Source of the DNA: Methanosarcina horonobensis HB-1 = JCM 15518
GTDB lineage: Archaea; Halobacteriota; Methanosarcinia; Methanosarcinales; Methanosarcinaceae
Direction of reading: 5' to 3'
Assembly: GCF_000970285.1 (NCBI RefSeq)
Contig: NZ_CP009516.1
Coordinates: 1,219,036 to 1,283,035 of the forward strand
Length of the DNA stretch: 64,000 nt
Position numbers and translations under genes: made by a program. Below are positions 1 through 64,000 of this stretch, piece after piece. The first letter of the stretch is position 1. Each line of letters begins with the position of its first letter. Below the pieces are notes generated by a model. It saw only the letters and a program-made list of their open reading frames with translations, did no database searches and was not told the origin of the DNA.

Positions 1-2408
1 ATTATGGTACCGTCTTTTTTTAACCGTAAAGTTCTGTAACGCTGGATCTTTTCTCTTTGTTTAATCTTTTCGATTAATTGTTTTACTTCCCCTTTAAGAT
101 TATCCGGTTCGAGTATTGACACGTTTTTTCCCAGAATCTCTTCAGCTGAGTAACCATAAATCTCCTCTGCCCCTTTATTCCAGCTGGTAATAGTACCATC
201 AAGAGACTCGGTTATAATAGCATCGTCTGAAGATTCCACAGCATCCGCCAGTTTCTTAAGTTTCTCTTCTGCTTTCTTGCTTTCTGTAATATCCTGAACT
301 GTTCCCCTCATTCTAACAGGAGCATTTTTTTCCTCAAAAATAACTTCTCCCTGTACATGGACTACACGCTCTTCTCCATCAGCCAGGATGATTCTATGAT
401 TAATGTCAAAGGGCTTTCCTTTTAAAGCTCTTTTAATGGCGTTGTCCACATATTCCCGATCGTCGGGGTGTGTGTGACTTAAAATCTCATTGTAGGATGA
501 GCAAGATTCTTGAGTAGTAAGTCCGAAAATACGATATATTTCATCAGACCAGTACATTTCATCCGTTACAAGATCCCAGTCCCAACTTCCAATATGAGCC
601 ATTTTTTGAGCTTCAGAGAATCTTCTCTCATTTTCCACTAATGCATTATAAGTTTCTTCAAGTTCAGCTGTACGTTCTTTAACTTTTTCTTCTAAACTGT
701 CACATGCTTTTTTAAGGGCTTCTTCTGCTTTTTTGCGCTCGGTGATATCTTGCGTTATGCCAAAACCGCTAGTCAGTGCTCCGCCTTTGTCAAATTCAAG
801 ATATGCCTTTTCACGCACCCACCTGATCTTACCGTCCGCGATGATGCGATGCTCGATTTCTTTTGGTTCGCTCACCAACCCCGCTTTCCATTCCTTCTCA
901 ACATACTCTCTATCATCCGGGTGGACCGCCGTAAGAAAGGTCTCATAGGTCAAGGGAGTGCCTTCTGGGATGCCAAAGATACGGTAATTTTCATCGGAAC
1001 AAGTCAATTCGTTTTTACGCACATCCAGACGCCAGCTGCCGATATTTCCCACAGCCTGGGCGTGATTGAGATCTTCCCGATTCTCCAGAAGCGCATTCAC
1101 AAGGGTGTCGCGTTCCTCCAGCGACTTGGCCAGCTTGATATTGCTGTAGCTTAACTGCGAGATCATATTGGCAAACGTCATGAAGAAGGCCATGCCTGTA
1201 TCCACAGCCTCCCTGCTTAACCGTGGAACTTTCTCAAGCGCCGCTATGTACTCCTCTTCGTTGAAACCATACTGTCTGGCCCGGGATCGGAAAAGCTCAT
1301 AGTCCAGAGACTCGTCATCAAAAAAGAACTGTCCAGAGAAGACATAGCCTATATGCTGGCTTTCCACTATGATGGGAGTTGCTATGTCCCACATATTGTT
1401 CTTGCACCTGTACAGCTTAAACTCTCCGGGGGAAACGTCAGTGGACAGCTCTGTGTCGCTTTCTATGCAGTGCTTGCAGGTTTCGGGATGAACTCTGTGG
1501 AATCTGGTGCAGATATCCTGCCAGCCGACACCTATCAGAACATTTCCTTTGAGATCATTCAGGCCTATGGGAATATGAGCAAGCTTATAGAAATCTTCCA
1601 TAAGGGGTTGGGTAGCCTCGACATCAATGATCTTGGCAAGCTCAAGGTTCGCCGTCTTCCGAGCAGGTGAGAGAATATTTTCCAGCTTCAGCCTGATATG
1701 TTGCTCTCTTTGGCGCAGCGCCTCTTCTGCTTGCTTGCGCTCAGTGATGTCGGTGAGCATACCCAGCGAGCCTGTAAACTTGCTATCCTCATTAAAAGAG
1801 GGTCTGGCACTTATAAGCACCCATAAGGCTAAGCCATCTTTACGTCTTAGTCTCAATTCATAGATCTCATCGATACCCTGTCTCCTCTTTTCCAGATTTA
1901 GTTTAAGGATAGCCTTACTTTCTTCATCGGCAAAGTCCCACACAAATCTACCAATCATTTCTTCCTGACTGTATCCTAACATCTCCGCCATTCTCTCATT
2001 GACGTAAGTAGTCCTGGCTTTAGTGTCAAGTATCCATATGCCCTCGTTGGCTACTTCAATGATGTTGCGGTACCTCTTCTCGCTCTCCTTAAGTTTTTCT
2101 TCAAATTTTTTCTGATCACTTATATCGAATATGTAAATGTTTACGCATTCTTTTTCGGGGAAAGGGTGAAACGCGATGAGGTATACTTTTTTTCCCACTT
2201 TAACTTCCGTTTTTTCCTGGTTATTTTGGGAAATTACCCTTTGCACAAAATCTCCGATACAGGAAGGTAGTCTTTCTCCGATTCTCATATCCCACTCGTG
2301 CAATAAGGGCTTGCCAGCCTCGTTTGAATAAAGAACAGTCCCATCTTTTTTCACAGTGAGCACGGGATTCGGGTTCTCCTCTGAAAATTGCTCCATGTTT
2401 GCTTTCAT
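1..2408 (-). CDS. PAS/PocR multi-domain sensor protein (C-terminus outside window)
   Basis: About 802 codons are visible, read leftward from an ATG at 2408; the C-terminus, probably with the transmitter, lies beyond the left edge. In order: an N-terminal PAS-like domain (residues about 1-100), a PAS (110-232, ending in GMLTDITERK), a PocR ligand-binding domain (about 255-400) with the paired-Cys segment CKHCIESD and the stretch YRCKNNMWD, then three more PAS domains (about 450-570, 600-720, 720 to the edge), each closing with a DIT[EK]-type motif. There is no signal peptide or membrane segment, so it should be cytosolic. PocR and MEDS domains were described together as likely sensors of small hydrocarbon derivatives; MEDS kinases follow downstream, so a role in sensing methanogenic substrates is plausible but inferred. 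Whether it is a kinase cannot be seen. Confidence 0.88.
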   Translation of the reverse strand, partial: MKANMEQFSEENPNPVLTVKKDGTVLYSNEAGKPLLHEWDMRIGERLPSCIGDFVQRVISQNNQEKTEVKVGKKVYLIAFHPFPEKECVNIYIFDISDQKKFEEKLKESEKRYRNIIEVANEGIWILDTKARTTYVNERMAEMLGYSQEEMIGRFVWDFADEESKAILKLNLEKRRQGIDEIYELRLRRKDGLALWVLISARPSFNEDSKFTGSLGMLTDITERKQAEEALRQREQHIRLKLENILSPARKTANLELAKIIDVEATQPLMEDFYKLAHIPIGLNDLKGNVLIGVGWQDICTRFHRVHPETCKHCIESDTELSTDVSPGEFKLYRCKNNMWDIATPIIVESQHIGYVFSGQFFFDDESLDYELFRSRARQYGFNEEEYIAALEKVPRLSREAVDTGMAFFMTFANMISQLSYSNIKLAKSLEERDTLVNALLENREDLNHAQAVGNIGSWRLDVRKNELTCSDENYRIFGIPEGTPLTYETFLTAVHPDDREYVEKEWKAGLVSEPKEIEHRIIADGKIRWVREKAYLEFDKGGALTSGFGITQDITERKKAEEALKKACDSLEEKVKERTAELEETYNALVENERRFSEAQKMAHIGSWDWDLVTDEMYWSDEIYRIFGLTTQESCSSYNEILSHTHPDDREYVDNAIKRALKGKPFDINHRIILADGEERVVHVQGEVIFEEKNAPVRMRGTVQDITESKKAEEKLKKLADAVESSDDAIITESLDGTITSWNKGAEEIYGYSAEEILGKNVSILEPDNLKGEVKQLIEKIKQREKIQRYRTLRLKKDGTI

Positions 2409-2645
2409 TTATTCTCTTCAGATCCCTCTTCTTGACGGTAGTACGCTTGCTTCAATGAACGTGTTCACAAATTAACACATTAATTGTTACGCTTATTTCT
2501 TGTCCTGATATATACGTTATATACATTTGAAGTAAAATTAATCGTTGTTAAATTGGTTAAACTTGCATATTATTGTTAAAAGCTCAGTACTATTGATTTC
2601 TCAGTTCAACTGCGTAAATCCTAAAGTGATAAAACAATCCGGAAC

Positions 2646-2738
2646 ATAGAGGATGAGCTTGTGGACTTGCGAACAGTAGTTCGAGGGATGAAGCAAGAAG
2701 CCACTTCCTCGCTTTCATCAGAAAGCAGGGAGGGGTAG
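2646..2738 (+). pseudogene. IS200/IS605 TnpB C-terminal relic
   Basis: A 31-codon open stretch ending in TAG reads IEDELVDLRTVVRGMKQEA and onward. A hydrophilic tail with a [S/G]MKQEA motif is typical of the last residues of archaeal TnpB proteins. The stop lies inside the hairpin described in the next entry, the usual arrangement in IS605-type elements, where the tnpB end overlaps the right end. The rest of the gene is not recognisable upstream, so this is a decayed remnant. The assignment is from motif memory, not a search. Confidence 0.5.
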
Positions 2739-2746
2739 TTCACCCT
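2698..2746 (+). repeat. IS605-type right-end / omegaRNA-like hairpin
   Basis: A hairpin with GCTTTC (2711-2716) pairing to GAAAGC (2721-2726) extends as an imperfect CTTCCTC/GGGAGGGG stem and is followed by GGGGTAGTTCAC. IS200/IS605 family right ends carry such a subterminal hairpin, and in TnpB systems this end forms the scaffold of the guide RNA. With only a relic of tnpB present, activity is unlikely. Confidence 0.4.
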
Positions 2747-3219
2747 TCTTCTTTCCCCTTAATGTAAAGTCGGCCTCTATATACAATCAAAATTACGGGC
2801 TCGGACGCTGTCCAGTAGGGTTCGAACTTAATTAGGAGCAAGTAATAGCTAATCCTGTTATCTTAGTGGCGAGATACAACCCGTCAATTTTTCTCGGACA
2901 CGCCTATTCAAGTAAATATACAATATATAATATGCCCAAAATATTTCGTTATAAGATATACGTGACAGCTCCCACGAATAAGTTCGCAGGCATCTATGGT
3001 ATTTCAACCAATGCAATGCTATACTGCCCTGGAGCAACTATTTATTCGTGTCTCGCTTCCATCGTTTCAAGTTTTACCTTTGAGACTTCTTCAAAGAACC
3101 TCATACTTGAGTTTCAGAGCAAAGTCAAGTGACCTTTGTAGCATTTGCAGCTTCCAAAGCAGAGCTCGACAACAGAGTATAATTGGAAAGTACAAAAATG
3201 TAATTAGTAGCATATTATG
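2747..3219. other. Non-coding interval between IS relics
   Basis: No convincing gene. Two overlapping plus-strand open frames (2866-3132 and 2996-3229) have low-complexity translations without recognisable motifs, no good ribosome binding site and no start context; they are more likely decayed transposon DNA between two IS605-type ends. Confidence 0.4.
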
Positions 3220-3276
3220 GGAGAGTTGACGGATTCATCCCATCAATAAATTGACGGGGATTCTCTTTCGCTCTCC
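3220..3276 (+). repeat. Second IS605-type right-end hairpin
   Basis: A nested structure has an outer helix GGAGAG (3220-3225) with CTCTCC (3271-3276) and an inner hairpin CCCATCAAT (3239-3247) with ATTGACGGG (3250-3258, one mismatch). The flanking words GGATTCATCCC and GGGGATTCTC match the layout I associate with Methanosarcina IS200/IS605 right ends. No intact tnpB precedes it. Confidence 0.4.
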
Positions 3277-3362
3277 TAAAAAAAATCACAGATTAAAAAG
3301 TTAAATGAAACTCTAGAACTGTGAGATGGGTTTATAATAAGACACTGCATTGAGAAAAACGC

Positions 3363-3620
3363 ATGGAATCCGAAAAAAGAATAAGCTCTTGTGATTCTAA
3401 GAAAATGATTTCTGTTTGGAAAAAAGAAAAGCCTGAACTCAAAAATACTCATTCTCATGTATTGCAAAATGTAACTATATGTGTTTATCTTGCTTTTCAG
3501 ACCTTTCTCAGAAGAGTAAAAGCAGGAGAAAACCCAGGACATTCGAGATTTGAAGGTAAAAACCGGTATGAAGGTAAAAACCGGTATTATAGTGTTACTT
3601 ATATTCAGTCTGGATTCTGA
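3363..3620 (+). pseudogene. IS200/IS605 TnpB N-terminal relic
   Basis: The 85-codon open frame contains VLQNV, TFLRRVKAGENPGHSRF, then GKNRY and a Y-Q-SGF ending. This is the order found in the N-terminal part of archaeal TnpB (a VLQNV segment, FFRRVKAGEKPGxPRFKGKxRY, then SFTYPQSGF). It stops directly after SGF, so the nuclease domain is missing. An 18-bp unit encoding EGKNRY is tandemly duplicated at 3553-3588. The fragment is in the same orientation as the tnpB C-terminal relic at 2646 but lies downstream of it, so at least two separate insertions decayed here. Confidence 0.7.
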
Positions 3621-3792
3621 CTAAAAGCATCAAAAATTAGGAATTGCTGACAATAATCTTTTTCTTTTCCATATAATAATTTATGCTCACACCTGCAATT
3701 CCTTTTTCTTCGGGAATAGATATGTAAAAAATAGATATGTAAAATAAAGATTGAACCAGCATGAAAGACCTCTTACCAGCATGAAAGGCCTC

Positions 3793-5268
3793 TTATTTCT
3801 CTTCTGGCATTGCGAACTTTATAATAAACTCAGTTCCCGAATTTTTTTTCAATTCAAGTTCGCCGTCCAGCTGATCTACAAGGGTAGTCACCAGTTGCAT
3901 GCCAAGAGTATCAGGATTTTCTAAATCAAGGCTTTCAGGAATACCTACTCCGTTATCTGAAACGATCAGAATAAAACTGGTGTCTTTTTTGCCTTCGTTT
4001 TCGCTTCTTATTTCGATATCGCATTCTCCGTTTTCTTCCCTGAAAAGTTTAATTTGGATTTTCCCTTTATCTCTACCTGGAAATGCGTGCTTTAGGGAGT
4101 TTGAAACAAGTTCATTAACAATTATCCCTAACGGAACTACAGTATCCATTTCAAGGAAGATTTTTTTCTCTATTTCCAGAACCAGATGGGCTCCTGAGGT
4201 TTCGACATTGTAGCACCTGAAAAGCTCCTTTGTAAGTTTCTTCAGGTACGCCGCAAAATTAAGGGTATTGATGTCTCTTGATTCGTATAGTTCCTCATGG
4301 ATTAAAGCCATTGAAATAACCCGATTCTGGCTGTCCCTGAAAGCTTTGAGAACTTTAGAAGTATTGCAAATTTTATTCTCTGTGAATTTTTCAGCCTGAA
4401 GGTCGAGGAGGGACGAAACTACCTGCAGGTTGTTCTTAATCCTGTGGTGAATCTCTTTTTTGCGTACTTCCTCAATTTTCGCCAGAGCCTCTTCTGCCTC
4501 TTTTTTTTCAGTGATATCATTCATTATCCCAAGTACTCTGTGAGAGTTTCCGTTTTCATCCGGAAAGTGAATCCCGTTTTCTTCGACATAGATATAACTC
4601 CCATCTTTTTTCTGGAACCTGAACTCGTGATTAAGCTTTCCTCTTTTTCTTCGAAAAGCATTGATCCTTTCAAGTGCGGGTTTGAGGTCTTCGGGATGAA
4701 TTTTTTCAATCCAGGAACTGAGTTCCATACTATCGAACTCTTCAGCTGTGTACCCTGTTATTTCTTCGATAGCGCCTGCCCATCTGACTCTGTTCTCTTT
4801 GATATTGAAATCATATATTAGCTGACCTGTCTGCTCCGTGATAATCCTATACCTTTCCTCACTTTCCTGAAGCTCTTCTTCTGCTCTTTTACGTTCAATG
4901 GAATAGCGGATAGAACGGTTTAATAGTCTGCCATCAACCTGTCCCTTGACCAGATAATCCTGAGCGCCTTTCTTTACGGCATCAATCCCTGTATTTTCGT
5001 CACTAATGCCGGTCAGGATTATTATGGGAACTCTTGAATTTGTTGCATGAATATCAAGAAAGGTTTCAGTACCATCGCTATCTGGCAATCTCAGATCTGA
5101 CAATATCACATCAAACTGGTGTTCTTTAAGAAATTCCAGGCCCTCTTTAAGGGTCTCTACATTTTTGAGTTCATATGGGAAGTCGGCAAACTCTTCGAGC
5201 ATCTCCTCGATTAGATTCGCATCCCCTGGATTATCCTCAAAAAGCAATATCTTTACCTTTTTTTCCAT
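3793..5268 (-). CDS. Response regulator-PAS-histidine kinase (HisKA_2 type)
   Basis: A cytosolic hybrid of 491 residues. Residues about 5-120 form a REC domain, with the acidic pair in LFEDNPGDA and the phosphoacceptor Asp in LSDLRLPDSD. Residues about 140-260 form a PAS domain ending GIMNDITEKK. A HisKA_2 dimerisation/phosphoacceptor segment follows, with His in KKEIHHRIKNNLQVVSSLLDLQ (about 270), and then a HATPase_c domain with an N-box NELVSNSLKHAF and a G-box SDNGVGIPE. It starts 31 bp after the stop of the CheY-like gene 5300-5743 in the same direction, so the two are probably cotranscribed. An N-terminal receiver feeding a HisKA_2 kinase suggests a phosphorelay, probably fed by the upstream giant kinase (inference). 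Confidence 0.93.
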   Translation of the reverse strand: MEKKVKILLFEDNPGDANLIEEMLEEFADFPYELKNVETLKEGLEFLKEHQFDVILSDLRLPDSDGTETFLDIHATNSRVPIIILTGISDENTGIDAVKKGAQDYLVKGQVDGRLLNRSIRYSIERKRAEEELQESEERYRIITEQTGQLIYDFNIKENRVRWAGAIEEITGYTAEEFDSMELSSWIEKIHPEDLKPALERINAFRRKRGKLNHEFRFQKKDGSYIYVEENGIHFPDENGNSHRVLGIMNDITEKKEAEEALAKIEEVRKKEIHHRIKNNLQVVSSLLDLQAEKFTENKICNTSKVLKAFRDSQNRVISMALIHEELYESRDINTLNFAAYLKKLTKELFRCYNVETSGAHLVLEIEKKIFLEMDTVVPLGIIVNELVSNSLKHAFPGRDKGKIQIKLFREENGECDIEIRSENEGKKDTSFILIVSDNGVGIPESLDLENPDTLGMQLVTTLVDQLDGELELKKNSGTEFIIKFAMPEEK

Positions 5269-5299
5269 ACCATGCCGTCCTATCCGGGTTACATTGGTC

Positions 5300-5743
5300 T
5301 TATTTCGATGGTAGTTTCACGACCTCAAGCCAGAAGTCCTCTATGGATCTAACTACTCTTATGAACTGATCAAAGTCGACAGGCTTGGTGACGTATGCAT
5401 TGGCGTGGAGATTATAGGATTTAAGTATATCTTCTTCAGCTTTGGAAGTCGTTAAAACCACTACAGGTATATTTTTTAAGTCATCGTCTCTTTTTATCTC
5501 TTCAAGAACCTCACGTCCGTCTTTCTTCGGTAAATTCAAGTCCAGAAGAATTATATCAGGGCGTGGAACACCTGAAAATTGTCCTTCACCCCGTAAAAAG
5601 AGTATTGCTTCTTCTCCGTCTTCCACAACATTCAAGTTATTTCGAATCTTTGCGTCTTCGAAGACTTCTTCGATTAATCCAACGTCTCCTTTACTGTCTT
5701 CGACTAACAGAATCTCTATGGATTTCGCCACCTGTGTTCTCAT
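5300..5743 (-). CDS. CheY-like response regulator (Rcp1 type)
   Basis: A stand-alone receiver domain of 147 residues: the acidic pocket is in LLVEDSKGD (about 12-20), the phosphoacceptor Asp in [12 protein letters not shown], the conserved Thr in VVVLTTSK and the conserved Lys in YVTKPVD. No output domain follows. The long loop between the first acidic residues and the phosphorylation site and the [12 protein letters not shown] segment match the Rcp1 group that partners phytochrome-like kinases with a YVASHDLQEPL-type H-box. Exactly such a kinase is encoded 204 bp upstream (5948-11782), which makes it the likely phosphodonor. The gene is probably cotranscribed with the downstream REC-PAS-kinase. 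Confidence 0.93.
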
Positions 5744-5947
5744 TTATATAACCTTCTCGATGATAATACAAAAAAAACTTTTAGTTATTTTTTTACTTAT
5801 TATAGAATCTGGTTAAGGTTTAAACCGGTTCTCAGAGTCAGATTTTCTCCACGATACTGTTTTTTTGACATTACGACACTGTTTTTTCTGATATTATTAT
5901 TACTGTTTTTTTCTAAACATTATTGTTCACAAGGCTAAAACTACTCT

Positions 5948-8900
5948 TCATAAGGCTTTTCTAGGGTTAACTGGTAGAGTGAAATAAAAGGTTGAACCCT
6001 TGCCAGGCTCGGATTCTACCCATATTTGCCCTTCATGCCTTTCTATAATCTTTTTACAAATCGAAAGTCCAATTCCTGTTCCCTGGTATTCTTCCCTTTT
6101 ATGCAGCCTTTTAAAAACTTCAAAAATCCTTTCGGAATATTTAGGGTCGATTCCTATTCCATTATCCTGCACTGAGAACAGCCATTGATCAGCTTTTATC
6201 TCTGCGGAAATCTTAATTTCTGGGGCTTTTTCACTGCGGAACTTTATCGCGTTGCTGATAAGATTCTGGAATACCTGAGCAAACTGGATGGAATCCGCCA
6301 TTACTACAGGTAAATAACCATAAGATATGCTGGCTTTATTTTCTGTCATGGACACCTCCAGATCAGATAACACCTGCTCCAGAATAAATTTGCAATCCGT
6401 AGGCTCGAATTCTCTGGCTTTCGTAGTCACTCGAGAAAATTCAAGAAGATCATTTATCAGGACTTGCATACGAGAGGCTCCATCTACAGCAAAGTGTATG
6501 TATTTATCAGCCTTGCTATCAAGTTCACCCTGATACTTCCTCTGTAATAGCTGCAGGTAACTCACTATCATTCTTAAGGGCTCCTGCAGGTCGTGAGATG
6601 CTACATAAGCAAACTGTTCCAGTTCTCCATTTGAGCGGGCAAGTTCCTCTAATTTTTGTTGTAACATTTTTTCTGCTTTTCTACGTTCTGTAATGTCTCT
6701 TGCTGCGGCAAAGATCCCTATCACCTTGCCCGCTTCATCTTTATAAATCGAAGCATTATACAGAACAGGAGTTATATGCCCGTTCCTGTGCTGAATTTCA
6801 AGAGGATAATCCCGCACCAGCCCTTCCTGAAATACATGCTTATACCCTTCTCTGGCTTTCTCAGGCTCTGTGAAATAATCCGAGAAGTCGGTCCCGATCA
6901 ACTCCTTACGAGAGTAGCCGGTAACCGATTCAGTAGAATTATTTACATCAGTGATTTTGCCGTCCGGACCGATAGTTACAAGGGGGTCCACGCTTGCCTC
7001 TATGAGACTGCGGTTATATGCATTAGCTAGTTTAATTGCTTTTTCAGCCCTCTTATGCTCGGTGATATCAAACAGAGCACCTATCAATCCGTCTATCTGA
7101 TCTTTTATATTGAAAAAAGGAACTTTTGTTACGACAAACTCTTTCCCAAGGCTTTTTGTGAGATACCTATTTTTCAATTCTGCACGATATTTTTTTCCTT
7201 CCTTATAAATCTGAAGATCAATATTGTCATATTTTTTAATCAAATCTTCAGGAGCATTATCCGTAAGTTCCCAGTAGCTTTTACCAATTATCCGTTCTTT
7301 AGGAAGTCCCACAACTTCATTTGCAAAGAGTGAATTGCAGCCTATATACTTGCCTTCCGTATTTTTATAAAATATTGGAACCGGAACAGCATCAAGTAAT
7401 GTTTCCTGGAAATTCAGGCTCTCTTTCAGGGCTCTTTCTGTCTTCCTGAGTTCGGTAACATCACGCGCAGCTGCAAAAATTCCGATAACTTCGTCATCTT
7501 CATCCCGATAAACGGATGCATTGTACAAAACAGATGTAACATACCCGTCCCTGTGCTGGATCTCCAGAGCATAATCTCGCACCAGTCCTTCCCTGAATAC
7601 CTGCTTATATCCTTCTTTAGCTTTTTCAGGTTCGGTAAAATAGTTCGAAAAGTCGGTGCCAATAAGTTCTTTCCGAGAATATCCGGTGACAGACTCCGTA
7701 GCTTCATTTACATCCGTAATTCTACCATCAGGACCAATAGTAACCAGGGGATCCAAACTGGCTTCAATAAGACTACGGTTATACTTGCTGGCCAGTTCGA
7801 GTTCTTTTTGAGCCTTTTTAAGTTCGGTGATATCACGTGCTGCAGCAAAAACCCCGATAACTCCTCCATATTCATCCCGATAAACAGAGGCATTGTACAG
7901 AACAGGGGTCGTTTTCCTACTCCTGTGCTGGATTTCCAGAGCATAATCAAGCACTGATCCTTCCTGGAATACATGTTTGTATCCTTCTCTGGCTTTTTCA
8001 GGCTCCGTAAAATAATCAGAGAAATCAGTTCCTATCAATTCGCTTCTGTTATAACCTGTGACCAGTTCGGTAGCCTCATTTACATCGGTTATCTTTCCGT
8101 CAGGACCTATAGTAACCAGTGGGTCCAGACTGGCTTCAATCAGGCTACGGTTATATGCGTTAGCGAACTCCAGCGCTTTTTCAGCTTTTTTCCTCTCGGT
8201 AATATCCTGAACTATCCCCATCATTCGGAAGGGAACATTTTCCTTATCGAAAATAACTTCACCCTGTTCATGGACTATGCGTTCTTCTCCATTGGCTAAG
8301 ATAATCCGATGATCAATGCTGTAAGGTTTTCCGTCTAAAGCTTCTATGACAGCATTATTCACATATTCCCGGTCATCTGGATGTATATAACTTAAAAATG
8401 CATCGTAAGTCGCGCCGAATTCTTGAGGATTGCATCCAAAAATCCGATAAATTTCATCAGACCAGTATAACCCGTTAGTTACAATATTCCAATCCCAATT
8501 CCCAAGGTGTGCCATTTTTTGGGCTTCAGCAAGACCTTTTTCGCTCTCCTTCAGCGAACTGTAGGCCTCTTCAAGCTCCGATGTACGTTCTTCGACCAGC
8601 TCTTCTAAATTATCGAGTGTCTCTTTCAGTCTAGCTTCTGCTATTTTTATATCCGTAATATCACGGGAGATAGCAAGAACAGAGGTCACTTCACCATCAA
8701 CAAACTCCGGTACTACTCGAGTATTAAAATGATATTCCTGCCCTTGAGGCGATGTATACCGAAATTCCATCGTTTTGGGTTTGCCTGTGGTAAAAACCTC
8801 TTCATGATTTCCTTCCCAGAATTCTACTTTTTCTTGACTCATTTCCAGTTCAGTGTGAGTTTTACCAATGATTTCTTCTTGAGAACGACCATAAGGTATC

Positions 8901-11782
8901 TCAGCGGCAGGATTAACATACATATGGTGATTTTGTCTATCAAAACGGGCAATCACGTCAGGAGAATTTTCAGCCAATGTACGGAAACGCTTTTCACTTT
9001 CGGCAAGCTCTGCAGTCTGCTCTCTGACCAGCTCCTCCAGATGCTCCCTATGCTTCTTCAGCTCCGCCTCGGTGCGTTTTCGTTCAGTAATGTCAATCTT
9101 CATCTCGAGGATCATGGGTGAACCGTCAACATCGGTGAACGGGAAATCATAGGTATCAATCACGCTTCCGTCCGGGCCGGTGACTTCCCAATGGTGAGGC
9201 TGACCGGTTTCAAGCACTTTGTACGTTTCGCAAAATTCACAGGGCTCACTGCGCCCATAACAATATTCATAACAGTGCCGGTCTTCCGACTCACCGAACT
9301 TTTCGCAGAAGCTGCGGTTGGCAAAGGCAACATGGTAGTCAGGCGTCAACAGGCATATCATTGCCGGCAATGTCTCAAGCACGTCAAAGAGCCGCTGCCG
9401 CTCTTCCCGAACCGCAGCCTGCGCCTGTTTGATCTCGGTGATGTCTATGCCTACCTCCATGATGAGTGTAGAACCATCCGAATCCTTGAACGGGTAGTCA
9501 TAGACGTCGTAGTTACGGCCGTCCGGACCGGTCCACTCCCAATGATGAGGCGCGCTCGTTTTGAGCACCTTGTAGGTTTCACAGTTCTCGCAGGGTTCAG
9601 TGCGCTGGAAGAGATATTCATAGCAACGACGGCCCTCAGACTTGCCAAAGCGCTCCTCGAAGAAACGGTTCGCAAACGGCACATGGTAATCCGGTGAGAG
9701 CAGTACCACGTAAGCCGGTAGCATGTCCAGCACGCTGTTCAATCTCTCCCGTTCGGCTTGCACAGCCTCGGCAACCTTACGACGTGCTTCGCTCTCGCGT
9801 AATGTTTCTTCAATTTTCTTTTGTTCAGTAATATCAGTTCCCAGAACAGTAATTCCTTCTGTCGAAGGGAAAACAGCCATCCTATAATATGCGTTAGTGT
9901 GTTTGCCGCCTATTTCAAACCGTCGTATCTCTCTTTTGTTCATTACTGCGCGAAGATTCTCCTCATAATCTGTGTCGGTATGTTCTGGAAACATTTGCCA
10001 GATGTTATTCCCAACAAAATCTCCGGGTTCCTTACCTATTTTCAAGGTAAATTGCTTGCTAGCATAAACAAAATTCCAGTCACGATCAAGAACATAAAAA
10101 TCATCCTGGATACTGTTTAATATCTCACTTATCCTCCGGTTACTGCGCTCAATCATTTCTTCAGCTCTTTTGCGCTCGATGGCCACAGATACCTGGTCGG
10201 CTACGATGCTCATAAGGGCAAGCTCATCCCCCGTAAACTCCTTCCTGCTTTTCGTGCCAAAAGAAAGTGTGCCTATTGTTGTCTCTCCAATATGGAGTGG
10301 CTGACAGGAGTAGGCCTGAATCCCCATAGACCGCACGAGATCTGCACGCCTGTCCTCGTTATGTTGCACGTCCTCAGAAACTATACGGCAGCCATCCCTT
10401 GCTACGCAGCCGCATATGGCTACTCCTTTATCCAGCCATTCTATCTCTTTAGCTACGTCAGCGCTTACACCGCCACAGGCATTGAGATGGAGCCTGCCCT
10501 GTACCTCGTCAAGAACATAGTTAAAAAACACATCACAATTCAGGTGGCGCATTACCTTTTCAGCGATAGTCTGGATTATGGCCTCGGGTTCTTTGCTCGA
10601 AAGGAGGAGAGTGTTTGCATTACTCAGGAGTTCGAAGCGCTTTTTACTTTCGTTCAATATCCCATAAGCTTCTTCGAGTTCTTCAGCCTGAGCCTGCAAT
10701 TCCTCGTTTTGCATCTGGAGTTCTTCGGACTGAACCTGTAACTCTTCCGATTGGACTTGAAGATTCTCGTAAGCTTCACGCAAAGATTCTTCAGCTTGTT
10801 TGCGTTCATTTATGTCACGGGCGACATGAACGCTTCCAATAAGTTTTCCTTTCGAATCATGAAGGGGTGAGACGCTCACCAGGAAATAACCACCCAGGCA
10901 TTCCTCGCAAACCTCTGTGGTATGTTCAAGCCCATCTGAAAGCAACTGCCTGTGCGGGCAAAAAGAGGGGGGCTCGTCAGTCCTATGGACGGCACTAAAG
11001 CAAGTCAACCCTATGCACTCTTCCGGCGTCACCCCTAATTTTGCCGCCATTGCTCTGTTCGCACGGACAACTCTATATTCAGTGTCAAGCAGGACTATTA
11101 AGTCTGGTACAGCATCAAAAGTATATCCCCAATCTTTTGTAGCCTGAACAACTGCTTCTTCTGCCTTTTTGCGTCTGGAGCTTTCTATCTGCTCCCATTT
11201 TCCTTCCCTTTTAATCAAAGCGAATTGGTGATTATTAACCACATCAATTATCTCGGTTGAGTTGCACCTGTCAAGACTATAGGTGCAGAGAGCTATCATC
11301 TGGTAGTTGCCAAGGACACTGTCCACTTCTTCTTCATAATCAACAAAATCATTCCAATCCTTTTTTTCCAGCCAGAAAGTATTCCCTGTCAATCTCAAAC
11401 CATCATAGCCATTTGCTAGAGCCTCATTGAGTTTTTCGACCCATCCGTTCAGCACTCTTTCGGAATCGAAAACACCCTCCTTTACATACCAGTGAGTGTA
11501 AGGAATAATTTCAATTTGTCCTTTCTCCAGGTAAACATCAAGGTCAGGAACAGCCCTTCTGAGGGCTTCTTTTGCCATTCCTACATCAAGAGGTTCTGAT
11601 GTGACCCACATGCAAAATTCGTTATTTTCCAGCCCTGTTTTGAAGTAAGGGACCAGTACATCCATTAAATCTTCTTTTGTCTGGTAAAACTGGCAGAAGT
11701 GTGTTCCCCATGGTATATCACCAATAATGCCAATTCCAGACTTCCTTATTTTTTCTTCCCCATTTTTCTTCATTTTTTCCAT
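5948..11782 (-). CDS. Giant MEDS-PAS-GAF histidine kinase
   Basis: A 1944-residue cytosolic kinase. Approximate order: MEDS domain (1-205, with GDIPWGTHFCQFY and LRLTGNTFWLEKKDWN), a Cys-containing PAS (210-330), a coiled coil of SEELQxQ heptads (330-372), GAF (373-540), PAS (545-665), two tandem Cys-rich PAS domains (675-905, each with EPCExCETYKV and HHWE), PAS (930-1045), a linker, PAS (about 1090-1215), two near-identical PAS copies, another PAS, a third near-identical PAS copy (to about 1715), then HisKA (H in YVASHDLQEPLRM) and HATPase_c (NLISNAIKF, DNGIGIDPKY, GTGIGLSICKKI). It uses a classic phytochrome-like HisKA, unlike the HisKA_2 kinases next to it. The CheY-like gene downstream is the likely target. 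MEDS is thought to sense methyl-type compounds; the ligand here is unknown. Confidence 0.93.
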   Translation of the reverse strand: MEKMKKNGEEKIRKSGIGIIGDIPWGTHFCQFYQTKEDLMDVLVPYFKTGLENNEFCMWVTSEPLDVGMAKEALRRAVPDLDVYLEKGQIEIIPYTHWYVKEGVFDSERVLNGWVEKLNEALANGYDGLRLTGNTFWLEKKDWNDFVDYEEEVDSVLGNYQMIALCTYSLDRCNSTEIIDVVNNHQFALIKREGKWEQIESSRRKKAEEAVVQATKDWGYTFDAVPDLIVLLDTEYRVVRANRAMAAKLGVTPEECIGLTCFSAVHRTDEPPSFCPHRQLLSDGLEHTTEVCEECLGGYFLVSVSPLHDSKGKLIGSVHVARDINERKQAEESLREAYENLQVQSEELQVQSEELQMQNEELQAQAEELEEAYGILNESKKRFELLSNANTLLLSSKEPEAIIQTIAEKVMRHLNCDVFFNYVLDEVQGRLHLNACGGVSADVAKEIEWLDKGVAICGCVARDGCRIVSEDVQHNEDRRADLVRSMGIQAYSCQPLHIGETTIGTLSFGTKSRKEFTGDELALMSIVADQVSVAIERKRAEEMIERSNRRISEILNSIQDDFYVLDRDWNFVYASKQFTLKIGKEPGDFVGNNIWQMFPEHTDTDYEENLRAVMNKREIRRFEIGGKHTNAYYRMAVFPSTEGITVLGTDITEQKKIEETLRESEARRKVAEAVQAERERLNSVLDMLPAYVVLLSPDYHVPFANRFFEERFGKSEGRRCYEYLFQRTEPCENCETYKVLKTSAPHHWEWTGPDGRNYDVYDYPFKDSDGSTLIMEVGIDITEIKQAQAAVREERQRLFDVLETLPAMICLLTPDYHVAFANRSFCEKFGESEDRHCYEYCYGRSEPCEFCETYKVLETGQPHHWEVTGPDGSVIDTYDFPFTDVDGSPMILEMKIDITERKRTEAELKKHREHLEELVREQTAELAESEKRFRTLAENSPDVIARFDRQNHHMYVNPAAEIPYGRSQEEIIGKTHTELEMSQEKVEFWEGNHEEVFTTGKPKTMEFRYTSPQGQEYHFNTRVVPEFVDGEVTSVLAISRDITDIKIAEARLKETLDNLEELVEERTSELEEAYSSLKESEKGLAEAQKMAHLGNWDWNIVTNGLYWSDEIYRIFGCNPQEFGATYDAFLSYIHPDDREYVNNAVIEALDGKPYSIDHRIILANGEERIVHEQGEVIFDKENVPFRMMGIVQDITERKKAEKALEFANAYNRSLIEASLDPLVTIGPDGKITDVNEATELVTGYNRSELIGTDFSDYFTEPEKAREGYKHVFQEGSVLDYALEIQHRSRKTTPVLYNASVYRDEYGGVIGVFAAARDITELKKAQKELELASKYNRSLIEASLDPLVTIGPDGRITDVNEATESVTGYSRKELIGTDFSNYFTEPEKAKEGYKQVFREGLVRDYALEIQHRDGYVTSVLYNASVYRDEDDEVIGIFAAARDVTELRKTERALKESLNFQETLLDAVPVPIFYKNTEGKYIGCNSLFANEVVGLPKERIIGKSYWELTDNAPEDLIKKYDNIDLQIYKEGKKYRAELKNRYLTKSLGKEFVVTKVPFFNIKDQIDGLIGALFDITEHKRAEKAIKLANAYNRSLIEASVDPLVTIGPDGKITDVNNSTESVTGYSRKELIGTDFSDYFTEPEKAREGYKHVFQEGLVRDYPLEIQHRNGHITPVLYNASIYKDEAGKVIGIFAAARDITERRKAEKMLQQKLEELARSNGELEQFAYVASHDLQEPLRMIVSYLQLLQRKYQGELDSKADKYIHFAVDGASRMQVLINDLLEFSRVTTKAREFEPTDCKFILEQVLSDLEVSMTENKASISYGYLPVVMADSIQFAQVFQNLISNAIKFRSEKAPEIKISAEIKADQWLFSVQDNGIGIDPKYSERIFEVFKRLHKREEYQGTGIGLSICKKIIERHEGQIWVESEPGKGSTFYFTLPVNPRKAL

Positions 11783-12289
11783 TCCACAATTCTCTATAGA
11801 TCAAGAATAGTTCAAAAATAATGTTTAGTAGGCTGAAGCTGATTTATTCTCTAAATTAGGGAGATTTTTATCTCCCTACACTATTATGCAGGACTTTTAC
11901 GCTTGTTTTGCAGGAAATCTGTAATCTGACTGGTAAAAGTTCGTAAGATTAGCATATGTCCTTATCCTGTGAATATAAATAAAGGCATAAGTCCTGGAAC
12001 TCACGGAAAACACGGACGGTGTGGAAAACTGCAGTTCTAAGTATCAGCACTCTTGAGTTTGGCGGAGATCAGGCTTTTTTCTATAGTTATTCCTCTAGTT
12101 CTTGTTCTGCGTAAGTTCACTTTCAATAAATTGAGTTTTAATATTTCTAAAAAATAAGAGGTCTATTCTTTATTTAAGCATTTGTAAAAATTAATTCTAT
12201 TTCAGCTACCCTCTTTAGCGTGAACAGCTAAGGTGTAAATTACTTATAATAATAATTGCATGTGCCTAATTTTCACCCAAAATCATTAA
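11783..12289. other. Intergenic region upstream of the giant kinase
   Basis: About 500 bp, AT-rich, with no gene seen. The stretch around 12127-12195 resembles 15993-16056 upstream of the next kinase (both contain AGTTTTAAT, then AAAAAATAAG, then TTTGTAAAA), so the kinase upstream regions share ancestry as well as the genes. It should contain the promoter of the 5948-11782 gene. Confidence 0.45.
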
Positions 12290-12480
12290 AAATGAGATGC
12301 AGTAATTATCCTTATTTGCCTAAAAACCGGGAGCAAGTCCATGTTTACGGCATTAAAATAGGGTCGCGATTCTTAGCTGATTAAAAATTGTCTTTTTTGC
12401 TTCTTCTCTAACTTACTTTCCGTACTCACATCCTCTCGTGCAGTATTCCGGTTCAGGTGTGAGTTCTAAAGGTGTAAGTT
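12290..12480 (-). repeat. Diverged copy of ahcY 3' end and downstream DNA (copy 1 of 3)
   Basis: On the minus strand, 12467 to about 12414 can be aligned with the last codons and stop of ahcY (the ELT...E[YC] region); the DNA to the left (about 12290-12413, with GTCTTTTTTGCTTCTTCTCT) aligns with DNA just after the ahcY stop. It is the most diverged of the three copies and no longer keeps the reading frame. It lies just past the stop of the kinase 12566-15868. Confidence 0.6.
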
Positions 12481-12565
12481 CCGAAGTTCTTTTTTCTTCC
12501 TGGTTCCGAGCAAAGACGTAAAGAAAAGTAAACTCTCTGGAAAATCTCTTACCTGAGAAGATTTC

Positions 12566-15500
12566 TTATTTTTTCTCTAATATTGTGAACTTTATAACGA
12601 ATTCAGTTCCAGAACCCTTTTTCAATTCAAGTTCTCCATCCAGCTGGTCTACAAGAGTAGTTACCAGTTGTAAGCCAAGAGTACCAGAGTTTTCCATACT
12701 AAAGCCTTCAGGCACACCTATTCCATTGTCCGAAACAGTTAAGATAAAACTCTTATCCTCATATCCCTTTACTTTGCTTCTGTGGCTGTCGCTTGTAGGT
12801 TCTCTGCTTTTTTCCCTGCTCAACCTTATCTGGATAATTCCTTTATCTTTGTCTCGAAACGCGTACTTAAGGGAGTTGGAAACAAGTTCGTTCACAATCA
12901 GTCCCAGCGGAACGGCAGTATCCATATCAAAGAAAACATTCTCTTCCAGATCCATATTTAAACTGATATATGTATTCCCAAGAGTGTAGGTCTGGAAAAG
13001 GTTTTTGACAAGTCTATGAAGGTATGGTGAAAAACTCAGTTTGTCATTCCCCCTACCTTCGTGAAGCTCTTCATGAATCAGGGCAATGGATATTACTCTG
13101 TCCTGGCTTTCCCGAAAAGCTTTCAGGACTTCCGAATCCTCAATATGTTCCCTGAATTTGAAATTTTCAGCCTGGAGGTCCAGGAGAGAAGAGATAACCT
13201 GAAGATTATTCTTAATCCTGTGGTGTATTTCCTTTTTGCGGGCAGTTTCGATGTTCGCAAGAGTTATTTCTGCGTGTTTCCTTTCCGTAATATCTTTAAT
13301 TACCCCAAGAATTCTGCTTATAGTGGTTTTTTCATTTCTGAGGAAGGTCCAGTTATCTTCAAGATAAACATATTCTCCGTTCTTTTTTCTAAAACGGTAC
13401 TCTGTTCTGTAAGAACTTCTATTTGATCCGAATTGTCTTTTATGGTTTTCCAGGAACTTATTCAGATCTCCCGGATGAATACGGGAAATCCAGAAATCCA
13501 GGTTAATAATTCCAAGTTCATCAGGAGTAAACCCTGTAACTTCTTCAATATTGCCTGCCAGATCAACAACATCTTTCTCCACATTATAATCGTATACTAA
13601 CTGTCCTGTCTGCTCTGTTATTATACGGTGTCTCTCTTCGCTTAATTCAAGCGCTTGCTCAGCTTTCTTACGCTCGGTAATGTCCTGGATTATTCCCTTT
13701 ATTCGGACAGGATTATTTTCTTCATCAAAAACAGCTTTGGATCGTTTATGGACAGTGCGTTCTTCCCTGTTAGCTAAGATAATCCTGTGTTCAATATTGC
13801 AAGGTTCTCCGTTCATAGCTCTCTTACAGGCATCAACTACACAGTCTCGATCGTCAGGGTGCACATAACTCAAATATTCATCATAAAGTGGTGCTAATTC
13901 TTGAAGACTACGTTCAAAAATACGATATAATTCATCGGACCAGAATGCTTCACCAGTTACAACATTCCATTCCCAATTCCCGATATGAGCCATTTTTTGA
14001 GCTTCAGCAAGGCCTTTTTCGCTTTCTTTCAAAGACTTATAAGCCTTTTCAAGCTCTATTGTACGTTCTTTAACCAGTTTTTCCAGATTGTCAAGTGTTT
14101 CTTTAAGTTTGGTTTCTGCTTCTTTCCGCCCGGTAATGTCGGTGAGCATGCTCATAGAACCTATAAGCTTGCCATACTTATCAAAAAGGGATTTAGAATT
14201 TACAAGAACCCATAACGGCAAGCCATCTTTACGTAATAGTTTGAATTCATAGCTCTCATTGATGCCCTGCCGCCTCCTTTTCATATTCATCTCGAAAACA
14301 GCTTTATCCTTTTCATCGGTGAAGTCTCGTACAGATTTGCCAATTATTTCCTCCCGACTGTATCCTAACATCTCTGCCATTTTCTTATTAACATAAGTAG
14401 TCCTGGCTTCAGCGTCAAGTATCCATTCAAGTACCCATATGCCCTCATTTGCTGTCTCAATGAGATTGCGGTATTTTTCCTCACTCTCGCGCAGCGCCTC
14501 TTCTACTTTCTTTCGCTCAGTTATGTCTATAAACGCGCCGACGCTACCGCGCACACACCCGTCTGCATCGTGCAGTGGGCTGGCTGATCCCAGAAGTACC
14601 CGCCGTTCCCCGCTAGGCAGCAGCACATCAAATTCCACATCGTGCACATCTATATCTTTCAAGGCGGCTTCTTGCATGGGCAATTCGTTTGCTGTCAACT
14701 CACGGCCTTTCCGGAAAAAGCGCCGTACGGATGTGATGTTCGCCGAGACATTTTCCCCGACTTCAGCCTCGTAGAGTTCATTTGCCATCCGATTGCCAGT
14801 AATATTGTGACTTTGCGGGTCGTGTCCGATACAGATGGCAACAGGTACCACTTCCATTATCGTTTCGACTTCTTCGGCTCGCCAGCGAGTTTGCTTTTCC
14901 AGCTGTTTGCGCTCGGTAATATCACGGGCAACATGAATACATCCGGTGAGCTTTCCTTCCGAATTATGTAATGGCGAGACGCTTACTATAAAATCGCCAT
15001 CCAGGGAATCTTCGCGAACTTCTTCGGTGTGTTCAAGCTCGTCCATAAGCATCTGCCTGTATGGACAAAAAGCGGGTGGTTCGTCCGTCCCATGAATAGT
15101 ACTATAACAGGTTAAACCCACACACTCTTTAGGTGTTATGCCCAGTTTTGCCGCCATTGCCCTGTTCGCACGGACAATCCGATATTTGTTATCTAGTATG
15201 GCTATCAGGTCCGGGACAGCATCAAAAGTATATTCCCAGTTTTTTGTGGCCTGAACAGCTGCTTCTTCTGCTTTCTTGCTTTTAGGACTTTCTATCTGCT
15301 CCCATTTTCCTTCTCTTCTAATTAAAGTGAATTGATGGTTGGTAACAACATCGATTATTTCGGTTGTATTGCATCTATCGAGAGAATAAGTACACAGAGC
15401 TATTATCTTAAAGCTACTGATAATTCCGTCCACTTCTTCTTCATAATCAACGAAATTATTCCAATCCTTTTTTTCCAGCCAAAAAGTATTCCCTGTCAAT

Positions 15501-15868
15501 CTCAAACCGTCATAACCATTGGCCAGCGCCAAATTAATTTTTTCAATCCAGCAGTTTAAGATTCTCTCCGGGTTGAAGACACCTTCTTTTACATAAAAAC
15601 AAGTTTCTGGAATAATCTCAATCTGCCCTCTATCCAGATAAATATCAAGGTCAGGGACAGCTCTTTTCAGGACTTCTTTAGCCTCCTCTGTTTCCAGAGG
15701 TTCTGAAGTGACCCACATGCAAAATTCGTTATTTTCCAGCCCTGCTTTAAAATAAGGGACAAGTATCTCTATCAAATCTTCTTTTGTCTGGTAAAACTGG
15801 CAGAAATGAGTCCCCCACGGCACATCCCCAATAATGTCAATTCCAGATTTCCTCAGTTGTCCTTTCAT
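12566..15868 (-). CDS. MEDS-PAS histidine kinase (HisKA_2 type)
   Basis: A cytosolic sensor kinase of 1100 residues. Approximate order: MEDS (1-205, GDVPWGTHFCQFY, YDGLRLTGNTFWLEKKDWN), PAS with conserved Cys (215-330, CPYRQ), PAS (330-460), PAS (460-590, ending MLTDITGRK), a coiled linker, PAS (635-755), PAS (756-885, ending GVIKDITERK), HisKA_2 (KKEIHHRIKNNLQVISS, about 890-965) and HATPase_c (NELVSNSLKYAF, SDNGIGVPE). The MEDS and first PAS domains are clear paralogues of those in the 1944-residue kinase, while the C-terminal third matches the kinase at 3793-5268 and the one at 40161-43400, so this family evolves by shuffling modules. No receiver gene is adjacent. It is flanked on both sides by diverged ahcY 3'-end copies. 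Confidence 0.93.
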   Translation of the reverse strand: MKGQLRKSGIDIIGDVPWGTHFCQFYQTKEDLIEILVPYFKAGLENNEFCMWVTSEPLETEEAKEVLKRAVPDLDIYLDRGQIEIIPETCFYVKEGVFNPERILNCWIEKINLALANGYDGLRLTGNTFWLEKKDWNNFVDYEEEVDGIISSFKIIALCTYSLDRCNTTEIIDVVTNHQFTLIRREGKWEQIESPKSKKAEEAAVQATKNWEYTFDAVPDLIAILDNKYRIVRANRAMAAKLGITPKECVGLTCYSTIHGTDEPPAFCPYRQMLMDELEHTEEVREDSLDGDFIVSVSPLHNSEGKLTGCIHVARDITERKQLEKQTRWRAEEVETIMEVVPVAICIGHDPQSHNITGNRMANELYEAEVGENVSANITSVRRFFRKGRELTANELPMQEAALKDIDVHDVEFDVLLPSGERRVLLGSASPLHDADGCVRGSVGAFIDITERKKVEEALRESEEKYRNLIETANEGIWVLEWILDAEARTTYVNKKMAEMLGYSREEIIGKSVRDFTDEKDKAVFEMNMKRRRQGINESYEFKLLRKDGLPLWVLVNSKSLFDKYGKLIGSMSMLTDITGRKEAETKLKETLDNLEKLVKERTIELEKAYKSLKESEKGLAEAQKMAHIGNWEWNVVTGEAFWSDELYRIFERSLQELAPLYDEYLSYVHPDDRDCVVDACKRAMNGEPCNIEHRIILANREERTVHKRSKAVFDEENNPVRIKGIIQDITERKKAEQALELSEERHRIITEQTGQLVYDYNVEKDVVDLAGNIEEVTGFTPDELGIINLDFWISRIHPGDLNKFLENHKRQFGSNRSSYRTEYRFRKKNGEYVYLEDNWTFLRNEKTTISRILGVIKDITERKHAEITLANIETARKKEIHHRIKNNLQVISSLLDLQAENFKFREHIEDSEVLKAFRESQDRVISIALIHEELHEGRGNDKLSFSPYLHRLVKNLFQTYTLGNTYISLNMDLEENVFFDMDTAVPLGLIVNELVSNSLKYAFRDKDKGIIQIRLSREKSREPTSDSHRSKVKGYEDKSFILTVSDNGIGVPEGFSMENSGTLGLQLVTTLVDQLDGELELKKGSGTEFVIKFTILEKK

Positions 15869-16169
15869 CCCATGCCCTTCTTCGGCTCATTCCAGCACTA
15901 TCACTATTCACGAAAACGTATCTTACAAGATTTGGCCCGGTTTTAAGTTTGGACCCTATTCTCTTTTTATGATTTTATATAATCCCTTTTCTATAAAAGA
16001 AGTTTTAATTATCTTCAAAAAATAAGGTAAATTTATCTATGGTTTGGAATTTGTAAAAGAAAACAGAATTGAAACATCCTCTCAGTATTAATTCCCTGTT
16101 TAAGTGTTCTCTTAATCACAAGTGCTAGTTTGTAAAAAGTGCTATTAGATGTATTAGTAACTAGTTATT
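15869..16169. other. Upstream region of the MEDS kinase
   Basis: About 300 bp of AT-rich DNA, with no gene seen. It should hold the promoter of the 12566-15868 kinase. The part at 15993-16056 aligns with 12127-12195 upstream of the giant kinase. Confidence 0.4.
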
Positions 16170-16380
16170 TTTTTATCTTATTTTGTAACTTAAGTGGGTA
16201 AATGTTTTTACTTTTCCATAAATGGAAATAAAGTCATATTTACCTCATTAATAAATATCCAGGAATTTAAAAACTTCTTAAAGCAGTCTTTTTTGCTTCT
16301 TTTTTAATTACTTTCCGCACTCTCAGCCGTTCATGTAGCATTCCTGTTTGGAAGTAAGTTCTACAGTTATTTTTTCCTTC
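16170..16380 (-). repeat. Diverged copy of ahcY 3' end and downstream DNA (copy 2 of 3)
   Basis: Minus-strand translation of 16362-16324 gives [13 protein letters not shown] and a stop, nearly identical to the ahcY C-terminus ([17 protein letters not shown]). The DNA that follows, about 16170-16320, aligns with the DNA after the intact ahcY stop (19790-19932), including a TTATCTTA...TTATAA/TTGTAA block, a CATAAATGGAAAT/CATGGAAAT word and AATTTAAAAACT. The 65-codon minus-strand open frame that ends at 16323 is explained by this relic and is not a separate gene. Confidence 0.8.
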
Positions 16381-16690
16381 CTGGATTCCCAATCTGAAAC
16401 TATTTGAATGTCAATCCTACAATATCTTTTCCTTGTGATGCTGCTATCAGTGAAGAAGGACAAATTGAGCGAATCGATCTTTGGACGAACAAAATGTGGA
16501 AAAGTGGGGGAAGTCTCCATTTTCCAATTTACAGATTTGATGATTTAATAGGAATAACATTTCCTAGGTGAAAATATTTATATGTTTGCATCTCTATTGG
16601 AATAACTTACATTCCACAAAACAGAACAAAAAATAAGGGCTGCTGTAAATGTGGAATTGATAAGTTTTGATAACGTAAGTTTTTTCCTCT

Positions 16691-16780
16691 ATGGAAAATC
16701 TCGCCATTAAAAATTTTAACCTGAATATCATGCAGGGAGATAAAATACTGCTCAAAGACATGTCAGGCGGAATGATATGA
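16691..16780 (+). CDS. 29-residue ORF overlapping the start of the next gene
   Basis: An ATG-initiated frame (MENLAIKNFNLNIMQGDK, then ILLKDMSGG) ends in a TGA that overlaps the ATG of the 16777 gene (ATGA). The sequence resembles the first strand-turn-strand of an ABC ATPase (a xxIKNFNLxIxxGDKILLKD pattern) but has no P-loop, so it could be the scar of a lost ATPase gene or a coupled leader peptide. No strong ribosome binding site precedes the ATG. The stop/start overlap argues that it is translated with the operon; otherwise support is thin. Confidence 0.35.
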   Translation: MENLAIKNFNLNIMQGDKILLKDMSGGMI

Positions 16781-18012
16781 AAGCAATTGACGAAACAATG
16801 AGTATATACCAGATCTTAAGCGAATATCCTTTTTTACTAAAAATATTCAAACAGCATGGAATGGAGAAATTTGAAAACAGGGAAGTTCTTGAAAGTCTTG
16901 GTCCCTTACTAAAATTGAAAACAGCCCTGTCAATGGTATCGGTAAATAAGGACTCTTTTATTGAGCTTCTGAATAAGGCTGTTCTGGACAGTGAAGCAAA
17001 AGGAGATTTTACCCTTGAAGATTCCCCCGAACGACAAAAAGAGCTGACCCTTCTTGCCCTTTTGCCCTGCGGCATGAAGATGCCCTTTAACCGTGCATTT
17101 GACGACTTTTCAGCTGAATACGGCAGACAAATGAATAATGTTCTCCATTCTCTTGTAGAAGGTAATGTCAATCACGAGCTCTCCTATTATGCCTATATCG
17201 ATTCGGTTACATCGATTGACGAACTGCCGGACATAATTATCAGTTCCGATATAAACAGCTTTTACCACAAACCCTTCAGGGAGAATTTCCTCAATAAGGA
17301 GTACTTTGTAAGTCTTAACCCATCCCCCATGAACACTGATCTGGAGTCCATCGGTTTTGCCGATCCCTGCGGCCAGTTTACCATGATCTCTGCAAACCTT
17401 CTTGTTCTGGTTACAATAGATGAGCTCATGAAGGACAATACCAGACCGGAATCCTGGGAAGATCTCTTAAAAGACGAATTCCGGAACAGGGTTATTATGC
17501 GGGGACAGGACGGTTTTTTCTGCAATGGAGTACTGCTCCCTTTTTACCGGATGTACGGTATGGAGGGAATTGAAAAGCTTGCTTCTTCAGTATATACGGG
17601 ACTCCATCCATCCGAGATGGTTAAAATGATAGACAGTAAAAAAGATAATGTACCGCCCATGTATATCATGCCTTACTTCTTTGCTAAGAAAATTCAGGAC
17701 AAATCCCGGATTACAATCAATATCCCTTCGGAAGGAGCTATTGTAAGCCCTGTACAGATGCTGGTTAAAAAAAGTGCTGTAGAACGTGTTAAGGAGATTA
17801 CGGATTTCTTCTGTGGAAAAGAGTTTGCGGAAATCTCTGCCAGAGCCTTTTTCCCGACAACAAACCCTGAAGTTGATAACAATCTTGAAGGAATCAACTC
17901 ACTCTATTGGCTGGGCTGGGACTTCCTGATGAATACAGATATAGGAACCCTTAAAAAAGAGGTTGAAAAGGTTTTCAATAAACAGTTCAGGGAGACCGGA
18001 GGTGTTGTGTGA
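16777..18012 (+). CDS. Cytosolic binding-protein-like protein with N-terminal DUF1858-like region
   Basis: A protein of 411 residues without signal peptide, lipobox or membrane segment. Residues about 1-60 look like the small helical DUF1858 domain (SIYQILSEYPFLLKIFKQHGM). From about residue 85 the chain resembles a type 2 periplasmic binding protein of the iron/molybdate class (LLPCGMKMPFNRAF, ITIDEL-type and EDLLKDEFRNRV segments). Cys residues sit in ALLPCGMK, FADPCGQF, GFFCNG and FFCGKEF. It is first in a tight three-gene operon with a G3E-type GTPase (ATGA-like overlap at 18009-18012) and an ABC ATPase; no permease is present. A cytosolic binding-protein fold with these partners suggests handling of a metal or metallo-cofactor inside the cell (inference). 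I cannot name the ligand. Confidence 0.75.
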   Translation: MKAIDETMSIYQILSEYPFLLKIFKQHGMEKFENREVLESLGPLLKLKTALSMVSVNKDSFIELLNKAVLDSEAKGDFTLEDSPERQKELTLLALLPCGMKMPFNRAFDDFSAEYGRQMNNVLHSLVEGNVNHELSYYAYIDSVTSIDELPDIIISSDINSFYHKPFRENFLNKEYFVSLNPSPMNTDLESIGFADPCGQFTMISANLLVLVTIDELMKDNTRPESWEDLLKDEFRNRVIMRGQDGFFCNGVLLPFYRMYGMEGIEKLASSVYTGLHPSEMVKMIDSKKDNVPPMYIMPYFFAKKIQDKSRITINIPSEGAIVSPVQMLVKKSAVERVKEITDFFCGKEFAEISARAFFPTTNPEVDNNLEGINSLYWLGWDFLMNTDIGTLKKEVEKVFNKQFRETGGVV

Positions 18013-18740
18013 AGCTTGTTACGGTAGCAGGTCCTCCGTCATCAGGAAAAACCAGTATCATTATCAAGACCATCGGAGAGCTCAGGCACAAAGGCTTCAC
18101 AATCGGTGTGGTCAAATTTGATTGTCTCTCGGCTCAGGATGAGGAGATATATTCTGCTCACAATATTTCGGTCAGGACCGGTCTCTCAAGAGGGCTCTGT
18201 CCCGATCACTTTTTTGTAAGCAATATTGAAGAAGCCCTCAGGTGGGCAAAAGAGAAGAAGTTTGATTTCCTGATTACCGAGAGTGCCGGTCTCTGCAACC
18301 GTTGTTCTCCCCATATTAAGGATGTTCTGGCAATCTGTGTTATTGATAACCTGAGTGGGGTCAACACACCCAAAAAAATCGGCCCAATGTTAAAACTTGC
18401 AGACATTGTTGTTATTACTAAAGGGGACATTGTCTCCCAGGCAGAGCGTGAGGTCTTTGCATACAGGGTCAGGCAGGTTAACCCCAGGGGAATGATAGTT
18501 CAGATTAATGGTGTTACAGGACAGGGCAGTTTCTATCTTGCAAAACTCGTAGAAAAAACTTCTACAATTGAAACCCTTCAGGGAGCCACACTTCGATTTA
18601 CCATGCCCGGAGCTCTATGTTCATACTGTCTTGGAGAGAGAAAAATCGGGGATGACAGGCAGATTGGTGTTTCAAAGCTGGTAAATTTCAGAGGAGAAGT
18701 AGATTGCGAGGAGAAGAATAGATTGCGAGGAGAAGAGTAG
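18009..18740 (+). CDS. G3E-type (HypB/UreG-like) GTPase with C-terminal Cys motif
   Basis: A protein of 243 residues starting at GTG 18009, which overlaps the stop of the previous gene. The P-loop is GPPSSGKTS (about 8-16). TESAGLCNRCSP supplies a Walker B-like region with a CxxC pair, VVITKGDIV is an NKxD-like base-recognition motif, and the C-terminus has ALCSYCLGERKIG, a CxxC arrangement that could bind metal or an Fe-S cluster. HypB/UreG/CooC relatives load nickel and other metals using nucleotide hydrolysis; lacking their His-rich stretches, this one has an unknown client. The last codons lie in a 19-bp repeat (see 18684-18746) that also carries the ribosome binding site of the next gene. 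Confidence 0.82.
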   Translation: MKLVTVAGPPSSGKTSIIIKTIGELRHKGFTIGVVKFDCLSAQDEEIYSAHNISVRTGLSRGLCPDHFFVSNIEEALRWAKEKKFDFLITESAGLCNRCSPHIKDVLAICVIDNLSGVNTPKKIGPMLKLADIVVITKGDIVSQAEREVFAYRVRQVNPRGMIVQINGVTGQGSFYLAKLVEKTSTIETLQGATLRFTMPGALCSYCLGERKIGDDRQIGVSKLVNFRGEVDCEEKNRLRGEE

Positions 18741-18746
18741 ATTGAA
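18684..18746 (+). repeat. Triplicated SD-TAG-TTG unit at an operon junction
   Basis: The unit GAGGAGAAG(AA/AG)TAGATTG occurs three times (periods 17 and 19 bp). Each copy contains a Shine-Dalgarno-like GAGGAG, a TAG and a TTG. In the last copy the TAG terminates the GTPase gene and the TTG at 18742, nine bases after GGAG, starts the ABC ATPase gene; in the earlier copies TAG is out of frame. Looks like slippage duplication of a stop/restart signal. Confidence 0.75.
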
Positions 18747-19755
18747 GACAGATTTGCTTCACATGACGATAAGTGAACTCAGGAAGATGATGCCCTGGAT
18801 AGAGGATTACTTCTCTTCATTTGCAATTGATCCTGTGCAGTTCGGGAACAGAAAACTGGAAGAGCTGGGTTCGATCCCTGGTGAAGATTATTTTATAGAG
18901 AAGGGAAGCAGCTATCTCACCTTTATTGATGGTTTCTTTCTATTTATTGAGCAGGCAAGAGCTCTTCAACAGGGAAGCGGGTCCACAGTTGAATCCCTGA
19001 CCGTGCTCCCAGGACGTAATAAGAACGGTGAAAAAGAGGCCCTTTCGGTAGAACTAAAAAGGGGTGAGGTGACAGCAATTGTCGGTCCGACAGGCTCAGG
19101 CAAGTCACGTCTTCTGGCTGATATTGAATCTCTGGCTCAGGAGGATACTCCTACCGGACGCAAAATATTGGTTAACGGCCGAGCTCCGGGTGATGAGGAG
19201 CGTTTCTCAACTGAGGGACGTTTTATCGCACAGCTTTCACAGAACATGAACTTTGTCATGGATCTCAGTGTCGAGGAGTTTCTGACCCTGCATGCCGAGA
19301 GCCGTATGGTTGATGAGGTATCCCGTATTGTTCAGAAAATATATGACACTGCAAACATCCTGGCAGGAGAACCTTTCAGCAGGGAAACTCCTGTTACTGA
19401 GCTTTCAGGAGGACAATCACGTGCTCTGATGATTGCAGATACCGCACTTCTCAGTCCGGCATCCGTCGTCCTGATCGATGAGATTGAGAATGCCGGAGTC
19501 GACAAGGTGAGGTCTCTGGAGCTTCTGGTAAGTAACAACAAGATCATTTTAATCAGTACTCATGACCCTCTTCTGGCTCTATCGGCAGATCAGCGGCTGG
19601 TCATTCAAAATGGCGGGATTTCAAAACTTTTGAAAACCACACCGGATGAGAAGAGGTACCTGAAGAGCCTCGAAAAAATAGATAGCAAACTTACTCTTCT
19701 CCGAAATCAGTTGAGAAGGGGTGAAGAAATTGATTTCAGTGATCTTCTGGCGTAG
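18742..19755 (+). CDS. ABC-type ATPase, third gene of the binding-protein/GTPase operon
   Basis: A protein of 337 residues. An N-terminal helical region of about 80 residues (MTISELRKMMPWIEDYFSSF) resembles the N-terminus of the first gene's product. It is followed by one ABC domain: Walker A GPTGSGKSR (about 115), Q-loop around FIAQLSQNM, signature LSGGQSRAL, Walker B VVLIDEIEN and H-loop STHD. The C-terminal tail is charged. There is no transmembrane partner in the operon, so a soluble, SufC- or AtwA-like role (assembly or activation of an enzyme) is as likely as transport. TTG 18742 is chosen for its SD spacing; ATG 18763 would give a protein seven residues shorter. Ends 177 bp before the convergent ahcY stop. 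Confidence 0.85.
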   Translation: MKTDLLHMTISELRKMMPWIEDYFSSFAIDPVQFGNRKLEELGSIPGEDYFIEKGSSYLTFIDGFFLFIEQARALQQGSGSTVESLTVLPGRNKNGEKEALSVELKRGEVTAIVGPTGSGKSRLLADIESLAQEDTPTGRKILVNGRAPGDEERFSTEGRFIAQLSQNMNFVMDLSVEEFLTLHAESRMVDEVSRIVQKIYDTANILAGEPFSRETPVTELSGGQSRALMIADTALLSPASVVLIDEIENAGVDKVRSLELLVSNNKIILISTHDPLLALSADQRLVIQNGGISKLLKTTPDEKRYLKSLEKIDSKLTLLRNQLRRGEEIDFSDLLA

Positions 19756-19789
19756 ATTGATTTCATGAGGATAAAGAATAGCACAAAAT

Positions 19790-19932
19790 TTCCATAATTT
19801 TTTATCTTACTTTATAATCCAAGTGCAGTAAATATCTTCCATTCCAATACATGGAAATGGCGTAATATTCACTGCATTCTAAGACTCTAAAAATTTAAAA
19901 ACTGCTGAAATTATTCTCTACTTCTTTTCCTA
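19790..19932 (-). repeat. DNA downstream of ahcY, present in two more copies (copy 3 of 3)
   Basis: This segment after the intact ahcY stop, together with the last codons of ahcY, recurs at 16170-16380 and, more diverged, at 12290-12480, all in the same orientation. The three copies flank the MEDS kinase 12566-15868 and the three-gene operon 16777-19755. It is AT-rich with T-tracts and may include the ahcY terminator. Confidence 0.7.
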
Positions 19933-21168
19933 TTACGTCCCGCACTCCCAGCCGCTCATGTAGCATTCCTGCTTGGATGTGAGTTCGTCCGTGCCAATTC
20001 CCATAGATTCAAGCTTCAGTTTTGCCACATAGGTATCAAGTTCTCTCGGGACTCCGTGGACTCCGTTCAAAAGCCTGTTTTCTGCAATGTAACGTACACA
20101 GAGTGCCTGGTTTGCAAAACTCATGTCCATGACTTCGGCAGGATGCCCGTCACCAGCAGCCAGGTTTACGAGTCTGCCTTCTGCTATTACGTTAATGCGC
20201 CGGTTGCCGATGTCGTATTCTTTTATGTTGTGCCTTACAGTCCTGGTGGATTTTGCAAGGGATGCAAGGGCTTCCATGTCGATTTCAACATTGAAGTGAC
20301 CTGAGTTTGCAAGAATTGCCCCGTCCTTCATTACCTTGAAGTGGTCGGCTGTAAGAATATCGCGGTTTCCGGTTGCAGTTACAAAGAGGTCTCCGATTTT
20401 TGCAGCCTCTGCCATTTTCATAACCCTGTGCCCGTCCATCCTGGCTTCAAGTGCTCGTATTGGGTCTACTTCGGTAACGATTACACTTGCTCCGAGGCCT
20501 GCAGCCCGCATTGCAACTCCGCGTCCGCACCAGCCGTAGCCTGCAACAACAACATCTTTACCTGCCACAAGGAGGTTTGTGGTCCGGTTGATCCCGTCCC
20601 AGGCTGACTGTCCTGTCCCGTAGCGGTTGTCAAAAAGGTACTTGGTCATTGCATCGTTTACTGCTATTACAGGCATCTTCAGTGCACCGTCTTTTTCCAT
20701 GGCATGAAGCCTGTGCACCCCAGTGGTTGTTTCTTCGCAACCTCCGAGGATCTTCGGGAGCATCTGCGGTCTTTCTTTGTGGAGCTTGAATATGAGGTCT
20801 GCCCCATCATCGATTGTGATGTCAGGCTCAATGTCAAGGACTTTGTCGATTGCTTCGTAATATTCGCTCGTGCAGCACCCGTATCTCGCAAAACAGCTTA
20901 TGTTTTTCCGGGTGTCGAGAGCAGCTGCCACATCATCCTGTGTGCTCAGGGGATTGCAACCTGAAATTGCAACCTGTGCACCGCCTGCAGCCAGGGTCTC
21001 GACAAGGACTGCGGTTTTTGCTTCTACGTGCAGTGCCATCCCTACCTTAAGCCCTTTGAGAGGTTTTTCTTCCTCAAATTTTTCTCTGATGATGGCAAGC
21101 ACCGGCATATGGTTTCTTGCCCATTCCATTTTCATGTTTCCGGATTCTATGAGTTCTTTTTCTGTCAT
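19933..21168 (-). CDS. ahcY: S-adenosylhomocysteine (or S-inosylhomocysteine) hydrolase
   Basis: An NAD-dependent AdoHcy hydrolase of 411 residues. It clears the by-product of SAM-dependent methylation, giving homocysteine and a nucleoside. Family motifs: [70 protein letters not shown], the NAD-binding [18 protein letters not shown] with VTEVDP following, and [10 protein letters not shown]. The length fits the short archaeal form. The nearest upstream gene, in the same direction, is a DadD-type deaminase; in Methanocaldococcus the corresponding pair deaminates SAH first and then cleaves S-inosylhomocysteine, so SIH may be the true substrate here. The stop codon region is duplicated twice to the left. 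Confidence 0.96.
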
Positions 21169-21385
21169 GGTGATCCCGTCATATCGAATTAATGATTAGA
21201 TAAAACGCTGAATGAAACGATCGAATATGGCTCTACTTTGATTACTCAAAATATCTCTACGAATGCACTTAATCCTTCAATTACTCCTGTAACTCTGGCT
21301 GCTGATATCTTTAAGTTGACAGATTATTAAGTTAGGTTCTCAATACTTATTTTTTCTGTATATTTATATGCCGTGACCTGGCTTC

Positions 21386-22684
21386 TCAGGCATTTACCCT
21401 TGCTACAAGCTCTTCTGCGGCTTTTTGAGCTTCTTCAATAACTTTCTGCTCATCCAGCACCAGAACTTTGTAGTCGTCCATAAGGATTTTTCCATCCACT
21501 ATTGTTGTCCTAACATCGCTTCCTTTTGCGGAATACACCAGGTGGGAAGTAACATCAAAGCAGGGAGTAAGGTGCGGTTTTTTCATGTCAACTATGACTA
21601 TATCTGCCTTCATTCCCGCCTTTAACATGCCGGTTTCCGTTCCAAGAGCCTTTGCCCCATTAACGGTTGCCATCTTCAGTACCTGGTGAGCTGGAAGGGC
21701 AGTAGGGCTGCATGTGCTAACTTTATGCAGAAGGGCAGCAGTTTTCATTTCTTCAAACAGGTCAAGGTTATTGTTTGAGGCACAGCCATCAGTCCCGAGG
21801 CTGACATTCACTCCTCTTTCAAGCATCTTATGGACGGGTGCAATTCCGGATGCGAGTTTCATGTTGCTTACAGGGTTGTGAGATACGTTTACTCCTCTTT
21901 TCCTTAAAATTTCTATATCTCCGTCAGAAAGCCATACGCAGTGGGCGGCAAGTACGTCAGGTCCGAAAAACCCTATATCGTCGAGCATATGCACCGAACA
22001 CTTCCCGTACTTTTCTTTCATTGCCAGCAGTTCGGCTTCGGTTTCAAGGACATGGATATGGAGACCTGCTCCGTCTTTTCTGGCCTCTTCTTTTACCTTT
22101 GCAAGAAATTCCTCAGAACATGTATTCGGGGCATGGGGTCCGTACATTGTCTTTATCCTGCCGCCTGCAGCTCCCTGCCAGGCTCTAACAAAGCGTTTTC
22201 CTTCTTTAAGGTCGGTTTCCCCTTTTTCTTTGTTCCATAGCTCGATCAGGCCGTGGGAAAGTGAGGCCCGAAGCCCGGATAGCTCAACGGCTTTTGCAGT
22301 CTCGTCCATAAAGAAATACATATCTGCAAAAGAAGTAGTTCCGGATCTGATCATCTCGAGACAGGCAAGCAGGCTTCCTTTATACACATCTTCTGCTGTA
22401 AGCTGAGCTTCGGCAGGCCAGACGTGATTCTCAAGCCAATCCGCAAGCTGCAGGTCATCTGCATAACCCCGGAATAGGGTCATTGCTGCATGGGTATGCG
22501 TGTTTACAAGCCCTGGCATTACAACCGAACCTTTTGCATCAATCACGGTTTCAGCACTTTCTTTTGTTTTCTCCCCAATTTCCGTGATTTTTCCGTCTTC
22601 AATTACAATGGTTCCGTTTTTCAGGTCTCCCGCATCAGGGTTCATTGTTAAAACATAAGCATTTTTTATTATTACATCAGCCAT
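21386..22684 (-). CDS. dadD: 5'-deoxyadenosine/SAH/MTA deaminase (DadD type)
   Basis: An amidohydrolase-fold deaminase of 432 residues. The metal-binding motif NTHTHAAMTLFRG (about 60-72), the downstream HIHVLETEAE and AAHCVWLS histidines and the GTDGCASNNNLD segment with the catalytic Asp match the MtaD/DadD family, which converts 5'-deoxyadenosine, SAH or methylthioadenosine to inosine derivatives. In methanogens this is the entry to recycling of radical-SAM and methyltransferase by-products. It lies 217 bp upstream of ahcY in the same direction. The upstream region carries a short tandem array (22741-22820). Confidence 0.92.
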   Translation of the reverse strand: MADVIIKNAYVLTMNPDAGDLKNGTIVIEDGKITEIGEKTKESAETVIDAKGSVVMPGLVNTHTHAAMTLFRGYADDLQLADWLENHVWPAEAQLTAEDVYKGSLLACLEMIRSGTTSFADMYFFMDETAKAVELSGLRASLSHGLIELWNKEKGETDLKEGKRFVRAWQGAAGGRIKTMYGPHAPNTCSEEFLAKVKEEARKDGAGLHIHVLETEAELLAMKEKYGKCSVHMLDDIGFFGPDVLAAHCVWLSDGDIEILRKRGVNVSHNPVSNMKLASGIAPVHKMLERGVNVSLGTDGCASNNNLDLFEEMKTAALLHKVSTCSPTALPAHQVLKMATVNGAKALGTETGMLKAGMKADIVIVDMKKPHLTPCFDVTSHLVYSAKGSDVRTTIVDGKILMDDYKVLVLDEQKVIEEAQKAAEELVARVNA

Positions 22685-23078
22685 ATGATCATATCCTTAG
22701 GTTTGAATGCAGTAAGATAGTAACGCAGCTTTATGGAACTTTAATTTTATTGAGCTGTAATATTATTGAACTGTAATTCTGTTGAACTGTACCCTTATTG
22801 AATTGCACCTTATTGGACTGCAATTTGTTAAATAAACTCTAATTTAAGAGGTTCTCGTAAAAAAAGTTGTCCTGAGAATCCCTGTTATTTAAAGTCTGGA
22901 ATCTTTATTATAAAGCACAGAATCTTTATAAAACATTTTTCCCTGACAAGTAATCTGATAAAACGTAAAGCCCCAATAATTTCTGGAAAAAAAGCCTGTA
23001 TTTCAAGTTTGAGGATTTTACCCCAACCTTCTTTATTTCAAACCCCTGACCCCGGATCCTTAAAAATTAATTCTATTT
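22685..23078. other. Intergenic region upstream of dadD
   Basis: 394 bp without a gene. It holds the 16-bp tandem array at 22741-22820 and AT-rich DNA that must include the dadD promoter (minus strand). Nothing else is seen. Confidence 0.5.
22741..22820. repeat. Five 16-bp degenerate tandem repeats upstream of dadD
   Basis: Units (about 17, 16, 16, 16 and 15 bp) share a core like TTATTGAACTGTAAT: TTATTGAGCTG, TTATTGAACTG, CTGTTGAACTG, TTATTGAATTG, TTATTGGACTG. The array ends 56 bp before the start codon of dadD. It may be a set of regulator sites or a slippage array; there is no evidence of binding. Confidence 0.8.
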
Positions 23079-23732
23079 TCAGGGTTTCTGCTTGTCAGTC
23101 TCGGTTTCAAGGTTCAGAGCCTCAAGGTAGAGGCGCATTATCTTAAGCCTTTCTTCTGCAATCCTTTTCGCAGTATCAGTGTTTAACTTCTCAGGAATAG
23201 TAAAAGGCTTATAATGCATGTACTCGTTAAAACCTTCAACAGGGTTCTCTCTATAAACAGTCTTTTTTGAGCTTCCCTTATCCAGTCCTGTCATGTGCTT
23301 CAGCATCCTGAGAGCACCCATTGAAAGGACAGCCCTGAAGATTCCTATTGCTCCCAGGGCATCAAGCCTGTCTGCATCCTGAAGGATTCTTGCTTCTATT
23401 GTTTCCGGAATTTTTCCTCCGCTGAATCTGTGATTCTGGATGCAGTATGTCACAGCTTCAATAGTCTTTTCCTCAACGCCTGCTCTGCCCAGGAATTCGG
23501 AGGCTATCTCTGCACTGTAGAGTGCATGGTCTCCTCCTTCCTCATGTTCTTTGATAACCCCTACATCATGCAAAAGAGCTGCGAGCTGGAGTGTGAGAAT
23601 GTCTCCTCCTTCTTCTTTCTGGATTCCACTGCAGAGGGCTTCCACGCGGTTTATGTGGGACATATCGTGGGAACTTGGCTCTCCTTCATGAAAAGTAGCT
23701 GCAAATTCCCTCGTTTTTTCTATAAGATTCAT
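23079..23732 (-). CDS. HD-domain metal-dependent phosphohydrolase
   Basis: A protein of 217 residues from ATG 23732. A TTG at 23753 would add seven residues, but the ATG has AGGA six bases upstream and is preferred. HD superfamily signatures: SSHDMSHINRVEAL (first His), AALLHDVG (HD pair), a later NHRFSGGKIP histidine, and ILQDADRLDALGAIGI with the last metal Asp. The layout matches YedJ/YpgQ-type HD hydrolases; the substrate is unknown. It follows the phosphopantothenate synthetase gene by about 50 bp in the same direction and is probably cotranscribed. Confidence 0.88.
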   Translation of the reverse strand: MNLIEKTREFAATFHEGEPSSHDMSHINRVEALCSGIQKEEGGDILTLQLAALLHDVGVIKEHEEGGDHALYSAEIASEFLGRAGVEEKTIEAVTYCIQNHRFSGGKIPETIEARILQDADRLDALGAIGIFRAVLSMGALRMLKHMTGLDKGSSKKTVYRENPVEGFNEYMHYKPFTIPEKLNTDTAKRIAEERLKIMRLYLEALNLETETDKQKP

Positions 23733-23743
23733 AAATATCCTGT

Positions 23744-23781
23744 TTTCAGGCAATTATCCAGCTTTCAGGTAATTATCCAGC
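23744..23781. repeat. 19-bp tandem duplication between PPS and HD genes
   Basis: The unit TTTCAGGCAATTATCCAGC is followed by TTTCAGGTAATTATCCAGC and a third partial TTTCAA. It falls just after the PPS stop and spans the spacer before the HD gene. One base differs between units. Confidence 0.85.
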
Positions 23782-23783
23782 TT

Positions 23784-24545
23784 TCAATATTCTACTTCTG
23801 CAATCATTGTTTTGAGATGTTCCTGAATTTCAGAAATCGCACCTGCGATGGCTTTTTTGTTATCGTAACTGGTTATCAGTTTCACAAGCTCTTCTTTTTT
23901 CTCCTTTTTCATCTCCTGCGCGAGTTTTGCCATGTTTCCGAGAGCCCTTGTAACGTTGTCTACAATTGATATTGTAGCTGTTCTGGAGGTCCGTGAAAGA
24001 GGGTTCAGGTCTATTGTTATGACAGTTTTTCCCATTTTAACAAGTTTCTCGCAGCGGTCCCCATCCTCAAGGGGAACAAGTACAACATCTGCTGTATAGA
24101 TCCCTTTGCTGCTCACAAGCCTTCTGTCATGAGATAGGTCAAGGCTTGCGTCAGGATTCTTTCCAAGCACTTCGGAAGCCCCACTCGCCTTCAGATGTTC
24201 TATTATTAGGTGTACCCGGGTGTCGGTTCTGTGGAAAAGATTTACTTCAATCTTGGCACCGGTAATGTCTGCCAGGGCAACGACTTTTTCCGGAGCCAGG
24301 GCTGCGACGTTACCATTTACTGAAATAACCGGATTTTCTGCCAGAAGAAGTGCAGCAACTGCAGCCCTCTCTGCATACAGGGCAGATTCGGTGCTTCTTT
24401 CCCCTATAAGGTAATCAAAGCTCTCGCCTCTCCCCTGGGCAATAAGCCCCTGGATACTTGTGATTCCCATTTTTACCCCGGCTGCAACCTTTTCACGGGC
24501 GAGCAAGGATTCGTATCTAGGGTGGTCTTGAGGTATATCTGTCAT
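23784..24545 (-). CDS. 4-phosphopantoate--beta-alanine ligase
   Basis: Archaeal phosphopantothenate synthetase (PPS, formerly DUF137), 253 residues. It joins 4-phosphopantoate to beta-alanine with ATP, replacing bacterial PanC. Recognisable segments are IPQDHPRYESLLAREK near the N-terminus, the conserved LIGERSTESALYAERAA, SVNGNVAALAP, VEVNLFHRT-like INLFHRT(D), VLVPLEDGDRCEKL and ITIDLNPLSRTSR. Its substrate is supplied by the pantoate kinase gene 365 bp upstream in the same direction, and the product is taken up by CoaBC encoded next. All three sit within 3.6 kb. Confidence 0.95.
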   Translation of the reverse strand: MTDIPQDHPRYESLLAREKVAAGVKMGITSIQGLIAQGRGESFDYLIGERSTESALYAERAAVAALLLAENPVISVNGNVAALAPEKVVALADITGAKIEVNLFHRTDTRVHLIIEHLKASGASEVLGKNPDASLDLSHDRRLVSSKGIYTADVVLVPLEDGDRCEKLVKMGKTVITIDLNPLSRTSRTATISIVDNVTRALGNMAKLAQEMKKEKKEELVKLITSYDNKKAIAGAISEIQEHLKTMIAEVEY

Positions 24546-24910
24546 ATAGGTCGCTTACCTTTATGCTTGTTAATTTACTTATTCTACTTTTTTTTGCCTT
24601 TTATTTGAAGTTTTAAAAATTCCAGAATTTTAAGGACTCTGCCTCGCTCTGAGGGCAGTTTTTGCGGTTCAGTACTTTTTATTCCGATAGTATTTAAGTT
24701 ATAGGTGCTTTTTCCTGCACAGAGCTCTCTTTAGCTGCTTTTAATTAAATAATGGTTTCCCAATGCTTTTTTGTTTGATTCCGTTCCTCAAGTACGTTAT
24801 TTACTAAAAAGGCTTTATCTTATTTTTCCGGAACTTTTTATCCGTTTCATATTTTTTGAAAGGTTCTGCCAGGTACAAAATATTCAGAAATAATAAACTT
24901 CACCTGAAGC
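24546..24910. promoter_or_regulatory. Upstream region of PPS with possible box A and leader hairpin
   Basis: 365 bp without a gene. On the minus strand a CTTAAATAC sequence at about 24690-24698 resembles a Methanosarcina TATA box. Shortly downstream, CTGCC (24639-24643) and GGCAG (24654-24658) can form a hairpin that would lie at the very start of the transcript. This suggests PPS has its own promoter and a leader of about 120 nt. This is pattern reading only. Confidence 0.35.
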
Positions 24911-25813
24911 TCAGTCATAAAGTAGTCTTGGCACGCAGGTGCTGATCCCGTATTCAAGTACCTGCCCGAATTCCTGAAGGGCTTCGTAGAGTGGGAACTC
25001 CTGACTGTAGGGGGCGATTGCAAAAACCGTATCTCCGAGCATTGCCTGAGAAGCCAGCCCCCCGCTTGCATGTGCAGCCTCAATTACGTCCTGCGCCATA
25101 TTGCTCATAAGGCCTGTCCTGCTGGCAAAGTCTTTTGCCTGATGCATAAAGGTTTCGAGAGTGGGTTTTTTAAGCAGCTCGGACATTGCAGTTTTTCCTG
25201 CGGCATTAATCCTTCCTGCTGTAGCCTCATCTGCAAGGATAGAATCCGTAGAAATCTCCCCGAGTACGATGCAGAAAACCCTTGCTTCTGGAGCAGGAAT
25301 TCTGTCTATGTTTCCGAATTCGGGCCCTCCGGGCTGCAGTCTTATTACCACTCCGCCATTGGACTGGGCAGCAATGTCTCCAAGCCCGCTGCGGTTAATG
25401 ACTTCAGCTACATGAGCGTATTCGGTCAGGTCCTTTACTGTCTTGTTTAAGGAAAGTGCCCTGTTCAGAGCGTAAGCTGTCCCGAGAGCTCCTGCACCGG
25501 AGGCTCCGAACCCGCATCCAACTGGGATTTCCGCCCAGCTCTTCACCCTTACAGGCACATCGGCCATCATCTCTACCACGGTGCGGGTAGTTTTGCCTTC
25601 AACCTTTTTTCCATTGAGGAAGATCTCGGTCCTTTCTACGGATTTCCCGACCTTCACTTCGGTCGTAACTCCTCCGTTAAGAACAATCCCGCAGCCGGTA
25701 GATCCTTTACGGCGGGGGTCATTATGCTCATGGATCTGAAAAAAACCTGTAATATGCCCTGGAGCATATGCTTTTGCTAAAAAGTCTGCCCCTTCACTCT
25801 CGTATGTATACAT
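24911..25813 (-). CDS. Pantoate kinase (archaeal, GHMP family)
   Basis: A GHMP-type kinase of 300 residues which phosphorylates pantoate to 4-phosphopantoate. Family landmarks: AKAYAPGHITGFFQIHEH near the N-terminus, the STGCGIVLNGGV turn, the phosphate-binding loop PVGCGFGASGAGALG (about 98-112), and a C-terminal segment with AHASGGLASQAMLGDTVFA. It acts immediately before PPS in the archaeal CoA pathway. The gene is probably read independently of PPS. Confidence 0.95.
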   Translation of the reverse strand: MYTYESEGADFLAKAYAPGHITGFFQIHEHNDPRRKGSTGCGIVLNGGVTTEVKVGKSVERTEIFLNGKKVEGKTTRTVVEMMADVPVRVKSWAEIPVGCGFGASGAGALGTAYALNRALSLNKTVKDLTEYAHVAEVINRSGLGDIAAQSNGGVVIRLQPGGPEFGNIDRIPAPEARVFCIVLGEISTDSILADEATAGRINAAGKTAMSELLKKPTLETFMHQAKDFASRTGLMSNMAQDVIEAAHASGGLASQAMLGDTVFAIAPYSQEFPLYEALQEFGQVLEYGISTCVPRLLYD

Positions 25814-25998
25814 AGAAAACGCCTTTTTTTATTGTTTAAGTTATATTTCAAAGTTCACTTCTATTTTGTAGAATTTTCTGTTTTGCAGAATATTGTGCAG
25901 GTCTATTTGCAGAATCAGCCGATACAGCTGATCGCATACTCTACCGACTCCGATTATCTTGTTTTCGTTCTGGAAGCGATCAGGTTCTCAGAAAACCA

Positions 25999-27312
25999 TC
26001 AGAGAATCCGCCGTGAATTCAAAAGTTTGGGAACCTCCTCAAGGATACTGGCTGCAAGTTTGCGTTTGTTTCCACTTACATGCCTGGGTTCGGATTTTCC
26101 CCGCCCTAGCAAGTAAAGCTCGTTTTCTTCAGTACCCATTCCGCCTTTTCCTACATCGTTTGCTGCAATCATATCGAGCTTTGTTCCTTCAAGGGTTGTA
26201 GCTGCCCTTTCAAGGAGTTCTTCTCTGCCGATGCCTGTTTCGGCTTTAAAACCTATTATCACGAGTTCAGGGTACCTTTCCCTGCATTCCTTTATTAATT
26301 TCCGGGTAGGTTTCAGTTTTAGCACAAGCTCTCCTCCGGATTTGATTTTCTCAGGAGAAGGTTCGGCTGTATAGTCTGCAATTGCTGCAGAACTTATCAA
26401 AACTTCATATCCGTTTTCCAGTTCCGAAAGCACAGCGTCTGTCATTTCGGCAGCACTTTCGGCAAAGACCTCTCTGATCCCTGCAAACCCGAGCCTGTCC
26501 CTGTGCACAAGGGTTACATCAGCGCCTCTGCGGTAGGCTTCAAGGGCAAGTTCCCTTCCAGTCTTTCCGGAAGCCCGGTTCGTGAGGATCCGTATAGGGT
26601 CAATGCTTTCGGCAGTTGAACCGCCTGTAATGATTACCTTCCGGTTTTCCAGGCTCCGGTTTCCAAGAGCCCTTTCTACCTCGAGCACTATTTCTTCATT
26701 TGAGGCAATTTTTGCAACGCCCTCTTCGAACCTGGGACCCACAATTGAGATCCCCCAGCTTTTCAGTTTCGCTATATTTTCAGTTACAGCCGGGTGTCTG
26801 TACATGGACTCATGCATTGCAGGGACAATCATTACAGGAACGTCTGAGCCGAGAGCCGTTGTTGCAAAAGATGTTACCGTGGTGTCATCTATTCCGCATG
26901 CGATTTTTCCTATGGTGTTCGCTGTTGCCGGCGCTATTAGAAGAAGGTCTGCCCTGCCTCTGAACCCGCAGAACTCTACATGTTCTACCCTGCCTCCGAG
27001 TTCTGTAATTACAGGGTTTCCGGTGGCGTAGTGCAGGGCGTCAGGGTGAAGGATATGCTTCGCAGCTTCGGTCATGACAGCATGGACTTCTGCCCCGTTC
27101 CGGATCAGTTCCCTTGCAAGTTCAACTACCCTGACCGCCCCTATACTCCCGGTAACGCCAAGGACTACAGTTTTTCCGGCAAGAGATAAACTTCTGTGCC
27201 CCTGAATCCAGAGGGTGGGATGAGTTTTTTCAGCCTTATTCCGTGTGGGGTTTTGCTGGTCAGGATTCGTTTGATCCTTCTTGTTTTGTGACTCTTTCAA
27301 TGGTTTTTTCAT
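25999..27312 (-). CDS. coaBC: Bifunctional phosphopantothenoylcysteine decarboxylase / phosphopantothenate--cysteine ligase
   Basis: A Dfp/CoaBC fusion of 437 residues. After a charged, low-complexity N-terminal extension of about 45 residues, the CoaC flavoprotein half begins (VVLGVTGSIGAVRVVELARELI), with the active-site His in VEHVEF, the FMN-contact PATANTIGKIACGIDD and PAMHESMYRHPAV. The CoaB half starts near residue 245 (VIITGGSTAESIDPIRILTNRASGKTG) and contains a region like IGFKAETG and the MIAANDVGKGGMGTEENE segment. It converts 4'-phosphopantothenate plus cysteine (CTP) to 4'-phosphopantetheine. The extension is K/N/Q-rich and probably disordered; a shorter start within it is possible. 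Confidence 0.95.
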   Translation of the reverse strand: MKKPLKESQNKKDQTNPDQQNPTRNKAEKTHPTLWIQGHRSLSLAGKTVVLGVTGSIGAVRVVELARELIRNGAEVHAVMTEAAKHILHPDALHYATGNPVITELGGRVEHVEFCGFRGRADLLLIAPATANTIGKIACGIDDTTVTSFATTALGSDVPVMIVPAMHESMYRHPAVTENIAKLKSWGISIVGPRFEEGVAKIASNEEIVLEVERALGNRSLENRKVIITGGSTAESIDPIRILTNRASGKTGRELALEAYRRGADVTLVHRDRLGFAGIREVFAESAAEMTDAVLSELENGYEVLISSAAIADYTAEPSPEKIKSGGELVLKLKPTRKLIKECRERYPELVIIGFKAETGIGREELLERAATTLEGTKLDMIAANDVGKGGMGTEENELYLLGRGKSEPRHVSGNKRKLAASILEEVPKLLNSRRIL

Positions 27313-27760
27313 TCAGGCACCGAAATAATCAATAAGAATTTATTATGGAAATGAGCTCGCTTTATTGAAAAAAATCCTGAAATCACAGTGACATTAAATA
27401 TGATATTCTTAAAACTTTCGAAATATAAGGAGCGATTAAACCTAATAGATACTGCATTTTATTTGAATGTTTTACATGGACTGCACTTTCTATTATCAGG
27501 CATGGCTGACAGTTTAATAATTATCCTGAATCTTTAATACTGCAACAACTATTTTATATTCGCAATATTGTTCTCATTAATCATAATTGACTTACGCTTA
27601 TCTTACATTTATCTTACATTTATCTTTCACTTATCTGTAACTGGCTTATATCTCCGGCTGTGTTCGTACAGTTAATAAAGTATTGTTTATATTATACATT
27701 CAGTCGCTTTTGGGAATTTATTGAATTGTTTGAGGTTTATGAGAAAGGGTAGGAAGGCAA
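27313..27760. promoter_or_regulatory. Divergent promoter region of coaBC and the Vms1-like gene
   Basis: 448 bp, strongly AT-rich, between the diverging genes. It contains the 11-bp tandem array at 27592-27635 and must hold both promoters. A TATTGTTTATATTATACA stretch near 27682-27700 could be a TATA element for the plus-strand gene. No coding signal is seen. Confidence 0.45.
27592..27635. repeat. Four 11-bp tandem repeats in a divergent promoter region
   Basis: Units TTACGCTTATC, TTACATTTATC, TTACATTTATC, TTTCACTTATC. The period of 11 bp is close to one helical turn, so the units would present on one face of the DNA. It lies about 125 bp upstream of the Vms1-like start. Confidence 0.85.
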
Positions 27761-28804
27761 ATGACCGATAAAAAAGTTACACAAAGAGAAGCTGCTACAG
27801 ATGGGAAAAAAGGCATCGGCAATATAATAGGAAAAATCTCCAGAAAAGGCCGGCTGGAACTTGAAGTTGATAACCTTAATTCCAGGATAACCGAACTTGA
27901 ACTTGCCCTCAAGGGTGCAAAAAATCAGCTTGAAAAGAAAGAAGCCCTTGCAAGACAGGCAGTTGCGGACAGGCAGGAAGCCGAGGTTCGATTAAATCAG
28001 GAACTTGTAAGGACTCAGACTCTGTCGCATGAGCTTGAAGCAATCCGGGCTCAATCCCAGGGTAAGCTTGAGTTTCGCGGGATCGAAAACCTGAGTCCTG
28101 CTGCTGTCCAATCTTACCTTTCCAAACTCAAGTCCTTCCATTCTCCTGCCGGAGACCTTTTGACTATTTATCTGCCCTCCGGAACTCGCCTTTCATCCTT
28201 TCTTCCCGAAAAGACCCTCGACCTGATTGAAGAGGAGACCCGCTCCCTGCTTGACAGGCTTGACCCTGAGACAGGCATGGTCTTTTTCTACGACCTGCAC
28301 CGCATGATTTCCGAAACCATAATTCCTCCTTTCCCTCTAGCCTCTTCTTCCTGGCATCTCCGGGATAGTTTTGAAACCGTCCTCCTTGAGGAGAGCCTGA
28401 ACGCCGGCTGTCGCATGCTCGTCCTTGTCCTTCATGCAGGGGAGTCCTTTATTGGCTTTGCTCCTGATGCCCGCGTCTTTGACACGGAGGAATTCATCAA
28501 AAGCAGTGTCAAAGAAAAACACAGCAAGGGAGGCTTCTCACAGCGCCGTTTCGAACGCCTGAGGGAAGAAGACATTGCCCACCACATGGACAAGGTTTTT
28601 GAGGTTCTGGATAAAATGATCGAAGAAAATTCTCCTATCGACTACGTTATTCTGAACGGAGATACCCCACTTATAAGGGGAGCTGAAAAGCGCCTTCCTC
28701 TGAATATTGAGGTTATTGAGAAACCGGCTGATATTAAGGTTGAGAAAACGGGCGGAGAGGAAATTCTCAGAACGGTTTTAAGTTCCAGAAGATATTTACT
28801 CTGA
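27761..28804 (+). CDS. Vms1/Ankzf1-type peptidyl-tRNA hydrolase (release-factor fold)
   Basis: A protein of 347 residues with a good ribosome binding site (GGAAGG before the ATG). Residues about 35-110 form a coiled coil (LEVDNLNSRITELELALK...). The rest matches the eRF1-like Vms1 domain: a YLSKLKSFHSPAGDLLTIYLP segment, a middle strand region with GAESFIGF-like HAGESFIGFAPDARVF, and the catalytic loop KHSKGGFSQRRFERLREE, in which the GGxSQ Gln is the expected catalytic residue, followed by YVILNGDTPL. Eukaryotic Vms1 releases nascent chains from tRNA on split ribosomes; archaeal homologues are assumed to act in ribosome rescue. It stands alone, diverging from coaBC. Confidence 0.85.
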   Translation: MTDKKVTQREAATDGKKGIGNIIGKISRKGRLELEVDNLNSRITELELALKGAKNQLEKKEALARQAVADRQEAEVRLNQELVRTQTLSHELEAIRAQSQGKLEFRGIENLSPAAVQSYLSKLKSFHSPAGDLLTIYLPSGTRLSSFLPEKTLDLIEEETRSLLDRLDPETGMVFFYDLHRMISETIIPPFPLASSSWHLRDSFETVLLEESLNAGCRMLVLVLHAGESFIGFAPDARVFDTEEFIKSSVKEKHSKGGFSQRRFERLREEDIAHHMDKVFEVLDKMIEENSPIDYVILNGDTPLIRGAEKRLPLNIEVIEKPADIKVEKTGGEEILRTVLSSRRYLL

Positions 28805-29333
28805 AGCATCAGAAATTTCAAGAGTAATCATTAAATATCTTAAGAAATTCCTTTATCATACAAGAAGAGTTCTATTTAATATGTGAAGACTTCTATATAA
28901 TAAGGAGGCAGGCGCTCAAAAGGATATGTTTGCAAATTTATAGCTAAAAAGGTGTATATATCAGTTATTTAGGCTAGAAAGATGCAGTGTATATATAAAA
29001 AACGCAAAGAAGTAATATTATTTTAATTTCTTTTTTGAGTTTATTATCGGACATTCAATTTGAGAATATATTAGTCTAAATTTAGTATTAATTATTGACT
29101 TATCAGCTCATATGACTTTAGAATTGTATACTTTCTTTTTTATATCTTTCTTTGAATCTGAGTTGGGACATGTACTCATATAAAATACTTCTGACCAAAT
29201 CATAAAACAATCAAAAATCATTAAACAATCAAAGACCTGGAAGTGATGTATGGGCTCAAAATTAGTTTGAAAATCGAATTGTTAGAGACTTTGGCCGGAA
29301 AACTTATAAGAAGTTAAGTAAAAGGAATTTATT
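28805..29333. other. AT-rich intergenic DNA with putative promoter of the C39 peptidase gene
   Basis: No gene is seen. The last 70 bp (from about 29262, AAAATTAGTTTGAAAATCG) is conserved with 34368 onward; the AAAACTTATAAG at 29299-29310 is a plausible TATA box, which would put the transcript start near 29335 and make the following leader about 125 nt. Confidence 0.4.
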
Positions 29334-29461
29334 GGAGTTCGGAAGTAGTTCCCAAGATCCCGAACTCCATAAAGTATGCCCTAAGAGGCAGTAATTATGT
29401 TAGCTTTGCTTTTATTTAAGCTTGCCTGATTCTGCCTCCTGGGAAATGAACAGGAGTGATT
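29334..29461 (+). promoter_or_regulatory. Structured leader with alternative SD-sequestering helices (copy 1)
   Basis: A 5' leader strongly conserved with 34443-34568. Helix 1 is GGAGTTCGG (29334-29342) with CCGAACTCC (29360-29368), enclosing a conserved AAGTAGTTCCC. GAGGCAG (29385-29391) can pair with CTGCCTC (29432-29438). Alternatively CTCCTG (29436-29441) can pair with CAGGAG (29451-29456), the Shine-Dalgarno sequence of the C39 peptidase gene, across a 9-nt loop. The two last helices share bases 29436-29438 and exclude each other. This is the architecture of a translational riboswitch or similar switch; I do not recognise it as a known class. Confidence 0.6.
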
Positions 29462-30706
29462 ATGACAATGAAGAAGAAATTTGTATTAAGTGTATTGCTT
29501 GCCACAATGCTTCTGATGAACATAGCATTTGTGCCGGTAAGCGCACAAACAGAAACATCGTCAGTGAGCTCAGATGTCAAACAGGTTACTTTAACACTTG
29601 ATCAGCAACCTGGAGATCTATACATTCCTACAGAATGTAAAACAATCATCGACTTAAGCAAAACAAAGGTTGATAAAAAATCAGCGACAGCTCGATTATC
29701 AGGTACTATTGATAAGAACAACTTAGTTACTCTTGAAGGTGTAATCACACTTGATGGGGAAAACGAGAAAGTTAACTTATCTGGTAAAGCATACCAAGTG
29801 TTTATTGGATGGGATGTGCCAAAAGGAGCAAAACCTATCATTACCAAACTGAGCAGTGGACCAATATCCCACATCGAAGGCATAACAGAGACATATGCAA
29901 CTTATGGCAATCTGCAAAATAATATCTCCAAAATAGACAATGTGACAATTACCCGTTATGAAGGCGCAACAAAGATGTATGCAACATATGTCGATCTGCA
30001 AGATAAAGAGGGGAAATACAAACTACATGGTGAATTCTATAAAGACGGAACAGGAGGTATTGTTGGGAAAGTTATGAAGAACGGAGTTGAATGTGATCTA
30101 GGTCTTTTGGGACTATCTAAGAGCCTATATGAAAATGTTAATCCAACTGTTTCACCCGCCAGTAGTTCTAATTTCTTGGATGTACCTCAAAGAAGTCAAT
30201 GGGAAATATATTGGTACTCCCCATATAATTACACTGCTGCAAGCCAAGCCTGTGGAGAAGCGTCTGCTGCAATGCTTCAAGAATATTATACAGGCCAACG
30301 TCCAGAAATATGGAATATCTGGGTTGCTTGTGGTTCTCACGCGGTGACTGGTAATGATTTAATGAGTTATTTTAATTCCATAGGAATGGGTTATATAGGA
30401 CTTGCAAAAGCTTGGGGTACTACTCCGGATTATGTAAATACTTGTATCGGGTATGTAGAGGCTGTTGTCGATATGCAACATCCAATGATTTTGCAAGAAA
30501 ACAGCCGATGGGGGACCCCTCATTCGGTAATTCTTAGAGGATACACAAGCCAATACTTTATATTAAATGACCCAAATACCCTCACCGGTTCAAATACAAT
30601 GTATTGGTATCATAAAGATCTCTCTACATTTAACTTTGAAGACAATGTCGTGAAGTGGGTAGGGGGAGACGACAACCATAATACTGGACTTGCCGCTCTA
30701 TGGTGA
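29462..30706 (+). CDS. Secreted C39-like cysteine peptidase
   Basis: About 414 residues. The GTG at 29456 lies inside the Shine-Dalgarno AGGAG, so ATG 29462 (or 29468) is the better start. A Sec signal peptide (MKKKFVLSVLLATMLLMNIAFVPVSAQ) leads to an extracellular N-terminal region with no recognised domain (30-220), including near-repeat segments around GITETYATYGNLQ and GATKMYATYVDLQ. The C-terminal domain (about 230-414) is a C39-like peptidase: catalytic Cys region SQACGEASAAMLQEYY, His in TPHSVILRGY and Asp/Asn in YFILNDPNT. No ABC exporter is adjacent, so it is not a bacteriocin processor; a surface or medium protease is likely. Confidence 0.82.
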   Translation: MTMKKKFVLSVLLATMLLMNIAFVPVSAQTETSSVSSDVKQVTLTLDQQPGDLYIPTECKTIIDLSKTKVDKKSATARLSGTIDKNNLVTLEGVITLDGENEKVNLSGKAYQVFIGWDVPKGAKPIITKLSSGPISHIEGITETYATYGNLQNNISKIDNVTITRYEGATKMYATYVDLQDKEGKYKLHGEFYKDGTGGIVGKVMKNGVECDLGLLGLSKSLYENVNPTVSPASSSNFLDVPQRSQWEIYWYSPYNYTAASQACGEASAAMLQEYYTGQRPEIWNIWVACGSHAVTGNDLMSYFNSIGMGYIGLAKAWGTTPDYVNTCIGYVEAVVDMQHPMILQENSRWGTPHSVILRGYTSQYFILNDPNTLTGSNTMYWYHKDLSTFNFEDNVVKWVGGDDNHNTGLAALW

Positions 30707-30897
30707 AATTCATGTGAACTACTGTTCACTTATTTTTTCTCAGTATTTCAATAATTTAATTGTGGATCAATGTTTGCTGATTTGAATTTTTATAAGGCTA
30801 AGACTGTTATTAATACTTTGGGGCTATATTAATAAATCAAATATCAATACGTCAAACAAAAGTATCGTTATTCCTAATATCACTCACTTTTTTAGCT

Positions 30898-31545
30898 ATG
30901 CCGATCGAGTTCGTTCTTTGTACGTTTGAGCAACTTGCGAAATTGCCTTCTCTGAATCTTTTTAATCTCTTGATGCTATACCTCTTTTCACTGTTTCTCC
31001 CCGCAGTTGGACTTATAGTCTTTATGAAAAATACAAGAAAAACCTCATCTAGATGGTATTGGGGAATTTTACTTCTTCTGGGACTTATTCTAAATACGTT
31101 TCTCAGGGATGCTATGTTTATGGTTCCGTATAACATAAATGCTGTTAACCTCGTTTATGGTCAGCCATTCATTGCCACTTTTCCCATTCTTTATAAATGG
31201 CACATTCTAGAGCGTATATCTCCTATGAACATCAATCTCATGTTTTTCATTTCTATCTTCTTTTCTGTTGCTGCTGCACTATTCTGTCTTTCAGTCCCGG
31301 AAGAAAAAAGAAAAAAATTTATGTTACCTTTTGTATTCTCTCTCATCGCAGTACTTTCAAAATTGATCCAATTTATAGTACAACGACGTCCAGATAATCC
31401 TTCGCTTGAAATATTTCCAAATGAAACTATGTCCTATTACACTTTTGTCATATTTTCATTGGCTATTTTCTTCCTTGGTTTATCCTTCATAGAAATAGCT
31501 GTTAACTATGAACATGTAATGCCTGACGCTGTTAAATATAAGTAG
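30898..31545 (+). CDS. Predicted multi-pass membrane protein, unknown function
   Basis: A protein of 215 residues with about five hydrophobic segments (near 20-42, 55-75, 112-130, 145-165, 180-200). A basic, charged loop lies at PEEKRKKF. No family recognised and no clear ribosome binding site before the ATG. It sits alone between the C39 peptidase and an IS21 remnant in a region rich in decayed genes. Codon use and the continuous hydrophobic pattern argue that it is real. Confidence 0.6.
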   Translation: MPIEFVLCTFEQLAKLPSLNLFNLLMLYLFSLFLPAVGLIVFMKNTRKTSSRWYWGILLLLGLILNTFLRDAMFMVPYNINAVNLVYGQPFIATFPILYKWHILERISPMNINLMFFISIFFSVAAALFCLSVPEEKRKKFMLPFVFSLIAVLSKLIQFIVQRRPDNPSLEIFPNETMSYYTFVIFSLAIFFLGLSFIEIAVNYEHVMPDAVKYK

Positions 31546-31564
31546 TTACAAGCATCTCGTCGAG

Positions 31565-31649
31565 CCTATCCCAAAACATTACCTAATGCATTCATTATTG
31601 TCACCAATGTTACAACTCCTATTTTGGCATTATATGATTTTTGGATAGG
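31565..31649. repeat. 85-bp element with terminal inverted repeats next to IS21
   Basis: Begins CCTATCCCAAAA and ends TTTTTGGATAGG, inverted repeats of 12 bp with one mismatch. It abuts the left end of the IS21 remnant at 31650. It may be a miniature or internally deleted IS of the IS5 type, whose ends often read similarly; no coding capacity. Confidence 0.45.
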
Positions 31650-31724
31650 TGTCAAGGCCGGTGAATAATTCCTCATTTTAGCCGGATTAAAATTCCCCAA
31701 TTTCCAATCCTTGAGAAAAGCTCG

Positions 31725-32485
31725 AGGATCGTAAATCATGCTGAAAACGGAGGAAAACCCATTGTCAAGGACTTCGTACAAAAAATCCGACCTGAGCAGG
31801 GAGTCCCTGCTGTACTCCGCTGCGAAACAAAACCAGGCGTACAGGCTCAGGTTGACTGGGCAGAGATAGGAACAGTTGAGGTTGATGGAAAGATAAAGAA
31901 ACTCTTTTGCTTCAACATGATTCTTGGATATTCCAGAATGAGATATGTTGAATTTACACTGAGCATAGACACCCCCACTCTTATTCAGCGTCATCTGAAC
32001 GCTTTTGAGTACTTTGGAGGATTTACACCGGAGATTCTCTACGATAACATGAAACAGGTTGTTATCAAAAGAGCCTTAAAATCATCCGATTCTGAATGGA
32101 ACTCACAGTTTGAAGATTTCTTCAAATGCGTTGGTTTTATTCCACGGTTATGCAGGCCTTACAGGCCTCAGACAAAAGGTAAAATTGAAATACAGTTGGT
32201 TTTGTCAAGAGGGATTTCTTCCTTGGAAGACGATTTACCTTTCTCGAAGACCTGAACGGCCAAGTTCACAGGTGGTTGGAAAGGGTAAATTCAACTGTCC
32301 ACGGAACAACCTATCAAATCCCCTCTTGAACATTTTAAGGAGGAGAACCTGAGCCCTCTGGATCAGGTTCCTCCTTACAAAGTTGTCCATAAGGAAACCA
32401 GAAAGGTCTCCAGAGACTGTTATATTTCTTTCCTTAGAAATAAGTATTCTGTTCCTTACAGAAAAGAAACACAGGGAATCTGCTG
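31725..32485 (+). pseudogene. istA: istA transposase remnant
   Basis: Reads ENGGKPIVKDFVQKIRP, then PGVQAQVDWAEIG (first catalytic Asp of the DDE domain), LYDNMKQVVIKRAL (second Asp) and RPQTKGKIE (Glu). A single-base deletion after KGKIE (near 32190) and another shift near 32325 break the frame. Beyond these one can still read FLEDLNGQVHRWLERVN, then EHFKEENLSPLDQVPPYK and YISFLRNKYSVPYRKET, the IstA C-terminal beta-barrel. The N-terminal HTH is missing. Confidence 0.85.
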
Positions 32486-33087
32486 CAATTGAGAGAATGA
32501 TGAAAAGTGCAGTTTTTCCCGTTAGAAAGACTCTTGAGGAATTCGATTTTGAATTTCAGAAATCCATTGATAAAAAAGTAATCGAAGACCTTGCAACCTT
32601 GAGATTTGTCCATAATTCAGAGAATGTCGTTTTCCTTGGTCCTCCTGGAGTTGGCAAGTCTCATCTTGCAATAGCTCTTGGGATTGAAGTAGCAAAAGCA
32701 GGGATTTCGGTTCATTTTACCAATACAGGAAACCTTATCGAGAAGTTGAAAATAGCGAATCGAGAAGGAATGCTTGAAAAGAAACTAAGGGACTCGATGA
32801 AATATAAAGTGCTGATAATTGACGAAATAGGGCATCTCCCATTTGACGAAGAAGGAGCTCACTGCCTATTTCAGTTGATCTCAAGACGTTATGAAAAGAG
32901 CTCAACGATCTTGACATCAAATAAGTCGTATGGAGAATGGGGAGAGATATTCAAAGACCATGTAATAGCGGCTGCTGTACTTGATAGGATTCTCCACCAC
33001 TCAACTACGATTAACATCAAAGGGGAAAGTTACAGGTTGAAAGAAAGGAAAAAACAGGGAATAAAAACAGGAAATATTTACCAGTAA
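32464..33087 (+). pseudogene. istB: istB helper ATPase, N-terminally truncated
   Basis: From HRESAAIERMMKSAVFP the sequence is a typical IstB AAA+ protein: KTLEEFDFEFQKSIDKK, Walker A LGPPGVGKSHLA, Walker B VLIIDEIGHLPF, sensor TSNKSYGEWGEIF and the C-terminal RILHHSTTINIKGESYRLK. The first 60 or so residues of the N-terminal domain are absent, replaced by out-of-frame istA sequence. The open frame starting at 32383 is therefore a chance fusion. Confidence 0.85.
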
Positions 33088-33228
33088 TTTCTAACGAGTT
33101 TATAAAAAATTGAGTAAACTTTATATTAAAAGATGAGGAAAAGTAATCCGGCTAAAATGGGGAAAAGTAAACCGGCATTGACACACATATTATGAGGGAC
33201 TGAAAATCTCCACTTTTCAGGTGTTGGT

Positions 33229-33831
33229 ATGAGCAAAATCAATAAGGAAATCATTTTTTTTATTATTTTTTTTATTCTCGTAATGATTGCTGGACAATTT
33301 ATAAAAACTCCGGTTAATTCACAAACTCCGTATCCCGATTCCCAAGTAGGTGGTCTGTTTATTCAATTTAAAGATGAAGTTTCTGAGTCAGAAGTAAAAG
33401 CCATTCTTCAAAACTATAACATGACTCGGAACTATAGAATGGAATATGATACTAATACTATGGGTGAAGGATATTACATAATGGTGGACAAAGATAATTG
33501 GAGTGACATAAGAAGCGAACTTGTAACAGAGATGAAAGAAAATAATAAAAAAGGCTGGACTATATCTACTCCTGCTGACGTTATCAGAAAAGAAGATTAT
33601 TACGTTCTTCCGGTTTCTGAACAAGCGACCCAGGATGAAAAGTTTCTTGCAATACTTGACAAATATGATATTGGGGTGAAAAAATTTATCTGGTGTGATA
33701 TTCGTTTTCTCTATAGTGATGGACCCCTGACGTACTGGATTCCGGAAGAAGATGCAATAAGAATAAAAAATGAACTTGAGCAGAATGAAAATATCTTTGC
33801 TGTACAGCTAAGTTACATTTATAGTAACTAA
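33229..33831 (+). CDS. UPF0228 family protein
   Basis: A protein of 200 residues with an N-terminal hydrophobic segment ([18 protein letters not shown]), either an uncleaved anchor or a signal peptide. The remainder matches the Methanosarcina-specific UPF0228 family as I recall it: [30 protein letters not shown] and two similar alpha-beta halves (33-120 and 130-200), which resemble the inhibitor I9-like fold by pattern only. Function unknown. Ribosome binding site AGGTG, ATG at 33229, 46 bp after the IS21 right end, so IS insertion probably separated it from its original upstream region. Confidence 0.8.
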
Positions 33832-34442
33832 AATCTAAATACTTTACAATCTTTGAGATCTTCAGTTGATTTTCGGCTTGAATGAATTACCTTCCTTCTT
33901 TCATCTATCCGGCAATTTAGCCATGATTTTTTAATCAGCCAATTTTTAGGAGTTTACATGAACGCAAAACTAGCTGATATGCTATCATGAATATCCGCAC
34001 TGATAGCTCTTTTTATAGCATTATATAACACATATCTTGGATAGTTAGATAAATCAAAAACATACAGTTTGCAGTATGATACAAATAGCATTACGGAAAA
34101 ACGGAGATATGTATAAAAAAGGTGAAAATAGCAAACAGACACCTGAGAGAAAACTTAGCCCTATAGTTGTTACAAGTGGTCTTTGAAAATGTTAACGACT
34201 AAGAGCTAAAAACCAGAGGATGTGAACCCGATACAATAGAGACAATGCATCAGGTTCATGAGCACATTACATCTGGAAGGAAAAAACGAACTGTAATACT
34301 TCCGGCCAAATTCTCTAACTGTCAATGATCAAGTAATAAGCTCATATCAAGTAATAAGCTTATATCAAAATTAGTTCGAAAATCGAATTGTTTGAGAGAT
34401 TACACAGAAAACTTTTAGAGGATTAGGAAAGAGGAATTTATA
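33832..34442. other. Intergenic region with decayed coding DNA and an 18-bp tandem duplication
   Basis: A plus-strand trace at about 33957-34115 reads MNAKLADMLS, stop, ISALIALFIALYNTYL and YSLQYDTNSITEKRRYV with several stops; it looks like a dead small membrane protein. At 34328-34363 the unit ATCAAGTAATAAGCTCAT is duplicated as ATCAAGTAATAAGCTTAT. From 34368 the sequence matches the promoter region of the C39 peptidase gene. Confidence 0.4.
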
Positions 34443-34568
34443 GAGTTCGGAAGTAGTTCCCAATTCACCCCGAACTCCATAAGTACGCCCTAAGAGGCAT
34501 AATTGTCTTAGCTTTGCCCGTATTTATGCTTGCCTGATTCTGCCTCCTGGGGATAAAAGGAGGATAAC
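34443..34568 (+). promoter_or_regulatory. Structured leader with alternative SD-sequestering helices (copy 2)
   Basis: Paralogue of the leader at 29334. Helix 1 is GAGTTCGG (34443-34450) with CCGAACTC (34470-34477). GAGGCA (34494-34499) can pair with TGCCTC (34541-34546). Alternatively CCTCCT (34543-34548) can pair with AGGAGG (34558-34563), a strong Shine-Dalgarno sequence five bases before ATG 34569, again across a 9-nt loop. The ATG is followed by a stop after five codons, so the gene it once controlled (apparently the matrixin relic) is dead, though the leader is well kept. Confidence 0.6.
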
Positions 34569-34611
34569 ATGAAATATAGTAAATAAAGGCAGGTGCAACT
34601 GCATGAAATAA

Positions 34612-34746
34612 TGCGGATGCCGCATTCACCTTCAAATTTCTTCCGATTCTGAAAAAACAATGTACTATCAAGCGGGAACAAATGAAATAAAGAAAAGAAC
34701 TCTTTATCCAGATGATATTGCAGGTATCAAAGCTATTTATCCTTAA
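34612..34746 (+). pseudogene. Matrixin-like (M10) metallopeptidase C-terminal relic
   Basis: The frame ending in TAA at 34746 reads SSDSEKTMYYQAGTNEIK, then RTLYPDDIAGIKAIYP. A Met-turn followed by TLxPDDIxGIxAIY is the standard C-terminus of matrixin-type zinc peptidases. The zinc-binding HExxHxxGxxH part and signal peptide are absent; only about 45 codons remain after the leader at 34443. Confidence 0.65.
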
Positions 34747-34758
34747 TAGGTGATCGTC

Positions 34759-35376
34759 ATGAAAAATAACACAAAATACGTGATTGCCTTGGTTGGAGTA
34801 CTTTCGTTGATAATTTTAGGTAGTTTAGCATTATCCGATTCTTCGCAAGATAATACCAAACTTGTAAATAATGAAATGCCCCTATATAGTAAATCCAGTG
34901 CAACAATCCCAGCACTCAACCACACAGAATTAAATAATTGCTCCGATACGATTGTAATAGGCACGGTTCAGGAGATACTTCCATCAAAATGGAATACTGC
35001 TGATGGGAAAAGACCTAGTAATACGGATGATGCGTTTAGTCCATTCTGCCTTATCTATACAGATGTAGTCATAAGTGTAGACAAATATCTCAAAAACCCA
35101 TTATCATCCAAAGAGGTTACTGTGAGAGTGGAAGGCGGAACAGCTGGACATGATACTTTGATAGCTGATTATGAACCGACATTCCAACCTGGCGAAAAGA
35201 TTTTGCTTTATCTGATCAAAGACTTTGGCCCAGGCACTAAGAATATCGACCCTGAACACTTCCGAGTTACAGGATACAAACAGGGCAAGTTTACTTTAAC
35301 TAACGATGGGAAAGCTATAGGATTTGATCGTGAAAGTATCAGTCAAGAGGAGTTATTAAGCACAATTAAAGAATAA
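34759..35376 (+). CDS. Secreted or membrane-anchored protein of unknown function
   Basis: About 205 residues. ATG 34759 is chosen because GGTGATC (34747-34753) is an ideal ribosome binding site for it; the GTG at 34750 lies inside that site. An N-terminal hydrophobic segment (YVIALVGVLSLIILGSLAL) is followed by an extracellular region. The segment with VIGTVQEILPSKW, YTDVVISVDKYLK, VTVRVEGG and FQPGEKILLYLIKD is a beta-rich pattern like an OB or similar barrel. No family can be named. It starts 12 bp after the matrixin relic and may have been cotranscribed with it. Confidence 0.65.
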   Translation: MKNNTKYVIALVGVLSLIILGSLALSDSSQDNTKLVNNEMPLYSKSSATIPALNHTELNNCSDTIVIGTVQEILPSKWNTADGKRPSNTDDAFSPFCLIYTDVVISVDKYLKNPLSSKEVTVRVEGGTAGHDTLIADYEPTFQPGEKILLYLIKDFGPGTKNIDPEHFRVTGYKQGKFTLTNDGKAIGFDRESISQEELLSTIKE

Positions 35377-35760
35377 AGTAAACGCGTATAACTGCTTTTT
35401 TCTACAAAACAACGTAGGAAGAGAGGGTAATTCTGTAACTTATGGCATTATCCTCTCTCACACCTTCCGGCAATTCATTCGTGATCTGATTTCCTTCTTT
35501 TTCTTTTTATATACATGCATTTAATAGATGTGTCACACCCGCATGAATATAATAGTGCGTGTATAGAGGGTACGAGCTACACCTAGAACTATGGGTCATT
35601 ACGAAGTGGGAAGAACGATTGATGTAAAGGAACTTGCTAGCAAAGTTTTAAAATTAATCTTTAAGAGAACTTAAGAGATTCTCTTATATAATATAAAAAA
35701 GATTAAATATAATTACGAAACAGGTTTGTTACAATTAAATATGATTTCTTGAATTTTTGA
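35377..35760. other. Intergenic region, nothing recognised
   Basis: 384 bp. A short frame at about 35591-35674 (MGHYEVGRTIDVKELASK...) has no ribosome binding site and is not believed. The rest is AT-rich. Confidence 0.4.
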
Positions 35761-36490
35761 ATGATAAAAACGCAAATGATGAAAAATGAAAATAAAATAT
35801 GTTTTAAAAAATTAACTTCAGAATCTGTAGAGCTTGGCATACTCCTCGCAATTGTAGGAGGATTTCTGGATGCTTATACATTCGTAGGACGAGGTGGTGT
35901 TTTCGCCAATGCGCAGACTGGAAATGTCGTGCTCATGGGTATAGAAGCTGCAACAGGAGAATGGGGAAAGGCAGTACTTCACACGGTACCTGTTCTGGCA
36001 TTTGTTGTCGGAGTAATAGTTGCCGAGATAATAAAAAAACCTTCAATGCACCTGTTCATTTCGGATGCTGAAAGGGCAGTTTTAATTCTTGAAATTGCAG
36101 TCCTTTTTATTGTAGGTTTTATACCCTATACTAGCCCGAATATCATTGTAACTGTTGCAATATCATTTGTCTCCGCAATCCAAGTCTCCTCATTTCGCAA
36201 ACTTGTCGGGTCCCCATATAACAAACACAACCATGATCACTGGAAATTTACGGTCAGCTATACACGAAGTTTACAATGCTATCACAAAAAAAGATGGTGA
36301 ATCGGCTTTGCAAGCCGTCCGATTCTCTACGATCAATCTTTCGTTTTTAGCAGGAGCTATTCTGGGAGGGTTGCTTACTTCATTTATTGGAGTTAAAGCA
36401 GTATGGATTACTGTAGTTGTGCTAATCTGCCCTGTGATTTTGTTCAGTATAGATGAAAGTAAGAACAAGAATGTTCACATTGAGGCATAA
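35761..36490 (+). pseudogene. YoaK/DUF1275 family membrane protein, frameshifted
   Basis: Two overlapping frames together make one DUF1275 protein of about 240 residues. Frame 1 gives GGFLDAYTFVGRGGVFANAQTGNVVLMGI and further membrane segments up to SSFRKLVGSPYN. Frame 2 continues with NTTMITGNLRSAIHEVYNA and two more membrane segments (FLAGAILGGLLTSFIG). The change of frame is at about 36217-36228 (an A-rich ATAACAAACACAACC), consistent with a one-base insertion. DUF1275 proteins are six-TM, function unknown. It could be a real lesion or a sequence error. Confidence 0.85.
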
Positions 36491-36626
36491 AGACTCAGGA
36501 GTTTATCAACAAATGATTATGGGATTGATTGACAAAAGATTCATGGATTGATGACAGAAATTAAGATTAGCGACGAGACGATTTTTGCGCAAGCTATATG
36601 AGCTTTCAGCGCAGGGAAGGTAAGTA

Positions 36627-37454
36627 ATGGCAAGAGATAGAAGAGATTATTATTATCATCAGGCAAAAGAGGAAGGGTACCGGTCCAGGGCTTCCTTCAA
36701 GCTCAAACAGATCAATGAGAAACATAATGTTATCAAGCGGGGAGACTCGGTTGTAGATTTAGGTGCGGCTCCGGGCGGATGGCTTCAGGTTGCAAAACAG
36801 CTTTCCGGAGGGAAGGTCCTTGGCGTGGATTTGCAGAGAATAGCCCCTATTGAAGGAGTCGAGACCATTCAGGGTGACATAAACGCAGAATCCACAATAA
36901 AGAAAATCATCAAGATAGTCGGGGAAAAAGGGGCAGATGTGGTGCTCTGTGATGCAGCCCCTAACCTGTCAGGAAACTGGTCTTATGACCATGCGCGGTC
37001 AATTGAGCTTTCGACATCAGCTCTTGAATGCGCAAAGAAGATTCTCAAGCCAAAAGGAAACTTCGTGGTTAAGGTTTTCCAGGGGGACATGTTCAATGAT
37101 TACCTGGATAAAGTGAGGGATAATTTTGTCCACGTCAAGGCTTATTCTCCGCAAGCTTCAAGGTCGCAGAGTGCGGAAATATACATCATCGGAAAGAAAT
37201 TTCTTACGGCTCCTCTCAGAAAAGGAGACAAATTCGTTGTGGATATCGAAAAGCTCGGTTCAAGCGGAGATGGAGCTGTTCTCATTGAAGGGTTTGTGGT
37301 ATTTGTAAAGGATGTTGAAGTTGGAGAAAAGGTCCGCATAAAAATAGCGGATGTAAAACCGAACTTCGCCTTTGCCGATGTTGAAGAAAGACTTGAAAAG
37401 TCAGAAAATCCTGAAAACCTTGAAAACTCCGGAAGTCGTGAGAAATCTGAATAA
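36627..37454 (+). CDS. rlmE: 23S rRNA (uridine-2'-O)-methyltransferase with TRAM domain
   Basis: A FtsJ/RrmJ-type SAM methyltransferase of 275 residues. Motifs: N-terminal RRDYYYHQAKEEGYRSRASFKL, containing the catalytic Lys region, SAM-binding VVDLGAAPGGWLQVA (about 40-54), VLCDAAPNLSGN with the catalytic Asp, FVVKVFQG with the second Lys and SRSQSAEIYIIG with Glu. A TRAM RNA-binding domain (about 198-260, LRKGDKFVVDIEKLGSSGDGA...) is fused at the C-terminus, as in other euryarchaea, followed by an acidic tail. It is expected to methylate U in the 23S A-loop. The PHP gene follows 163 bp downstream. Confidence 0.95.
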   Translation: MARDRRDYYYHQAKEEGYRSRASFKLKQINEKHNVIKRGDSVVDLGAAPGGWLQVAKQLSGGKVLGVDLQRIAPIEGVETIQGDINAESTIKKIIKIVGEKGADVVLCDAAPNLSGNWSYDHARSIELSTSALECAKKILKPKGNFVVKVFQGDMFNDYLDKVRDNFVHVKAYSPQASRSQSAEIYIIGKKFLTAPLRKGDKFVVDIEKLGSSGDGAVLIEGFVVFVKDVEVGEKVRIKIADVKPNFAFADVEERLEKSENPENLENSGSREKSE

Positions 37455-37617
37455 ATCCTTAGAATGATGAGGATATCGAAGTACTGAATGTACTTATAAA
37501 AGTCTTTACTAAGTGTCTAAGTCCCGGAAATATATCTCACGAGAAAAGTATATATCTGTAAGGGAAAATCTATATAATAGTGGAAAAAGTCCAATTTTTT
37601 AAACACGGTGATCGCAG

Positions 37618-38265
37618 TTGATTGATCTTCACACTCATACTATTTTCAGTGACGGGGAACTGCTCCCCAGTGAACTTGTCCGACGGGCTGTTATTCACGG
37701 CTACGAGGCTATAGCAATTACCGACCATGCAGATTATACAAACCTTGAACAGCTTCTTGATGCCACAAAGAAAGCAAAGTACCTGGAAAAAGAATGGGAT
37801 ATCCGCGTGCTCCCCGGAGTTGAGCTGACGCATGTCCCTCCAAGAAAGATTGCTCCCCTGGCAAAGAAAGCAAAAGAGCTGGGTGCCGAAATCGTGGTTG
37901 TCCACGGAGAAACCATTTCAGAGCCTGTCGCCCCCGGCACAAATGCAGCATCTGTTGCCTGTGAGTATGTAGATATCCTTGCCCACCCGGGCCTGATATC
38001 CGAAGAAGATGTCCGGACTGCGGCAGAGAATAATGTGTTTCTTGAAATCACAGCAAGGAACGGACACAACAGGACAAACGGGCATGTTGCAAGACTCGCC
38101 CTCGAATTCGGAGCAACTCTTGTTGTAAATACTGATACGCATGCCCCCGAGAACCTTATCACTGATGAGACAGCTTTGAAAATCGCAATGGGAGCCGGTC
38201 TTGCTGAATCAAGGGCAAAGGAAGCGTTTGAAGCTTCGAAAAAGAAGGTAGCAGAGATAGTTTGA
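37618..38265 (+). CDS. PHP-domain phosphoesterase (histidinol-phosphatase-like)
   Basis: A protein of 215 residues from TTG 37618, five bases after GGTGATC (37606-37612), a perfect archaeal ribosome binding site. PHP metal motifs: DLHTHTIFSDGELLP (about 3-17), ITDHADY, a Glu in PGVELTH, VVVHGE, ILAHPGL and NTDTHAPENL. The compact size fits the YcdX/PHP-phosphoesterase group rather than DNA polymerase PHP domains. Substrate unknown. A diverged second copy of its last 38 codons plus downstream DNA lies at 51650-51865. Confidence 0.88.
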   Translation: MIDLHTHTIFSDGELLPSELVRRAVIHGYEAIAITDHADYTNLEQLLDATKKAKYLEKEWDIRVLPGVELTHVPPRKIAPLAKKAKELGAEIVVVHGETISEPVAPGTNAASVACEYVDILAHPGLISEEDVRTAAENNVFLEITARNGHNRTNGHVARLALEFGATLVVNTDTHAPENLITDETALKIAMGAGLAESRAKEAFEASKKKVAEIV

Positions 38266-38330
38266 GCTGCACTTCGTGTGCTCTCTTCTCTGTTCGTCTT
38301 ATGTTTTCTTGATTTTTTTCTGTTCTCGAT
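38130..38330 (+). repeat. 3' end of PHP gene and downstream DNA, left copy of a direct repeat
   Basis: From GAGAACCTTATCACTGATGA through the stop codon and on to TTTTTCGGTTCTTC (about 38345), this segment matches 51650-51865 in the same orientation with my eye estimate of 80-85% identity. The two copies bracket the MEDS kinase/restriction-modification island. Confidence 0.85.
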
Positions 38331-38344
38331 TTCTTCCTCTTTTT

Positions 38345-38510
38345 CGGTTCTTCTTCTGTTTTTCACTTGAAGCAGGCTCGAATTGAAGTTTTTTATAGTT
38401 TCCTGCAGGCTGCAGGCAGTTTCCTGAAGTTTTAACATTATATTCAGAACAGAAACCCCAGTTCCCAGTTAACATCATAATTTATCTTTTACTGTATTAA
38501 AAAGTTTTCT
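38345..38510 (-). pseudogene. 5' end relic of the secretion ATPase gene (direct repeat of 62500-62685)
   Basis: Minus-strand translation from ATG 38438 begins MLKLQETACSLQETIKNF, against MLKLQETASSLQETVRNF for the intact ATPase gene starting at 62608, and the DNA upstream of the start also aligns (to about TGTATTAAAAAGTTTTCT, 38493-38510, versus TGTATTAAAGATTTTCT). Similarity ends after about 30 codons, where the sequence passes into the PHP downstream DNA. The long minus-strand frame from here across the PHP gene is not a gene. Confidence 0.8.
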
Positions 38511-39164
38511 AGTAAAAACGCAAATATTCTTTTTTATAGAAAGAAAGTCTAAATATTGAGAAGAGACCCTTTTGTTCTGTCATCAAGTTAATTTTGAAAC
38601 CAGTTTTATTTCCACATCCGTAAGGATTCAGAACTATTTTTCGTGATTAGAAATGGGTTGATTATTCAGAATAAGATTCAGAGAAGCAACTTTTACTTTT
38701 GGAATGAGCTGCTTTAAAAAACAGGTGTAAAAAGAGTATAGCATGTCTTACAGTTTTAGCAAACTATGTCTTAAGATATGCAAACTGGGTTTTTTGCTTG
38801 TTTATTCATATATTATAAAATAGGAGGATTGAATATTTTTATAAAAAACTTATTAATAACCATACTTTTGCTTATTTGATTATATGTTCTATTATTATAT
38901 GCTATTTTTTCTATTTTAAAACTTAATATATATTAAAAAAATATAATATGTCTATTGAATTTCAAACCTAACTATAATTTTATAAACAAAGAGTAACTAT
39001 ATTAAAGTTAGAATTGTGTGCTTTAAAAATTAATTTAACTGAACACAATTAAGTTTTCTATTATATGAAAACACATGAAATTATATAATAATAAAAATAT
39101 TAATCATTTCGTGCGATCGCTGAAGGCAGGCACGTGCTGCCAAAGAAAAGGAGTCTGAAAAGAA
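38511..39164. promoter_or_regulatory. AT-rich intergenic region with two palindromes before the PAS gene
   Basis: About 650 bp without coding potential, very AT-rich between 38800 and 39100. Just before the PAS gene are the perfect palindrome GCGATCGC (39113-39120) and the stem-forming GGCAGGCACGTGCTGCC (39125-39141), then AAGGAG (39147-39152). These GC-rich palindromes contrast with the surroundings and could be an operator or leader hairpin. Confidence 0.45.
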
Positions 39165-39629
39165 ATGACAACGAAAGCGTATGACAGCTTAGAGGAGAAA
39201 GTTAAATCACATCCAACTGAACTTGAAGAAGTTTATAAGGCATTAATGGAAAATAAGAAAGAGCTCTCTGAAGCTCAAAAAATGGCTCATATTGGAATTT
39301 GGGATTGGGACCTTATAACTAATGAAAAATACTGGTCTGAAGAGATGTATCGTATTTACGGATGCAATCCTCAGGAATTAGCACCACCCTACAATGAATT
39401 TTTAAATTATGTACATCCCGCTGACAGGGACTTTGTGGATAATGTCACTAAGGAAGCCTTAAAAGGAAAACCCTATGCGATTGATTTCCGGATTGTTTTA
39501 GCTAATGGAGAAGAACGCATAGTTCACTCGCTGGGAAAAGCCATTTTTGATGAGAAAAATACTCCTGTTAGAATCGGAGGGGCAATTCAAGATATTACTG
39601 AACATAAGAAAGCAAAGGAGAAAACTTAA
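39165..39629 (+). CDS. Stand-alone PAS domain protein
   Basis: A protein of 154 residues: a short coiled N-terminus (EEKVKSHPTELEEVYKALMENK) and one PAS_3-type domain (about 40-145; AHIGIWDWDLITNEKYWSEEMYRIYGCNP, LANGEERIVHS, IGGAIQDITEHKK). There is no output domain. It is almost identical to the PAS before the transmitter of the kinase at 40161-43400, suggesting it arose by partial duplication of that gene. It may be functional as a sensory subunit or be a remnant; the intact frame and ribosome binding site suggest expression. Confidence 0.8.
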   Translation: MTTKAYDSLEEKVKSHPTELEEVYKALMENKKELSEAQKMAHIGIWDWDLITNEKYWSEEMYRIYGCNPQELAPPYNEFLNYVHPADRDFVDNVTKEALKGKPYAIDFRIVLANGEERIVHSLGKAIFDEKNTPVRIGGAIQDITEHKKAKEKT

Positions 39630-40160
39630 AGTCTGAAGAGTATTGCGAAATCATCAAACTTCGATTTATATTCCTAGTTCTTGATAATATTAATTAGCGG
39701 CTGGAATTTTTGTTGGATTAGGGCGTGGAAATAAAGAGTTATAAGTCATAATACTCAAAAATGAGTTCCTTTTTTATAATAATATTTGTCGTTAATCTGA
39801 ATTTTTATAATAAGTTTGAATGGGAAAAGATAGGATAAAATTGAGTTTATTTTTATTTCACGGTCTATATTAAATTAAAAACATATTATTCGTTAAATAA
39901 AATTATTAGCTGTAATTCTTATGAACAAAGAATATTATAATATGAAATTTCGTTGTGTATTATATTTAATAAGTAATATAATAATTTAATATTTTAAGCA
40001 GTTTTTGAAAATTATTAGAATGGTTATTATTTTAATAATAAACCGAGTTCTCGAAGGCGGTAAGGAATTTCTGCCAGGGCAATGAGTCAAAAGCCTGGAG
40101 AAAAGTCTGCAGACGATAAATTCTTTGTTTCCATACCTTTAAAGGTCGGAGAGATGTGGA
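39630..40160. other. AT-rich intergenic region upstream of MEDS kinase
   Basis: 531 bp without a gene; it must contain the promoter for 40161. Long A/T runs; no other signal recognised. Confidence 0.45.
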
Positions 40161-43100
40161 ATGATAGAAAGTCGACGAAGTTCTGGTATTGATATTATTG
40201 GGGACGTGACCTGGGGAACGCATTTCTGTCAATTTTATGATGCAAAAGAAGATTTGATAGAGATACTTGTCCCTTATTTTAAAGCAGGGCTGGAAAATAA
40301 CGAATTTTGCATTTGGGTCACTTCAGAACCTCTCGGTGCTGAAGAAGCAAAAGGAGTCCTGAGAACGGCTGTTCCTGATCTTGACGCTTATCTGAAAAAA
40401 GGACAAATCGAAATTACCCCTTACAATGATTGGTATGTGAAAGAGGGCGGTTTTAGTTCTCAGAGAATTTCAAATAGCTGGATTGAAAAGCTCAATCATG
40501 CCCTGGAAAGTGGTTTTGGAGGGCTGAGGTTAAGCGAAAACTTTTCCTGGCTGGAAAAAAAGGATTGGAATGATTTCATTGATTATATGAGAAAAATGGA
40601 TGATACTATAGGTAACTACCGGATGGTAGCTCTGGGTTCATACTCTGTCGACAAATACAACGCAGCCAGGATTATTGAAGTAACTTCCGGCCACCAATTT
40701 TCTTTGATCAAAAGGGAAGGCAAATGGGAGAGAATAGATAATTTCGGGCGGAAAAAAGCTGAAGAAACGGCTGCTATTCATGTCGCCCGTGATATCAACG
40801 AACGCAAACAAGAAGAACACAGGATACGCAGATGTAACAGTATTCTGGACGGAATCAACAGGATATTCGGCAGTGTGGTGAAGGCTAAAACAGAAGAACT
40901 GGGAAATGAATGTCTATCTGTAGTCATGGAATTGACTGACAGCCAGCTTGGTTTCGTTGGCGAAATGGGAGCCGACGGGTTGTTACACGATATTGCAATC
41001 AGAGAGATGAAACGGGACCAGTGTCTCATGAGCGACGAAACCGGATACCTCCGCCCTCCGGGAAATTTTGTCCTGCATGGCCTGTATGGCCATGTCGTTA
41101 ACAGTGGGAAAGGCTTTTTTACTAATGATCCGCAGTCGCATCCCTGCAGCATTGGCTTACCACCCGGTCATCCCTCACTCATTTCATTTCTTGGCGTGCC
41201 CCTTATCCAGGACGGGAAAACAATTGGTGTGCTTGCGGTCGCAAACCGTGAAGACGGCTATAGCTGCGAGCAACAGGAGGACCTCGAAGCTATCGCACCG
41301 GCAGTAATACAGGTTCTGCAGAGGAAAAAGGCGGAAACGGAACAGGCGAGGGCAGAGGAGGCGCTCAGGGAAAAAGAGAGCCGGAAGGATTTTCTCCTCG
41401 AGCTTGGCGGCCGCATCCGCGAACTCGCCGACGCAGAGCGGATTACGGCAATTGCTTCTGAGCTATTAGGCCGATACATGAACGCCAGCGGAGTCGTTTA
41501 TTGTGAGATTGACCCGACCGGTAAGTATAGTAATGTCTGGGCCGACTGGACCGATGGCACGGTACCGAGCACTGTCGGTCGGTATTCGATGGATGACTTC
41601 GGTATCGGCGATCTCTACCGCCAGGGACATATTCGGCGGACGGACGACGTCAAAGCCAACTTCAAAGACAGCGAAGTCGCAGAGCATTGTGCCCTCAAGA
41701 TCCGTGCCTCAATCGGAGTCCCGAGATTAAAGGGCGGACGGCTCACGTCCGTACTGGCCGTACATAGCTCGAAACCTCACCACTGGACAGATGCGGAGAT
41801 CGAGCTTGTCCGGGAAGTAGGCGACCGTATTTTTACGGAGATCGAACGCGCCCGTGCCGAAAAGGCTTTGCGGGAGAGTGAGAGACGCTACCGAGCAGTC
41901 ATTGAAAACAGTAAAGACGCGATTATCGTGACAGACCCGGAAGGTGAAAGAAATATACTCTCGGTAAACCCGGCAGCTGCCGAAATGTTCGGGTGGGCAG
42001 AGCAGGAAATGATAGGGCTTACCCAAAAGCATATACTTGATATGGATGATCCGCATCCAGAAGCTGCCGTATATGAAATTTTGTCTCCGGATCTGACTCG
42101 CTCTACCTATAAGCGAAGAGACGGAACTGTGTTTATCGGTGAACTGGCATCCGGATATTTCACTCAAGCGAACGGCAAGAGGTATGCGGTTTCGATAATA
42201 CGCGATATCACCAAACGCGAGCAGGCTGAAGAGGTCCTCAAAGAAGCATACGATATACTGGAAAAAAAAGTTAAAGAACGTACGGCTGAACTTGAAGAAG
42301 CTTACAAGGCGCTGCTGGAAAATGAGAGAAGGCTCTCTGAAGTTCAAAAAATGGCTCACATAGGAATTTGGGATTGGGATCTTGTAACTAATCAGAAATA
42401 CTGGTCTGAAGAGATGTATCGTATTTACGGATGTAACCCCCAGGGATCATCACTACCTTATAATGAATTTTTAAATTGCATACACCCCCATGACAGGGAC
42501 TTTGTGGATAATGCAACCAAGGAAGCCTTAAAAGGAAAACCCTATGCGATTGATTTCCGGATTGTTTTAGCTAATGGGGAAGAACGCATAATCCACTCCC
42601 GGGGAGAAGCTGTTTTTAATGAGAAAAACACTCCTGTTCGAATAAGAGGAGCAGTTCTGGACATTACCGAACGTAAAAGAGCAGAAAGAGCCCTTGCAAA
42701 AATTGAAATTGCTCGCAAAAAGGAAATCCACCACAGAATTAAGAATAACCTTCAGGTAATTTCCTCCCTGCTGGATCTACAGGCTGAAAAGTTCAATAAC
42801 AAAGAGTATATTAAGGATTCGGAAGTTCTGGAAGCTTTCAGGGAAAGTCAGAACAGAGTAATGTCCATTGCACTGATCCATGAGGAACTGCATGAAGTAG
42901 GAGGAGAAGACGTATTGAATTTCTCACTATATCTTGGGAAACTCGTGGATAAACTTTTTCTGACATACAGACTTGGAGATATCGACATCAGCCTAAACGC
43001 AGATATGGAAGAGAACCTCTTCTTTGATATGGATACTGCAATTCCGCTGGGGATAATCATTAACGAACTTATTTCTAACTCCCTCAAACATGCGTTTATA

Positions 43101-43400
43101 GGCAGAGATAAAGGAGAAATCCGGATCACACTCCGTAGAGAAGAAACGGGAAAAATTGTAAGCCCCATGGAAGAAAGCAAAAGCGAAGGCTGTAAGAGTG
43201 CCAATTTTATTCTTGCCGTTTCAGACAATGGCGTAGGCATTCCCGAAAACCTTGATACTAAAGATCTTGATAGTCTCGGGTTTCAACTGGTGGTTTCCCT
43301 TGTAGATCAGTTGAATGGAAAGCTTACCCTGAAAAGGAACAATGGGACTGAATTCACTATAAGGTTCACTGCAACAGAAAAAATGAAAGCAGGTGTTTGA
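40161..43400 (+). CDS. MEDS-GAF-GAF-PAS-PAS histidine kinase (HisKA_2 type)
   Basis: A cytosolic kinase of 1079 residues. MEDS 1-205 (GDVTWGTHFCQFY). Next comes KKAEETAAIHVARDINERKQ, which joins what are the beginning and end of a PAS domain in the two other MEDS kinases, so about 115 residues of that PAS have been deleted in frame. GAF 1 (about 222-395; ...GFVGEMGADG, GVPLIQDGKTIGVLAVANR), GAF 2 (about 410-570; GVVYCEIDPTGKYSNVW), PAS (575-690), a coil, PAS (720-840; AHIGIWDWDLVTNQKYWSEEM), HisKA_2 (KKEIHHRIKNNLQVISSLLDLQ, about 850) and HATPase_c (NELISNSLKHAF, SDNGVGIPE). The DNA of GAF 2 is visibly richer in G+C than the neighbours. Probably signals to a receiver encoded elsewhere. Confidence 0.93.
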   Translation: MIESRRSSGIDIIGDVTWGTHFCQFYDAKEDLIEILVPYFKAGLENNEFCIWVTSEPLGAEEAKGVLRTAVPDLDAYLKKGQIEITPYNDWYVKEGGFSSQRISNSWIEKLNHALESGFGGLRLSENFSWLEKKDWNDFIDYMRKMDDTIGNYRMVALGSYSVDKYNAARIIEVTSGHQFSLIKREGKWERIDNFGRKKAEETAAIHVARDINERKQEEHRIRRCNSILDGINRIFGSVVKAKTEELGNECLSVVMELTDSQLGFVGEMGADGLLHDIAIREMKRDQCLMSDETGYLRPPGNFVLHGLYGHVVNSGKGFFTNDPQSHPCSIGLPPGHPSLISFLGVPLIQDGKTIGVLAVANREDGYSCEQQEDLEAIAPAVIQVLQRKKAETEQARAEEALREKESRKDFLLELGGRIRELADAERITAIASELLGRYMNASGVVYCEIDPTGKYSNVWADWTDGTVPSTVGRYSMDDFGIGDLYRQGHIRRTDDVKANFKDSEVAEHCALKIRASIGVPRLKGGRLTSVLAVHSSKPHHWTDAEIELVREVGDRIFTEIERARAEKALRESERRYRAVIENSKDAIIVTDPEGERNILSVNPAAAEMFGWAEQEMIGLTQKHILDMDDPHPEAAVYEILSPDLTRSTYKRRDGTVFIGELASGYFTQANGKRYAVSIIRDITKREQAEEVLKEAYDILEKKVKERTAELEEAYKALLENERRLSEVQKMAHIGIWDWDLVTNQKYWSEEMYRIYGCNPQGSSLPYNEFLNCIHPHDRDFVDNATKEALKGKPYAIDFRIVLANGEERIIHSRGEAVFNEKNTPVRIRGAVLDITERKRAERALAKIEIARKKEIHHRIKNNLQVISSLLDLQAEKFNNKEYIKDSEVLEAFRESQNRVMSIALIHEELHEVGGEDVLNFSLYLGKLVDKLFLTYRLGDIDISLNADMEENLFFDMDTAIPLGIIINELISNSLKHAFIGRDKGEIRITLRREETGKIVSPMEESKSEGCKSANFILAVSDNGVGIPENLDTKDLDSLGFQLVVSLVDQLNGKLTLKRNNGTEFTIRFTATEKMKAGV

Positions 43401-43476
43401 AAATTGTGGAAATTGAAGGACATCTGCGGCGGAAAGTGAAAAAATGATATTGAAAACGAAGTTTCAAGGAATTGTA

Positions 43477-44193
43477 TCAATAAATCCAGTTCTCATGGCT
43501 GACCGGTAACTGATTCAGTTTATCCCTGAAGAATTGCCATTTCGGCATGAACTGATCCATTAGCTTGATAAAACGAGAATTGTGCGTCGGTTCCAGCAAA
43601 TGTGCCATTTCATGTACGATGTTATATTCGAGACATTCTTTTGGTTTCTTGGCAAGTTCAGTATTAAGTCTAATGTTGCGTGCTTTGTGGTTACAGCTTC
43701 CCCATTTTGTTTTCATTCGCTGCACAAAGAATCGCTCTACCTTCACGCCCAGCAGTGGTTCCCACCTGGCAATTAACGGTGGCACAGCTTTCTTTAGCTG
43801 CTCACGATACCAAGCATCAACAATAGCCTGCTTCTTTTTATAATCTGTTCCTGGACGCACGCGCAGGATCATCTTACTATGTTTTAATTCGACCGAAGGT
43901 GCTTCATTGACTTCAACCACCTTGAGCAAATAGCGTTTTCCCCATACGTAATGGCTTTCAAGGTCAAGGTACTCACGCGGAGTTTCACGTTCCTGTTCCT
44001 TGAACTTTTTCTGTTGCTTTTTGATCCAGCCCAGCCTGGAGATTGCAAATATGCGGATCGTATCTATATCCATTCGCAAGGGAGCAGATATTTTGACTCT
44101 GCCATTGGGCGGATACACACTCAGGTGAATGTTTTTGATATCCTTGAGCACTACGTCTACTGTGATATCCCCGAGTTCGATCTGCGTTGTCAT
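43477..44193 (-). CDS. YgjP/DUF45-like metallopeptidase of the restriction-modification operon
   Basis: A protein of 238 residues with the zincin motif HEMAHLLEPTHN near residue 196 and the preceding family signature MKTKWGSCNHKARNIRLNTEL. It belongs to the YgjP (M48-like, DUF45) family, commonly encoded beside type I restriction genes; role unknown. Its ATG overlaps the hsdR stop (TGATG at 44195-44191), so it is translated in tandem with hsdR as the last gene of the operon. Confidence 0.92.
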   Translation of the reverse strand: MTTQIELGDITVDVVLKDIKNIHLSVYPPNGRVKISAPLRMDIDTIRIFAISRLGWIKKQQKKFKEQERETPREYLDLESHYVWGKRYLLKVVEVNEAPSVELKHSKMILRVRPGTDYKKKQAIVDAWYREQLKKAVPPLIARWEPLLGVKVERFFVQRMKTKWGSCNHKARNIRLNTELAKKPKECLEYNIVHEMAHLLEPTHNSRFIKLMDQFMPKWQFFRDKLNQLPVSHENWIY

Positions 44194-47100
44194 CAGTATT
44201 CCTTTTGTGCCTTAACGATAATGAAGATGCGGTTTACCTCTTCAACGTCATGTAAGATATCGTACATGGCTTGCTTGATCATACGTTCACGAGGTTCAAC
44301 ACCGCGCCAGTCATCGGACCTGACTCTTTTAACCGTTTCATCGAGCCTCAATGCCAGGTCAAGAGCCTGATCGTTAGGGACTATGTATTCTCCGTTTTCT
44401 TCTATCCGGTCCTCGAACCTTTTCCCGTGGTTTTGCAGGTTGTTGTAGAGGGCCCTTAATGCAGGGCTTTTCTTCAGTACTTCGCAAATATCGTCTTCGT
44501 GTCCGGCTTCTACCTGCTTTACCAGATCAGCAATCCTTTTTAAGTATTCTTCATATTCGATGGCTTTTGCCTTCCTGGCGGCTATAATTTCATCCAGCAT
44601 AGCTGACATCTTCTCATAGTAGGCTGGATCGTTCAGGTGTTCTTTAATTATCTTGCTACGTACGTTGTTCTCGATAGTCTCTGCAACAGCGTTCTTGTTG
44701 CCTTTTAATCCGCTTAGCTGAGTTGCAATGGCTTTGTCAATCCCTGTTTTTACGATCAGGTCCAGAAGCGGCATATCTTCGAAAGATGAGACTTTTCTGG
44801 GTTCGGCTGCCTCGATATAAGTGTCTATGAGATGGCGCATATCTGCCTCGTAGGCTTTCAGGTCGAGGCTTTCCCCACTGGCTTTCCGGACGATCTCACG
44901 GATATTCAGGTAATGTTCCAGCAGTTGCTTGATTCGGGCAATATCCGAACCGCTGTATCCGGCGGATTCCAGTTCGTTGGCAATGTTGGCGTAGGCACGA
45001 ACCAGTGAAGCAGTAGCTTTGTAAAGTGCAGCACGTTGAGTTTCGTGTTCCTGGAGGTCGGTTGGAATCTCCGTATTACCGCAGAAATAATGGATGTATT
45101 TAAGTTCGTCTTTCGGCGGCTCGACAGGCTCGCACAGCAGAGCCAGAGTTTCCAGAGCATTGTCAAGGCGTTCCCTGCCTTTTTTAAGCGGTCCTGCATC
45201 AAAACTTCCGGGTCGGCACCGCCAGAGCTGCGATCCAGTTCGGAAGAGTAGACCTGAAGTGCTCCTGTTCCTTTGTCGTTGACTAGGTTTTTGAACAAAT
45301 CTTTGTAGTCTACAATATAACCGAAAACCTTGTCCTCACCGTCCAGCCTGTTAGTACGGCAGATAGCTTGGAATAGTCCGTGGTCCTGCATTGACTTGTC
45401 TATGTAGAGATAGGTACAGGGAGGAGCATCAAAACCGGTGAGGAGCTTGTCTACAACGATAAGCAGCTTCATGTTAGCCGGCTCTCTGGTGAAAAGGGAC
45501 TTTGCTTTCTCTTCGTAGGTCTCGGTCTTTGTCATGCCCGGGTTTGTTTCTATGTCTTTGAGCAGTTCCGTGTAGGTGTTGTAGATGAACTCTTTTTCTG
45601 TCTCGGTATTTGCGCCCGTATCCTCTTTTGTTACATCCTGAGCCTGCGGGTTGTAAGAGGTTACCACGGCACATTTGCCTTTGAAAGGTGTCTTCTGGAA
45701 GAGTGTGAAGTACTTGCAGGCTTCATAAATGCTTGATGCTACAAGAATGGCATTCCCGCGTTCATCGGACAGGCGGGGCTTTACGCTGAAATCAAAGATG
45801 ATGTCGCTTACTACCCTGTCCATGCGGGAGCGTGAACTGAGCAATTTCTGCATGGTGCCCCAGTGTTTCTTAAGCTCGTCTTTCTGCCAGTCATTGAGTC
45901 CTTTTGTTTTTGCTTCAAACCATGCATCGATTTTTTGTTTGGAGCCGAGACGCTGGTCGATGTCACGTGCTTCATAGACAAGGTCGAGGACCACTTTGTC
46001 CTCTACCGCCTCGCTGAATTTGTAGGTGTGGATATAGCCGCCGAAGACTTCAAGGCTTGTCTGTTTATCTTTTTTGAGAAGCGGCGTGCCGGTAAAACCT
46101 ATAAAGACTGCATTCGGCATAATTGCCTTCATAGCCCTGTGCAATTTACCACTCTGGGTTCTGTGGCATTCGTCCACGAAGACAAAAACCTCGCCTACGG
46201 TTTTGCTGGGCCGGGATTCCAGATCCTTTATGAATGCATCGAAGTTGTCAACGCCCTTGCGTCCGAATTTATGGACAAGGGAGCAAAGGAGGCGCGGTTT
46301 AGCCTGTCCTAGATGGTTCATCAATTCGCGGCCGCTGGTGGTGCGTTTGATAGCCTCCCCTGCATCCGTGAATATGCCTTCTATCTGTTTGTCCAGCTCA
46401 TCGCGGTCGGTGACGATAACCACACGAGCGTTGGGGTTGTTTTCCAGGATCCATTTGGCAAGGAGCACCATGACAATGCTTTTACCGCTGCCCTGTGTGT
46501 GCCAGATAATCCCTCCCCTGTGCTGCCGGACGTGTTTCTGTGCTGCTTTGATAGCGAAGTACTGGTGAAAGCGGGGGAGCTTTTTTATGCCGCCGTCAAA
46601 GAGAACGAAATCATGCATCAGCTCTATGAATCGGTTTTTGTTGCACATCCTGAGGAGGTATTTGTCAAGCTTGAAGCGGCTGTTATCTTCTTCGTCTTCC
46701 TTCCACGTGAGGAAATACTTCTCCTGCGTGCCGATAGTGCCGTACTTCAAGCCTTCGGAATCATTGCCTGCAAAGATGAACTGCACGGTGCTGAAGAACC
46801 GTTCGTTGAATTCAGGCTTCTGGTTGGACAGGCTCTGGCGGATTCCGTCTTCTATGGTTGCACGGCTATTCTTCAGTTCAAGCACGCCGACTGCGATGCC
46901 GTTTACATAGAGCACGACGTCGGGACGGCGCTCACGGTTGCCCCTGAGGGTTACTTCCTCGGCTATGGCAAAATCATTCTTCTCCGGTTCCTGCCAGTTT
47001 ATGAGCTGGACGCTATCTGTAACCTTGCCAGCTTCGGTTTTTACAGGGACGCCGTAGCGCAGCAGGCTATAGACTACTTGATTGTTGTTGTAGAGGCTGC

Positions 47101-47320
47101 GGCTATGGTTGTTCGCTTCAATATCCAACTTGTAGAGAGCAACGCCGATCTGAGTGGGGGTGTAGCCGCTTTTTGTCAGGTAGGCTTCAAGCAGTCCTTT
47201 TTCTATGTTGCTGTTACCTTCACGGTCAATCCAGTTCCCGAGATAGTTGTAGCCAAGCTCGTCATGAAAAAGAGAGATTATTCGGTCCTGGGTGGCTCGT
47301 TCGGGTTTTCCAATGTTCAT
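44193..47320 (-). pseudogene. hsdR: Type I restriction endonuclease subunit R, one frameshift
   Basis: Two frames make one HsdR of about 1040 residues. The first (47320 to about 45187) has the nuclease motif RRPDVVLYVNGIAVGVLELKN, Walker A GSGKSIVMVLLAKW, VDECHRTQ and GFTGTPL of the motor. At the T6 tract 45180-45185 (A6 on the coding strand) one A is missing; adding it restores KKGRERLDNALETLALLCEP and the C-terminal helical domain down to 44193. Its start overlaps the hsdS stop by four bases. Without correction the protein would have about 800 residues with a nonsense tail and a separate 215-residue C-terminal piece. Sequence error and real inactivation are both possible. Confidence 0.92.
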
Positions 47321-47994
47321 ACCAATCTAATCCTCCCTGTAAGCAGTTCCTGCAACATACTCTGCTTGATCTGTCGAGCCTTGGCAAGCCTTTCTTCTAG
47401 TGCGGTTATTTCTGAATCCATGTCTGAGAGGGTGGTAGCAATGGAGATTTGTTCTTTGATTGTAGCTGGCGTTTTGTAGGTGAAGTTAACGAAATCCTTC
47501 TGATAGAGATGGTTAATTGTCGATCCCGCGCTGAGCTGAACTAGGAATTCCGTGAAGATATTCGAGCAGAGTAGATAATAGAAAAACTCGGGATGAAAAG
47601 CATTCTCAGTTGATCGAATCACGAAAATTCCGCTGTTCAGAGTCGCTGGTTTATGCAGATTATTAATCAGTGCTACTTTTCCAATGGTGCCATCTTTAGT
47701 CACAAGAATGTCATGTTCTTTTAACTGGATGTTCTTGTCCTGCTTATAACGTGATTCGGTAACGTAATGGCAATTGCTCCAGTCAATATAACCATCTTTG
47801 AACTCAGTTCCTGTGACAAGATAATAATCTCCAGATTCTAAATATTCATTGGTTGTCAAGCCCTGCCATCCTATTCGAGCTTTGAGAATTGCTGTGTTCC
47901 CAAGCAATTTCACTTCCCAATCCTTCGGTATTACCCCTACCTCAGTCTGTTTGTAACCGGAAGGGATATCACCGACTCTGCATTCTGCGCTCAT
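47317..47994 (-). CDS. hsdS: Type I specificity subunit, half-size
   Basis: A protein of 225 residues, about half a usual HsdS. It has one target recognition domain (about 20-175; IPKDWEVKLLGN, ILVTKDGTIGKV, LNSGIFVIRS, SAGSTINHLYQKD) and one conserved spacer helix (LEERLAKARQIKQSMLQELLTGRIRL). Half-S subunits function as homodimers recognising a symmetric site, but it could also be what remains of a full gene. Start and stop overlap the neighbouring genes by four bases (ATGA), so there is no room for a missing half nearby. Confidence 0.9.
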   Translation of the reverse strand: MSAECRVGDIPSGYKQTEVGVIPKDWEVKLLGNTAILKARIGWQGLTTNEYLESGDYYLVTGTEFKDGYIDWSNCHYVTESRYKQDKNIQLKEHDILVTKDGTIGKVALINNLHKPATLNSGIFVIRSTENAFHPEFFYYLLCSNIFTEFLVQLSAGSTINHLYQKDFVNFTYKTPATIKEQISIATTLSDMDSEITALEERLAKARQIKQSMLQELLTGRIRLV

Positions 47995-48842
47995 TTCTCT
48001 TCCTCCTTGCCTGTGGGAAGGTTGGCGGCGTCCAGACGGGTGGTAAGAGTCTTCATCTGGCGGATAGCTATTTTGTTGAGGCGCTTGAGGCGTTCTCTCT
48101 GTTCCACTCCCATGTGGATGAACTCGGCATTCATACTCTCAATGTTGGCAAGCACCAGTAACTGCTCAACTGTAGCATGGTCGCGCATATTGCCTTCTAG
48201 TTCCGGGTTTGCATCACGCCACTGCTTCACTGTTTGACCGAAAAGAGCTACATTCAGCACATCAGCTTCATTAGCGTAAGTAATCCTTGACTGGGCAGGC
48301 GTAATTTCCGGAGGAATGAGATGTTCCTTGATGGCGTCTGTGTGAATATGGTAATTGAGTCTGGAAAGGGTGCGGTTGAGGTTCCACGCAAGTGATAGGC
48401 GGCGGTTTTCATCTTCTTTAAGGCGCTGGAACTCCTTGATGAGGTAGAGCTTGAACTCGACGGATATCCAGGAAGCGAACTCAAATGCTATGTCCTTATG
48501 GGCGTAAGTGCCGCCATAGCGTCCGGCTTTTGAAATGATGCCTATAGCTCCGGTTTTTTCTGCCCACTGTTTTGGTGTCAGGGTAAAGCTATTCAAACCT
48601 GCCTGCATTCTAATCCCGTCGAATTCGACGGGTTTAAAATTCGGATTATTGAGCTGTTCCCATATACCAAGGAATTCAACAGTGTTTCGGTTCCTGAGCC
48701 AGTTGCGGATGAGGTCATCGGTATTATCCGGGTTTTTGTACCTGGCAATATCTGTCAGGCAAATGTAGTCCGCATCTTCCTGGGAAACGATGGAGACAGC
48801 GGTTCCCCTGACGTCAATGCTGGTGTTTCTGGTCTTTTTCAT
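47991..48842 (-). CDS. KilA-N domain protein in the type I RM operon
   Basis: A protein of 283 residues. The N-terminal 110 or so residues form a KilA-N DNA-binding domain (DYICLTDIARYKNPDNTDDLIRNW, GRYGGTYAHKDIAFEFASWIS). The C-terminal part is helical, charged and reminiscent of phage/RM-associated KilA-N proteins (HATVEQLLVLANIESMNAEFI). It is inserted between hsdM and hsdS, a placement seen in many type I operons, and overlaps hsdS by four bases. Role unknown; regulation or defence modulation is possible. Confidence 0.88.
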   Translation of the reverse strand: MKKTRNTSIDVRGTAVSIVSQEDADYICLTDIARYKNPDNTDDLIRNWLRNRNTVEFLGIWEQLNNPNFKPVEFDGIRMQAGLNSFTLTPKQWAEKTGAIGIISKAGRYGGTYAHKDIAFEFASWISVEFKLYLIKEFQRLKEDENRRLSLAWNLNRTLSRLNYHIHTDAIKEHLIPPEITPAQSRITYANEADVLNVALFGQTVKQWRDANPELEGNMRDHATVEQLLVLANIESMNAEFIHMGVEQRERLKRLNKIAIRQMKTLTTRLDAANLPTGKEEEK

Positions 48843-48959
48843 TATTGACCACCTTCTTTCTGAAATCTTCCGCTCCTACTCATAAGTCGAATCCCACCCT
48901 ACCAGATTTCTTTGCCCCAGATTCCGCAGACATTGTCTGCGAAATTTTATTCCCGGCGT

Positions 48960-51355
48960 TCATAATTTAAACCCCATCCTCTCCAGGTGACGGTTTACTT
49001 TTGCTTCCAGCTCAGCCACGCGGCCGGTCATCTGCGGCATCGGGGTCTCATAGCGTTCGGCAAGCTCCTTCACACGCTGGGTAAGGGACTGGCTGATCCG
49101 GTCCATCTCGCCGTGGATGGCTGTATCCAGTGAAGAGAGCCATTTGTCTTCCACAACCAGCGTTTTGACATCATCCTCAGTGAGCCTGGGGTAGTAATAA
49201 CAGGCTTTTGAATCAAGTAGGGACTCGGCTTCCTTGAGGTGTTTCTTCAGATCTGCTTCTTGATTGGCGAGTTTTAACCAGTCGTTAAGTACAGCAGCTT
49301 CGTCCTTTGCTTCCCTGTCACCTTTTATATCCTTCAGACGGGAGCTGACATTAGCCTTATTCACCTTATCAAGTTCCGAGAACGCACCTTCTTCGCCGCC
49401 CTGTTCCTCTTCCAGCTCGGTCATGCTGGAAGTAACGCTTTCCAGCTCGGAAGCGAGCTTCTCGATAGCTTCCTGCTCTTTGACGAAGTAACGGGCAACG
49501 ATAAGGGACTTGGGTACGAGGTCGCAGGTCCAACCCTTGTCCTTCTCTTTTCCTTTCTTGTCCCTCTCGATAATGCGTGAAGTTTTGGCTTTCCACCCCT
49601 CGTCCGCTATTAGATAGCAGTCGTCCTGCATAGTCTCAGTCCAGTAGTCCATCAGGTGCTGATAAATATCATACTGGTTGATGAGCGGCTTATCTGCATA
49701 ATGGGCGAGCAGGTTTTCGGAAAGCCCATCTATGATTTCCTTAGGGTGGAAGCCAGGCTGTAACTGCCAAAGCATAGCAGAAGTAGTCTCACGCCAGGCA
49801 GCGAAATGTGCGTTCATGCCGGCGGTAAAAGCTGCAAACTCGGGGTGCTCGTAGATGGTGGATTTGATATCTGCCTTGTCAACGGCAAGCTCCAGGTAGC
49901 CTGGGCGTCTCTCTTTGAAAAGGGTTTGCCGAAGCTGCGGACAGACATTCCAGTAACGTTCAAGGGCGTCAATATCAGCACACGGGATTCCTCCGTGCAG
50001 ATGTCCCTCAATATCCTGAAGGTCTTCAGCCTGCTGGCTGTCGATGTAGCGAGGTAGGTTGAGGTTGAACTCGTTCTTTTCGATCTCCTCAAAACTGACC
50101 ATTCGCGAATATTTCGGGACCTCTGCCTGCCTTGTGAAAACGTCCACTATCTTGTGGATATCCTGAGCACGGAGGCGGTTCTTGGGTCCGTCCTTCATGA
50201 AACCCGCGCTGGCATCGATCATAAAAATGCCTTTGCGGTTTTGAGCCTCTTCCTTATCAATAACAATAATACATGCAGGGATACCGGTACCGTAGAAAAG
50301 GTTGGCTGGCAGGCCGATAATACCCTTGATGTACCCTTTACGCACGAGAGCACGGCGGATCTCGGCTTCGGAATTGCCGCGGAAAAGAACACCGTGTGGC
50401 AGGATGCAGGCTCCTTTGCCTGTACTCTTTAGCGAGCGGACTATGTGCAACAGATAAGCGTAATCTCCCTGCTTTGCAGGCGGAACCCCAAAGGGCTTGA
50501 AACGCTCGTATAGATCGTGAAGTGGGTCGAGGCCCGTACTCCATCTCTTGTCGCTGAAAGGAGGATTGACAACGACATAATCAAAGGTCTTGAGTGTTTC
50601 CCCATCTTTGAATTTGGGATCTGTAAGAGTATTCCCCTGAACGATAAGAGCCTCAGGGTTGTTGTGCAGGATCATATTCATGCGGGCGAGACCGGATGTG
50701 GTTGCATCTTTTTCCTGACCGTACAGGGTTATCTTGGTTTTTGCCTCGTCTGCGACCTTCAAAAGCAGTGAACCGGAACCACATGTAGGATCGTAGGCTG
50801 TGGTGGAGCTTGTAGTATTGGCATAGCGAATTCCAAGTATCTGTGCTATAAACCGACTGACCTCGGCAGGGGTATAGAACTGACCTTTGCTTTTCCCGCT
50901 CTCAGTTGCGAAGTGACGCATCAGATATTCGTAAGCATCACCCAGAATGTCGTCACCTTCGGCCCGGTTCTTCGAGAAATCAAGGGCAGGGTTTTCGAAA
51001 ATAGCGATGAGGTTGGTAAGCCTGTCCACCTGTTCCTTACCGCTGCCGAGCCTGGTAGAGTCATTGAAGTCCGGCATATCGGACAGCTTGTTTTCATTGA
51101 CCAGCGGGCCGATTATTTTTTTGTTGATCTGATCGCCAATGTCAGGTTTGCCTTTGAGTGCAACCATATCCTTGAAGCTCGCACCCTGAGGAACGATGAT
51201 GGGTGCAAAAGGAGTGCCAGCGTACTTGTCGCTGATATTTGATAAACAATAGGGAGAGTACGTAGTCCTTATACTGGCTGGCATCCATTCCACCGCGTAG
51301 TTCATCGCAGCTGGACCAGAGGGAAGAATAAAGTTCGGATTTTTTTTAGAGCCAT
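48960..51355 (-). pseudogene. hsdM: Type I DNA methyltransferase subunit M with 5' frameshifts
   Basis: From about residue 30 onward this is a complete HsdM of about 780 residues: ISDKYAGTPF, the SAM-binding DPTCGSGSLLL, the catalytic NPPFSDKRW, and a C-terminal coiled region that should contact HsdS. The 5' end is damaged. From ATG 51355 the frame MALKKSELYSSLWSSCDELRGG requires removing one A from the A8 tract at 51340-51347, and at 51235-51239 two bases (an AT of a TATAT run) are missing between LLFIKY and ISDKYAG. The uncorrected frame starts at ATG 51305 with a nonsense N-terminus. The lesions may be sequence errors; if real, M activity is doubtful. Confidence 0.9.
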
Positions 51356-51356
51356 T

Positions 51357-51596
51357 TCATGCCCCCAATGAATGTCTACTCCAGGATGATCGGCTGGACA
51401 CGAAATCGAACTTTTCCGGATTGAATATATTGTTTACAAATTCTAAGTAGTTCGGGACAAAGTTGATATCGTATTCCTCATCTTCTGAGTCCCATATGCA
51501 GGCCGAAATGTGTTTTCCGTTTTGGTTCATGCATTTCATCTTCTTAATTATAGTAACTAACCAACGATGACAGTTAAAAGTAATAAATTTGTTCAT
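51357..51596 (-). CDS. Small acidic ORF upstream of hsdM
   Basis: A frame of 79 codons directly before hsdM (stop at 51357, hsdM ATG at 51355). The translation includes SEDEEYDINFVPNYLEFVNN and ends SSWSRHSLGA; no family is recognised. GGGG precedes the ATG at a short distance. It could be a small first gene of the RM operon or the tail of a decayed gene. Confidence 0.35.
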   Translation of the reverse strand: MNKFITFNCHRWLVTIIKKMKCMNQNGKHISACIWDSEDEEYDINFVPNYLEFVNNIFNPEKFDFVSSRSSWSRHSLGA

Positions 51597-51649
51597 TTCC
51601 CCAGAGTATTTATGGTTTACATATCTTTTGTTGCTTATTCTAAAATTTC

Positions 51650-51865
51650 CACACTCCCGAGAACCTGATCACCGATGAAACCGCTTTAAAAATCGCAATG
51701 GGAGCCGGTCTTACTGAATCAAGGGCAAAAGAAGCATTTAAAGCGCCGAAAAAGAAGGTAATAGAAATAGCCTGATTTGCACTTCACGTGCCTTGTTATC
51801 TGTTCAGCTTATGTTTTCTTAACTTTTCCTATTCTCAATTTCTCCCTATTTTTCGGTTCTTCCTA
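51650..51865 (+). pseudogene. PHP gene 3' end relic (right copy of a direct repeat)
   Basis: Reads PENLITDETALKIAMGAGL, then ESRAKEAF and KKKVIEIA and a stop, against the end of the intact PHP gene at 38151-38265; the DNA after the stop also aligns (CTTATGTTTTCTT, TTTTTCGGTTCTTC). There is no coding sequence to its left that continues the PHP domain. Marks the right edge of the island that starts after 38.5 kb. Confidence 0.88.
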
Positions 51866-52281
51866 TTTTCCTCAGCTTCCTTCTCTAATTCTCTATTTCT
51901 AATTTTTCTTTAAATGAGTTCCTTTACCACAGTGAAGATAATACATAAAAGTCGTTTTTGATATTTTTCACAGTTTTACATATCTCTTTTTCCAACTGCT
52001 CCAGTTTTGAATCAAGGCCAGTAAGTAGCAAAAATCAGAAGGAATCTTGATTGCAGAATAATATATTGAGGGCATAATCTGGTTATTTATATGATGTGCA
52101 ATTAATAATAAATATAATTTACATTTAAAGAAATATGGTATTATTAATCGTAAATTATATAATAAAGTAAGTAACTAAATAGGTACTACAAAAACAGGTA
52201 ATATAAAAACAGATACTATGAAAACAGGTACTATAAGATGTACGTTATCTTTGAAAGACAAAAGCTATGTGGGGTAAACAA
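51866..52281. promoter_or_regulatory. Upstream region of the first beta-propeller gene
   Basis: About 415 bp, AT-rich, no gene. Contains the 15-bp tandem array at 52181-52239 just before the start codon and presumably the promoter. Confidence 0.45.
52181..52239 (+). repeat. Four 15-bp tandem repeats upstream of a surface protein gene
   Basis: Units AGGTACTACAAAAAC, AGGTAATATAAAAAC, AGATACTATGAAAAC, AGGTACTATAAGATG. Ends about 42 bp before ATG 52282, so it lies in the promoter or leader. Confidence 0.85.
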
Positions 52282-53301
52282 ATGGAAAATAGGGGGAAGT
52301 TATATTCGATAGCTTTAGCTTCAACAGCTTTAGTTTTTGTGTTTCTAATTTTTGTCTCAGCAGCATCGTCCGTGCAGGTGACGAGAATTGGCAACGGATC
52401 CGATCCTGCTATTTATGGTAGTAAAGTAGCCTGGACAGATAGGGGGGTTATCCACGTTTATGACCTGACAACTAAAACAGATACCATGGTTAACTCTTCT
52501 GCAGCGTCATATCCAGCTATTTATGGTAACAAATTAGTGTGGCATGATGAGAGTAATGGGACACCAAGGCTTGCTGTATATGATATTGAGACTGCTGCAA
52601 GGTCTTATATTACAAAAGATGTAGACAGCTACAGCATTCCTGCCATTTACGGCAATAGAATTGTGTGGAGTGCAAATTACAACGAAACAAACTACAATTA
52701 TAACGTGTACATGCGCGATATCTCGACTTCAACACAGACCAGAATAGCATATGGCGAGAATCCGGATATTTACGACACCAGAATAACATATGCTGCTTAC
52801 GACAGTGGCGATTGGAGAAGTATCTTTGTGTATGATATTATAACCGGAGAAACCACACAGGTGCCATATTCCGGTGATCTTAATAACCCGCACATATACG
52901 GCAACACAGTAATATGGTCGGATACCTACACAAGGCTGGGGTACATTGCTATGTATGATATCGTCACTAAGAAAGTTACAGCTGTTACTAACGATACTGG
53001 TATTTGCGATGACGGCTCAGAGAGCGGTAGTGACACCGGTGCTCATACCAATATATACGGTGACAAAATCGTATACGCAAAAGCCAGTAGTGACTGTCTG
53101 GGCAGTGCAGGTGTGTATGTATATAATATCTCTACAGCACAAAGCACTCAGGTGTTCGATTATGAAATAAATATACTTACGACACCGGATGTGTACGATG
53201 ACACTGTTGTATGGGGAATAGACAACAGGTATAGTGATGATGCTATTGACAATGGTATCTATATAATTGACCTCTCTGCAACAAATACTCTCCGTCAGTA
53301 G
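52282..53301 (+). CDS. Secreted beta-propeller surface protein, C-terminally truncated
   Basis: About 339 residues from ATG 52282. The upstream ATG at 52267 is less likely because GTGGGG upstream of 52282 matches the same context at the paralogue's start, 53971. A signal peptide (LYSIALASTALVFVFLIFVSAAS) is followed by seven or so blades of a TolB-like propeller with the repeat [PN]xIYGxxIVWxD...VYDIxT. The frame ends in TLRQ and stop. In another frame, 53296-53425, a PKD domain fragment can be read (VASFTANATFGTSPLVVLFTG, then SWLWDFGD) up to a stop, so the gene once continued into PKD domains and was broken by a frameshift. Confidence 0.82.
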   Translation: MENRGKLYSIALASTALVFVFLIFVSAASSVQVTRIGNGSDPAIYGSKVAWTDRGVIHVYDLTTKTDTMVNSSAASYPAIYGNKLVWHDESNGTPRLAVYDIETAARSYITKDVDSYSIPAIYGNRIVWSANYNETNYNYNVYMRDISTSTQTRIAYGENPDIYDTRITYAAYDSGDWRSIFVYDIITGETTQVPYSGDLNNPHIYGNTVIWSDTYTRLGYIAMYDIVTKKVTAVTNDTGICDDGSESGSDTGAHTNIYGDKIVYAKASSDCLGSAGVYVYNISTAQSTQVFDYEINILTTPDVYDDTVVWGIDNRYSDDAIDNGIYIIDLSATNTLRQ

Positions 53302-53425
53302 CTTCATTTACTGCCAACGCGACTTTCGGAACTTCACCTTTAGTTGTGTTATTTACTGGCATCAACAATGTCTCTGCTCCTGCTTCCTGGCTCTGGGACT
53401 TTGGTGACTGCATCACCTCTTGAAA
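53296..53425 (+). pseudogene. PKD domain relic, out of frame
   Basis: Reads SPSVASFTANATFGTSPLVV, LFTG, then APASWLWDFGDCITS and a stop. SWLWDFGDG is the PKD signature seen in the paralogue at 53971. The domain is cut off after the first third. Continuation of the 52282 gene after a frameshift. Confidence 0.8.
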
Positions 53426-53465
53426 TCTCAATGACTATCTGCTGGAAACTCTAACTAAATTTCGA

Positions 53466-53555
53466 CCAGTCGCTAAAAACGATTCTCGAAGTAGTATCTG
53501 AGAACTGTAAAGATCAAGCTATAATCCGAAGCATACAGGCGAAGTCATACTCGAT
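53466..53555 (-). repeat. 3' end relic of the tadC-like gene (copy 1 of 3)
   Basis: Plus-strand CCAGTCGCTAAAAACGATTC...GCATACAGGCGAAGTCATAC aligns with the end of the intact gene (57838-57923, CCAGCCCGCTAAAAACAATC...GCATACAGGCGAGGTCGTAC). My estimate is about 70% identity over 85-90 bp, same orientation. Confidence 0.7.
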
Positions 53556-53970
53556 GTGTGCTTTCTTTTTTTCTTTCATCAGAAAAATATCCATGCTTCA
53601 AGTATTATCCTTGAGTCCGTCTTTTTTTGTCTGTCCTGTAAGAGATAAATCAAATTCAGAAAATTATTAATTGAAAATCTGGTGCATTTTTGAATATTCT
53701 CTAAACATAAAACAAGATATCTATTTTTTACCCTACTGACCTTGTTTCAGATAGGCACAAATAACTGATAAAAATTTTATATTATGTTTTACTTAATAGA
53801 ATTACTGACTTAATATTCCATTAATATACAAATATGTAAATATAGTATAAATATGGGTTGATTTACTACTAAGATATTGAAGTTAAAATTTAAGTATAAT
53901 CTTAGTTTTGAGCCTTAAACTACAAATCAGAATTTTTTAAGGTAAATAAACAGCGCAGTGGGGAAATTTG
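53556..53970. other. Intergenic region before the second propeller/PKD gene
   Basis: About 415 bp, AT-rich, no gene seen; promoter for 53971 expected. Nothing else recognised. Confidence 0.4.
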
Positions 53971-56058
53971 ATGAGAAACAAATTCTTTTCGGTAGCGTTA
54001 GCTCTTTTATTTTTGGTCTTTGTCTCGGCCATAGCATCAGCCGGACAGGAAATTCTGGTTACATCATATGGTGAAAAAGGTTTCAATCCCGCTATTTATG
54101 ATGACAAAATTGTTTGGACATATAATGCTTACGGAGACGTTGTTTACATGCGAAATCTGTCTACAGGCAAAGAAATACAAATAACAGATCAGTCAGGTTC
54201 TCCACCTTCTATTTACGGCGATAGAGTTGTATGGGAATATACAGGAAGTATCTATCTGTACAATACTTCCTCAGGAATTAAAACCCGGCTCGTAGCTGCA
54301 GATTCGGTAAACGAGGGAAAAATAGAGTATTTGAGTATTTATGGTGATAAGGTAGTGTGGGAAGACAATCGCGATCAAAATTATAGCAGTGAAAACTGGA
54401 ATATCTATGTTTACGATCTATCGACTTCCAGGGAAACTCGAGTTACGTCTACTCCCATTACTACCCGCACTTTTGCAACTGAGGAGGTTGCCATCTACGG
54501 AGACAGGATAGTCTGGCTGGGTGATCGAATTGACAATGGGACCACACTGGACGACATCTATATGTACAATCTCTCCACTTCCGTTGAAACTCGAGTTACC
54601 ACGAGCGGATTAGCATCCAGTCCTAAAATCTACGGTGACAGGATAGTGTATATGGATTGGCGCAGTGGAAATTCCAGTATTTATCTATATAATATATCTA
54701 CTTCCGTTGAAACTCAAGTCACTAAGAGCGAATCAGATCATTCAATTTCTGCGTTCTACGGTGACAGGATAGTATGGGAGGATTATCGCAATGGAAACTG
54801 GGACATCTATATGTATGATCTTTCCACCTCCACAGAAACTCAGATAACAACCGATATTTCGGACCAGAGGAAGCCTGCTATCTACGGGAACAGGATAGTG
54901 TGGCAGGATTATCGTAATACTGATCTAAATAACTATTACTGCGAGATCTATATGTATGATTTTTCGGATAAACCTGTAATGCCCTTCGCTTCTTTTACCA
55001 CCAATGTTACATCTGGATATGGAAATGTACCATTAACAGTATTGTTCACTGACACCAGCACTGGTGGAGAGCCGACATCCTGGTACTGGGATTTCGGGGA
55101 CGGTACTAACTCAAAACATGCTCAAACAGCTACACACACATTCACGAAAACGGGAACATATGAAGTAATTCTGACAGCAACTAACTCCGCAGGCAGCACT
55201 ACTGTGAAGAAATCCAATTGTACTACTGTCACTTCTCCACAAGCACCTGTAGCTGATTTCTTTTCTCCAGAGGTGGAATCTATATATGGGGAGTCAATTT
55301 CAACAAATGAAACTGTATCGTTTACCGATAACAGTACAGGATCGCCCACATCATGGCTCTGGGATTTTGGAGACGGTGTCACTTCAACAGCCCGGAATCC
55401 AGCACATACATACAATGCTATGGGTGGATACACAGTCAATTTAACTGTAACCAATTCTATTGGCATCGACACTACAGGCAAATATGGTTATGTACTCGTC
55501 GGAATCACCGACACGTCTGCATCTCCGGCACACTTCTCATCAAATATAACAAATGGCAGTGCACCACTCACAGTTATATTTCATGATGATGATGCAGGTA
55601 TAATCGACCCAATCTGGCGGGACTGGGATTTTGGTGATGGTGTTACTCAATCTTACGGAGTGGACAATAACGCATCAGCAACCCCATATGCAACCCATGT
55701 ATATGAAAAACCAGGAAAATATACCGTAACTTTATATATGGACAATCGCGGCGGATTATCCATCATGACAAAGCATAATTACATCACGGTCACAGACCCG
55801 AATATGCCACTGGCAGATTTCTCTGCAAATATTACTTCGGGTCCGGCACCTTTAGTTGTGTTATTCACCGATACCAGTACCGGCCCAGCCCCTACTTCCT
55901 GGCTCTGGGATTTTGGCGATGGCATCGATTCAAAACGTACCATGAATGCAACACATACTTTTACTAATCCTGGTGTGTACGACGTTACTTTAACAGTGAC
56001 AAACAGAGAAGGGAATAATACGATGAAAAAATCAAGCTATATAACCGTCACAAATTGA
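53971..56058 (+). CDS. Secreted beta-propeller/PKD surface protein
   Basis: 695 residues from ATG 53971, preceded by GTGGGG. Signal peptide (NKFFSVALALLFLVFVSAIASAG). Residues about 30-335 form a TolB-like propeller with the repeated xIYGDRIVWxD and YDLSTSxETxIT motifs; about 340-695 hold four PKD domains, each with a W[DY]WDFGDG-type signature (SWYWDFGDG, SWLWDFGDG, RDWDFGDG, SWLWDFGDG). No membrane anchor or PGF-CTERM signal is seen at the C-terminus (ends SSYITVTN). PKD and YVTN-type propellers make up Methanosarcina cell-surface proteins; adhesion or sheath roles are likely. Confidence 0.92.
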   Translation: MRNKFFSVALALLFLVFVSAIASAGQEILVTSYGEKGFNPAIYDDKIVWTYNAYGDVVYMRNLSTGKEIQITDQSGSPPSIYGDRVVWEYTGSIYLYNTSSGIKTRLVAADSVNEGKIEYLSIYGDKVVWEDNRDQNYSSENWNIYVYDLSTSRETRVTSTPITTRTFATEEVAIYGDRIVWLGDRIDNGTTLDDIYMYNLSTSVETRVTTSGLASSPKIYGDRIVYMDWRSGNSSIYLYNISTSVETQVTKSESDHSISAFYGDRIVWEDYRNGNWDIYMYDLSTSTETQITTDISDQRKPAIYGNRIVWQDYRNTDLNNYYCEIYMYDFSDKPVMPFASFTTNVTSGYGNVPLTVLFTDTSTGGEPTSWYWDFGDGTNSKHAQTATHTFTKTGTYEVILTATNSAGSTTVKKSNCTTVTSPQAPVADFFSPEVESIYGESISTNETVSFTDNSTGSPTSWLWDFGDGVTSTARNPAHTYNAMGGYTVNLTVTNSIGIDTTGKYGYVLVGITDTSASPAHFSSNITNGSAPLTVIFHDDDAGIIDPIWRDWDFGDGVTQSYGVDNNASATPYATHVYEKPGKYTVTLYMDNRGGLSIMTKHNYITVTDPNMPLADFSANITSGPAPLVVLFTDTSTGPAPTSWLWDFGDGIDSKRTMNATHTFTNPGVYDVTLTVTNREGNNTMKKSSYITVTN

Positions 56059-56097
56059 AATCTTAGGGACTACTTCCGGAAACTTAACTCAGTTTCA

Positions 56098-56180
56098 TAC
56101 CAGCCCCCGAAAATAACCCTTGAAGCGGCAGTTGAGACTGCAAAAATGATGATTATAGTATCGGGAGCATGCAGGTAAGT
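56098..56180 (-). repeat. 3' end relic of the tadC-like gene (copy 2 of 3)
   Basis: On the minus strand this reads IIIIFAVSTAASRVIFGG, against ITVIIFAVSTAASRIVFSGLV at the end of the intact gene at 57833. Similarity covers about 83 bp, same orientation. Lies 40 bp after the stop of the 53971 gene. Confidence 0.85.
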
Positions 56181-56240
56181 AGTAATTGTTTGGGAACTTG
56201 AAAAAAGGATATCCATAGATGAGAAGTCGAATTTTCTTTT

Positions 56241-57496
56241 TTACTTAGTTCTCAAAAATTTAAAGTCTTTTTTTGTTAGACTTAACAATCTCGCTGCCTG
56301 CCTATAATTTACTTTGTCTTGTTTTCTCCTATACAGGAATACTCCAAATAAACAGACTATACCACTAACTACTTCAAACCCGGGCATGCTTTTATTTTTT
56401 TCTATCTGGGATTGCTGTTCATCATTCGATCCCATATCTTCTCCTGAAACGGTACACATATAAATGTCAACCGTTGAATTGTTATCAGATGTTCGATTGT
56501 CACTACTCCATACTATCCTGTTATCGTAGACAGCAAGATAATAGATAAAATCTCTACTGATGGAAATTCGAGTTCCATTGGAAGTTGAGAGATCGTACAT
56601 GTAGATATGAAAGTTCAGGTCTCCATCGGGCTGCAGGTCTTCGGCGGATGGCCAGTCCAGCCACATTATCCTGTCACCATAGATGGCAAGAGTACCGTAG
56701 GTGGTATGAGTACCGTTTGCAGTCTCATTGGTGGTGATCTTAGTTTCTTTTTTTGTAGAGAGGTCGTACATGTAAATATTACATTTTCCCTCCCTCTCAT
56801 CGTAATAAACGATCCTGTCACCGTAGATCGCAGGAAGTACTGCTGATCCGCTGGTGGTGATTCGGGTTTCTGTAGAAGTGGAGAGGTCGTACATATAGAT
56901 ATCAGAGTATCAGAGGAATCCATTGCGCCAATCGTGATAAACTATTTTATCACCGTAAATGGCAGGAATTGCTGCTGATCCATTGGTAGTTATTCGAGTC
57001 TCCTTATCTGTAGAGAGATCATACATATAAATATCATTTCCAGCAAGCTCGTTCAAATACACTAATCTATCTCCATAGATAGAGGTATATATTCCATTCC
57101 ACTGGTAGAAACCCGAGTTTCATTATTAGTGGAGAGGTTATACAGGTAAATACCACTCATTTCACCGCTCATATTACAATACACTATCCTGTCACCATAG
57201 ATTTTGGGATTGAGCGCTAATCCGCTGGTGGTAATCTTAATTTCCTTTTTTGTAGAAAGATCGTATATGTAGATGTCAGAGAGTTCGGTTTCATTACGCC
57301 AATCCATATACACTATCCTGTCACCGTAGATGTCAGGAAAACTCGCTGATCCGCTGGTGGTGATCTTAGTTTCATTGATCATGGGCGAAGTGCTTTGAGT
57401 GGTAGCTGCTGATGCCGTGGATGATGCGAGAATTAAAAATAGCATCAATATTGTTGATGTCAATAATATTGAATATAAAGTTTCATTAGTTTTCAT
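56241..57496 (-). pseudogene. PGF-CTERM beta-propeller surface protein, disrupted
   Basis: From ATG 57496: signal peptide (LYSILLTSTILMLFLILASS), then propeller blades (IYGDRIVYMDWRNE, IYDLSTKKEIKITTSG). The frame shifts near 57085; continuing in the other frame one reads SIYGDRLVYLNELAGNDIY and further blades. A TGA interrupts near 56908-56912, after which YSDIYMYDLSTSTETRITTSG resumes in the same frame to the stop at 56241. The C-terminus carries MPGFEVVSGIVCLFGVFLY and a basic RRK, a PGF-CTERM archaeosortase signal. So this was a lipid- or wall-anchored surface protein, with at least one frameshift and one nonsense change. Confidence 0.85.
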
Positions 57497-57832
57497 AATA
57501 CCTCTTTATTTATTTTATAATTAAATGCTAAAATCTTACAACAAATTTAAAGATTTTTATTTATGCTCAACATTTATAAAATTTGTAAAACAAAGAGGAT
57601 TTGTTATAGGGAATAGTAGTATAGAGGCTGACCTGCTAAAAAACAAGGATATCTAGGCCAAAAATTTGGTGTCAAGTCTAACGTCTCCTTTCATTACAAA
57701 TTTTAAAAAGCCATCAAATAGAAAATTCGATGTCAATAGACCGATTTCATGTACTACAGAAACTTGATTTCGAATTTATAACAAATTTGGGATACTGCCG
57801 CTATTTGACTTCAGATTTATTTTTGTCACTTT
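57497..57832. other. Intergenic region between propeller pseudogene and tadC-like gene
   Basis: 336 bp, AT-rich, no gene. Holds the promoter of the (broken) surface gene on the minus strand and the DNA after the tadC-like stop. Confidence 0.4.
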
Positions 57833-59770
57833 TTACACCAGCCCGCTAAAAACAATCCTTGAAGCAGCAGTTGAGACCGCAAAGATAATTACTGTAATAG
57901 GTAGCATACAGGCGAGGTCGTACTTTAACTGCGCCCGTTCTCCTCCGTATTCTATGGCTCCTGCAAAGCGGGTAAGGATTGCACTGATAAGGACAATGTA
58001 AACCCCTATTGCAAGCAAGAACTGATCCGGGGGAATGGACTGCGAGAAAGTTTCAGGTTGTATTTCTACGGGCATTCCGGAAAGGTCTGCAGGTACCCTG
58101 TTTATTCTTTCTGCGACCTGGTTTAAGATTTTTGTAATTACCTCGGAAAGGGCAAGGGTGATTCCTGCAATAAGGGGCGCAAAAATCGCAGCGGTAGTAC
58201 GCATTGTTGAGGTAACGTCATAGAGGGAATGCCTGATGCGCTCTTCTACGGCACTGAGTTCTTTTAAATGATCTGCGAGCTTGATAATTGAAGCTCCTGC
58301 AGCTTCGTGGTTTTTATGGACGCTTTCCGTAAAGAGGAGCATTGTGTTTCTTATCCTCTCGGAATATATGTGCCTGAAAGCCCCAAATTCTTCATCAAAA
58401 ATGGCATCTTTAAGGTTTGTCCTCATACTGAGCAGGTTCATGGAAATTTCCTCGTAGGCTTCCCCTATTTTTGAGCCTTCCATGGTTCTGGCAGTATGGG
58501 CAAAGGCTTCTTCAGGGGCTTTCCCTTCCGAAATCCTTCTGCCGAGCACAAAGAGGGAGTCTGCAAATTCCTGCTCCATCTGTTTTATCCGGTCTCTTAT
58601 TTTCTTGTAAGGAAGAGATGAGAAGTACAGGTAAATTGAGATCCCAGCGGTGCCGCCCGCAACTAAAGGAAGGGCTGGAAGGAGGTATCCTCCAAGAGGG
58701 GCTGTGGAGACTATCCTACCAGGGTTTCCCGAAGCTAGAAGAAGATATCCCAGAGGGGCTGTCAGGATACAGACCAGGGCCCCAGTGAGTATGGCAAAGC
58801 ACCTCTTCTGTTTTATGTCTGCAAGGTCTGGATGAGTATCCGGGATTTGCCTCGATATGAAAGCAACAGGCCTCTGCATCAGGATATATTCTGAGTAGAC
58901 TGCTGCAAGGAGTGGAAAAACAAAGTCATAAAGGAGGACTAGGTCCGTAATCTCGGGTTTCATCCCTACAACCGTGACCGCAGGCAGGAGAGCGACTAGG
59001 GCAAGAGGGATCAGTATGAAAATTGAGTACAGCACATAGCTTGGGGTCTTCAGTTTTGCCGCAAAAGCTTCCATTAGATTTTCGGTTCCTTCAAGGCTGA
59101 TATCGAGAGCGCGGTTCAAAGTAATAACTCTCTGGGCTTCATCGGGTTCGGCTGTCGAACTCTTGATCAGGTGCAGGGAACGTTTGAAGTATTCGCTGTT
59201 TCTGCCCCAAAGGTCGGCAAAAGAGAGAAGGGCATCATCCATGCTGCTGTAGAGCCTCAAATTCAGATCCCAGGTCAGTTTTTTTAAATCTGTTGCAAGC
59301 GGCCTCTCAGAGTTCTGGGCTGCGAAAAGTACGGCGCGTTCGAGGTTCGGGACAAGTTTCATTGACATGATGATATAGCTCAGGATTTCCGGGATATCTC
59401 CAAGGGAGGAGATTTTCATAAACCTTGCTTTTATCTTCACATACTCGCTTAAGTAGCAAAGGACTATCAGCGGAATGACAAAAGTCAGGGTTCCCATTAT
59501 GAAAAGAGTCCTGGGATCGAAACTTCTGGAAAGAAGCAGGAAAAGGTCTATCCCGAGCAGCAGAATTAAAGTCACAGATGTGCCCATGTAAGAAAACAGT
59601 ACAGTCTCAAAGGCTTCCAGGTCAAAGCCTGTAAACCTGAGGGCATCCCGGTATTCAGGACTTACGCTTTTTTCACATTTCCTGCTGAAGGTTTGAAGGT
59701 CCGGAATAGCCCATCCCCATTGCCTTGCTGTGGTTTTGCAGGCTCTCACGTACCAGCCGCTTTCTTCCAT
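57833..59770 (-). CDS. TadC/FlaJ-like type II/IV secretion membrane protein
   Basis: A protein of 645 residues with two T2SF (GspF) domains in tandem (about 100-310 and 400-600) and some eight or nine hydrophobic segments (for example VTLILLLGIDLFLLL, LFIMGTLTFVIPLIVLCYL, FVFPLLAAVYSEYIL, LPITVIIFAVSTAAS). The cytoplasmic helical domains contain KLVPNLERAVLFAAQNSERPLA and GRRISEGKAPEEAFAHTARTM, the charged motifs of archaeal TadC/FlaJ proteins. It lies 12 bp after the ATPase gene in the same direction, forming the usual motor/platform pair of an archaeal type IV pilus-like system. No pilin gene is recognised in the window. Confidence 0.93.
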   Translation of the reverse strand: MEESGWYVRACKTTARQWGWAIPDLQTFSRKCEKSVSPEYRDALRFTGFDLEAFETVLFSYMGTSVTLILLLGIDLFLLLSRSFDPRTLFIMGTLTFVIPLIVLCYLSEYVKIKARFMKISSLGDIPEILSYIIMSMKLVPNLERAVLFAAQNSERPLATDLKKLTWDLNLRLYSSMDDALLSFADLWGRNSEYFKRSLHLIKSSTAEPDEAQRVITLNRALDISLEGTENLMEAFAAKLKTPSYVLYSIFILIPLALVALLPAVTVVGMKPEITDLVLLYDFVFPLLAAVYSEYILMQRPVAFISRQIPDTHPDLADIKQKRCFAILTGALVCILTAPLGYLLLASGNPGRIVSTAPLGGYLLPALPLVAGGTAGISIYLYFSSLPYKKIRDRIKQMEQEFADSLFVLGRRISEGKAPEEAFAHTARTMEGSKIGEAYEEISMNLLSMRTNLKDAIFDEEFGAFRHIYSERIRNTMLLFTESVHKNHEAAGASIIKLADHLKELSAVEERIRHSLYDVTSTMRTTAAIFAPLIAGITLALSEVITKILNQVAERINRVPADLSGMPVEIQPETFSQSIPPDQFLLAIGVYIVLISAILTRFAGAIEYGGERAQLKYDLACMLPITVIIFAVSTAASRIVFSGLV

Positions 59771-59782
59771 TTTCCCGATCCC

Positions 59783-62608
59783 TCAGGTAGTTACTTTTAT
59801 TTTCGGAGACTGTTTTTCTCCTGATAGGTGTTTTTCTCCAGGTAGATGTTTTCCTATCATCTGGTTTTCTATCCTGGCTCTCTCCCTGACATAATTTTCA
59901 AACCAGACTTCCCATTGCCTGTATAGCTCTTCGAGATAGACTTCCGAGCTGGACTCAGGGTCATTTTCAAAACAAGACACATTACTTATTTTATCGCCTG
60001 GTTCTGCTCTCTTATCATCTTTAGTCCTGGTATTTGCTTTAATGGAGTCTGAAAGCAGCCAGAACATATTATTAGCCTCACTTACGGCTTCGGCTTCAAG
60101 CAGGAATGGTATGTGAACTCCTTCAACTGCAATCTTTTCTTTTATTCTCGCTCTGAGTTCAATATTTTTCAGAGCGGTATCAATAGTAATTCCCCATTTC
60201 CGGGCAATTTTCCCTATAAGTTCTGACTGACCCTGTTCAAGAGCCTCTCCTGCAAGCAGACAATCCTGAGAGGGATCATAATACATGATATCGTTAAAGA
60301 TTTCGGAAGGTTCAAGCCTTTCTATACATGCGCAGGTAATTTCCGCAATCCTGCTGACCCTTTTTACTTTTCTCATGCTGCCTCCTGGCCTGATTCCTGA
60401 GCAGATTATCACAGCATCTGTCGCCTTAAAAGATGCAGGAGGGACTCCAAGGGTGTGTACAACTCTCTCGTAAACATTTTCAACGGATGATCCGTGGATG
60501 GTACCTATAACTGAGTTTCCGGCATTTCCTACTTGCATGGCTTCGTAGAGTACTTTTACTTCCGGTCCTCGAACCTCTCCCAGCACCAGAGAAGAACTCC
60601 CAAGCCTCAGAGCAGCTCGAAGCGCGGTTTCAGGACTCATTTCTGCCCCGGACTTCAGGACCGAAGATTGGGAACTCATACCCTGCACTTTCCAGCCCAG
60701 CTCCTGAAGCTCTTCTGTAGGGAGCTCGTGGGTGTCTTCGATTGTCAGGATTCTGTACTTCTGAGGGATTTCAAGCAGCATTGCAGACAAAAGAGATGTT
60801 TTTCCGGCTCCCACCTCTCCTGCAACAAGGACAGACGCCTGCCCGTCCATAAGGAAACTTAAAAACCCTGCTGCAAAAGGAGAAATCGAACCTGTATTGA
60901 TCAGTTTCGGCAGGGTCCAGGGTGTGAGGGAATGTTTTCGGAAGGCATATGCAAGCCCGTTTGCGCTGAGAGGGTCTCCTATTACGGATACTCTTACTCC
61001 GAAAGCCTCAAGGTTAAGTTCAAGTACAGGGATGGCTTCACCAAAAGGCCGGCCGCTAATGGTCCTGAACCTTGAGACAAGGGCGTCAAGGTCGTCCTGC
61101 GAGAGAAAAACATTGCTCGTACACTCCTCCCCTTCCATCACAACATGCACGGGGTTTGTATCGGCAGGGGCATTGATGTATACATCCGTTATCCTGGCAT
61201 CGGAAAGGAGGTCTTCTACGATCCCCAGCCCGTTCGTATACCTTGCAAGGAGGTCGGCATAGCTTTCAAGCTCATCCGGGCTGCAGGCTTTCCCGCTTTC
61301 CAGAAGTTCTTTGCCCAGCATGTCTTTTGCCATGCGTTTGAAATACTCCCTGGCTCCGGCCGGGTCTGCAAAAGCAAGGTCTTTTGGCCTGTGCCGGATC
61401 ATTTTTCTCCTTACTTTCTCAAGCAGCCTGAGTTCTTCCTGCCGAAGATTATATTCGGGGGGTCTGATTATGTAAAGTCTTTCCGGCCTGTCGGTGTAGC
61501 AGTAAATAGAGATCTCAAGGTTTCTTCCTTCACTGCCATTTATGTCATAACATTCGAGAAATTCGGTATTCTCGGGAGCTTCGGTGTAAATTCTCGAACT
61601 GGAAAAAGGCGGCCTGACATAAGATTTGATCCTGCTTTCGTAGTCGAAAAAGGTATCTATGAAATCTATGGAATTTGTGAAATTTGTGGAGTTATTTGCA
61701 AATTTTCCTATTTTCTTCTTTTCCTCACCCAAAACTGAATGTGGAACCATATTGAATAGAAAGATTCTGGATGAAATGATTCTGGATGGAAAGATTCCGG
61801 ATAGAGATGCAGTAGTTGCTTCTCCCGAAGTGTTTCCTATCAGGCTTTCGGTTTTCTTTCCTGCTTTTTCTTCTGTTTTTAGTTTTAACTTTGGTTTTTT
61901 CCCTGCTTTTTCTTCCGAATGGTTTACCTTTTGTTTTTCGTCTTCCAAACCTTCTAACCAGCCCGGTACCGAACAATAGCCGGACTTTTTGATAACAGGA
62001 ATAACAGAAACTTCAGGAAAGCAGGACATTTTCTCTTCAATTTCATTCAGGATGCGGCAGAAGCCTTCAGAACATACAGAGCAGAGAGAGGCAGCATCAG
62101 GATCTCTTGCGGGTATTTTTCCATTAGTTATTTCCCTAAGCTTCAGCCTGGCTTTTAGAGGATCAGTTTCCACGATTTCGGCAAGAGAAGCAATTACTCC
62201 TTTTCTTTCAAGCTCACACTTTCTTTTCTCCTGCCGGGTGCATGCTTCGGGAGTAACTTCAATGCTCCTGTACGCTGCAATAGTGCCCTTAAAGCTTGCC
62301 AGAGCATAAAGCAGGGACAGGGATTTTCCTTCGTAATCCCGTTCATAAAGCTTTGAGAGTACAAGACAGTCGGCATGAATCTCTTTTTGCAGGATGCCGA
62401 AGATGTTTTTTCTGCAGTGTGAATCGTTTAGCGAAGATTCTGCTTCACATTCCCTGCAGTTGATTACAATTGTTTTCCTATTTTTTGTCTGCTTTATCCT
62501 GTGAGGACAGTTTCCCTCTTCCTCTTTCTTTTTCCCCTGAAGTATGCTCGGATTGAAGTTTCTAACCGTTTCCTGCAGGCTGCTGGCTGTTTCCTGAAGT
62601 TTAAGCAT
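59783..62608 (-). CDS. Type II/IV secretion ATPase (FlaI/TadA/GspE family) with Cys-containing N-terminal extension
   Basis: A protein of 941 residues, longer than the 500-650 usual for archaeal family members. The first 300 or so residues form a poorly conserved extension with Cys clusters CREC...SHC (about 50-65) and CSVCSEGFC (about 175-185), and a K/E-rich low-complexity stretch around 230-260. The ATPase core begins near residue 370; Walker A is VAGEVGAGKTSLL (about 597-609), Walker B SSLVLGEVRGPE (about 670) and the His box GTIHGSSVENVYERV. A variable C-terminal region follows (about 780-941). It powers assembly with the TadC-like protein encoded 12 bp downstream. Its first codons and upstream DNA have a copy at 38345-38510. 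Confidence 0.93.
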   Translation of the reverse strand: MLKLQETASSLQETVRNFNPSILQGKKKEEEGNCPHRIKQTKNRKTIVINCRECEAESSLNDSHCRKNIFGILQKEIHADCLVLSKLYERDYEGKSLSLLYALASFKGTIAAYRSIEVTPEACTRQEKRKCELERKGVIASLAEIVETDPLKARLKLREITNGKIPARDPDAASLCSVCSEGFCRILNEIEEKMSCFPEVSVIPVIKKSGYCSVPGWLEGLEDEKQKVNHSEEKAGKKPKLKLKTEEKAGKKTESLIGNTSGEATTASLSGIFPSRIISSRIFLFNMVPHSVLGEEKKKIGKFANNSTNFTNSIDFIDTFFDYESRIKSYVRPPFSSSRIYTEAPENTEFLECYDINGSEGRNLEISIYCYTDRPERLYIIRPPEYNLRQEELRLLEKVRRKMIRHRPKDLAFADPAGAREYFKRMAKDMLGKELLESGKACSPDELESYADLLARYTNGLGIVEDLLSDARITDVYINAPADTNPVHVVMEGEECTSNVFLSQDDLDALVSRFRTISGRPFGEAIPVLELNLEAFGVRVSVIGDPLSANGLAYAFRKHSLTPWTLPKLINTGSISPFAAGFLSFLMDGQASVLVAGEVGAGKTSLLSAMLLEIPQKYRILTIEDTHELPTEELQELGWKVQGMSSQSSVLKSGAEMSPETALRAALRLGSSSLVLGEVRGPEVKVLYEAMQVGNAGNSVIGTIHGSSVENVYERVVHTLGVPPASFKATDAVIICSGIRPGGSMRKVKRVSRIAEITCACIERLEPSEIFNDIMYYDPSQDCLLAGEALEQGQSELIGKIARKWGITIDTALKNIELRARIKEKIAVEGVHIPFLLEAEAVSEANNMFWLLSDSIKANTRTKDDKRAEPGDKISNVSCFENDPESSSEVYLEELYRQWEVWFENYVRERARIENQMIGKHLPGEKHLSGEKQSPKIKVTT

Positions 62609-63693
62609 AATATCCAGAATTCAAACCCCCATTTCTCCGGATACTTTATAGCTTAACTTTAAATGTATTAAAGATTTTCTATCAATATTTATCAATGAAT
62701 TTTTAAGTTTAATCTTGATTATCTATAGAAATATAACTTCCAGTTAGCCCTTATCCATGTTCTAATATTCGAGTTCAAGAAACACGATATGACAAAAAGT
62801 GGACATTTCAATACTCTACATGCCCGAAAACACTTCTCTTCTCCGGAAAAACCATTCTTTTAATTCACAACTAATTGGGCACCTCCATAAGTTGTCTACG
62901 TCCTTTCAAAAAAGAAGTCAATCTTAAGCGGAAGAAATGTCTTGAGAAAATTTGAGAAAATATCCTTATATGTTAGAAAAACATATTATAGAAATACGGA
63001 AAGTGAAAAAGGAAAAGTTGTACCAGTAATTTTGAACAGTCTCATAAAAACAGTCTTATAAAAAAGTGATTGAAATCAGAATAAGGAAAGTAATTAAGTA
63101 ATAGCGTTTTTTGGAAAGAACTGGAAGTCCTTTCCAGTTCTCTCCTTTTACCTTTCCGAAATTTATTCGTTTTTTGGAAAGGTTTATTGTACCGCCGTTT
63201 TTTCGTTTTTGTTTACTCCAGGGATGGAGTTGTTGGTGTCTTGATGTTATTTCTTCAAATTGTTCTGGCTTCACTATCTGTTGGGTGTCGTTTTTAAGTA
63301 TGTTTTTTGAAGACAGACTTGAAGACATTTTTGGAAAGACTTATTTATCTTGAATATTCCTGAATACGCTCTTTTTACTTCCTGTTTTGCCGTTTTTCTT
63401 TTTTGAAGGTGTCGACTTTGAGGTGTTGTCTAGAGATCTATACAGGCTATTTTTTATTTAAGGCGTGCTTATTAGGAGATTTATTGGAAATTGTATTTTT
63501 TCCTATTGTCAGGATTAATTCAGGCTAACTTTGGATTTTCTTGTTTTTATTCTGCCAATTGGTTGAGATCGATGGCGTTTTTCGCTGGAGGAAATTTATT
63601 TCGGTCTGTAAATGTATCCGCCTTCCGAATCGTTTTTCATTTCAGCCCCTGATCACAGGACACAGTCCTCCCTGCACTCAGGCCTTCGCTAGT
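62609..63693. other. Long intergenic region with a perfect hairpin
   Basis: About 1.1 kb. The first 75 bp (upstream of the ATPase) is duplicated at 38439-38510. At 63117-63141 a perfect inverted repeat, AGAACTGGAA (63117-63126) and TTCCAGTTCT (63132-63141), is followed by CTCCTTTT, and TTTTTTGGAAAG occurs both just before it and near 63170-63182; this looks like a terminator or the end of a small element. A minus-strand 90-codon frame (63056-63328) reads through the hairpin and is not believed. Otherwise AT-rich with no gene. Confidence 0.45.
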
Positions 63694-63828
63694 TTATGCT
63701 TCCTGTGTTGAAATAAGCCCGAAGAGTTTCAGGACTTTAGACTTCGAAGACGGGGCAAATTTGCGGTCTCTGAGAAGGAATCCGTGAAGAACCGGTTCAA
63801 GAGGCTTTTGCGGAACTGTTTCTTTCAT
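63694..63828 (-). CDS. Possible 44-residue protein
   Basis: ATG 63828 has GGTGA six bases upstream, a good archaeal ribosome binding site, and the frame (MKETVPQKPLEPVLHGFLL, then RDRKFAPSSKSKVLKLFGLI and a stop) is basic with normal codon use. No family is recognised. The isolated patch of higher G+C (63600-63830) in AT-rich surroundings supports coding or conserved function, but the ORF is short. Confidence 0.4.
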   Translation of the reverse strand: MKETVPQKPLEPVLHGFLLRDRKFAPSSKSKVLKLFGLISTQEA

Positions 63829-64000
63829 TCTGGCTCACCTTTGATCGAATTTCCGTTTTTTGGTTTTTGCCGGCAGACGGTAACTTATTACCTACTTATA
63901 ATATATAAATATTTGGATCACAATGCTTTGACTGTTTCTCCAAAACATTTTCTCAAAAAATTATCCAAAAAATTTATTCAAATTCCCTGCTCAAGAGGTT

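Follow-up and report, generated by a model that had tools for sequence, protein, structure and literature searches.

A family of secreted-protein leaders in Methanosarcinales with two exclusive helices and a probable antisense partner of the sRNA162 kind

The leader at position 29334 of the window (the whole stretch of 64,000 nucleotides of Methanosarcina horonobensis DNA that was analysed) precedes the gene for a secreted C39-like peptidase and belongs to a new class of leaders, which carries a switch of a known general kind and is tied to a known archaeal antisense RNA, sRNA162. We consider it probable, though by no means certain, that the leader is a translational switch that is ON by default and is turned OFF by its own cis-antisense RNA, the antisense step being the part that we infer. 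The mRNA would begin at the hairpin P1. In the default ON state, the segment X would pair with the segment M to form helix A, closed over the inner helix C, with M occupied and the Shine-Dalgarno sequence (SD) open. When X is withdrawn, M would fold onto the SD to form helix B, giving the OFF state. Most likely, X would be withdrawn by an antisense RNA of the sRNA162 type that is encoded in cis and made from a promoter inside the leader, with its first ~65 nt complementary to X and P1. Most copies of the leader, including the one at 29334, presumably make and use such an RNA in this way.

Table 1 Features of the two leader copies in the window and of the genes behind them
Feature	Position	Strand	Basis or remark
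Sense TATA box CTTATAAG	29303..29310	+	Predicted mRNA start ~29331 (+/-3), right ahead of P1
P1 hairpin	29334..29368; arms 29334-29342 and 29360-29368	.	Stem covaries, loop sequence varies
X, GCCCTAAGAGGCAG, 5' strand of helix A	29378..29391	+	SD open when paired with M
Antisense (sRNA162-like) RNA 5' end, predicted	29389	-	Runs to lower coordinates through X and P1
Inner helix C	29402..29422; arms 29402-29406 and 29418-29422	+	Swap test, pair counts, G.U vs A.C
TATA-like box CTTAAATA, antisense promoter candidate	29413..29420	-	Within the loop of helix C; near-palindromic, direction inferred
M, CTGCCTCCTGGG, strand common to both helices	29432..29443	+	With X, helix A (ON); with SD, helix B (OFF)
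Shine-Dalgarno CAGGAG, 3' strand of helix B	29451..29456	+	Sequence, co-variation with M
Secreted C39-like peptidase, 414 aa, signal peptide	29462..30706	+	PF13529, E 8.8e-9
Second leader copy	34412..34564	+	TATA 34412, P1 34443-34450/34470-34477, X 34487-34499, M 34540-34552, SD 34557-34564
Remnant (pseudogene) of a secreted M10 metallopeptidase gene, behind second copy	34569..34746	+	tblastn

The initial annotation had placed the arms of P1 and the pairing segments GAGGCAG (29385-29391), CTGCCTC (29432-29438), CTCCTG (29436-29441), and CAGGAG (29451-29456) in this leader, and all of these coordinates are verified. Helix A is present but was drawn too short, as its 5' strand extends to GCCCTAAGAGGCAG (29378-29391) opposite CTGCCTCCTGGG. 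The P1 loop, which had been described as conserved, contains AAGTAGTTCCC only in the two copies of the window and a small number of close copies, so that this sequence is no motif of the family as a whole. The fold of 29320-29475 is better than that of shuffled sequences (z -3.0; 2 of 200 shuffles are equally good). It is the comparative evidence, not this single-sequence fold, that argues decisively against chance.

The start codon of the C39 protein is the ATG at 29462. A TATA-like box begins 29-31 nt 5' of P1 in 80 of 101 Methanosarcina leaders. This spacing is the same as in M. mazei MM2442, the start of which has been mapped by RACE (PMC3510493), and therefore the sense mRNA is predicted to start at ~29331. 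The sequence upstream of the TATA box is also common to copies (29265-29300 and 34370-34405 in the window), with the form AATTAGTT.GAAAATCGAATTGTT.GAGA, and suggests a common transcriptional regulator. In leaders of several other genera (L110, L122, L128, L136, and similar), P1 is immediately preceded by an additional inverted repeat, of the form CACATTAT..ATAATGTG or ACATC..GATGT, which might act as an operator or form another hairpin.

The leader is one of many. A BLAST search of its own genome with the leader returns 12 places: the query locus, ten other copies, and a weak match at the end of the list. A first covariance model, R1, built from 34 copies, finds homologues in 27 of 31 Methanosarcina genomes, with up to 34 copies per genome, and its matches span nine genera of the family Methanosarcinaceae. 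A second model, R2, built from 75 diverse leaders, gives 18 matches below E 1e-3 in the own genome. R2 matches occur in 105 of 186 genomes of the order Methanosarcinales, and in none of the 52 remaining genomes of the class outside this order. The sense strand matches no Rfam family, riboswitches included, and no published description of the leader family was found in the open-access literature.

The second copy in the window stands ahead of a gene remnant, which is 71-74% identical (tblastn) to the C-terminal end of M10 proteins behind other leader copies. Between the two leader copies, the region 31670-33180 reads like a degenerate IS21-type element, in which the transposase frame is broken and the ORF 32383-33087 resembles an IstB ATPase.

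The genes behind the leaders have secretion in common. An ORF with a strongly hydrophobic, signal-peptide-like N-terminal segment follows 207 of the 215 leaders with a parsed start codon, a count that is somewhat inflated because the hydrophobic-segment criterion also helped pick the start codons; for comparison, 7 of the 34 long ORFs of the window carry such a segment. Alignments of the downstream proteins show a plain signal-peptide consensus, with unrelated mature parts. When 135 downstream proteins are compared with Pfam, most have no match, and the matches are mainly to peptidases (C39_2, reprolysin-like M12B, matrixin M10, and C70). The genes do not represent a single metabolic pathway. 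They encode varied secreted proteins, with peptidases as the main recognised class, and the position of homologous leaders ahead of secreted proteins, often peptidases, raised as a check in the initial annotation, is borne out.

The helices are supported by comparison among leaders. In an arm-swap test, native arms are compared with arms exchanged between leaders in a set of 173 non-redundant leaders. Native pairs are better for P1 (z -14.7), A (z -11.5), B (z -11.9), and C (z -7.7), and the control pairing of X with SD gives z about 0 (z -0.8 with capped energies); as the sequences are related, these z values are not probabilities. The effect is also seen when arms are exchanged within a single other genus (A -5.4, B -3.8) or within Methanosarcina type I (A -3.2, B -4.7). 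Pair counting in a structure-blind alignment of 75 leaders finds two-sided changes in 10 of 11 pairs of P1 and 5 of 9 pairs of B, and also in A and C, and the whole structure scores higher than shuffled and slid controls. The swap tests and the two-sided changes support P1, A, and B independently, and the helices covary, a point that the initial annotation had raised as a check. M and SD co-vary as TGCCTC/GAGGTA, TGCCTTTTG/CAAAAGGTG, CTCCTG/CAGGAG, CTCCTAG/CTAGGAG, and CTCCTGA/TCAGGAG, and CCTTTT occurs with AAAAGG. An A.C mismatch recurs inside helix A at the pairs X-2:M+4 and X-3:M+5, in ~50 leaders at each.

Helix B is less secure at greater distance. In three more distant families, the swap test again supports P1, A, and C, but not B (z 0.02), the strands of which are nearly invariant there, with some start codons misplaced by the parser. 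The model that retrieved these leaders includes A, and only the B result is free of the bias that this brings. In three leaders, L326-L328, from a more distant family, A is kept and B hardly forms.

Helices A and B compete for a median of 7 bases of M, and in the folding model they are mutually exclusive through the common strand 29432-29443. When the SD is masked, 169 of 173 leaders form A, and when X is masked, 153 of 173 form B. The two exclusive helices proposed at the outset, one of them hiding the SD, are thus in place and kept in relatives. The loss of either helix in homologues, named at the outset as evidence to the contrary, is for the most part not observed; B is weak or absent in L326-L328. 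In leaders that form both helices, A lies lower in energy by a median of 7.8 kcal/mol and is the more stable of the two in 96%, so that the default state is predicted to be ON. The predicted probability that the SD is unpaired is 0.46 in the free leader, 0.09 with everything up to X masked, and 0.52 with P1 alone masked. Such a fall in SD accessibility upon masking of X would predict repression by an antisense RNA that covers X. Neither helix has a U-run behind it, and a transcription terminator is set aside for this reason.

The greater stability of A also bears on a thermometer or simple SD hairpin that acts with no trans factor. The SD does sit in a short helix, B, but B alone would set no threshold when A is the more stable in nearly all leaders that form both, and A is maintained independently, which makes this a most improbable reading.

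Which strand is under selection can be judged from the wobble pairs. If the RNA of one strand is selected, G.U is tolerated and A.C is not, the reverse holds for the other strand, and the neutral ratio is 1:1. The G.U:A.C counts are 396:38 for helix C, 177:53 for helix B, and 131:14 for inner helix A. In the aligned core of P1, they are 68:228 (12:53 outside Methanosarcina). The excess is smaller for the whole of P1 including loop-side pairs (222:344), and counting by distinct pair, type, and genus gives 10 vs 26 for P1 outside Methanosarcina. The counts come from related sequences with shared ancestry and are not independent. By these counts, C, B, and inner A behave as helices of the sense RNA, and P1 as a hairpin of an antisense RNA. 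The pattern agrees with an antisense RNA whose start lies in X and which continues through P1, and P1 probably doubles as the first hairpin of this RNA.

The Rfam model of sRNA162 (RF02792) gives sub-threshold matches to copies L008 and L003 on the strand opposite the leader. The antisense strand scores 32.1 bits for the window copy at 34443 and 42.5 bits for L008, against a cut-off of 78; the copy at 29334 is not among the listed matches, and neither window copy has a score above the cut-off. At the true sRNA162 loci, the sense strand has the same leader architecture with another sequence, and a secreted protein is encoded behind it. Mapping in M. mazei has located the start of MM2442 and that of sRNA162, and the two transcripts overlap by 65 nt; the 5' part of sRNA162 binds the MM2442 leader, with an outcome reported as unknown (PMC3510493). 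The M. mazei sRNA162 start falls inside the 5' strand of helix A. In 153 of 173 leaders (~88%) from the five best-sampled genera, an antisense TATA-like box lies 28-34 nt from the antisense start, nearly always 30-32. Homology to the sRNA162 5' end and a TATA-like box 30-32 nt away place the predicted antisense 5' end at 29389. This position and the promoter-like box are consistent with an antisense RNA encoded opposite a secreted-protein leader and starting in X. Judged by sequence, the antisense strand of the leaders is to be assigned to the sRNA162 family, below the Rfam cut-off in the case of the window copies, and antisense control is the better reading because of this kinship. Against the antisense-controlled switch stand the near-palindromic form of the TATA-like block, which might instead be a sense promoter, and the small effect published for sRNA162 on MM2442, where overexpression led to a slight drop of MM2442 mRNA (PMC3510493). 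The scores of the window copies below the sRNA162 cut-off, the failure of the swap test to support B in the more distant families, and the smaller wobble excess over the whole of P1 also count against it.

In many leaders (e.g. L154 and L309), X is GCCCGAAGGC, which the antisense strand reads as GCCUUCGGGC, a 5'-terminal hairpin with a UUCG tetraloop. For MM2442, the paper reports no ribosome-binding site upstream (PMC3510493). In sRNA162-type leaders (L043, L046, L047, L052, and L067), a GAGG motif precedes an upstream TTG start codon, so that the annotated MM2442 start may be too far downstream.

The strongest rival is a leader that senses a protein or metabolite, in which a signal bound by P1 and the C hairpin would tip the balance between A and B, the antisense RNA being incidental. 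Two exclusive helices are a classical expression platform, and the C helix and the flanking TTAGCTTTG block are conserved. However, alignments and per-position information, in which a conserved aptamer was sought, show conserved unpaired bases mainly in the TATA-like block; a conserved unpaired pocket is absent, and the P1 loop differs among copies. In addition, the downstream genes share secretion and not a pathway, the P1 wobbles lie on the antisense strand, and Rfam offers no riboswitch match. We therefore regard such sensing as unlikely. From the initial riboswitch-like reading, the structured translational leader stands, but a ligand-binding aptamer finds no support, and the wobble pattern of P1 fits an RNA transcribed from the other strand.

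Less probable again is that the conserved 3' block matters chiefly as DNA, in the form of an internal promoter (sense or antisense) flanked by inverted repeats, with the helices as by-products. The TATA-like box stands at a fixed distance in most copies, and the dispersed copies are alike also upstream of the TATA box, as this would have it. But A, B, and C covary, the swap tests are specific, and SD and M change together (CCTTTT with AAAAGG), which is needless for a promoter. Control by translation of a short upstream ORF (ATG TTA GCT TTG ..., MLAL...), as suggested for MM2442 by authors who invoked sORFs (PMC3510493), is very improbable: the frame is open in many Methanosarcina copies, but among the leaders tested only 41 of 83 from Methanosarcina and 15 of 55 from other genera have the ATG, which is otherwise absent or out of frame, and a leader-peptide attenuator is rejected because the start codon is not conserved.

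The preferred antisense-controlled switch may extend to an archaeal regulon that spans the secretome, in which every mRNA for a secreted protein would have its own switch at the ribosome-binding site and its own closing antisense RNA, and sRNA162 would be one of several hundred pairs across the order. We put this forward tentatively, at somewhat less than even chances. Few classes of cis-regulatory RNA are known in archaea, and this leader family is common. It ties translation to protein secretion in environmentally important methanogens and their relatives, and puts sRNA162 in a general context. Genetic tools are available for M. mazei and M. acetivorans, and either species would allow a direct test of the switch.

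Among known systems, the closest is the MM2442 leader with sRNA162 and sRNA171 of M. mazei (RF02792), which has the same order of P1, X, C, M, and SD and a secreted protein downstream. In MM2442, a sense start ahead of P1 and an antisense start in X are mapped, whereas the starts of the window copy are predicted. The sRNA162 paper describes one sRNA with homologues in three species and does not contain the sense-strand switch, the wider leader family, or the link to the secretome (PMC3510493). What the present analysis adds is the leader family with its gene context, the four helices P1, A, B, and C, the finding that A and B exclude each other, and the prediction that the SD closes when X is masked. 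Translational riboswitches that sequester the SD are alike in having two exclusive helices, one of which hides the SD; unlike them, the leader family shows no sign of an aptamer or of a common metabolite pathway. In cis-antisense control of the plasmid copy-number type, the fate of a leader is decided by hairpin-hairpin pairing. The likeness lies in a variable-loop hairpin that both strands encode and in a downstream structure whose form, as we suppose here, would depend on binding of the antisense RNA. The leader family differs in being archaeal and chromosomal, with many dispersed copies and secreted proteins as its targets.
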